Assembly: GCA_002774635.1 (NCBI GenBank)
Contig: PEXU01000030.1
Coordinates: 23,368-60,598, forward strand
Direction of reading: 5' to 3'
Source of the DNA: Candidatus Kerfeldbacteria bacterium CG08_land_8_20_14_0_20_40_16
Lineage (GTDB): Bacteria > Patescibacteriota > Patescibacteriia > UM-FILTER-42-10
DNA: 37,231 nt
The notes under the pieces were generated by a model that saw nothing but the letters and a program-made list of their open reading frames with translations, ran no database searches and was not told where the DNA came from. The stretch's first letter is position 1. The number at the start of each line of letters is the position of its first letter. Positions 1-37,231 of this stretch are shown here, piece after piece. The position numbers were made by a program, and so were the translations under genes.

Positions 1-1
1 G

Positions 2-3000
2 GGAAGTTGTGGCGGTTCAACTTGTACTGGTGGAGAAATTTGTTGTTTCAGTTCATATTGTGCCTCTAGTTGCACTGGTGGCTTTACGCCAGAATTTATT
101 ATTCGTTCCTTTGCTACTGCGTGCGATAATCCACTAAATCCTCATGAGGATGTTTTTCTGTGCAGCTCAATTGCGATTAACTTCAATAATGTAATCAATA
201 TAGACACGGTTAAGACCGCACTAAACGTTGCAGATATTGGAGAGCAAACAAGTGGCAATAATCTTATTATCGAAAAATGTGACGATGGGGCCTCTTGCAC
301 TACTACCTCAAAACCAGCGCCATTGCTTGATCCTACATATTGGTCCGGACCAACTCCTCAGGGAATAACTAGTGAATGGGTTGCCGCTAATAAGTCAATT
401 GTCTTCTATCACATTCCTTATTTATTTGAAGAATTTACCTTTTATCGGGTAACAATAACCGAGGATATAACGGATACTAGCGGGAGAGATATTACTAAAT
501 GTGAAAAAGAAGGAGGTACTCCAATACCTGGTTGTACCTATAATTCCGGAGACGGTACCTGGTCTTGGATTTTTCAAACCAATGACCAAATAGATGACAT
601 TCCTCCCGAAATTGTTCAAGCTTATCCGGAATTTGATACCAGCGAAACTCCACCCCAATACCCCAATCGCAATGTTAGTATGGCACCTACTATTTGGGCC
701 AACTTCAGTGAAATGATTGATCCGATTACCGTTACCGAAGCCAATATTACCGTAACACCAATAGATCCTACTGGTCTTGACCCTATAACAGGACTAGGAG
801 GAACTCTTCTAACACCGCTTGATCCCGATCAGTATAATGTATTTATCAATCCTAGTGGCAACGGATTCCAGTGGCAGGTAGAAGCACCTAATTGGCTTGA
901 TGCCTATACCTGGTATGAAATAAATGTTGATAATATATATGACCTTTGTTCCAATGAAATGACGCCGGCTCCTACTACTTGGCGATTTCAGACCAACGGA
1001 ACTTTTCCGGGCGTGAACTTTGTTTATCCGCCAAACGGCTATTTATTTTCTTGCCCAGATACTGAAATATTCGCCCAATTCAATACCAGCATGTACGATA
1101 TTACTACCAGTTCCTGCGGGGTTGCTCCTTCTGGCGGGGGATACGTTACCGGCTGGACTTTATCCAATAATCCGGGAAGAGTATTGGGAGTAGAAGACGA
1201 TTATCCCGGATCGCCGGCTGATCCTAATCGATACTGCAAGAAATACAGTTGGATGCCCACTAGTTCTAGCCTTCCCTTAGATACCGATTTTGCCGCCCAC
1301 ATTGATACCAGAATAGTCATTGATTCTGAGCTGAACACTCTAGAAGTAGATTGGGGTTTTCATGTAACAGAACCTAGTTCTTGCGCTAATCCGCCCTATA
1401 TAACTAGATTAGATCCCGCCGAAGGTCCTGAAAATCAGTGTTTTACTGTTTTTGGTAATTATTTCGGAACAGGTACTGATCCTCAAGACAGAGTTGAATT
1501 GGGAGATGTCCAAACTCCGGTCAATGCTGGTGCTTGGACAGAACATGTTATTTCTACCAGAGTTCCTGCCGGTTTAATCCCAGGTACCTCCTACAATACC
1601 AAAGCATTTGTCTATCACCCACCGCCTATTGATCAAGTTTTAGAAAGCAATGAAGTTTCTTTTCAAATTGATCTAGGCACGTTTGCTGGTCCGTGTATTG
1701 ATTACATTACACCCGAGGAAGGCTATGAAGGCACAGGGGTTACTATTGTAGGAAGCGAATTTGATCCTACTAGTGCATTTAAAGATGTTTGGTTTACTGA
1801 TGGGACTTACTCAGCGGGTTATAACACTTGGGGAGATACTCAAATTACCACCAATGTTCCTACCGGTGCTGGAAACGGAGATGTTACTGTAGAAAATGAC
1901 CAAGGGGTTAGTAATGGATGGCCTTTTACCGTGCTTCACGTTCCTCCGGGAACGCCCACCGTGGTCCAAAATTCCTCTTGTGATTTTGGAGTTTCGCCCC
2001 CCATTTATGCTTCACCTACTCCTTGGTTAAACCAAAACAATGTTTGTTTTGATACGGTCATATCCGCCCGGTTCAATATTAATCCTGGATTAAATTCAAT
2101 GGACCCCGCCACCTTTAATGATAGTAATATTTTCTTGGACAAATGCACCGACGAGTCATGCACTACTACCGACCGCGTCACGCCAGTGACAATCACCTCA
2201 CAGGGATATGAGGATCCTGACGACATGTTTAAATTAACACCGGGCAGTCCCTTGGATCAGAATACCTGGTATCAAGCGACTATTATGACCGGAGTGCAAA
2301 GCGCTGACCATGTGCCTTTGGCCGCAAACTATATTTGGAAATTCAGAACCAAAGACGAGCCAGGCAACTGCCCCCTTTCAGGCGTAGGAGTGTTGCCCAC
2401 TTCCGCCACCATTAATTGGGGCGGCACTCAAGGCTATAATTCTGATCCCATTGGTCCTGGTTGCCAGCTTTTGAATCCCAGCAGTTATGAATGGAGCTGG
2501 AATTCTACCAATACTAATAGGGCTTATATTGTAGGCAGTCCTAGTGGTTCCTCGGCTACGGCCCGATCCTCCGATAACCAAGAGGGAAACAGTTGGATTC
2601 AGGCGATTACGACAGGAGTAGCCGGTCAGAGTTTGCTTAGGGTTGATTTTAGTGGTTGCGAGGTTGATCCGACAATCTGCACTGATCCTTTAAGAGGAGG
2701 ATGTGTGGGCAGTGAATGTGTTGATGGCCTTTGTACCCCCATTATGTCAGGGGTTGATCCCGCAAGCGGGCCAATCGGGCAATACGTTACGGTCAGTGGT
2801 TGCTGGTTTGGGGCGTACGATCCCGCCGTAAGTAAAGTGGAGTTTACTGGGATTGATTTGTCATTCGTAGAGGCAAAATGGCCCAAGGCCTGCGGTCCAG
2901 CTGGCAGTACTTGGAGTAGCAATTCAATCGTAGTGGAAGTGCCGGATGATGAAACGGCTGATCTTAGTGATGATGCTCAAGACGGACCAATGAAAGTAAC

Positions 3001-5542
3001 GGTCCAAACCTCCCTGGGGCCCCGTTCTGATGAAAGCAACAATGGAATTGGTCCCCCCGATTTCACTTTTGATGTTAGCGGAGGAGTGGCGGTTAATCTT
3101 TGTCCTTTTAACCCTGCTTGGGGTTATAATGGTGATTCTTTTACGGCGATTGGTGAAGGTTTTGGCAGCTATGACCCCGCCAGCGACAATATCAGTTTTT
3201 TCAAAGATCCGGGAAGAATAAATGCTTCTATTACCGATTGGACCGATACTCAAATTAACGGCACTGTTCCTCCTCAGGCTCTTAGCAGCATTCCCCCCAA
3301 TGGTGTTTATGTGACGGCGGACGGTAATAATAGTAATCAAGTGCCATATACAGTCAGATGTGATACAAATTCACAGTGTATTACCGACTGTTGTTATGGT
3401 TATCAGTGCCGGGACGCGGCTTACTGCAGTACGGGCGCACCAGGAGATTTGTGCCAAATACCTTCTAACGATAATTGTCTCAACGGCCCGATTAGTTTTC
3501 CTTCCGGTTATGATTGTATGAGTACTACTGGTGATATTGAATCAACTTCGCCACCTCCTCCAGAACCGCCGCCCTTTGGTGATGACTGCCGGGTTTGCTG
3601 TGAGCCAGGACAAACCTACAACGCATTGATTTGTACCGAAAATCAAGGAGACTGCACTGGAGCGGAAAGAGGATTATACTGCGGTTGTACCCGAGATGAT
3701 GAATGCGGTAATCCCGATAACATTGGTTGCGGCGCCACTGATCCCCGCTGTTGCTACACACGGCCCAATGTTGCTAGTACTGATCCCGCTGATGGAGAAA
3801 GAGAGGTCTGTCTTAATTCAGCCATTACCGTCACTTTTGACCGGTTAATGGATCCGGACAGTTTGACTAATTTCTCCTTGCAGGTTGGAGCGTTTGCTGT
3901 GGCCGGTGATATCTCCAGTTATAACGAAAGCGGCCACACGGTATTAGTATTTACGCCTCATAGCAATCTTACTGCTGGTACAAACCACACTGGCAAAGTG
4001 GCAGGCGATCCTAATCTATCTGATGGTAATCCAGAAGGGGTGTTAAGTTCTAACCTAACCGGCATGAATGGTCCCCATGCTGACAACAGCTATCAATTCC
4101 GATTTAGAACCGGAGAGGAATTATGTGAAATTGATCATATTTCAACTCTTGTTATCCCTCCCGGGGATTGGATAAACAACGATCTTTTTATCTGCGTGGG
4201 CGACGCTTGCACTGATGATCAAAATCCTGGATCACCACTTAATCAACATATCTATGCTGCCCTGGCTTTGGATGCTAATAATACTCTCCTAGCCGCAGAC
4301 TATACTTGGAGCGACCCTGAAGCCGGCGGCGTTATTGATGTTGAATCTCCTGATGAACAATGGGGCTATGTTACCGCGCTGGGGCCCGATGGCCAAGAAA
4401 ATATTCAAGTAACCGCCGATGCTGGTGAAGCAGGGCAAGCCTCTACTTTTGTGGTAACCACCGTTGATGCTTGCCAAAGTCCGTGGCCCGCTAATAGTCC
4501 TTATAAATATCCTGGCGCTGCCATTCCAACTCCTCCGGGCGAACCAACTAACTTTGAAACGCGTTATTGCCGAGACGGCGGTCTGCCCGGTATTACCACC
4601 CCGATCATATTTAATAACCCGTCTTACACTTATGGCGACGGAACAGATGAAATGATTCGGGAAATTTTCTTTAATCCTGATGACGGATCCGGCGACGTAA
4701 TTGGAATCAGGGTAATGGAGAACGAAGGATTTTTATCGTCCCAGGCGTGGTTTGATAACATGTTTCCGGAAGATGCCGGAGCCGGAGGATCAGCCCTAAT
4801 CGTAGATGGCTACCAGGCTTTGAAAGTGGGTCGTACGACCTACGTGGCCGCTACTAATCTAGTTGGCGGTGATCTCTATCCTAATATCTATTTAATTTCT
4901 TACAATGACAACGCTCAAAGCAGCACTGTTAATATCTATAATCAGATGATTGAGAACTGGTTCTTTAATGCTCATCCCATTGTAATGTTTTCTGCTTGCT
5001 CTTCTTCTCCTACTGAAACAAATAAGCAGTGTATTATCCGAGATACCGAGCGAGTCACGGAATTGGGTGAAATTGCTTTCTCATTACTTCAGTATAAGAA
5101 TGACAATGGAAGATTTCCCTTGCTTTCCGCCGGCACATATCTGGAAGGAACAACAACCAGTAAATGGAATTCCTGGATTTCGGCACTAGGTAACGAAATT
5201 GGTATTACTCCATCAGTTGATCCGTTGAATGCATTTGATCCTGCCTCCCGTTGTCCGGTTCCACCCTATGATTCTGCCGGCACTTGCTGGAATGATAATC
5301 ATAAGGTTTATACTTGCCCGGAAAACTCCCACATTTATCAATACTCCACCTTTAATAGTGGAAACAATGCTTTTCTCTATGCCAATCTTGAATATAACGG
5401 AACTGGTAATTGGAGAACAGATCCGCCAATGGGGAGTGATCCCTGTGCAGCTATACCTGGATCCACATCTTGTGAGTGTTTTAATTACCAGATAGAGGGA
5501 AATGATTCTTTTATACCCTCATCGGCACCAGCATCTTCATAA
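2..5542 (+). CDS. Giant cell-surface protein (5' truncated by window) with repeated Ig-like (Big_5-like), IPT/TIG-like and Cys-rich modules and a pseudopilin-like C-terminal segment
   Basis: Frame stays open from base 2; the ORF track start at 323 is only a TTG. Repeats of the type 'DPADGEREVCLNSAITVTFDRLMDPDSL', 'ITPEEGYEGTGVTIVGSEF' and 'VDPASGPIGQYVTVSGCWFG'; Cys-rich 'CCYGYQCRDAAYC' blocks; C-terminal 'LGEIAFSLLQYKNDNGRFP'. Confidence 0.85.
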   Translation, partial: GSCGGSTCTGGEICCFSSYCASSCTGGFTPEFIIRSFATACDNPLNPHEDVFLCSSIAINFNNVINIDTVKTALNVADIGEQTSGNNLIIEKCDDGASCTTTSKPAPLLDPTYWSGPTPQGITSEWVAANKSIVFYHIPYLFEEFTFYRVTITEDITDTSGRDITKCEKEGGTPIPGCTYNSGDGTWSWIFQTNDQIDDIPPEIVQAYPEFDTSETPPQYPNRNVSMAPTIWANFSEMIDPITVTEANITVTPIDPTGLDPITGLGGTLLTPLDPDQYNVFINPSGNGFQWQVEAPNWLDAYTWYEINVDNIYDLCSNEMTPAPTTWRFQTNGTFPGVNFVYPPNGYLFSCPDTEIFAQFNTSMYDITTSSCGVAPSGGGYVTGWTLSNNPGRVLGVEDDYPGSPADPNRYCKKYSWMPTSSSLPLDTDFAAHIDTRIVIDSELNTLEVDWGFHVTEPSSCANPPYITRLDPAEGPENQCFTVFGNYFGTGTDPQDRVELGDVQTPVNAGAWTEHVISTRVPAGLIPGTSYNTKAFVYHPPPIDQVLESNEVSFQIDLGTFAGPCIDYITPEEGYEGTGVTIVGSEFDPTSAFKDVWFTDGTYSAGYNTWGDTQITTNVPTGAGNGDVTVENDQGVSNGWPFTVLHVPPGTPTVVQNSSCDFGVSPPIYASPTPWLNQNNVCFDTVISARFNINPGLNSMDPATFNDSNIFLDKCTDESCTTTDRVTPVTITSQGYEDPDDMFKLTPGSPLDQNTWYQATIMTGVQSADHVPLAANYIWKFRTKDEPGNCPLSGVGVLPTSATINWGGTQGYNSDPIGPGCQLLNPSSYEWSWNSTNTNRAYIVGSPSGSSATARSSDNQEGNSWIQAITTGVAGQSLLRVDFSGCEVDPTICTDPLRGGCVGSECVDGLCTPIMSGVDPASGPIGQYVTVSGCWFGAYDPAVSKVEFTGIDLSFVEAKWPKACGPAGSTWSSNSIVVEVPDDETADLSDDAQDGPMKVTVQTSLGPRSDESNNGIGPPDFTFDVSGGVAVNLCPFNPAWGYNGDSFTAIGEGFGSYDPASDNISFFKDPGRINASITDWTDTQINGTVPPQALSSIPPNGVYVTADGNNSNQVPYTVRCDTNSQCITDCCYGYQCRDAAYCSTGAPGDLCQIPSNDNCLNGPISFPSGYDCMSTTGDIESTSPPPPEPPPFGDDCRVCCEPGQTYNALICTENQGDCTGAERGLYCGCTRDDECGNPDNIGCGATDPRCCYTRPNVASTDPADGEREVCLNSAITVTFDRLMDPDSLTNFSLQVGAFAVAGDISSYNESGHTVLVFTPHSNLTAGTNHTGKVAGDPNLSDGNPEGVLSSNLTGMNGPHADNSYQFRFRTGEELCEIDHISTLVIPPGDWINNDLFICVGDACTDDQNPGSPLNQHIYAALALDANNTLLAADYTWSDPEAGGVIDVESPDEQWGYVTALGPDGQENIQVTADAGEAGQASTFVVTTVDACQSPWPANSPYKYPGAAIPTPPGEPTNFETRYCRDGGLPGITTPIIFNNPSYTYGDGTDEMIREIFFNPDDGSGDVIGIRVMENEGFLSSQAWFDNMFPEDAGAGGSALIVDGYQALKVGRTTYVAATNLVGGDLYPNIYLISYNDNAQSSTVNIYNQMIENWFFNAHPIVMFSACSSSPTETNKQCIIRDTERVTELGEIAFSLLQYKNDNGRFPLLSAGTYLEGTTTSKWNSWISALGNEIGITPSVDPLNAFDPASRCPVPPYDSAGTCWNDNHKVYTCPENSHIYQYSTFNSGNNAFLYANLEYNGTGNWRTDPPMGSDPCAAIPGSTSCECFNYQIEGNDSFIPSSAPASS

Positions 5543-5556
5543 TTAAAAAATAAATT

Positions 5557-6189
5557 ATGCCTGAACTAAAAATTCCCCCCAATCTTCCTAATAATAATTC
5601 TCCCGAGGATATTTTTGAAGATACTGAGGATGCTAAGAATGCTCCTCCTGCCGCTCCGCCACCTCCTAATAGAACAGGGGATGCGCTGGCGACACCTCCT
5701 ACCCCTGATTTAGGAGAGGCGGAGATTCCTACTCCCAAAGGAGGCCGAACAATGCTGATAGTGGGAATAGCGGTAGTTATCCTGGTGGTCTTAGGAGGAG
5801 CGGTCTTTGTTTATTACTTGATGACCAAATCTAATGCAAACAGCAATATAAATGCAGTTGTGAATGAGAACATAAACAAAATTACTAATACTAATCAAGA
5901 AATAAATACCAATAATTCTAATACCAACACTAATCAACCAGTTGATAGTGACGGCGATGGACTTTCTGACGCTGAAGAAGAAGAATTAGGCACTAATCCC
6001 AAAAAATCTGATACGGACGGTGACGAACTGTTTGACTTAGAGGAAGTTAGAGTCTATAAAACTAATCCTACTAAAGCAGATACAGATGGTGATGGCTATC
6101 TAGATGGAGCAGAAGTAAAAGAGGGATATGATCCAAACGGCCCAGGAAAATTAAGAGATTTAGGTGAAGAAATTAATAAATTAGAATAA
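5557..6189 (+). CDS. Single-TM protein with Asn-rich linker and thrombospondin type 3 / Ca-binding DxDxDG repeats
   Basis: TM segment 'TMLIVGIAVVILVVLGGAVFVYYL', then 'DSDGDGLSDAEEEELGTNPKKSDTDGDELFDLEEVRVYKTNPTKADTDGDGYLDGAEV'. Confidence 0.85.
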   Translation: MPELKIPPNLPNNNSPEDIFEDTEDAKNAPPAAPPPPNRTGDALATPPTPDLGEAEIPTPKGGRTMLIVGIAVVILVVLGGAVFVYYLMTKSNANSNINAVVNENINKITNTNQEINTNNSNTNTNQPVDSDGDGLSDAEEEELGTNPKKSDTDGDELFDLEEVRVYKTNPTKADTDGDGYLDGAEVKEGYDPNGPGKLRDLGEEINKLE

Positions 6190-6193
6190 AAAA

Positions 6194-7486
6194 ATGTTTG
6201 AGAATAGCAATCAATTTCCATCCCGTGCCCGTGGGACAGAAGAAAAAAACTCATCAGAGGAGATAATTGCTCCTGTTGATTCTGTAGATGAGAAACGAGA
6301 GGATCCCGCCCCAGACCAAGAAGATGATATTTTGTCAGGAAGAATCCATACTATGCCGCACAAATTTCATGTGGGTAAAGGCGAGGGAGGAAGAAAAAAT
6401 AAACTGCTAATAATCGCAATAATCGTCATTGCCATAATAATACTGGGCATCTTAGCCGCTTTTCTTTTTCAGAAAATAATTAATCCGCAAGCCCAAACCA
6501 ACAGTACGCAAAACCTTAACGTTTCTAATAATAACCAGAATGTTAATAATGCCAATCAGAATGAGAATAAAAATTTAAATGGCAATCTAAACCAAAATGT
6601 CAATCAGAATCAAAACAGTAACCAGAACACTAATCAGAATAATAACCAGAATGTTAATAATGCTAATCAGAATACCAATCTTAATGCCAATACCAATTCC
6701 AATCGGAACCTGAATTTTAATGTCAATGCCCCTCTTCCTAGCAGTACCGACAGCGATCGGGATGGGTTAACCGATAAAGAAGAAGAAGAACTCGGCACCA
6801 ATGCTCAAAAGCCCGATTCGGACAGTGACGGCTATTCCGATGGATTAGAGGTAGCATCCGGCTATAATCCTTTAGGAAGCGGAACCTTAACCAGCTCTAG
6901 CGCCATTAAAATCTATACAAACGATGATTATAATTACACCATTCTTTATCCTCAAAACTGGTTGTCCCAAGCTACCAATAACAATAATAAAGAGGTTCTT
7001 TTTACTGCCGATACCGCAGAATTTGTGGAAGTGCTGGTGATATTAAATCCAACCTCTTTAACCGCCAAAGAATGGTATTTATCCCAATTCCCTGAATTAA
7101 ACAGCCAGGATTTAACCACCGTGACTACCTGGGAAGGAGAAGAAGGAATCATCAGTCCAGACGGCAATACGGTATATTTAGGTTCCGATGACTATCTTTA
7201 TGGAATTACCTACAATACCGGCACGAAGGCAGAGGCCAACTTCCGAAAAACGTTTGAGATGATGTATAAAAGTTTTAAAGTATTGCCCGAAGGAATTACC
7301 AATACTAATCTGAATACCAATTCCAACCAGAATCTGAATCTGAATCAAAATAACAACTCTAACCTCAATAGCAATAGTAATCTCAATACCAATTCAAACC
7401 AGAATCTGAATTACAACAGTAACAGTAATAATAACAGCAACAGTAATTCTAACCTTAACAGCAACGCCAATAACCTTTCTATTTAA
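6194..7486 (+). CDS. Single-TM protein with two long Asn-rich low-complexity segments, a TSP3-like repeat and a globular extracellular domain
   Basis: TM 'LLIIAIIVIAIIILGILAAFLF'; N/Q-rich 'NQNVNQNQNSNQNTNQNNNQNVNN'; 'DSDRDGLTDKEEEELGTNAQKPDSDSDGYSDGLEV'; Asn-rich C-terminus. Confidence 0.8.
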   Translation: MFENSNQFPSRARGTEEKNSSEEIIAPVDSVDEKREDPAPDQEDDILSGRIHTMPHKFHVGKGEGGRKNKLLIIAIIVIAIIILGILAAFLFQKIINPQAQTNSTQNLNVSNNNQNVNNANQNENKNLNGNLNQNVNQNQNSNQNTNQNNNQNVNNANQNTNLNANTNSNRNLNFNVNAPLPSSTDSDRDGLTDKEEEELGTNAQKPDSDSDGYSDGLEVASGYNPLGSGTLTSSSAIKIYTNDDYNYTILYPQNWLSQATNNNNKEVLFTADTAEFVEVLVILNPTSLTAKEWYLSQFPELNSQDLTTVTTWEGEEGIISPDGNTVYLGSDDYLYGITYNTGTKAEANFRKTFEMMYKSFKVLPEGITNTNLNTNSNQNLNLNQNNNSNLNSNSNLNTNSNQNLNYNSNSNNNSNSNSNLNSNANNLSI

Positions 7487-7506
7487 TAGCATCTTAAATA
7501 ACGGTT

Positions 7507-7983
7507 ATGATTCAGGTGGAGATTTACAAGGAGACTAGTAGCCCAATTCAGAAGGAATCTGTTAGAAAAGTGGTGCATACTATTCTTAAAACACTTAATA
7601 GAAATCGTTACCACTCTCTTTCAGTAGCAATAGTTAAAACCAATACCATCCGAACCCTGAATAGAATCTGGCGCGGAATTGATCGTCCCACTTCCGTTCT
7701 TTCTTTTTCAGCCCAATCTTATTCTAAGTCTCAAAATAAGAGAAAGAAGAATAAATCATTTGTTTTGCCTCCGGAGGAAAAAGATTTTTTGGGCGAAATC
7801 ATTATTGCTGATTCTATAGTAAAAAAAGAGGCCAAGCAAAGAAATTCTTCCTATCATAAAGAGTTCAATTATTTATTTGTCCACGGATTGTTACACTTAT
7901 TAGGATATCAGCACAGTAGTCTCCGATTAAGAAAAAAAATGGAGAAGCTGGAAAATCGTATCTTGAACAACTTAAAAACTTAA
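7507..7983 (+). CDS. ybeY: Endoribonuclease YbeY
   Basis: Metal-binding motif 'VHGLLHLLGYQH' and 'LNRIWRGIDRPTSVLSF...FLGEIIIA'. Confidence 0.93.
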   Translation: MIQVEIYKETSSPIQKESVRKVVHTILKTLNRNRYHSLSVAIVKTNTIRTLNRIWRGIDRPTSVLSFSAQSYSKSQNKRKKNKSFVLPPEEKDFLGEIIIADSIVKKEAKQRNSSYHKEFNYLFVHGLLHLLGYQHSSLRLRKKMEKLENRILNNLKT

Positions 7984-7985
7984 AA

Positions 7986-8348
7986 ATGCCTTTGGTGAAT
8001 TGGCAGACATTATCAAAAAGTTTTCGCTATGCTGGTAGAGGAATAAGGTACGCCTTTAAAAATGAGCAGAGTTTTCGATTTCAGTTGATAGCCAGTGTAG
8101 TAGTATTAACTATCATGTTCCTCTTTCCTCTTTCAAATTGGGAAAGAATTGTGTTGATTCTGTTGATCTTCATGGTTCTAGCTTTAGAACTGGTAAATAC
8201 TACTTTTGAAAAAATGATCGATATTTTGAAACCCCGAGTGCATTTTTATGCCGAAGTAGTTAAGGATTTAATGGCCGCCGTAGTGTTAATTGCCTCTTTA
8301 GGCGCCTTGATTATTGGACTTTATATTTTTCTGCCCTATTTTTTCTGA
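7986..8348 (+). CDS. dgkA: Diacylglycerol/undecaprenol kinase (DgkA family)
   Basis: 'FRYAGRGIRYAFKNEQSFRFQL' and 'ALELVNTTFEKMIDILKPRVHFYAEVVKDLMAAVVLIAS'. Confidence 0.9.
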   Translation: MPLVNWQTLSKSFRYAGRGIRYAFKNEQSFRFQLIASVVVLTIMFLFPLSNWERIVLILLIFMVLALELVNTTFEKMIDILKPRVHFYAEVVKDLMAAVVLIASLGALIIGLYIFLPYFF

Positions 8349-8438
8349 TTCCTGCCAAAGGCGGACAAGATGGCGAATTCTAGGCTACTGTGCTCGAAAG
8401 AGTTCTAAGATACGCCTTGACTACCCAGAGTTCTTTAC

Positions 8439-8467
8439 TTGCAGTATTTTTTTGTTATAGGTATAAT
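8439..8467 (+). promoter_or_regulatory. Sigma70-type promoter upstream of ftsA
   Basis: TTGCAG - 17 nt - TATAAT, 8439-8444 and 8462-8467. Confidence 0.6.
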
Positions 8468-8536
8468 TAAAATAATTAGCAATTGATCCTGAATACAAAA
8501 TTTACTCAACCTTAATTATTAGTAGCAAAAAATAAA

Positions 8537-9778
8537 ATGGCTCAAGTGCAAGTAGTAACCGGGCTAGACGTTGGCTCCAATATGGTTCGGGTGGTAGTGG
8601 GGCAGAAGATTGAACATGATGACAAAATGCATATTTTAGGAATTGCCGAAGCACCCTCCGAAGGAATTAGTAAGGGGGTGATTAACAGCATTGAGGATGC
8701 TGTTTCTAGTATTTCCTCTTGTTTGGAGAAGGCGGAGCGAATGACCGGCATTCCCATTGAGCATGCCTACGTAGGAATAAGCGGTTCTCATATTATTTCT
8801 CAAGACAGTCATGGGGTGGTAGCGGTTGCCAAAGCGGATGGAGAGATCAAGGAGGATGATGTGGAGCGGGCGATTGAGGCGGCACAAACAGTGGCTACTC
8901 CTCCTAATTATGAAATTTTGCATGTTATTCCCCGCAGCTTCACTGTTGACAGCCAGCGAGGAATAAAGGATCCAATTGGAATGACTGGGATTAGGCTAGA
9001 AGTAGATGCCCAGATAATCCTGGGCCTTTCTTCTCAAATCAAGAACCTTACCAAATGCATTTATCGCACCAGTGTTGATGTCGATGATCTAGTGCTAGGA
9101 GTATTGGCGGCCTCGGAATGTATCTTAACTAAGCGTCAAAGGGAACTAGGGGTAGCAGTATTAAATATAGGGGCGGCGACCTCCAGTTTATTAGTTTTAG
9201 AGGAAGGGGACGTTATTCATACAGCGGTGCTGCCGATCGGCTCGGGGCATATTACCAATGATATTGCCATTGGTCTTCGAACCTCTATCGATGTCGCCGA
9301 GAAAGTAAAACTGGAATACGGGTCTTCCTTGCCTAAAGAAATTCATAAGCGGGAGGAAATTGATCTAAGTGAGGTTTCTGCTCAAGAAAGCGGAAGGGTT
9401 TCTCAAAAGCACGTTGCAGAAATAATCGAAGCAAGGCTAGAGGAAATCTTTAGTATGGTAGAGAAAGAACTTAAAAAGATAAACCGCAGCGGGTTATTAC
9501 CCGCCGGAGTAGTACTTACCGGCGGCGGAGCAAAGTTACCCGGTATTGTGGAAACAGCCAAATCCATTTTTAGACTTCCCTGCCATATTGGTTATCCTTT
9601 AGAAGTGATCACCGCCATTGACAAAATAAATGACCCGACCTTTACCACAGCGATTGGTCTAGTGCTTTGGGGATCAGAGTTAAGCCCTAAAATATCCCGG
9701 ATGTCTTTAAAGGGATTTTCTTCAGTAAAAGAGGTCACTGGTAAAATGAAAAAATGGTTTAAATCCCTAATGCCTTGA
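8537..9778 (+). CDS. ftsA: Cell division protein FtsA
   Basis: 'VTGLDVGSNMVRVVVGQ', 'VLTGGGAKLPGIVE'; directly upstream of ftsZ. Confidence 0.95.
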   Translation: MAQVQVVTGLDVGSNMVRVVVGQKIEHDDKMHILGIAEAPSEGISKGVINSIEDAVSSISSCLEKAERMTGIPIEHAYVGISGSHIISQDSHGVVAVAKADGEIKEDDVERAIEAAQTVATPPNYEILHVIPRSFTVDSQRGIKDPIGMTGIRLEVDAQIILGLSSQIKNLTKCIYRTSVDVDDLVLGVLAASECILTKRQRELGVAVLNIGAATSSLLVLEEGDVIHTAVLPIGSGHITNDIAIGLRTSIDVAEKVKLEYGSSLPKEIHKREEIDLSEVSAQESGRVSQKHVAEIIEARLEEIFSMVEKELKKINRSGLLPAGVVLTGGGAKLPGIVETAKSIFRLPCHIGYPLEVITAIDKINDPTFTTAIGLVLWGSELSPKISRMSLKGFSSVKEVTGKMKKWFKSLMP

Positions 9779-9880
9779 TGAATAAATTTTGTGTTCACCG
9801 TCAATTTGAGCTACTTGCCAAATAATTTTTAAACCATTACAATTATTTTAGGATAAAATAATAACTTTTAAAGCAATTTT

Positions 9881-11035
9881 ATGGAAATTAAACCAGATAT
9901 CGAGACATTTGCCAAAATAAAAGTATTAGGAGTAGGAGGAAGTGGCGGAGCAGCAATCAATCGAATGGTTTCTTCCAAAATCAAGGGAATTGATTTTATT
10001 GCCATTAATACCGATGCTCAAGCGCTGCACCATTCTCAAGCAACTGCTAAAATTCACATTGGAAAAAACACCACTCGCGGTTTAGGAGCCGGCATGGATC
10101 CGGAACTGGGCCAAAAGGCGGCTGAGGAAAACCGCGAAGAATTATCCGAGCTTTTAAAGGGTTCGGATATGGTTTTTATTACCTGTGGATTAGGCGGCGG
10201 AACAGGCACGGGAGCATCACCAATCATTGCTGATATCGCCAAAGAGGTCGGGGCCCTAACGGTGGCTGTGATAACCAAGCCTTTTGCCTTTGAAGGAGAA
10301 CAGAGAAGATCGATTGCCGAAAGCGGCTTAAGAGATCTGGCTGATCGGGTAGATTCTACAATTACTATTCCTAATGATCGCATTTTGCAGATTATTGACA
10401 AAAAAACATCTCTATTGGAAGCGTTTGGGATAGTAGACGATGTATTGCGGCAGGGCGTGCAGGGAATTTCCGATTTAATAACTGTTCCGGGTTTGATTAA
10501 CGTTGATTTTGCCGATGTTAAAGCGATTATGGAGAATACCGGTTCCGCTCTGATGGGCATTGGAAGCGCCAGTGGCGAAAATAGAGCAATAGAGGCAGCA
10601 AAGGCCGCAATTGACAGTCCTTTACTGGAATTAAATATTGATGGTGCAAAAGGTATTTTATTTACGGTAACAGGTGGTCCGGATCTAGGAATGCACGAAG
10701 TCAACGAAGCAGCTAAAATTATCACCGAGTCTGCTGATCCTAACGCTAAGGTGATATTTGGATCAGTAATTGACGAAGATTTAGAAGATGAAGTAAGAAT
10801 TACCGTGATTGCCACGGGATTTGGAGAGGGGGCGAAAGCCAAGACAATAAAAAGAGAAACGGTGCTGCCTTCCGAAGACATAAATGTTTTTGGCCGCATC
10901 GAAGAGCCGATTGTTGCTGCCCCTTCTGTGCCAGCCGCGAGCCGTGGCTCAGTGAAAGAAGAAAAGAAATCCGTGAGCAAAAAAGAAGAGGAGGATCTGG
11001 AAATCCCCGCCTTCATTCGCAAGAAAATGATGTAA
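9881..11035 (+). CDS. ftsZ: Cell division protein FtsZ
   Basis: 'GVGGSGGAAINRM', tubulin signature 'GLGGGTGTGASPIIA', 'INVDFADVKAIM'. Confidence 0.98.
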   Translation: MEIKPDIETFAKIKVLGVGGSGGAAINRMVSSKIKGIDFIAINTDAQALHHSQATAKIHIGKNTTRGLGAGMDPELGQKAAEENREELSELLKGSDMVFITCGLGGGTGTGASPIIADIAKEVGALTVAVITKPFAFEGEQRRSIAESGLRDLADRVDSTITIPNDRILQIIDKKTSLLEAFGIVDDVLRQGVQGISDLITVPGLINVDFADVKAIMENTGSALMGIGSASGENRAIEAAKAAIDSPLLELNIDGAKGILFTVTGGPDLGMHEVNEAAKIITESADPNAKVIFGSVIDEDLEDEVRITVIATGFGEGAKAKTIKRETVLPSEDINVFGRIEEPIVAAPSVPAASRGSVKEEKKSVSKKEEEDLEIPAFIRKKMM

Positions 11036-11045
11036 AATTAATATT

Positions 11046-11085
11046 TAAGAAGGCGCGAATACGCATTCGCGCCTTCTTTGTTTTT
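11046..11085 (+). terminator. Rho-independent terminator of ftsZ
   Basis: GAAGGCGCGAAT-acgc-ATTCGCGCCTTC stem followed by TTTGTTTTT. Confidence 0.88.
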
Positions 11086-11320
11086 CGTAAAGCATATTGC
11101 TATACTTAAAAGCATGAATCCCGTTAGAGAAAAGCAAATGTTTTACACATAACATTATGCAAAGCTTAAAAAACAAACATTGGTATACTGGTTGCACTAA
11201 CAATCTACGGAAGCGCTTTAGAGAACACAATAATAACTTAATATTATCTATTAAAGGTCGAGGTCCTTTCGTTCTAATTTATTATGAAGCGTGTTTAAAC
11301 AAAGATGATGCTTTTGCTCG

Positions 11321-11350
11321 CCCCGCTTGGAGGCAAGGCCTCTAACGGAG
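11321..11350. repeat. Short degenerate palindrome inserted in the GIY-YIG gene
   Basis: CCCCGCTTGGAGGC-aag-GCCTCTAACGGAG imperfect hairpin related to the CCCCGTTAGA termini; interrupts the AR-ER codons. Confidence 0.55.
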
Positions 11351-11377
11351 CCAGAGAAAGATACCTAAAATCAGGTA

Positions 11378-11432
11378 TGGGCCCCGTTAGAAATTTAAAT
11401 GATTTTCTGTTAAAAATTTCTAACGGGGTGGG
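11378..11432. mobile_element. 47-bp palindromic miniature element with TGGG target duplication
   Basis: TGGG|CCCCGTTAGAAATTT...AAATTTCTAACGGGG|TGGG; 15-bp perfect IRs at 11382-11396 and 11414-11428. Excision restores SGMGKRYLKN. Confidence 0.85.
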
Positions 11433-11480
11433 CAAAAGATATTTAAAAAATCGTCTAAAGCGCTTCCTTTCTCTAACGGG

Positions 11481-12683
11481 ATGAAAGTAGCGTTTTTCAC
11501 CAATAATTATCTTCCCCGAATCAGCGGTGTCGCTAATTCCGTTGAATTTCTAAGAAAATCGCTAGAAGAATTAGGAATAGAGGTGTTTGTTTTTGCGCCA
11601 AGCTATGAAATTAACGATTACCCTTCTAGTCAAGAGCGGATAATCAGAATCCGTTCCTTAAGATTCTGGTGGCTAAAAAGATTTGCGTTTCCACTGCCTT
11701 TTTTTAACATCCAAAAAATAAATCGGGTACTATCTCGCATCCAGCCGGACATTATCCATTTTCACCAGCCTTTTTTACTGGGCCGGCTGGCTCTAAAATG
11801 GGCAATTAAATCTAGAGTGCCGGTGGTTTTCACTTATCACTCTCTTTATGAAGAGTATGTCCATTATTTTCCTTTCCATCAAAAAATATGCAAAAAAATG
11901 GCCAGTTACTACACGGTGGATAGCGCTAACAAAAGCAATTTAATTATTTGTCCCACCGAACAAGTCGCTGATTATCTGCGTGCGAAGGGGGTAAGTAATA
12001 GAATAGTGGTAGTACCAACCGGGATAGACTTTAATTGTTACGGTCAACGCTTTACCGAGAAGCAACTAAGGGAGTTTAAGCAAACTCTCGGGATTACTAC
12101 CGACAATAAAATCTTGCTTTACGTAGGGAGAATGGTTAAAGAAAAAAACATCCAATTTTTATTGAGAGCGGCGGAAAAGATTCTAAAGCAGAGAAAAGAC
12201 ATGATATTAATTATGGTGGGAGACGGCACTCTTCTAAGTTCCTATTGCCGATTCGCTCAAAAGATGAGAATTGATAAACAGATAATCTGGACCGGTTCTC
12301 AGCCGCCGGAAAAACTCCCCTGGTTTTACCAAATTGCTGATCTGTTTCTTTTCCCATCCAAAACCGATACGCAGGCGATCGTGCTTTACGAAGCGTTAGC
12401 CAGCGGTCTGCCGGTGATTGCCGTTGCTTCTTTGGCCAGCAAAGCGATTGTTAAAAACGGTGATAATGGTTTTCTATCTAGTGATGATTTGGGAGAATTT
12501 TCCCGGGCAGTAATCAATAATTTATCTTTCAAACAAAAAAAGCCCATTTTTCTAGAACAAAAGAAATATACCCCGTCCGAAATCGCTCTCTTTGTTTATC
12601 AGCTTTATCAGAAAGTAATTTCAGAGTATTCCTTTGCCAAAAAATATCATTCGGTAAGCTATAAAACTAATGAATCAGTCTGA
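11481..12683 (+). CDS. Glycosyltransferase family 4 (GT-B; diacylglycerol glucosyltransferase-like)
   Basis: 'MKVAFFTNNYLPRISGVANSVEFL...', 'LYVGRMVKEKNIQFLLRAAE', 'LFLFPSKTDTQAIVLYEALASGLPVIAV'. Confidence 0.92.
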   Translation: MKVAFFTNNYLPRISGVANSVEFLRKSLEELGIEVFVFAPSYEINDYPSSQERIIRIRSLRFWWLKRFAFPLPFFNIQKINRVLSRIQPDIIHFHQPFLLGRLALKWAIKSRVPVVFTYHSLYEEYVHYFPFHQKICKKMASYYTVDSANKSNLIICPTEQVADYLRAKGVSNRIVVVPTGIDFNCYGQRFTEKQLREFKQTLGITTDNKILLYVGRMVKEKNIQFLLRAAEKILKQRKDMILIMVGDGTLLSSYCRFAQKMRIDKQIIWTGSQPPEKLPWFYQIADLFLFPSKTDTQAIVLYEALASGLPVIAVASLASKAIVKNGDNGFLSSDDLGEFSRAVINNLSFKQKKPIFLEQKKYTPSEIALFVYQLYQKVISEYSFAKKYHSVSYKTNESV

Positions 12684-13950
12684 TAACAAACCAGTCCCTC
12701 TTTTAGCGGCAAAGGCAGTTCCCAACCTGATCACTTTCTCTCGGCTGGCGCTTTTCTGGCCGATGATTTTAGCTCTTCAAAGCAAGAATTATGGGGTACT
12801 ATTTTTTTGGATAGCACTTTTTTTTCTATTGGATAACTTAGACGGCCATCTTGCCAGAAAGCTCCAAGCGGAGAGTAATTTTGGCAGGTTATTTGATTCT
12901 TTTGTGGATAAAACAGTTTTCTTAGTGTTGGTGATCTTCGCTTTTTATTTTCAGATTATCCCTTTTTATCTCTTTATTGCTGTTTTGTTGATTAATATTA
13001 TCCAACTATCCTTTTCTTTCTGGATTGTCTTTTCCTATGAAAGAAAAGAACTGCCCAGGACGTATTTATCATTAATAGGAGGTGGTATTTTTTTCTTAAG
13101 CCTGTTTTTAAGGGGAGTTTTCGCTGATTTGACTTATTGCTTGGTGATCATCCTTTATTTTAACCATCTCTATTACTACGGAAAACAGATCTGGCTAATT
13201 AAGGCGGATAAGTCTATGTTTTCGAGGAAAATCCGTAAGATAAAAGAAGCGGCAGCAAAAATTCCCGCTTTAAGAAAAATATCCCAATACGTTTTTTTAA
13301 AACTGAAAAGAAGGAACGAGCTTAATTCGCATCCCGTCCAAATAGCAACGGCTGCCAATCTTGTTACCATTACTCGTTTATTGCTTATACCCCCGCTGAT
13401 TTATTATTATTGGCAGCAAGTAACCGCCGGCTGGATTATTCTTTTAGTAATTTTCGTGGGAGCCGATTTTTTAGACGGAGCGCTGGCGCGGCGTTTTAAC
13501 CAAGTGAGCCAGATCGGAAAAATAATGGATGCCGTTGTCGACAAAGTACTGTTCTCTTCTTTTCTGCTAGTATGGCTATTTCAGGGATTATTGCCCGTTT
13601 GGCTGTTTGGATTCATAATAATGCGGGTACTACTAATTCTATTGATGGCCGGAGTAATTTGGCTCACCCCGTTACTTGAATGCCCGGAAGTCTTGACACG
13701 GGGTGATCATAGTTGTCGATCGTACTTGCCACAGGGTATAACGTCCTGTAATCAAGTAACGGGGCTCACGATAAAAAAACCATTGCCCCTATCTTATTTT
13801 AGTTTTATTTCCATTGTATCTCTTCTCTTTTTTATCTACGGACAGAATAACTTTTGGTTAGTGCTCGCCATCTTATTTACTTGGCAATTGATTGTTAATT
13901 ACTGGCATCAAGGAATAGTAAGCTTGATAAATAAAAAAGTAGTCGTATAA
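12670..13950 (+). CDS. Tandem two-domain CDP-alcohol phosphatidyltransferase
   Basis: Two complete DGx2ARx8Gx3Dx3D motifs: 'DGHLARKLQAESNFGRLFDSFVD' and 'DGALARRFNQVSQIGKIMDAVVD'. Confidence 0.88.
   Translation: MNQSDNKPVPLLAAKAVPNLITFSRLALFWPMILALQSKNYGVLFFWIALFFLLDNLDGHLARKLQAESNFGRLFDSFVDKTVFLVLVIFAFYFQIIPFYLFIAVLLINIIQLSFSFWIVFSYERKELPRTYLSLIGGGIFFLSLFLRGVFADLTYCLVIILYFNHLYYYGKQIWLIKADKSMFSRKIRKIKEAAAKIPALRKISQYVFLKLKRRNELNSHPVQIATAANLVTITRLLLIPPLIYYYWQQVTAGWIILLVIFVGADFLDGALARRFNQVSQIGKIMDAVVDKVLFSSFLLVWLFQGLLPVWLFGFIIMRVLLILLMAGVIWLTPLLECPEVLTRGDHSCRSYLPQGITSCNQVTGLTIKKPLPLSYFSFISIVSLLFFIYGQNNFWLVLAILFTWQLIVNYWHQGIVSLINKKVVV
13663..13768. mobile_element. 98-bp palindromic-end element inserted in frame in the phosphatidyltransferase CDS, with CTCA target duplication
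   Basis: CTCA|CCCCGTTACTTGA ... TCAAGTAACGGGG|CTCA; 13-bp perfect IRs at 13667-13679 and 13752-13764. Element plus one duplication is 102 bp (34 codons). Confidence 0.85.
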
Positions 13951-13977
13951 TAATATTTAGACTATCTTAGAATTAAA

Positions 13978-15231
13978 ATGAATAAAATTAAAGAAATGTT
14001 AGATTTCAACAAAAAATCATTCAAGAGTTATATTATTATTTCCATAGTAATTAGTTTCTTAATTGGTGGAATTTCCGGCGCTTTTTTTGGTATGATTGGG
14101 GGAAGTTTAATTACTCCTTCGATTAAGGATTTCTTGAGACTTCCCACTATCTCAAACAGCGATAATACCGGTTCTACTATTAAAAATGTAACTGTTAAGG
14201 AAGAGTCCGCCACGATTGATGTTGTTAATAAAGTAAGCCCGGCCGTGGTGAGCATAGTGGCCACCCAGGATCTGAGCAAGTTGTACCAGCAGAATAGTTT
14301 TTATCCGTTTAATGATTTTTTCGGCTTTGGCTCGCCTAATCAGCAGCAGCCTTCGGGAAAGCAAGAGGTATCCAGCGGAACCGGTTTCATTGTTTCTCCC
14401 GACGGAATGATTGTGACTAACAAACACGTGGTTTCTATATCAGATGCCGAATATTCTGTGCTGACCAATGATGGCAATAGATATGATGCCAAAATAGTAG
14501 CCACTGATCCTTTAAACGATGTCGCTGTTCTAGACATTGATGCTAATAACCTTCCTATTGCCACCTTAGGCGATTCCGATGGTATTCAGATCGGACAGAC
14601 GGTCATTACCATTGGAAACAGTTTGGGGGAATACACTAATACCGTTACCAAAGGAGTGATTAGCGGAATTGACCGAACGATAACCGCCAGTGGGCAAAAT
14701 TCCAGCGAAACTTTGGAAGGAGTAATTCAAACCGATGCTTCGATCAACCCCGGTAATTCAGGCGGTCCTTTAATTGATTTGGATGGCAGTGTTATTGGGA
14801 TCAATACCGCGATTGATCAACAAGGAGAATCTATTGGTTTCGCTATTCCGATTAACGAAGTAAAAACAGTGGTGGATAGCGTTAATAAATATGGTAAAGT
14901 CGTAAGGCCTGTTTTAGGAGTACGCTATATTCTTGTTACTCCAGCCTTAAAAGAACAAAACAATCTTAGCGTTGATTACGGAGCGCTAGTAGTAAAAGGG
15001 CAGTCAGGAGCTTTGGCCGTTGTTCTGGGAAGCGCCGCCGATAAAGCGGGAATTGAAGAGAACGACATCATCCTTGAAATTGATGGCCAAAAAATAGACC
15101 AAAATCACAGCCTAGCGGGAATAATTAGAAAATATAAGCCGGGTGACGCAGTAACTTTAAAAATTCTCCACGACGGAAAAGAGAAAACCGCTCAGGCTAC
15201 TTTAATGGAATATCAAGAAAACTCTAGTTAA
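13978..15231 (+). CDS. HtrA/DegP-family trypsin-like serine protease with PDZ domain, membrane-anchored
   Basis: 'GTGFIVSPDGMIVTNKHVV', 'NDVAVLDI', 'QTDASINPGNSGGPLIDLDGSVIGINTAI', C-terminal PDZ 'ADKAGIEENDIILEIDGQKI'. Confidence 0.95.
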   Translation: MNKIKEMLDFNKKSFKSYIIISIVISFLIGGISGAFFGMIGGSLITPSIKDFLRLPTISNSDNTGSTIKNVTVKEESATIDVVNKVSPAVVSIVATQDLSKLYQQNSFYPFNDFFGFGSPNQQQPSGKQEVSSGTGFIVSPDGMIVTNKHVVSISDAEYSVLTNDGNRYDAKIVATDPLNDVAVLDIDANNLPIATLGDSDGIQIGQTVITIGNSLGEYTNTVTKGVISGIDRTITASGQNSSETLEGVIQTDASINPGNSGGPLIDLDGSVIGINTAIDQQGESIGFAIPINEVKTVVDSVNKYGKVVRPVLGVRYILVTPALKEQNNLSVDYGALVVKGQSGALAVVLGSAADKAGIEENDIILEIDGQKIDQNHSLAGIIRKYKPGDAVTLKILHDGKEKTAQATLMEYQENSS

Positions 15232-15290
15232 AAAGTTGGAGGTATCCGAATCGAAATATCTTTAGGATTGCTTTTCAAAGACAATAATCG

Positions 15291-15316
15291 GTAGGTGGAA
15301 ATTATTTTCCACCTAC
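15291..15316. repeat. Intergenic hairpin GTAGGTGGAAATTATTTTCCACCTAC
   Basis: About 10-bp perfect stem, no T-tract. Confidence 0.5.
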
Positions 15317-15358
15317 ATTAAGATTGCTAAAAACAGCAACTCTTGTTAAAATCATCTT

Positions 15359-16457
15359 ATGCGCGAAGTTATTGAAGAGATTATCAAACTGAAGGAAAAA
15401 ATTTCCAAAATATGGAGGTTTCTTTGACCTTGCTGAATCAAAAGCTCAGATCAAAGCGTTGGAATACGAAATGAACCAGCCCGAATTCTGGAAAAACCAG
15501 TCCCGAGCCAAAAAAGTCAGCCAGAAGCTGGATGACTTAAAAAAGGAAGTGTCAGCTTGGGAAAAACTACAGCAGGAAACGACGGAGCTATTAGAAATCG
15601 CTCAATTAGACGAGGCGGACCAGGATGTTAATTTAAGAAAAGAAGCCGAGACTAAGCTCCAAGAGCTCCAAAAAAAGTACGAGCAACTGGAGTTTTTTAC
15701 TTTACTAGATGAAGAGTATGATCGCAATGATGCCATTTTCTCCATTCACGCCGGCACCGGCGGGGTAGACGCCCAAGACTGGACCGCCATGCTTTTAAGA
15801 ATGTATCTCCGCTTCTGTGAAAGAAAAGGGTTTAAAACCAGAATTGTACAGGAAAGCCGCGGGCAGGAGGCCGGAATCAAAAGCGTCACGGTGCTGGTCC
15901 AAGGAACCTGGGCTTATGGCTATTTGAAAGCCGAGGCGGGCGTGCATCGACTGGTTCGCATTTCTCCTTTTGATGCCGAAAAAATGCGGCACACCTCTTT
16001 TGCCCTTTTAGAGGTATTGCCTGATCTGGGAGATTTAAAAAGTATTGAGCTTAAGGAAGAAGATTTAAAAATAGATACTTTCCGTTCTTCCGGCCACGGC
16101 GGCCAGAGCGTTAATACCACTGATTCGGCCGTTAGAATAACTCATAAGCCTACCGGAATAACGGTATCCTGCCAAAACGAACGTTCCCAGCTCCAGAATA
16201 AGGAATTCGCTCTAAAAATACTAAAGAGCAAGCTCCATCAATTGCGGCTTTCCCAACGCAAAAAAAAGCAGAATCAATTAAAAGGAGAAGCAATTTCTGC
16301 GGAATGGGGTAACCAGATCCGTTCTTACGTTCTCCATCCCTATAAAATGGTGAAAGATCATCGGACGAAATATGAAGTAAAAGAACCGGAAAAAGTACTC
16401 AATGGAGAAATTGATGAATTTATCGAAGCTTTCTTGCGAAAGGAAATTAGGAAGTAG
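15359..16457 (+). CDS. prfB: Peptide chain release factor 2, expressed via programmed +1 frameshift
   Basis: ATG at 15359; zero frame ...IWRFL then TGA (15425-15427); +1 frame at CTT TGA C continues DLAESKAQIKALEYEMNQPEFW. SD-like GGAGG at canonical spacing. 'SSGHGGQSVNTTDSAVRITHKPTG' GGQ motif. Confidence 0.95.
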
Positions 16458-16540
16458 GAAGTTAGCTTGTAGGAAGTTAACTTGCGGCTTGTAGATACCT
16501 AAATTCTACAAGCTACAAGCTAATTTCCTAACTTCCTAAC
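16447..16540. repeat. Long imperfect inverted repeat between prfB and glmS, built from TAGGAAGTTAGCTTGTAG-like words
   Basis: TTAGGAAGTAGGAAGTTAGCTTGTAG ... CTACAAGCTACAAGCTAATTTCCTAACTTCCTAA. Confidence 0.7.
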
Positions 16541-16543
16541 AAC

Positions 16544-18370
16544 ATGTGCGGAATAGTAGGATACGTAGGAAAAAGACCGGCTAAATCCATCCTGTTAAAC
16601 GGATTGAAAAAATTAGAATACCGCGGATACGACTCCGCAGGGATTGTTGTTTGTGACAAAGGTCAGCTTCATCTGAAAAAAACATTAGGCAAGATAGAGA
16701 ATTTGGAAAATGCCATAAAAAACAAAGACTGGCAAGGAACTCTGGGAATGGCGCATACCCGTTGGGCGACCCACGGAAAACCGTCTGATCTTAATGCTCA
16801 TCCGCATACTGATTGCAAGGAAGAGTTGGTCATTGTCCATAATGGAATAATTGAAAATTACCAAAAGCTGAAAGAAACACTTAAGAAAAAAGGCCATCAG
16901 TTCAAATCGGAAACTGATTCTGAAGTTATTGCCCATTTAATTGAAGAAAATTATCAGGGGGATCTAGTTGCGGCGGTCCGTCAGTCGCTCACCCGAATCG
17001 AAGGAACTTACGGCATAGCAGTAATCCATATTAAACACCCGGACGTTTTAGTTGCTGCCCGCAAAGGAAGCCCGGTCGTAATTGGTTTGAAGGAAGACGA
17101 GTACTTTGTTGCTTCCGATGTTACCCCTTTAATCAGCCATACCAAAGATGTAATTTATCTAGAAGACGGAGAAATAGCCGAAATTACCCCTTCTGGTTAT
17201 CGCATTTCCACAATTAATAACGAAAAGAGAAGACCGGCAATAAACCATGTAGAATGGGAAATTGCCGAAGCGGAAAAGCAAGGATACGACCATTATATGC
17301 TGAAGGAGATTTTTGAAGAGCCGGATGCGGCTCGAAATGCCATGCTCGGCCGGGTAATTCCCGAGGAAGGACTGGCCCATTTAGGGGGCCTGAACATGAG
17401 CGATGATCAGATGCGGGAAGTGAAACGTATTGTCATTGTCGCCTGCGGATCCGCCCTTTACGCCGCCCGGGCAGGAGAATACATGATTGAAAGATATGCC
17501 GATATCCCGGTGGAAGTAGAATATGCCTCTGAATTCCGCTATCGCGATCCGGTAATCGATCAGGGGACTTTAGTGTTTGCTATTAGTCAATCTGGTGAAA
17601 CGGCCGATACTTTGGCGGCGATGAAAGAAACCAAGCGCAAAGGAGCGCGGGTGTTGGGGATTGTGAATGTGGTTGGTTCTACTGTTGCTCGGGAATCGGA
17701 TGGCGGTACCTATATCCACGCTGGCCCAGAAATAGGAGTGGCTTCCACTAAAGCGTTTACCGGCCAATTAACAGTACTGGCAATTCTGGCTTTACAGTTT
17801 GGAAGATTAAAAAACATGTCCTTTTCCACCGGCCAGAAATTAGTTAAGGAATTAAAAGCGATTCCCCAAAAGATAGAGTCAATTCTGGAGCAGAACGAAA
17901 CCATTAAACGGTTGGCTCAAACTTATACTCAATACAAGAATTTCTTTTTCTTGGGGAGAGGAGCAAACTATCCTATCGCTTTAGAGGGCGCTTTAAAATT
18001 AAAGGAGGTGTCCTATTTGCATGCCGAAGCTTATCCCATGGCCGAACTGAAGCACGGTCCGATCGCCTTAATTGATCAAAATTTTCCCTCTTTTGTCATT
18101 GTTCCCAAAGACAGTTATTACGAAAAAAACATTAGCAATGTGGAAGAAATCAGAGCCCGGGAGGGAAGAATGATTGCCGTTGCCACCGAAGGGGATTCTA
18201 ATATTGGTAATTTAGTTAATGAAGTGATTTACGTTCCCAAGACTCTGGATTTACTTATTCCGCTTTTAACAGTAGTCCCTCTGCATTTATTTGCTTATCA
18301 TCTAGCGGTTGCTTTAGGGCGAGATGTAGACAAGCCCCGCAATTTAGCCAAGTCGGTGACGGTGGAATAA
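16544..18370 (+). CDS. glmS: Glutamine--fructose-6-phosphate aminotransferase
   Basis: 'MCGIVGYVGKRPAKSILLNGLKKLEYRGYDSAG', SIS motifs 'ISQSGETADTLAAMKE', C-terminal 'PRNLAKSVTVE'. Confidence 0.98.
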   Translation: MCGIVGYVGKRPAKSILLNGLKKLEYRGYDSAGIVVCDKGQLHLKKTLGKIENLENAIKNKDWQGTLGMAHTRWATHGKPSDLNAHPHTDCKEELVIVHNGIIENYQKLKETLKKKGHQFKSETDSEVIAHLIEENYQGDLVAAVRQSLTRIEGTYGIAVIHIKHPDVLVAARKGSPVVIGLKEDEYFVASDVTPLISHTKDVIYLEDGEIAEITPSGYRISTINNEKRRPAINHVEWEIAEAEKQGYDHYMLKEIFEEPDAARNAMLGRVIPEEGLAHLGGLNMSDDQMREVKRIVIVACGSALYAARAGEYMIERYADIPVEVEYASEFRYRDPVIDQGTLVFAISQSGETADTLAAMKETKRKGARVLGIVNVVGSTVARESDGGTYIHAGPEIGVASTKAFTGQLTVLAILALQFGRLKNMSFSTGQKLVKELKAIPQKIESILEQNETIKRLAQTYTQYKNFFFLGRGANYPIALEGALKLKEVSYLHAEAYPMAELKHGPIALIDQNFPSFVIVPKDSYYEKNISNVEEIRAREGRMIAVATEGDSNIGNLVNEVIYVPKTLDLLIPLLTVVPLHLFAYHLAVALGRDVDKPRNLAKSVTVE

Positions 18371-18492
18371 TGTAAACAAAGCTTAAGCCTTGGGTGGTAA
18401 TGCTGAAGCATTATAAACCGAGTCGTTTAGCTTAGTGAAAATAATTTGGTATATAAAACTTTAGTTTTGTCCTCAAAAGCTTAAGCTTTACA
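18371..18492. repeat. Structured intergenic element with nested hairpins
   Basis: Outer arms TGTAAAcaaAGCTTAAGC / GCTTAAGCTTTACA; inner TAATGCtgaaGCATTA and AAAACTttAGTTTT hairpins. Confidence 0.55.
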
Positions 18493-18542
18493 TCCCAGAG
18501 TTCAAGTGCTACAATTGAATTAATTGATAATATAGTTTGGGC

Positions 18543-18571
18543 GTCCTCAAAACCTGAGGACTTTTTTGATG
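18543..18571 (+). promoter_or_regulatory. Hairpin plus T-tract abutting the comEC start codon (terminator-like or SD-sequestering)
   Basis: GTCCTC-aaaacct-GAGGAC-TTTTTT-gATG; the only SD-like GAGGA lies in the 3' arm. Confidence 0.55.
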
Positions 18572-20077
18572 TCAAAATCCAAAATATTCCAATTCAGCTT
18601 ACTAAGTTTTATCCTGGGCGTAGGCGGAGCTAAGTTTATTCGTCCGGTTGATTATTTTATTTTTTTTGCTGCTGCTGTTTTTATTCTCATTTTGCTAGTG
18701 GTCGGATTTTCCAACAGCAAAATAAGAACAATTAGTTTTTGTACCCTAAGCTTAATCCTCGGCTTTTGGTGTTTTTGGAATTCCGAACCAGTAATTACTC
18801 CTCAGCAGATCGCTTATTACAATAATCAGCAGGTAACATTCAAAGGTACAATCAAAGCCAGTCCGGATGTGCGTCCCGACCATACAAAATTAACAATCGG
18901 CACAGAGGAGATAGAAATAAAACATAGGATGATGGAAGTCAAGGGGGATGTGCTAGTCAATACTTCCTTATATCCTGAATACCAATATGGCGATCAGCTA
19001 AGAGTCAGCTGTCATTTAGAGCGGCCAGAAAAAATAGAAGACTTCTCGTATGATCTTTATTTAGCGCGCTATAACATCTATTCTTTATGCTATCGTCCCC
19101 AAATAGAATTATTAGCCAAAAACCAGGGAAACCCGTTATTGGCGACCATTTTAGGCTTTAAAGGCCGAATTCAATCCATTTTTAACCAAACTATCTCTGC
19201 TCCTCAAGTATCCATTCTATCGGCGATGATTTTAGGGAATCGCCGGAGCATTCCCCAGGAAGTAACCGAAGATTTTCGTAAAGCCGGAACCTCCCACATC
19301 ATTGCCATTTCCGGAATGCACATTACCATTATTTCCGGCCTGCTAATGCAGTTTGGCATTGGTTTGGGTATTTCCCGGCGCAGGACTTTTTATTTAGCCA
19401 GCCTAGTTTTAATAATATATGTGATTCTGGTCGGGATGCCAGCTTCTGCTATCCGGGCCGCCACCATGGGATTGCTGGCGCTTTTTTCTCAAATCATTGG
19501 TCGGCTTTCACGCTCTCTTAATCCCTTGCTTTTTGTTGCCTCCCTCATGATTTTAATCAATCCCAAGATTTTAGTGTCCGATATCGGATTCCAGCTTTCC
19601 TTTCTGGCGGTGTTGGGCATTATTTACCTTTCTCCTTTTTTTCAGAAATTGTTTAGCTGGTTGCCTAATTTTTTCCAGATCCGAAATTCTGCTTCCATGA
19701 CCATGGCGGCTTACCTAATGACCTTGCCGCTGATTGTTTACAGTTTTGGCAATCTATCTTTGGTGGCCATTGTTGTTAACGTTCTAGTTTTGCCCATAGT
19801 CCCTTTAATAATGATGAGCGGGTTGCTGACCGGAATCTTAGGAATTATTTTTTTGCCGTTGGGTAGAATCGCCGGGTGGCTCACCTGGATGTTCTTAAGT
19901 TATCTGATCTCGGTGATTAAATTTTTTGTTCAGTTTGATTTTGCTTCCCTAGCGATTAAAAAAACGTCTTGGTTGGTTCTAATCGGATCTTACTTGGTTA
20001 TCGCTTTAGCGGTCAGGATGATTTTTAGAAAGAAAAGCCCCGCCGATAGAAGCGGGGCAATCCTAATTCAGAAATAA
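18569..20077 (+). CDS. comEC: ComEC/Rec2-family competence membrane protein (without C-terminal MBL domain)
   Basis: 'AMILGNRRSIPQEVTEDFRKAGTSHIIAISGMHITIISGLL', 'MPASAIRAATMGLLAL', 'DIGFQLSFLAVLGIIYLSP'. ATG at 18569 preferred over the track TTG at 18566. Confidence 0.92.
   Translation: MSKSKIFQFSLLSFILGVGGAKFIRPVDYFIFFAAAVFILILLVVGFSNSKIRTISFCTLSLILGFWCFWNSEPVITPQQIAYYNNQQVTFKGTIKASPDVRPDHTKLTIGTEEIEIKHRMMEVKGDVLVNTSLYPEYQYGDQLRVSCHLERPEKIEDFSYDLYLARYNIYSLCYRPQIELLAKNQGNPLLATILGFKGRIQSIFNQTISAPQVSILSAMILGNRRSIPQEVTEDFRKAGTSHIIAISGMHITIISGLLMQFGIGLGISRRRTFYLASLVLIIYVILVGMPASAIRAATMGLLALFSQIIGRLSRSLNPLLFVASLMILINPKILVSDIGFQLSFLAVLGIIYLSPFFQKLFSWLPNFFQIRNSASMTMAAYLMTLPLIVYSFGNLSLVAIVVNVLVLPIVPLIMMSGLLTGILGIIFLPLGRIAGWLTWMFLSYLISVIKFFVQFDFASLAIKKTSWLVLIGSYLVIALAVRMIFRKKSPADRSGAILIQK
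20022..20058 (-). terminator. Terminator of the minus-strand fbp gene, located inside the comEC 3' end
   Basis: On the minus strand GCCCCG-cttctatcgg-CGGGGC followed by TTTTCTTTCT. Confidence 0.7.
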
Positions 20078-20088
20078 TTGCAGTTCTA

Positions 20089-21186
20089 TTATCGCACCTT
20101 GAATTTTTTATCCAGGACATCTAAACGTTCGGTGATTCCTCCGTATTCCAATTCTTCCATATGAAGCATGGCCGGCCCAGAGAATCCTTGCTCTCTGATA
20201 TCGGTTGCTTTTCGAGACACTTTATTTCTAATGTAGTCCCAATAAGGGTGATTAAACACATCAGCTGGTTCGGTTAAGCGTCCATCATGAACACAAAATG
20301 CTGCTCCAGAAACTAGCGGCGGGCCATCAAAAAAGGATGTCGGAGTATTCAGGGCCACGGGCATCAATGGTCCATTGTGAGATCCTCTCATGAAGCCAGC
20401 CACGAAATGGCCAATCTGGTAAGGAGAAAGTACTTCCCCAGTTGCGGGAAAAGCGCCTTGGGTCCGAACTAGACAGATCGGATCATCTTTGCCGGTGTAA
20501 GTGCCGGCGACATTATGCAATCGAGTAGTAGAAACCGAAACTACAATGTCATTATCCGCTCGGGAATGAATGCTTTCTACGACAAATCGCTGGTTGTCTC
20601 TTAATAGCGCCACGATATTGTAAATATCTTCCGGGGCGTTAAGTTCTATTATCCGATCCCCTTTGATGTAAGAAACATCCATAATCGTGAATTTGAAACC
20701 AGCCTTCATTTTAGGGCTTAGCATCAAGCCGGCACAGTGCATGGGGTCTACAAAAGACAGATAAAGCGGCAGATTATAGGCCCCGGGATCCGTTTTGTCT
20801 GCGGCAAATAATATGAATGGTTCATTCTCTCTTTCTTCAATTTCCATTTCGGCAACAGCTGGCCCCAACCCTTTTACATTTCCGGAAAAAGCGTCCTTTA
20901 GAAGATCCTGCCCTGCCCCATAGAGCCCCTGTTCTTTGGCTACCTCGGTTGCTGCCTTAAAGGCGTCCCAGGCCAGTTTATGAATTTCTTCTGAATTGAC
21001 GCCCTTCTGATGGGTAGTAAGAATGGCGATATCGTCGCCGGTGTAGCCAACATAATGATCAATTACAAATCCGCTGGCTACGTCAGAAACGTATTCTTTT
21101 ACTCGTTCCAGCAGTCTTTGGCTGGGTTTAATATGGCCTCCGATGGAGCCGACGTCTGCTTTAATGGCGGTAATCGTGGTTTTCAT
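20089..21186 (-). CDS. fbp: Fructose-1,6-bisphosphate aldolase/phosphatase (archaeal-type bifunctional FBPA/P)
   Basis: 'TITAIKADVGSIGGHIKPSQRLLE', 'GDDIAILTTHQKG', 'ADKTDPGAYNLPLYLSFVDPMHCAGLMLSPKM'. Confidence 0.93.
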   Translation of the reverse strand: MKTTITAIKADVGSIGGHIKPSQRLLERVKEYVSDVASGFVIDHYVGYTGDDIAILTTHQKGVNSEEIHKLAWDAFKAATEVAKEQGLYGAGQDLLKDAFSGNVKGLGPAVAEMEIEERENEPFILFAADKTDPGAYNLPLYLSFVDPMHCAGLMLSPKMKAGFKFTIMDVSYIKGDRIIELNAPEDIYNIVALLRDNQRFVVESIHSRADNDIVVSVSTTRLHNVAGTYTGKDDPICLVRTQGAFPATGEVLSPYQIGHFVAGFMRGSHNGPLMPVALNTPTSFFDGPPLVSGAAFCVHDGRLTEPADVFNHPYWDYIRNKVSRKATDIREQGFSGPAMLHMEELEYGGITERLDVLDKKFKVR

Positions 21187-21246
21187 ATAAAAGCAAGTTA
21201 ATTTTTAGGCTTTCTTATTATATCAAATTATGATTAGAAATATCAA

Positions 21247-22116
21247 ATGAAAAAGCAATTGAAACTAATTTTAGTTCTAGGCATACTATTCACAATTTTG
21301 GCGGTGATTGTTGTATTTAATATCCAGGACAAGAAGTTGAAGGTGTATTTTTTAGATGTGGGACAAGGCGATTCCATTCTAATCCGAACACCTAATCACC
21401 AAGACATTTTAATTGACGGCGGTCCGAGTAGCGACGTAGTAAATAAAATCGGCCAGTATCTTCCTTTTTATGACCGCAATATTGAACTCGTAATTCTTAC
21501 CCATGCCCACTCTGATCATGTGGTGGGACTAATTGAAGTTTTAAAGCGCTATCAGGTTGATCAAATATTGTATTCCGGACAGGTAAGTTACCAGTCAAGC
21601 GATTACCTTGCCTGGCTGGAGATTATTAGAAAAAAAGCGGTTCCTTTGCGATCGGTAAAATGTTGCGAGCAAATTTCCTTAGGGGAAAATCTGAACTTGG
21701 AAATTCTGTATCCCTTTGAGGATTTTTCCGGAAAAGAAGTAGAGGATCTTAATGACACTTCTGTTATTAACCGCTTAGTATTTCAGGAGGTAGAATTCTT
21801 ATTCACCGGTGATGCGCCGGTTGAGGTAGAAGAAAAAATGATTGACCAAGGAGTAAATCTGGAGGCGGATGTTTTAAAGGTCGGACATCATGGCAGTAAA
21901 TACTCCTCATCCTTAAAATTTCTTGATTTGGTGAATCCTAAATATGCCATTATTCAATCCGGTGAGGGAAATAAGTTTAGTCATCCTCATTTCAAGACCA
22001 TAAATAATTTAAATAAACAGGGAATTGAAGTTTTAAGGAATGACCAGTGCGGGACAATTATTTTTGGAACAGATGGAGAAACGCTAGATATTAAAAGTGA
22101 AAGGTGTAAAATTTAA
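21247..22116 (+). CDS. ComEC C-terminal-like metallo-beta-lactamase-fold hydrolase
   Basis: 'VYFLDVGQGDSILIRTPNHQDILIDGG', 'LTHAHSDHVVGL', 'LFTGDAPVEVEEKM', 'LKVGHHGSKYSSS'. Confidence 0.93.
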   Translation: MKKQLKLILVLGILFTILAVIVVFNIQDKKLKVYFLDVGQGDSILIRTPNHQDILIDGGPSSDVVNKIGQYLPFYDRNIELVILTHAHSDHVVGLIEVLKRYQVDQILYSGQVSYQSSDYLAWLEIIRKKAVPLRSVKCCEQISLGENLNLEILYPFEDFSGKEVEDLNDTSVINRLVFQEVEFLFTGDAPVEVEEKMIDQGVNLEADVLKVGHHGSKYSSSLKFLDLVNPKYAIIQSGEGNKFSHPHFKTINNLNKQGIEVLRNDQCGTIIFGTDGETLDIKSERCKI

Positions 22117-22149
22117 TTGTAGGCGAAACGCCGGCGTTTCGCCTACAAT
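22116..22149. repeat. 34-bp perfect palindrome
   Basis: ATTGTAGGCGAAACGCCGGCGTTTCGCCTACAAT, no T-tract; starts in the last base of the upstream stop codon. Confidence 0.9.
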
Positions 22150-22194
22150 GCTCTGCGGCTTTTCCATTTGAATTTAAACAGGTATGATACTTTT

Positions 22195-22803
22195 ATGAAA
22201 GGTTCAACCCATACCGTAATCGGTGCCAACACCGTTTGGATCCTCACTTTGTTTTCCGGATTCTCCTGGAATCCGTTTTTAATTATCGCCGGCGCTTTAG
22301 GAGGTCTTTTACCAGATTTGGATGCCTCGGATTCCAAAATCAAACACCTGGAAATAGGTTACGGCAAAGGCCGAAATAGAATGGCAATCAAGCCGTTTTA
22401 TCTGCCCAGCATGATTATTTCATCTTTATTTAAACATCGGGGCGTTTTGCACTCCCTTTTTGCAGTAATCCTGGTGGGATGGGGAAGTTATTTCCTTTTT
22501 CTTTTTTTAAGCCAATGGGTAAGTTTTTTAACTCAGGAATTTTGGTTGGTTCTGACTTTAGGATACCTAAGCCACTTAGTGGCAGATGGAATTACTAAGT
22601 ATGGCGTTCCTGTCTTTTGGCCCTGGAATAGAAACATCCATCTGCTGCCAAGATTGCTGCGTTTCAGAATGGGTTCTTTTACTGAAACAATTATTTTTAT
22701 TGTGCTGCTGTTTACTTTAGGATTGTTTGTTTTAAACAGTTATCAGAATTTAAATCTCTCGGAGCTCGTATTGGCTAATGGAGGTGGAAATATGATATAC
22801 TAA
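22195..22803 (+). CDS. YdjM/DUF457-like membrane-bound metal-dependent hydrolase
   Basis: 'TVIGANTVWIL', 'GALGGLLPDLDASDSKI', 'HRGVLHSLFAV', 'GYLSHLVADGITKYGVPVFWPW'. ATG at 22195 preferred over TTG at 22168. Confidence 0.82.
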   Translation: MKGSTHTVIGANTVWILTLFSGFSWNPFLIIAGALGGLLPDLDASDSKIKHLEIGYGKGRNRMAIKPFYLPSMIISSLFKHRGVLHSLFAVILVGWGSYFLFLFLSQWVSFLTQEFWLVLTLGYLSHLVADGITKYGVPVFWPWNRNIHLLPRLLRFRMGSFTETIIFIVLLFTLGLFVLNSYQNLNLSELVLANGGGNMIY

Positions 22804-22814
22804 TCTACAAATTA

Positions 22815-23537
22815 ATGAATCTTCAAGAAGTGCTCAAACAATCCTCTAATTTGGCAGGAAGTTCTCCAACGCCTCATAGAAAAAAATGGTTTTCAAAATG
22901 GTGGGTTATTTTAATATTTGTAATTCTGTTTATCTTACTTGTTTTAGCAGTCGCGCTTTCCTTTGCGGTATATGATGAAATCAAAAATATGGATAAACCG
23001 ACTGGGATTGATTTAACAAACCAACCGATAGTGCCAGTAAGCGCTGACGATGATCCTTCCCGAGGACCAGAAGATGCCAAAGTAATAATTATTGCTTTTG
23101 AGGATTTTGAGTGTTCTTATTGCGAAGAGTCTTATCCAGTTATTAAAGAATTGCTATTAACCTATAAAAACCAGATTCGTTTTGTGTTCCGCGATTTTCC
23201 AGCGTTGGAGAATTCTCAAAAAGTGCACGAAGCAGCAGAATGTACGGATGATCAAGGTAGATTCTGGGCAATGTACGACAAAATATTTGAAAATCAAGAC
23301 AACCTTACAGTTTTAGACCTAAAAAATTATGCCGAAGAAATTGGCCTGGATGCTGTCTCTTTTGCTGATTGCTTGGATAGCGGCAAATATGAAAAAGAGG
23401 TGCAAAAAGATTTAACAGACGGCTTTGTGGCCGGAGTGAGCGGAACACCGACTTGGTTTATCAACGGCAGGAAATTTGCGGGAGCGATACCCTTAGAGAC
23501 ATTTAAGCAGATCATTGACCATTATCTTAAGGAATAA
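22815..23537 (+). CDS. Membrane-anchored DsbA-family thioredoxin-fold protein (CSYC)
   Basis: N-terminal TM; 'FEDFECSYCEESYPVIKELL', 'GVSGTPTWFINGRKFAGA'. Confidence 0.92.
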   Translation: MNLQEVLKQSSNLAGSSPTPHRKKWFSKWWVILIFVILFILLVLAVALSFAVYDEIKNMDKPTGIDLTNQPIVPVSADDDPSRGPEDAKVIIIAFEDFECSYCEESYPVIKELLLTYKNQIRFVFRDFPALENSQKVHEAAECTDDQGRFWAMYDKIFENQDNLTVLDLKNYAEEIGLDAVSFADCLDSGKYEKEVQKDLTDGFVAGVSGTPTWFINGRKFAGAIPLETFKQIIDHYLKE

Positions 23538-23657
23538 CGAATAGTTGTTGCCTCTTTGAGAAAAATAATTTATAGTTTCATTAAGATCTAATCTAAAATT
23601 GATTCTATGTTGTAAGTTTCTTAGAAAAAAGTTATCGCCGGAAAAAACTCTTTTTTA

Positions 23658-23722
23658 TTTCGACTAGCGAGGAACAAAATGATCCCGCCTTGGCGGGACA
23701 TTTTGGCCGAGCGACGTCGAAA
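23658..23722. repeat. 65-bp long hairpin upstream of the VUT gene
   Basis: TTTCGAC..CAAAATGaTCCCGCC-tt-GGCGGGACATTTTG..GTCGAAA. Confidence 0.8.
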
Positions 23723-23810
23723 CATAGGGTAAATAACCCTCAACTTGCCGCGTTTCCTTTTAATCCTACCAGCCCCGGAGTCAATGCCCTTTATTATTAA
23801 CATAGAATCA

Positions 23811-24506
23811 ATGAAATTTTCTTTAACAATTGAAGATAAGACCAATATTCTTCTGGCAATCTTTGTTGCGGCCTTAGTGGCGGCTAATCTTTTAGGGTCA
23901 AAAATTACTGAATTATTTGGAATCAGGACCTCGGTTGGTATTTTAGCTTATCCTATCACCTTTTTAATCACTGACATTATTGCTGAAGTGCAGGGAAGGA
24001 GCAAAGCCCGATCGTTTATTCTAGCTGGTTTTGTTGCTCTAATTCTAACGTTGGTTTTAACCGTTATTTCCGTTAAAATGCCGCCTTATAAAAATTTTGA
24101 ATACAATACAGGCTACAGCGCAATATTCTCGAATTCCATTAGAATGATAATTGGTAGCATTACCGCTTTCGTACTTTCGCAGTTGCACGATGTTTGGGCC
24201 TTTCATTTTTGGAAAGAAAAAACCAAAAATAAATTTCTTTGGCTAAGAAACAATTTTTCAACGATAGTCAGTCAGTTTATTGACACTACCGTTTTTATGT
24301 TTATTGCTTTTTATCTAGTGACTCCCAAATATACCGTTCCTTTTATTTTCTCTTTAATTATTCCATATTGGTTTTTAAAGGTTGTTTTTGCTCTTTGTGA
24401 TACGCCTTTTGTCTATATGGGCGTTAAATTCCTGAAAACCAAAAATAATTTGACCCCTCGGCTACGCTCAGGGCGAAACGAGCTTCTAAACATAGATGAT
24501 AAATAA
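23811..24506 (+). CDS. Queuosine precursor transporter, VUT/YhhQ family
   Basis: 'ANLLGSKITELFGIRTSVGILAYPITFLITDIIAEVQGRSKAR', 'QFIDTTVFMFIAFY'. Start at 23811 or 23784; the track start at 23745 is TTG. Confidence 0.9.
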   Translation: MKFSLTIEDKTNILLAIFVAALVAANLLGSKITELFGIRTSVGILAYPITFLITDIIAEVQGRSKARSFILAGFVALILTLVLTVISVKMPPYKNFEYNTGYSAIFSNSIRMIIGSITAFVLSQLHDVWAFHFWKEKTKNKFLWLRNNFSTIVSQFIDTTVFMFIAFYLVTPKYTVPFIFSLIIPYWFLKVVFALCDTPFVYMGVKFLKTKNNLTPRLRSGRNELLNIDDK

Positions 24507-24733
24507 AGCAAACCTCAGGTTTCCTATTGGAATTTAACGTAGAGTTTGACAAAAATAGAAAAACCATTATCCTAAAAGAGTTAATTGTCTGCAACTGATT
24601 GATCTCAAGTGCGTGCAAGAACGACTTTCGATACTTGACCATCAGTATTTATTCTTAAAGATTGACAAATATTTAATTGGTGTTTAACCTTTCCTTAAGG
24701 AAAGAAATTATTATTGCGAAAGGAGGTGATCTA

Positions 24734-24841
24734 ATGGACGATGAAATGCAAACTACTGGTGAAGAAACAACTGAACCTACTGAACCTACTGAACCTACGG
24801 AAGGTACCGAAGAAGGAGGAGAAACAGAAGAACAACAATAA
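24734..24841 (+). CDS. 35-aa acidic TEP-repeat peptide
   Basis: MDDEMQTTGEETTEPTEPTEPTEGTEEGGETEEQQ; preceded by GAAAGGAGGTGATCT and followed by a terminator. Confidence 0.7.
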   Translation: MDDEMQTTGEETTEPTEPTEPTEGTEEGGETEEQQ

Positions 24842-24851
24842 ATTTAACAAC

Positions 24852-24890
24852 AAAACGGCTCCGTTGAAAAACAGAGTCGTTTTTTTATTT
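24852..24890 (+). terminator. Terminator after the small acidic peptide
   Basis: ACGGCTC-cgttgaaaaaca-GAGTCGT then TTTTTTATTT. Confidence 0.75.
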
Positions 24891-24998
24891 CTGATTTTGC
24901 GCTACGGTTGACTTTTTTAAAAGAATGATTAAAATAAACTATCAAGTATGAAGCGGACTTAATATCAATGCACATTAAAAACGAAAGGATAAAAGAAA

Positions 24999-25841
24999 AT
25001 GTTGCCAAAAAGAGTATTCTTAGACCAATTGCCATCCGGGCAGATTCCAACCTTGATGGTCAACTTTCAGGAAAATAGAAGGGAATTGGTTGATACATTA
25101 GCTATTACCATGGTAGCTGTGTATTTAGCTCAACTTCACCGAAATTGGGGAATAATGTGGGGAGCTGGTATACAAAAAGCACTTGATTTTATTAGATCAA
25201 GAGTGTACGAACACGAAATTGAGGGGTTCAAACTTTGGCATTTCAACGGCTTCTATGCCCCAGACTGGGAGGATACAAGTTTTGCAGTATTTCTTTTAAT
25301 GAAGAATGGGCTATTAAAGATTGCTCAATTGGAATCGCTAAGAGCTCTTCTGCTGAACAATACCACCCAGCAAGGCACAGGAATTTGGGTAAAAGATCCT
25401 TACTCCTCGGACAATGCTCAGAATAATCACTGGGATCCCACTTCAGGCCTTAATATTTTGCGCCTGCATTACCTACTGGAGAGTGATAAATTAAAAAGAA
25501 GAAGGGTCGAAGCATTTATTCAACAGAACCTTACATTGGAACGGTTTTGGGGAGCGACGCTTTATTATACACCTCCAGTTGCAGCCTTCTTTGCCAGAAG
25601 ACTGGCGGAAGATTTTCCTGTTTCAACAGATGCAATTGCGCCAGCTTTGCTTTCTTTCCATCAAGCGGTAGTTAAGGCGATTAGCAGGGGATATCTAGAT
25701 GCCACACCTTTCGAGAAGACCTTAGTAGGTCTCCCTACCGGAGAGAATGATGATGGTTTAATTTTCCATCATGGAAGAAGAACGGTTATCTGGTATGGGA
25801 GCCCAACATTGCATACATTAGCAAGAATAGTCCTTGAATAA
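24999..25841 (+). CDS. Uncharacterised alpha-helical protein, possibly alpha/alpha-toroid (terpenoid cyclase/prenyltransferase-like)
   Basis: 'FYAPDWEDTSFAVFLLMKNG' resembles the DxDDT-type acidic motif context; regular helical repeats. Assignment by eye only. Confidence 0.45.
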   Translation: MLPKRVFLDQLPSGQIPTLMVNFQENRRELVDTLAITMVAVYLAQLHRNWGIMWGAGIQKALDFIRSRVYEHEIEGFKLWHFNGFYAPDWEDTSFAVFLLMKNGLLKIAQLESLRALLLNNTTQQGTGIWVKDPYSSDNAQNNHWDPTSGLNILRLHYLLESDKLKRRRVEAFIQQNLTLERFWGATLYYTPPVAAFFARRLAEDFPVSTDAIAPALLSFHQAVVKAISRGYLDATPFEKTLVGLPTGENDDGLIFHHGRRTVIWYGSPTLHTLARIVLE

Positions 25842-25854
25842 CCTTAAAGTATAA

Positions 25855-25887
25855 GCCCCTTGCGAATTTTCGCACGGGGTTTTTTCT
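25855..25887 (+). terminator. Rho-independent terminator
   Basis: CCCCTTGCGAA-ttt-TCGCACGGGG then TTTTTTCTTTTT. Confidence 0.85.
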
Positions 25888-25912
25888 TTTTCAAAAAAAT
25901 CTTTCCAAGGGG

Positions 25913-25941
25913 TTTACAAACAGAGCGTGTTCCTTTATACT
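25913..25941 (+). promoter_or_regulatory. Sigma70-type promoter for the dsbA-like gene at 25985
   Basis: TTTACA - 17 nt - TATACT. Confidence 0.75.
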
Positions 25942-25984
25942 ATAAAAACAAAGAAAATTTACTTAAATATTTAAAGGTAGAAAA

Positions 25985-26674
25985 ATGGAAGACAACCAAG
26001 AACAAAAAACCTCTAAAGAATTTTTAGGAGGAATGTCGCCAAAAGCCAGTTTTATTCTGGGCTTAGCGGTGGGAATAGCTATTCTAAGCTTAGCTGGTTT
26101 TATTACCTTATTAGTTACCTCCAATAATGGGACGGATAGCAAGGTAGCGGGTACTTCTCAAGATCATATCAGAGGCGACCAGAATGCTTCGGTTACCTTA
26201 GTGGAATTTTCTGACTTCCAGTGCCCTTATTGCTCTAGGCTTGAACCGACGCTTAGTGCCTTACTTGATGAATACAAAGGTAAGATCCGCCTGATTTATA
26301 AACATTTTCCTTTAACTTCAATTCATGATCAGGCCGAGCCAGCCGCCGAAGCATCAGAATGCGCAGCGGATCAAGGTAAGTTTTGGGAGTTTCACGATGC
26401 TTTATACGATGACCAGTCTAAACTGGCTGATGGCTATTATTCGGAACTAGCTTCTCAATTAGGTCTTAATAAATCTAAGTTTGACGATTGTCTTAATTCC
26501 GGAAAATATAAACAGAAGGTTGCCGACAATTCTGCTGAAGCACAGGCCGCCGGCGCTCAAGGAACTCCTTACACCGTGGTGGTTGATTCTAAAGGTAAAA
26601 CAGTACCGTTAAACGGAGCAGTGTCTCAAAGTAACTTCGAGACAGTTATTAATCAGGCACTAGGCGGAGAGTAA
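25985..26674 (+). CDS. Membrane-anchored DsbA-family thioredoxin-fold protein (CPYC)
   Basis: 'FSDFQCPYCSRLEPTLSALLDEY', 'AQGTPYTVVVDSKG'. Confidence 0.93.
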   Translation: MEDNQEQKTSKEFLGGMSPKASFILGLAVGIAILSLAGFITLLVTSNNGTDSKVAGTSQDHIRGDQNASVTLVEFSDFQCPYCSRLEPTLSALLDEYKGKIRLIYKHFPLTSIHDQAEPAAEASECAADQGKFWEFHDALYDDQSKLADGYYSELASQLGLNKSKFDDCLNSGKYKQKVADNSAEAQAAGAQGTPYTVVVDSKGKTVPLNGAVSQSNFETVINQALGGE

Positions 26675-26710
26675 AAAAATTTTATTTAGTCTTCTGTTTC
26701 TGTTAGACAA

Positions 26711-27496
26711 ATGATTCCCTATTTTCAAATTACCGAGTTTTCCATTGGCCCAGTTTCTTTTCAGGCCTGGGGAACAATGGTTGCGCTGGGTCTGTTGGCA
26801 GGAATTTTTATTGCCTATCAGGAAACTAAACGAAGAAAGCGAGATCCTAATCGAATTCTCGATTTAAGCTTTTGGATTATCTTAAGTTCTTTTTTAGGAG
26901 CAAGAATTTTCTATGTTATTGGTAATCTCGATCTTTATCTAAAGAATCCCATTAGCATTTTTAAAATCTGGGAAGGAGGAATGACTATTTTTGGTGGTTT
27001 GGTCGGTGCTCTGATTGCCTATCTCATTTTTCTCAAGAAGAAAAAAATTTACTTTTGGGATTTAGCTGATCCAATTGTTTTTGCTCTTCCCTTTGGTATT
27101 TTTTTAGGACGAATCGGTTGCTTTCTCATCCACGACCATATCGGTAAGATTACCACCGTTCCCTGGGGCATTCAGTACTTAGATGGAACTATCCGGCACG
27201 AGACCACATTATATAACGGTTTGAGCGCATTAGTGCTTTTTATAATCTTCCTTGTTTTAAGAAGATTCCCTTGGTCTCAGAAAAAAGGATTTTACGTAGC
27301 TTCTTTTATGATTTGGTACGGGATAAGCCGTTTTATTACCGATTTTTTCCGCGCGGAAGATCTCCCTATTTCCGACCACCGCTGGTTAGGGTTAACGATT
27401 AATCAATATGTTTCCATTTTACTTTTTTTAGGAGGAATTTGCCTCTTTAAAAAATTATTGATTCGACAAAAACAAACTAATGAACAAGAAAACTAA
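26711..27496 (+). CDS. lgt: Prolipoprotein diacylglyceryl transferase
   Basis: 'AWGTMVALGLLAGI', 'WEGGMTIFGGLVGALIAYL', 'PFGIFLGRIGCFLIHDHIGKITTVPWGI'. Confidence 0.93.
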   Translation: MIPYFQITEFSIGPVSFQAWGTMVALGLLAGIFIAYQETKRRKRDPNRILDLSFWIILSSFLGARIFYVIGNLDLYLKNPISIFKIWEGGMTIFGGLVGALIAYLIFLKKKKIYFWDLADPIVFALPFGIFLGRIGCFLIHDHIGKITTVPWGIQYLDGTIRHETTLYNGLSALVLFIIFLVLRRFPWSQKKGFYVASFMIWYGISRFITDFFRAEDLPISDHRWLGLTINQYVSILLFLGGICLFKKLLIRQKQTNEQEN

Positions 27497-28076
27497 AATT
27501 ATCATCGGTTTAGTAGGAGGGGTAATTATCGTGATTATGGTTATTTGGGGTTTAAGTGCTGGTTCCGAAGCTTACAACAACGTTAATGCGCCAAGACCAT
27601 TTAAAGGGAATCAGGAGGCCAAGGTAATTTTGACGGAATTTTCCGATTTCCAATGCCCCGCCTGTAAAAACGCCAAACTGCTGGTGGATGGATTAATGGA
27701 AAAATATGCTGATCAAATCAAGCTTGAATACAAATATCTTCCCCTGGTTGTTCTCCACCCCAACGCCTATAACGCTGCTTTAGCGGCAGAATGTGCCAAT
27801 GACCAAGGGAAATTTTGGGAAATGTATGATTTGTTGTTTGCTAATCAAAATAATTTAACAAAAAGCGATTTAAAACTCTATGCTAGTCAAATGGATGGCC
27901 TTAATGCCGACTCTTTCAATATTTGTCTAGATACCAAAGCCAAAAAGAACGTAATCGATGCTGATCTAAATGAAGCGGCGGCCAAAGGAATCAATGCGAC
28001 TCCCACTTTTTTTCTGAACGGAAGAGAAGTGGAAGATTACGGTGAGCTAGATAATCTCATTCAGAATTTACTTTAA
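27480..28076 (+). CDS. Membrane-anchored DsbA-family thioredoxin-fold protein (CPAC)
   Basis: 'FSDFQCPACKNAKLLVDGLMEKY', 'GINATPTFFLNGREV'. Overlaps the lgt 3' end. Confidence 0.93.
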   Translation: MNKKTKIIIGLVGGVIIVIMVIWGLSAGSEAYNNVNAPRPFKGNQEAKVILTEFSDFQCPACKNAKLLVDGLMEKYADQIKLEYKYLPLVVLHPNAYNAALAAECANDQGKFWEMYDLLFANQNNLTKSDLKLYASQMDGLNADSFNICLDTKAKKNVIDADLNEAAAKGINATPTFFLNGREVEDYGELDNLIQNLL

Positions 28077-28102
28077 TTTATTAGTAAGTTTTAACTAAAA
28101 CC

Positions 28103-31100
28103 ATGGGTTATTTAAAACGACATTCATTCTTTATCTTATTGGTACTTTTCAGCGGTGTCCTTTTTATGGTTCCTTTGTTAGGACAGGCCGCTTATGGTGA
28201 CGCCGCCACTTTTGTAGGAAAAATATATGATGGTGATGGCGGGCAGGCGTTGAACGCTTATTTTGATTTCCCCGAAGATATTACCGTGGACAACTCGGGG
28301 AATTTTTATCTTGCTGATACTTATAACAATGTAGTTAGAAAAATAGCCGCAAACGGAAAAGTATCTACGGTGGCCGGCAGCGGTTCTTATGGTGATAAAA
28401 CAGGCAGTGCTTCCCAGGCGGAATTCGCCCTTCTAAAAGGAGTGGCGGTTGATGATTCGGGGAACGTGTATGTAGCGGATACCGCCAATAATAAAGTCAA
28501 AAAGGTCAAATCTAGCGGATCGGTAGAGACCTTGGTATCTAACGGATTAAATGGTCCCGAGGGAGTGGCGGTATTCGGATCAATTCTTTATATCGCTGAC
28601 ACCGGAAACAATGCCCTTAAAAAAGTGTCTATCAGCGGCGGATCGGTGACTACTGTTACTTCTTCCTTGAACCATCCCAAAAAAATCGCCATTAATTCTA
28701 ACGGCAGTAGCATCTATGTGGCCAACAGCGGAAATTACAAAGTGGTTAAAGTCAATTCCAGTACTGGCTCGGTTAGTTTGGTAGCCGGTTCCGGCAGCCC
28801 GGGTTATCAAGAAGGAACCGGCGCTCAAGCCAAATTTGAAAACATCTGGGGAGTGACGCTGGTAGATGATAATACTTTGTTTATATCAGATGGTGACGGA
28901 TACTCCGATGTAATAAGGGAAATCGATCTAACCACCAATGCCACCTCGCTTTTCGCTTCTGACACTAATATGGCCTCAATTAATTATCCCTCCGGTCTGG
29001 TATCTTATGGTAATTATATTTACGTGGCTAATCAAGGAATCGGGACAATCGAGAAATTCAATAATATCTCGGAAGACCTGGAAAGGGGAGCCAGCGAAAA
29101 GTTTGCCGGCGCAGAAAGGTTCGGCAATCGCAACGGATCAGCAGCTAGCGCCCTTTTTGGCCGCCCTTATGATTTAGTAATGACTTCTGATCGAACTTAT
29201 ATCTACGTTGCCGATAATAATAAGATTAGAAGAATAACTCGTGCTACTGGTCAGGTGTCTCACGTTATCGGACATAGCGTAGACAATTACCGTGAAGGAA
29301 CCGATCAGAATCCGGCTGTCCGCTTCAGCACCATTCAGGGAATTGCGGTCAATTCAGACGGTACCGCCCTCTATGTCGCTGACCGCTGGAACAATCGGAT
29401 TAGAAAGATTGATTTAACCGCCTCACCAGTCAGAAGCTCGCTAATTTCAGGGGCAGGGTTGATCAATACTACGGGATCAGAAAACAATGGCTATCAGGAG
29501 GGGGTCAAATGCAGCGGTGAATTTGATACTGGGAAAGGCGCTTGTGCCTATCTCAATAATCCGGCCGGCATCGCCATTGATCCTAATAACGAGTATCTTT
29601 ATCTGACTGATACCGGTAATAATCGCATTCGGAAAGTGAGAATATCAGACGGCCAAACCACTTTAATCGCCGGTTCCGGGGCGGCCGGATTCGCCGATGG
29701 CACAGGCAGTGCCGCTAAATTCAATAAGCCCTTTGGCATTACCATTGATAATGTCGGAGAATATCTTTACGTGGCTGATACCAATAACCATCGTATCCGC
29801 AGAATAAAAATCAATACCGGCGCGGTAACCACCTTAGCCGGTTCAGGTAATGCGGGATACCGGGATGCCATTGGTACCGACGCCGTATTTTCTTTTCCAG
29901 AATATGTTAAATGGGCGCCGGATGATAATTTATACGTAACCGAGGTAGGATCACATAGAATACGTTTGGTTGATACCAAAACGGCAGTTACTAAATTAAT
30001 TGCTGGATCTGGCGAAAGAGGATTTAAAAATGGATCTGCTACTCAGGCAGAGTTTAATAACCTTAAGGGGTTAGCGGTTGATTTGATTGATAAAAAGCTC
30101 TATGTCGCTGATTCTTGGAATGATTTGATTCGATCTGTTGATGTTACGGGCGCTGCTCCTTACACTGATCCGGCGCCAGCTGTCGTAGGCGTGTATCCCT
30201 CCGTCCAAGAAATTGCCGGACGCTCTTCAGATACTAAGATGGTTCAAGTTAGCGGCAGTAATTTCCGTCACGGCGCTTCGGTCAAATTTGGGAGTCACCT
30301 GGCTAATAAGGTTTATGTCCAAGCGGCAAATTATTTGGCGATAGAGCTTCCCTTTGGCCAAATGTCTGGGGGATACTATGACGTAATGGTTACTAATTCA
30401 GACGGGCAGTCGGATGTTTTAGAAAGTGGATTTGAAGTTACGGTTAATGGGGTAACTCCTAAAATAGAGCATGCCATCGATGAGACCCTCCCTTTTGTCG
30501 GGAACCGGCCAGTGGTAACAGGAACCGGCTTTTTTACCCATGATGAAGAGTTTCGCGGCGGATTTTTTACGGCCGCGGCAGACCTTACTGGTGACGGCCA
30601 AGCAGAAATTGTGGTGGGTACGGATGAAGGATTTGGCCCACAGGTTAAAGTTTTTGATTCTGAAGGTAATATTGTTTCAATGTTTTTTGCTTATGCCACT
30701 TCTTTACGATCCGGAGTTAGAGTAGCGGTAGGGGATGTTAATGGTGACGGAACAAAAGAAATAATTACTGCTCCTGGTCCGGGCGGCCGGCCACACATCC
30801 GAATTTTCAATGGAGATGGGACGCTTTTTTATCCGGGGTTTTTTGCCTTGGACGGTCTTTTCCAGGGAGGAGCGTTTATAACGGCCGGAGACGTTAATGG
30901 TGACGGTAAAGACGAAATTATCGTAACTGCCGGTCCCGGCGGCGGCGCTCAAGTGACGGTGCATAATGCTGAAGGAACTATTTTAGCTAACTTTTTTGCC
31001 TATGACCAACATACTTTCCGAAAAGGCATTAAGGCTGCTACTTTGGATTTTGATAATGATGGCCGTTACGAAATTATTACCGGCCCGGTTATCGGCGCTC

Positions 31101-31450
31101 CGCACGTTCAGATGTTCAGTATCCAGCCCAATTTAGTTAAGCAGCTTAATCCTGGATTTTATGCCTTTGACCCGAATTATCAAGGCGGGATTTCGGTGGC
31201 CGGGGGCGATGTTAACGGAGACAGTGTGGATGATATTATTGTGGGAGTGGGAGCTGACGCTGATCCAGTCGTGCGAATTTTCAACAAAACGGCCGCCCAG
31301 ATTATGCATGAATATCTGGTGTATAGTGAAACATTCAGAGGAGGAGTGAATGTGAATGCCGGTGATACCGATTCTGACGGCAAGGCCGAGCTTTTAGTGA
31401 TTCCTCATTCAGAAGGGGGGGCGAATCTGCGGATAATTGACGTTGAGTAA
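28103..31450 (+). CDS. Secreted NHL-repeat beta-propeller protein with IPT/TIG-like and FG-GAP/VCBS-like repeats
   Basis: Repeats 'NPAGIAIDPNNEYLYLTDTGNNRIRKV...LIAGSGAAGFADGTGSAAKFNKP'; IPT-like 'VVGVYPSVQEIAGRSSDTKMVQVSGSNF'; 'GDVNGDGKDEIIVTAGPGGGAQVTV' repeats; signal-like N-terminus. Confidence 0.92.
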   Translation: MGYLKRHSFFILLVLFSGVLFMVPLLGQAAYGDAATFVGKIYDGDGGQALNAYFDFPEDITVDNSGNFYLADTYNNVVRKIAANGKVSTVAGSGSYGDKTGSASQAEFALLKGVAVDDSGNVYVADTANNKVKKVKSSGSVETLVSNGLNGPEGVAVFGSILYIADTGNNALKKVSISGGSVTTVTSSLNHPKKIAINSNGSSIYVANSGNYKVVKVNSSTGSVSLVAGSGSPGYQEGTGAQAKFENIWGVTLVDDNTLFISDGDGYSDVIREIDLTTNATSLFASDTNMASINYPSGLVSYGNYIYVANQGIGTIEKFNNISEDLERGASEKFAGAERFGNRNGSAASALFGRPYDLVMTSDRTYIYVADNNKIRRITRATGQVSHVIGHSVDNYREGTDQNPAVRFSTIQGIAVNSDGTALYVADRWNNRIRKIDLTASPVRSSLISGAGLINTTGSENNGYQEGVKCSGEFDTGKGACAYLNNPAGIAIDPNNEYLYLTDTGNNRIRKVRISDGQTTLIAGSGAAGFADGTGSAAKFNKPFGITIDNVGEYLYVADTNNHRIRRIKINTGAVTTLAGSGNAGYRDAIGTDAVFSFPEYVKWAPDDNLYVTEVGSHRIRLVDTKTAVTKLIAGSGERGFKNGSATQAEFNNLKGLAVDLIDKKLYVADSWNDLIRSVDVTGAAPYTDPAPAVVGVYPSVQEIAGRSSDTKMVQVSGSNFRHGASVKFGSHLANKVYVQAANYLAIELPFGQMSGGYYDVMVTNSDGQSDVLESGFEVTVNGVTPKIEHAIDETLPFVGNRPVVTGTGFFTHDEEFRGGFFTAAADLTGDGQAEIVVGTDEGFGPQVKVFDSEGNIVSMFFAYATSLRSGVRVAVGDVNGDGTKEIITAPGPGGRPHIRIFNGDGTLFYPGFFALDGLFQGGAFITAGDVNGDGKDEIIVTAGPGGGAQVTVHNAEGTILANFFAYDQHTFRKGIKAATLDFDNDGRYEIITGPVIGAPHVQMFSIQPNLVKQLNPGFYAFDPNYQGGISVAGGDVNGDSVDDIIVGVGADADPVVRIFNKTAAQIMHEYLVYSETFRGGVNVNAGDTDSDGKAELLVIPHSEGGANLRIIDVE

Positions 31451-31458
31451 CCTTTAAA

Positions 31459-31494
31459 TAAAAAAGGGCCTTTTAAGGAGGAAGGCTCTTTTTT
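31459..31494. terminator. Convergent (possibly bidirectional) terminator
   Basis: AAAAAAGGGCCTT...AAGGCTCTTTTTT between convergent genes. Confidence 0.75.
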
Positions 31495-31505
31495 AGTAGA
31501 TAAAC

Positions 31506-32378
31506 TTATTTTGGCAGAAGAAAACGCATTGGCTTTGACGCAATACTTATCTTTAATTTCTTTTTACTGGTCATTTCACCGTCTATAGTTAGAAGAGCAT
31601 GTTTAGTTTCTAATATAACTGATTTGGTTTCAAAATAGTGCACTTTGTTTTTAGGTTTTTTTCTTAAAATAAAAACTTCCGAGAACGCCCGGGCCAGCTC
31701 TGAAGGTTTGGCTATTTCCAATACTAGCGTATAAAGCATTGGTTTAAGCGGATCCATTCTGTTAAGAGGTTCTCCTCCTACTCGGGGAAGTCCGCTTAAT
31801 ACAAAGACAGCGCTTGCTTTTATGCGGAAAGGAGCCTGATTAGGTAGCGTTAAAGTATAATGGTGTTTCTTAATTCTAAACAAGTGAAAAGGCAGTTTCA
31901 GATAATAGGCCACTGTACCAATTATCCTTTTACTCCAGCGGGGCGTGCCGTTCATTAAATCAGCATGTAATCCCGTTGTTACCCCAGTAATAAAGATTTC
32001 ATTATTATTAACTTGTCCTAAGGGAATTTTCTTAGGAGAACCAAATAAGGCAGTTTTAATTGCCTTTCTTATAATTAGGGATATCTTTAAAGCTTGGGCA
32101 AAAACATTGCCCGAACCAACGGGAATAATGGCTATCGGAAGGTCAATGTTGTTGCGGTACAAAAAACGAGCAGCAAAACTGATCGTTCCGTCTCCGCCCA
32201 AAACAATCAACCGATCCACCGACTGGTCAATGATAGTTAAGGGTATATCTTCTACTTTTTGGAAAATTTGGTAGGAAATTCTTTCTTTTTCCAATTTTTT
32301 GACCAGCTTCTTTAAAGCCAATTTCTGGCGGCGCTCTATACCGGAATTGGGATTAGCCAAAATTAATACTTTTTTCAC
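31506..32378 (-). CDS. Diacylglycerol kinase-catalytic-domain lipid kinase (YegS/BmrU-like)
   Basis: 'KKVLILANPNSG', 'DRLIVLGGDGTISFAARFL', 'IIPVGSGNVFAQAL'. Start codon is GTG at 32376-32378, created at a mobile-element junction. Confidence 0.92.
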   Translation of the reverse strand: MKKVLILANPNSGIERRQKLALKKLVKKLEKERISYQIFQKVEDIPLTIIDQSVDRLIVLGGDGTISFAARFLYRNNIDLPIAIIPVGSGNVFAQALKISLIIRKAIKTALFGSPKKIPLGQVNNNEIFITGVTTGLHADLMNGTPRWSKRIIGTVAYYLKLPFHLFRIKKHHYTLTLPNQAPFRIKASAVFVLSGLPRVGGEPLNRMDPLKPMLYTLVLEIAKPSELARAFSEVFILRKKPKNKVHYFETKSVILETKHALLTIDGEMTSKKKLKISIASKPMRFLLPK

Positions 32379-32481
32379 CCCGTTAGAAATTTAATGAATA
32401 AGATTTATATTAATTACTATATTTAAATTACTAAACTTATTTTTTTGTAACCCGCGTCTAGTAAATTTCTAACGGGGTTCA
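32374..32481. mobile_element. 100-bp palindromic-end element with TTCA target duplication at the lipid kinase start codon
   Basis: TTCA|CCCCGTTAGAAATTTA ... TAAATTTCTAACGGGG|TTCA; 16-bp perfect IRs at 32378-32393 and 32462-32477. Confidence 0.9.
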
Positions 32482-32507
32482 TAACGTTATTTTAGCACAT
32501 TTTGAGT

Positions 32508-32546
32508 AAAAAAAATCCCTGTTGGACAATGAGGTCCGACAGGGGT
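32508..32546 (-). terminator. Terminator of purL
   Basis: Minus strand CCCTGTCGGAC-ctcat-tgTCCAACAGGG-aTTTTTTTT. Confidence 0.85.
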
Positions 32547-32561
32547 TAGGGTTAATAAAGG

Positions 32562-35500
32562 TCAATTTTGTTCGCACCATTCTCGGGCGTTCTGGAACAT
32601 TTTCAGCCAGGGTGATGCCTTGAGATTTGTCTTCCAGTCTTCTGGCAAGAAAGGCCACTGCCAAGTAAGAAAGGCACGTTCTGGATGAGGCATCATGGCA
32701 AGATGCCTGCCATCTGGCGAACAAAGGGCGGTTATTCCCAGTGGGGAACCGTTAGGGTTGAAAGGATACCGCTGAGTTGGAGTTCCATCGTCATCCACAA
32801 ACATAATGGGCGCCAGATTTTGCTCTAGGGTTTCAGTCCAGATCTGAGGATCAGGGAAATGCAGATGGCCTTCGCCGTGAGCAACCCAGATTCCTAAAAT
32901 GGAACCTTCCATTCCTTTAAGCATAAGGGAAGGGCTTTCCTGAATTCTTACGGAGGGCCACCGGGATTCGAATTTACCAGACTGATTGCGGATAAATCGG
33001 GGCTGTTTTACTTCCTCAATTCCCTGCCAGGGAACCCAGCCCAAGAGCGCACTCAGCTGGCAGCCGTTACAGACGCCTAAAGAGAAAGTGTCCGGCCGAT
33101 GGTAAAACCAGTCAAACATCTTTTTTAATTTAGGATTGAACCGGATGATTCCGGCTAATCCTTTTCCGGCATCCAATACGTCGGCGAATGAGAATCCTCC
33201 GGGGAACACTAATCCCCTGAAGCGGTCCAAGGAAACAACCCCTTTGAGTAGGTCGGTCATAGTGACATCCCAAGGTTCGAATCCTGCTAAGAAGAAAGCA
33301 GAAGTCATTTCCCGGTCGCCATTGGTTCCTTCTTCGCGCAGAATTGCCACTTTATGCTTTTTTTGCTGTTCTAGAATAGCAGGCGGAGTAGGTTCAGGAA
33401 CAAAAGTCAGTTTGTAGTCAGGACCCGGACGGTCGTGGTTTTCGACCTGAATCCGGGCCAGTTCTGGATTCATCTGCTCCTGTTCCAGCCGATCACTGGT
33501 TGTTTCCCACCAGTTGAGCAAGGTAGAGAGACTAACGTTTAAAATAGTCTCACCGTAGTGATTAATCATCACTTTTTTTTCGTGGCTAGTGTTGCCGAGA
33601 ATCCAACGGGGTACTCCGAACTTGGTAAGAATGACGTTAATCTCCTCTTGCCGCTCTGGCAAGAACTCAATTACTAACCTTAGCTCTTCGGAAAACAGAA
33701 GAGAAATAGCATCCTTGCTCCAAGGGAGCTCGATGGTAATTCCACAGTTTCCGGACATAGCCATTTCCGCCAGTGAAGTAATCAATCCTCCGTCGCTGAC
33801 GTCATGGCCGGCCAAAATCAGTCCCTCTTCAATCAGCATTTGGACTGCCCAAAAAGCTCTGGCAAGCAGATCCGGATAATCTACATCCGGAGATTCATTT
33901 CCGATTTGACCGAACGCCTGGGCCAGTGCTGAACCACCCAGACGGCTCTTTAAAGGTGCAAGATCAAGCAGCATCAGCTTACTCTCACCGGGCCTTTTAA
34001 TGTCCGGGGTTACCACATTAGTGATATCTGGGACAGGGGCGTAGGCTGAAATGACCATTTCACCCGGAGCCTTAACTGTTTCCCCGGAAACATCGGCTGC
34101 CATGGAAAGGCTGTCTTTGCCTCCGTCAGCAGCAATCGCCAGCTTGGTCATCAGATCCATTGCGGCCACTGCAGCATCGTAGAGCGAAGCACCCTCACCA
34201 GCCAGCTTGGCTGCCCACATCCAATTAACAGAACATTTGATTTGGGTAATGATTCGGGCCCAAACGATGTTGGTTAGTGCTTCGGCAACCGCCATGCGGG
34301 CTCCGGCTGCCGGATTAACCAGCATCTTAATCGGCTGTTCTCCAACGGCAATTGCTCCGCCGGTTAAACTGAAGTGACTCTGAGCAATCACCGCTACATC
34401 TGATACCGGAAGTTGCAATGGACCGCAGCACTGTTGCTGGGCGATTAAACCCGTAACACTGCGGTCAACTTTGTGCACCAAGTATCCTTTTGAGCCAACT
34501 GAAGGAAGCCGGAATATCAATTCTAACGCAGCGGGTACGGACAAATTGGCAGGCAGGTCAAGCGGTTTCAATTCTGGGGAGATTTTTTCAAGCCGGAAGG
34601 TTTTCTGCGGCATGTTGCTTAGAATCTGATTCAGATCCAAGTCGACCGGGGTTGAATCATCCCGCTCATCGTGGACCACAATTCGTCCTTCGCCGGTGAT
34701 TTCCCCCAAACATTCGCAGTTGACCTTTTCCCGTTTACAGATTGTCTGGAATTCATCAAAGCGGGCTGAGTCAATTAGCAGCGCGTTGCGCTCCTGATAT
34801 TCCGCTCCCCAGATTTCCAGCACTGACATGGTTTGGTCGCCCACCTGGATTTTACGGATTTCGATTCGTCCACCGGCTGGCTCCACCAGTTCAGTCAGCA
34901 CGTTGCAGGGTCCGCCCGCGCCTTGGTCGTGGATGCTCAAGATAGGATTTTGATCACCCATTTCCACGCAGGCTCTTATTACCCGATTGACTTTGTTTTC
35001 CATTTCCGCATCACCGCGCTGGACTGCGTTAAAATCCAGTTCAGCGATGTTCTCGCCGGCAAGCATGGAAGAAGCAGAGCCGCCACCAAGACCGATCCGG
35101 TAGGCTGGTCCGCCGATTTGGACAATCAGCATCCCTTTTTTCGGTTCTTGCTTTTTGATATGCCGGTCGTCAATCTGACCAATGCCGCCGGTGAACATAA
35201 TCGGCTTGACCCATTCTCTTCTTTCTCCGCCGGGAACTACCTGTCCAAAGGTTCTGGTATAACCCTGGATTACCGGTTCTCCAATCTTATTACCGTAGTC
35301 AGAAGCACCGTTGCTTTCCTCGATCAGAATGGTAAGCGGATCAGCAAGATTCCCAGGATACTTAAATTCGTTGTTTTCACCCGGAATGGGGAAATCGGGA
35401 ATATTGAGATTTCCAGTACAGTATCCTGCTGTGCCGGCAACCATCAGTGCTCCTCGGCCGGTAGCATGAACGTCACGGATTCTGCCGCCGGTTCCGGTTT

Positions 35501-36392
35501 CCGCTCCAGGAAAAGGTGCCACTCCCGAAGGGAAGTTGTGGGTTTCAGCGGTAAAAATCAAATGGTAGAGGCAGAATTGAGCCACGAACGGGGAACATCT
35601 TCCTGGAAACTTAGGAATGATTGTGTTGATCGGGAATCCTCGGATCGCGCTGGAATTATCCTTGAATGCAATCAGACTGTTGGAAGGATTAGCCTTCAGA
35701 GGAGCTTTAATAATCTGGAACAGGGTTTGGGAAAGCGTGTGTCCGTTAATGACCAACTTGCCTCTGAAGAACCAATGGCGGGAATGTTCGCTGTTGGCCT
35801 GGCCAAGCTGGAAACATTCCACGTTAGTGGGATTCCGTCCAATCTTGTTTACGAATAGATCATAGTAGAACTTAAGATCCCACTCATCCATTCCCAAGCC
35901 TAGCTCATGGTTAATTTCTTCCAGTGCTTTGATTCCCTCTTCGATCAGCCGCACTTCATAAACGGATTCCGGTTCAATGCCGGTTTCAAAAGTGATGAGC
36001 GGTTCTGGGTAGGCACATTCGGTCATCCGGTCATGGTTTGTAGTCAGGAACTGAACTGAATCTACTCCGCTTGGCACTACATACCGGCGAGAGCGTTCAA
36101 TCCTTGTTATCTTGATTAAGCCACAAGCATAGCAGATTGCCACGGCGTTGGTGGACCAGGCGGTCTCGAAATTCATTCGAGGGCCGACCTCGAGCAGGCG
36201 CGAATTCGAATTCGCGCTTTCACTTGAAACTAGCAGGGTGCTTTCTCCAAAACTCCCCGGCTCGAAGGTTTCGGTTAACAGCCATTTCAATACTCCCATT
36301 TCATAGGGGGTAAGCGGTTCAGTAGTCTGGATATTGAAGCAGTATTCAATATCCGGTCCTACTCTCCGGTAGAAATGTTGCAGGGCAGGCAT
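32562..36392 (-). CDS. purL: Phosphoribosylformylglycinamidine synthase, single-chain large form with C-terminal glutaminase domain
   Basis: '[14 protein letters not shown]', '[27 protein letters not shown]', C-terminal GATase '[17 protein letters not shown]...[15 protein letters not shown]...HGEGHL'. RBS AAAGGAGG. Confidence 0.96.
   Translation of the reverse strand: [1276 protein letters not shown]
36198..36231. mobile_element. 34-bp insertion carrying a 20-bp perfect palindrome in frame inside purL, flanked by AGCAG direct repeats
   Basis: GCGCGAATTCGAATTCGCGC at 36198-36217; AGCAG at 36193-36197 and 36232-36236; removing 39 bp gives [13 protein letters not shown]. Confidence 0.7.
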
Positions 36393-36668
36393 AGCTACCC
36401 TCCTTTCTTTTGTATTTTCAAACTACTTTCTTTTCTGAAGTTTCAGTTTTAAGCAGAGTTTTTTAGCTTATCAAAATTGGGGCGATAATGCAAAAGGTTT
36501 TTCCTTTTTGCGTTTGGTTTAGTTAATGGAAAGGTTGACACAGGATGGTTTATGAGTTTAGATGTAAAAGTAGGGTTCATATAGTAATTTTGGACAAAAT
36601 GACCCATCAAAGCTTTTCAACAACTATTCATTAGGTATTAGTTGTTTTTAATAATTAGTAGGAGGTCA

Positions 36669-37229
36669 ATGAAAAAAATAGCAATAATTTGTCTAGCTAT
36701 AGCAATATCTACAGTTGCTACAGTAGGCATTTCCCAATATGTCATTGCTGAAGCGAGCCGAGCCGAGGAAAGGATCACTTCTTCACATTTTTCTCAATCA
36801 GAAAATGAGTTAGGGGAGGTAATTTTAGCCGAACTACAAAATAAATTGGGAGGTAATTTGCAATACACCATCGATCAAAATACGGGCAATTTAACTTTTC
36901 TTAAAAGTCAGGGCGGGGGTATTCCGATTACCATGGCGAATAGTAGCAGTTTAAACGGAGTAGGTACCGCTAATCTGTTTATGGAAGAATATGGGGCTTT
37001 ATTCGGTATCAATAATTCAGCAACAGATCTATCTATGATAAAAGAGACAACGGATGAGTTAGGAATGAAGCATATTCGTTATGGTCAGCGCTATTCAAGC
37101 GTGCCGGTTTTTGGCGGGGAGATAATTGTCCATTTGAATAATAATTTAACGGTCGCCTCGGCCAACGGCAAAGCGGTTCCTAATATATCTTTAAGGGTCT
37201 TGCCTAGCAAATTTATGATAAAATGCTAG
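36669..37229 (+). CDS. Secreted FTP-type (fungalysin/thermolysin propeptide-like) protein; likely a truncated or disrupted metalloprotease
   Basis: RBS GGAGG before ATG 36669 (track start 36642 is TTG); signal-like N-terminus; 'GMKHIRYGQRYSSVPVFGGEIIVHLNNNLTVASANGKAVPNI'. Stop at 37227-37229. Confidence 0.7.
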   Translation: MKKIAIICLAIAISTVATVGISQYVIAEASRAEERITSSHFSQSENELGEVILAELQNKLGGNLQYTIDQNTGNLTFLKSQGGGIPITMANSSSLNGVGTANLFMEEYGALFGINNSATDLSMIKETTDELGMKHIRYGQRYSSVPVFGGEIIVHLNNNLTVASANGKAVPNISLRVLPSKFMIKC

Positions 37230-37231
37230 GG

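What the first reader, a model, noticed from the sequence alone, without database searches (positions are those of the whole stretch)
32374..32481. 100-bp palindromic element inserted at a start codon and supplying a new GTG start
Seen: TTCA|CCCCGTTAGAAATTTA...TAAATTTCTAACGGGG|TTCA. On the minus strand the ancestral sequence reconstructs as ...TAAAATAACGTTATGAAAAAAGTATTA (ATG AAA AAA GTA). The insertion duplicated TGAA of ATGAA. The kinase now starts at GGG-GTG-AAA-AAA, with the G of GTG coming from the element end. The original ATG now opens a short ORF, MNPVRNLLDAGYKKISLVI*, into the element.
Basis: partly seen in the sequence, partly recalled or inferred. Interest (0 to 1): 0.85.

Follow-up and report, generated by a model that had tools for sequence, protein, structure and literature searches.

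The report
Mobile DNA that inserts into start codons
The 100-bp palindrome in front of the kinase gene is one copy of a family of tiny mobile elements, widespread in ultra-small Patescibacteria, that jump almost exactly into the start codons of other genes (often essential ones) and leave a working-looking start codon behind; full-length copies are only about 277 bp and carry a single GIY-YIG nuclease gene that borrows its start and stop codons from the invaded gene.

Summary
Confirmed and much larger than reported. Window 32378-32477 is a 100-bp element with 16-bp perfect terminal inverted repeats and a 4-bp target duplication (TTCA/TGAA), inserted in the ATGAA start of a DAGK-type lipid kinase; the only in-frame start left is a GTG whose G is the element's last base. 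An element-free ortholog in another genus (G002) has the intact ATGAAA. It belongs to a family (ends YCCCGTTAGA...TCTAACGGGR, target about R|TNAR) found in 68/389 genomes of the class and 26/177 of the phylum sample, control zero. Copies with a TGAR duplication sit almost only on start codons: 148 sites in 45 genomes read 135 ATG, 11 GTG, 2 TTG; of 30 one-per-genome sites, 27 open a long downstream ORF. Full-length copies (~277 bp) encode one GIY-YIG nuclease, under purifying selection, that starts at the host's original ATG (M[N/S]PVR...) and ends in a TGA lent by the second target copy, overlapping the regenerated host start (A-TGA). A decayed full-length copy lies in this window (11119-11481). 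That the nuclease moves the elements, and that the kinase is made from the GTG, are inferences. No description was found in the open literature searched.

The parts
32378..32477 (-). 100-bp MITE-type element (miniature, non-coding member of the start-codon-inserting family)
32374..32377 (.). target-site duplication copy next to the kinase (TTCA; TGAA on the minus strand, bases 2-5 of the kinase ORF)
32478..32481 (.). target-site duplication copy on the promoter side (TTCA; TGAA of the original ATGAA)
32378..32393 (.). terminal inverted repeat, gene side; on the minus strand ...TAAATTTCTAACGGGG, last G is the G of GTG
32462..32477 (.). terminal inverted repeat, promoter side; on the minus strand CCCCGTTAGAAATTTA
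31506..32378 (-). lipid kinase (DAGK_cat) read from the regenerated GTG
   Evidence: PF00781, E 2.7e-21
32423..32482 (-). short ORF from the original ATG, MNPVRNLLDAGYKKISLVI*
   Evidence: in G001 a 1-bp deletion shortens it to MNPVRNLLDAGYKK*
32489..32494 (-). putative -10 box TAAAAT, 6 nt before the original ATG (suggests a leaderless ancestral mRNA)
   Evidence: G002 ortholog has TACAAT 6 nt before its ATG
11119..11481 (+). second family member in the window: decayed full-length-type element with GIY-YIG nuclease remnant, TSD TGAA (11115-11118, 11482-11485), at the start codon of a glycosyltransferase (ATG = 11481-11483)
11382..11428 (.). 47-bp miniature element nested in the previous one, TSD TGGG (11378-11381, 11429-11432)
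11481..12683 (+). glycosyltransferase (family 4 / group 1) whose ATG takes its A from the element

Best explanation
The feature is a miniature, non-coding copy of a phylum-wide family of very small mobile DNA elements in Patescibacteria. Shown: the family has ends YCCCGTTAGA...TCTAACGGGR, duplicates 4 bp (target about R|TNAR), and its TGAR-flanked copies lie almost exclusively in start codons, leaving ATGAR|element|(A/G)TGAR-gene. Shown: full-length copies are about 277 bp and hold one ~94-codon GIY-YIG nuclease ORF that is open from the host gene's original ATG (M[N/S]PVR...) to ...LTG* with the stop TGA supplied by the second target copy, so that it overlaps the regenerated host start (A-TGA or G-TGA). 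Inferred: the nuclease cuts and moves the full-length elements and the miniature ones in trans; the host promoter and start codon now express the nuclease as a new first cistron, and the host gene survives through the 4-nt stop/start overlap (termination-reinitiation). In miniature copies such as the kinase one only the ends remain: the original ATG starts a 19-aa relic peptide and the kinase is read from the GTG, by reinitiation or by direct ribosome loading helped by the hairpin, which brings the old AUGAA next to the new GUGAA.
For: Element anatomy and target duplication. Element-free ortholog G002 with intact ATGAAA. 16 start-codon versus 5 other TGAA insertions in the two genomes of the genus, against about 76 candidate start sites and 355 intergenic TGAA sites, Fisher p 2e-8. 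Class-wide, 148 listed [AGT]TGAR|element sites: 135 ATG, 11 GTG, 2 TTG; background 0.34/0.20/0.46, p 8e-49, or p 1e-16 if a purine before the target is required. Of 30 one-per-genome loci, 29 have the right target copy and 27 a downstream ORF of >=80 codons starting at R|TG. Full-length copies with GIY-YIG ORF from host ATG to target TGA: G171, G338, G368, G261 (and G285, G344 with partial frame); Pfam GIY-YIG E 5e-15 to 3e-16; dN/dS 0.05-0.23. Genomes with a close GIY-YIG relative have miniature copies in 17 of 21 against 51 of 368, p 7e-11. 13 of 19 close GIY-YIG loci carry exact family ends, against 0 of 30 Y1-transposase and 0 of 22 IS1595-transposase loci. In G001 uvrC the native ATG and left end are deleted and the element's GTG is the only start left.
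Against: No experiment. The mobilising role of the nuclease is association only; no intact full-length copy was seen in G000, so activity there would need a diverged nuclease or be extinct. Some full-length relatives are not in start codons or have unmatched flanks (L259, L261, L264, L265). L257 is out of frame with the host ATG. No Shine-Dalgarno sits before the kinase GTG, which lies at the foot of a stable hairpin, so kinase translation may be poor. Genomes are related, so counts are not independent; gene calls for the enrichment test are crude; one search lists at most ten sites per genome. The excess of A-ended elements at starts (18 of 28 versus 31 of 116 ends) can be target matching and does not prove that the regenerated codon is selected.
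Confidence: 0.75

Rival explanations
1. Ordinary MITE family moved by a conventional (DDE or HUH) transposase encoded elsewhere; the GIY-YIG gene is only a passenger in some copies, and start-codon location reflects survival, since insertions that regenerate a start codon are tolerated in gene-dense genomes.
For: TIR plus fixed-length target duplication is typical of DDE transposons (general knowledge). Patescibacteria genomes are compact. MITEs often outlive their transposase.
Against: No Y1 (0 of 30) or IS1595 (0 of 22) transposase locus carries the family ends, and presence of those families does not differ between copy-rich and copy-poor genomes. The GIY-YIG ORF fills the full-length element end to end and is under purifying selection. 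Survival alone should favour intergenic sites at least as much as start codons, yet start sites are hit about 15 times more per TGAA. Other DDE families were not searched.
Confidence: 0.2
2. The element in front of the kinase has been co-opted as a regulatory leader (uORF plus hairpin attenuator, thermosensor or RNase III site), which is why it is retained. (Not exclusive with the best explanation.)
For: 72 of 73 aligned bases of the promoter-side part are identical in G001 although the kinases have only 39% identity at fourfold sites and dS about 3. The broken glycosyltransferase-leader element is 94-98% identical per 50-bp window between the species. Six start-codon copies of the 100-nt subfamily point the same way relative to the gene.
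Against: In G001 the right half of the kinase copy is replaced by another insertion and an N gap, so the hairpin is not conserved there. The uvrC copies of the two species are strongly rearranged. High identity could also come from transfer or chimeric assembly: the G001 copies abut a scaffold gap and a contig end.
Confidence: 0.3
3. A conventional free-standing homing endonuclease system: the nuclease cuts start regions of particular genes and is copied in by homologous repair, and the inverted ends and direct repeats are incidental.
For: GIY-YIG proteins are classic homing endonucleases; the AbiEii-like gene is occupied at the same start codon in two families (L253, L254).
Against: Fixed inverted ends and exact 4-bp duplications at dozens of unrelated genes, and abundant non-coding miniature copies, do not follow from homing, which needs homologous flanks and makes no target duplication. 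The L253/L254 host proteins are 72% identical, so shared descent or transfer of the locus explains that pair.
Confidence: 0.08
4. Assembly or annotation artefact.
For: Draft metagenome assemblies; several copies lie at contig ends.
Against: Same ends, duplication and start-codon geometry in dozens of independent genomes, including a single-contig one (G174: 8 listed sites); control patterns are at or near zero.
Confidence: 0.01

Closest known systems
Bacterial MITEs (review PMC10969869), e.g. Correia/NEMIS, RUP, BOX
   Same: Tens to hundreds of bp, terminal inverted repeats, short target duplication, many copies, no transposase in the miniature copies, hairpin in mRNA.
   Different: Different ends and a 4-bp R|TNAR target (Correia and RUP use TA, from general knowledge); concentrated on start codons and regenerate an NTG start; full-length relative encodes a GIY-YIG nuclease rather than a known transposase.
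Rickettsia palindromic elements
   Same: Palindromic elements that live with protein-coding genes, some read in frame.
   Different: RPEs lie inside ORFs and are translated as part of the protein (PMC10969869); here most copies sit in the start codon and do not change the protein.
Free-standing GIY-YIG homing endonucleases (T4 Seg proteins; PMC2988022)
   Same: Small GIY-YIG nuclease gene as the whole mobile unit, slotted between genes; some T4 free-standing endonuclease genes overlap neighbouring ORFs.
   Different: No inverted ends, target duplication or miniature derivatives are described there; mobility is repair at a homing site. This nuclease is little more than the catalytic domain.
IS200/IS605 and REP/RAYT (Y1 HUH) elements
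   Same: Short palindromes in bacterial genomes, insertion next to a tetranucleotide.
   Different: No Y1 transposase is linked to the ends; the tetranucleotide varies within a subfamily and is duplicated, which IS200/IS605 do not do (general knowledge).
GIY-YIG-coding insertions in CPR rRNA genes (PMC11270868)
   Same: CPR, GIY-YIG genes in insertions unlike any intron; short ORF-less insertions alongside.
   Different: Located in rRNA genes; the text has no mention of inverted repeats or target duplications. Whether they are this family is untested here.
UPF0213 GIY-YIG proteins (PDB 1zg2, 1ywl)
   Same: Nearest solved structures by sequence (E 1e-8 and 0.01).
   Different: Not known to lie between such ends (not tested here).

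Membership tests
MITE | Terminal inverted repeats | tested here: met
   16-bp perfect arms in this copy; CCCGTTAGA core across the family
MITE | Target-site duplication of fixed length | tested here: met
   4 bp, identical in 35 of 52 pairs versus 8.4 shuffled
MITE | Short, no mobility gene of its own, multi-copy | tested here: met
   100 bp, only a 19-codon relic ORF; 9 to 43 close-set pairs in rich genomes
MITE | Shares ends with an autonomous element that encodes its mobility enzyme | tested here: inconclusive
   Shares ends with 277-bp GIY-YIG elements; mobility by that enzyme not shown
GIY-YIG nuclease (PF01541), for the full-length ORF | Catalytic domain match above Pfam cut-off | tested here: met
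   56.0 to 60.0 bits, cut-off 22.6
GIY-YIG nuclease (PF01541), for the full-length ORF | DNA cleavage | not testable with these tools
   Motif-like YxY, YTG, Arg and Glu positions are kept in the alignment; activity not assayed
Homing endonuclease gene | Insertion at one homologous site by repair, without inverted ends or target duplication | tested here: not met
   Many unrelated sites, inverted ends and duplications
IS200/IS605 / RAYT | Y1 transposase gene linked to the ends | tested here: not met
   0 of 30 PF01797 loci carry the ends
IS1595 | DDE_Tnp_IS1595 gene between the ends | tested here: not met
   0 of 22 PF12762 loci carry the ends
Other DDE insertion sequences (IS3, IS5, IS1380 ...) | Transposase ORF between the ends | not tested
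   No end pair with matching duplication at 0.4-5 kb in the loci read; these families were not searched by profile
Rfam structured RNA | Match to a known RNA family | tested here: not met
   No match at gathering threshold in the window

The most novel reading that the evidence does not exclude
A new class of minimal mobile DNA: a ~277-bp, one-gene element whose ~90-residue GIY-YIG nuclease acts as the transposase, with start codons as its specific target. It takes its start codon and promoter from the invaded gene and its stop codon from the duplicated target, and hands the host gene a new start overlapping that stop, so it can enter essential genes without killing the cell. The miniature copies that follow reshape the 5' ends of core genes throughout Patescibacteria.
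Probability: 0.55. Interest if true: 0.95.

Novelty: categorically new. Interest (0 to 1): 0.87.

Why it matters
No described transposable element is known to me, and none was found in the open library, that targets start codons, borrows both ends of its reading frame from the host gene, or uses a GIY-YIG nuclease with inverted ends and target duplications. If true it gives what may be the smallest autonomous DNA transposon, a new integration chemistry to test, a simple rule by which a parasite can enter essential genes harmlessly, and an explanation for MNPVR-type N-termini and misplaced gene starts in Patescibacteria annotation. It also offers a natural series of start sites for studying how these bacteria, some of whose invaded genes look leaderless, begin translation.

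Tried and rejected
Rfam search of the window: nothing. IS1595 transposases as mobiliser, suggested by a truncated ORF at a contig end: no linked ends, no association. Y1/RAYT transposases: no linked ends, no association. Best-scoring GIY-YIG genes in general: not flanked by the ends; only the close relatives of the remnant in the window are. Long (0.4-5 kb) end pairs with duplications: none in the loci read. uvrC in G001 as an empty site: it is a deleted, occupied site. Selection for ATG over GTG as the cause of A-ended elements at starts: weakened by the correlation with the base before the target. A genome-contig scan with the kinase gave one congener, Ca. Kerfeldbacteria bacterium CG_4_10_14_0_8_um_filter_42_10, which fixes the taxon. 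Literature searches for GIY-YIG with inverted repeats and duplications, MITEs in Patescibacteria, and start-codon insertion found no description; subscription papers and preprints were not covered.

Full report
Observation. The transcript strand folds far better than shuffles. The kinase (DAGK_cat) has GTG 32378 as its only start: the frame has a TAA just upstream and the original ATG is in the relic frame MNPVRNLLDAGYKKISLVI*.

Is it an insertion? The window belongs to a genome (G000) of the same genus as Ca. Kerfeldbacteria bacterium CG_4_10_14_0_8_um_filter_42_10 (G001). A kinase ortholog in another genus of the family, G002, has no element...GTGCTACAATGTATTT|ATGAAAAACATG, against GTGCTAAAATAACGTT|ATGAA-element-GTGAAAAAAGTA here. 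So the site, the start codon and a -10-like box 6 nt before the ATG are ancestral, and the element is the addition. G001 does carry the element at the same place, so the insertion predates that split. There the right part is replaced by another insertion followed by an N gap.

A family. The arms recur through G000 and G001. Reading these copies gave 53 elements with exact 4-bp flanking repeats, nearly all TAAA, TGAA or TCAA in one orientation; pairs match at 35 of 52 sites against 8.4 by shuffling. The base before the repeat is nearly always a purine, and it tends to equal the last base of the element; target about R|TNAR. A pattern for close-set ends found the family in 68 of 389 genomes of the class and 26 of 177 of the phylum sample, with zero matches for the reversed control.

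Start codons. In G000 and G001, 16 TGAA copies open a long ORF exactly at (A/G)|TGAA and 5 do not; against about 76 candidate start sites and 355 intergenic TGAA sites this is a 15-fold odds ratio. Class-wide, 148 listed sites of [AGT]TGAR before the left end are 135 ATG, 11 GTG and 2 TTG, in 45 genomes, while background is 0.34 A, 0.20 G, 0.46 T. Even if a purine is demanded, A is in excess (p 1e-16) and differs from the TAAA/TCAA copies (14 A, 21 G; p 7e-11). One locus from each of 30 genomes: 29 have the right target copy and 27 a downstream ORF of at least 80 codons that starts at the junction. By sequence these include what look like MurA, MurG, ribosomal protein L5, pyruvate kinase, DNA polymerase I, FtsH, ParB and mannose-1-phosphate guanylyltransferase; in Kerfeldbacteria CysS, TyrS and UvrC (names by eye except where profiled). 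At overlapping genes (ATGA) the duplication lets the upstream gene keep its TGA and the downstream gene its start (L172, L173, L200, L148). In G000 all five start-codon copies have TANNNT 6-8 nt before the original ATG, so the invaded genes look leaderless; this is less clear elsewhere.

The gene. The 363-bp copy at window 11119-11481, in the start codon of a glycosyltransferase, holds a broken GIY-YIG nuclease reading ...KGRGPFVLIYYEACLNKDDAFA..RERYLKSGM / GKRYLKNRLKRFLSLTG*, split by a nested 47-bp element with its own TGGG duplication. A class search with this peptide found intact relatives. In G171, G338, G368 and G261 the element is 277 bp and one reading frame runs from the host's original ATG (MSPVRE..., MNPVRE..., MNPVRK...) through the GIY-YIG domain to ...LTG* or ...LTR*, its TGA being the first three bases of the second target copy and overlapping the regenerated host ATG. 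G285 is 275 bp and out of frame near the start; G344 ends earlier. Hosts there include what look like peptidyl-tRNA hydrolase, phosphoglycerate mutase, a lipid kinase and an AbiEii-type protein. Copies with a TATG duplication start from their own ATG (L268, L269). Pairwise dN/dS is 0.05-0.23, so the nuclease is maintained.

Link between nuclease and miniature copies. Genomes with a close nuclease relative have close-set ends in 17 of 21 cases, others in 51 of 368. GIY-YIG genes are more numerous in copy-rich genomes (mean 7.4 versus 4.0, p 4e-6), Y1 and IS1595 transposases are not. 13 of 19 close GIY-YIG loci carry exact ends on both sides; 0 of 30 Y1 and 0 of 22 IS1595 loci carry any. This is association, uncorrected for phylogeny; it is not proof of mobility.

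How the kinase is expressed. Likely but not shown: transcription still begins at or near the old ATG; a ribosome may translate the 19-aa relic; the kinase start GTG sits at the foot of the hairpin, next in space to the old AUGAA. Full-length copies have the better logic, a TGA overlapping the new start as in coupled genes. The uvrC gene of G001 is instructive: a deletion removed the native ATG and the left end, and the element's GTG is the only start left for a gene that is otherwise under purifying selection (dN 0.10, dS 2.1).

An unexplained point. The promoter-side 73 nt of the kinase element are identical at 72 positions between G000 and G001, while fourfold sites of the kinases agree at only 39%. 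The glycosyltransferase leader is 94-98% identical, falling gradually inside the gene. Constraint, local transfer and chimeric assembly all remain possible; the uvrC copy is not conserved in this way.

Known or new. The miniature copies are MITEs by the features tested. The full-length unit is not a homing endonuclease gene by its ends and duplications, and not an IS of the two families tested. The papers found describe free-standing homing genes with stop/start overlaps in T4 (PMC2988022), GIY-YIG insertions in CPR rRNA genes unlike introns and with poorly conserved sites (PMC11270868), and prokaryotic MITEs (PMC10969869), but not this combination. Only open-access papers could be searched.

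Noticed in passing
window 22116-22149; also G001 L028 about 1155-1190: Perfect 34-bp palindrome ATTGTAGGCGAAACGCC/GGCGTTTCGCCTACAAT; a similar AGGCGCGATTCGCGAATCGCGCCT palindrome lies upstream of the kinase in G001. Looks like a second, unrelated palindromic repeat family.
   Followed up: no
window 16441-16537: Cluster of overlapping inverted and direct repeats (AGGAAATTAGGAAGTAGGAAGTTAGCTTGTAG...) between two genes.
   Followed up: no
L305 (G100) and L301 (G018): Element read through in frame as an N-terminal extension of the host protein (in L305 what looks like S-adenosylmethionine synthetase: MNPVRNLSLSEVIKK...SNGVRKFITSESVTEGHPDKVAD), as in Rickettsia palindromic elements.
   Followed up: partly
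L130 (G000 contig C50 end): Family element at an ATGAA, interrupted by another IS-like sequence (ends GGGTCTTGCCTAGCA/TGCTAGGGAAGGCC, ORF MKYSKLSTFNIKKI...) at which the contig breaks.
   Followed up: partly
L224, L240, L243: Other GIY-YIG genes of Patescibacteria end directly at what look like tRNA genes (e.g. ...TAGTTCAGTTGGTAGAACG...), possibly another GIY-YIG mobile type aimed at tRNA genes.
   Followed up: no
window about 11316-11349: About 34 bp (GCTCGCCCCGCTTGGAGGCAAGGCCTCTAACGGA) in the glycosyltransferase-leader element that G001 lacks; resembles a further decayed insertion.
   Followed up: no
L002, L013, L077, L078, L079, L082: All six start-codon copies of the 100-nt subfamily have the same orientation relative to the gene, while the non-start copies have the opposite orientation relative to their target; cause unknown.
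   Followed up: partly
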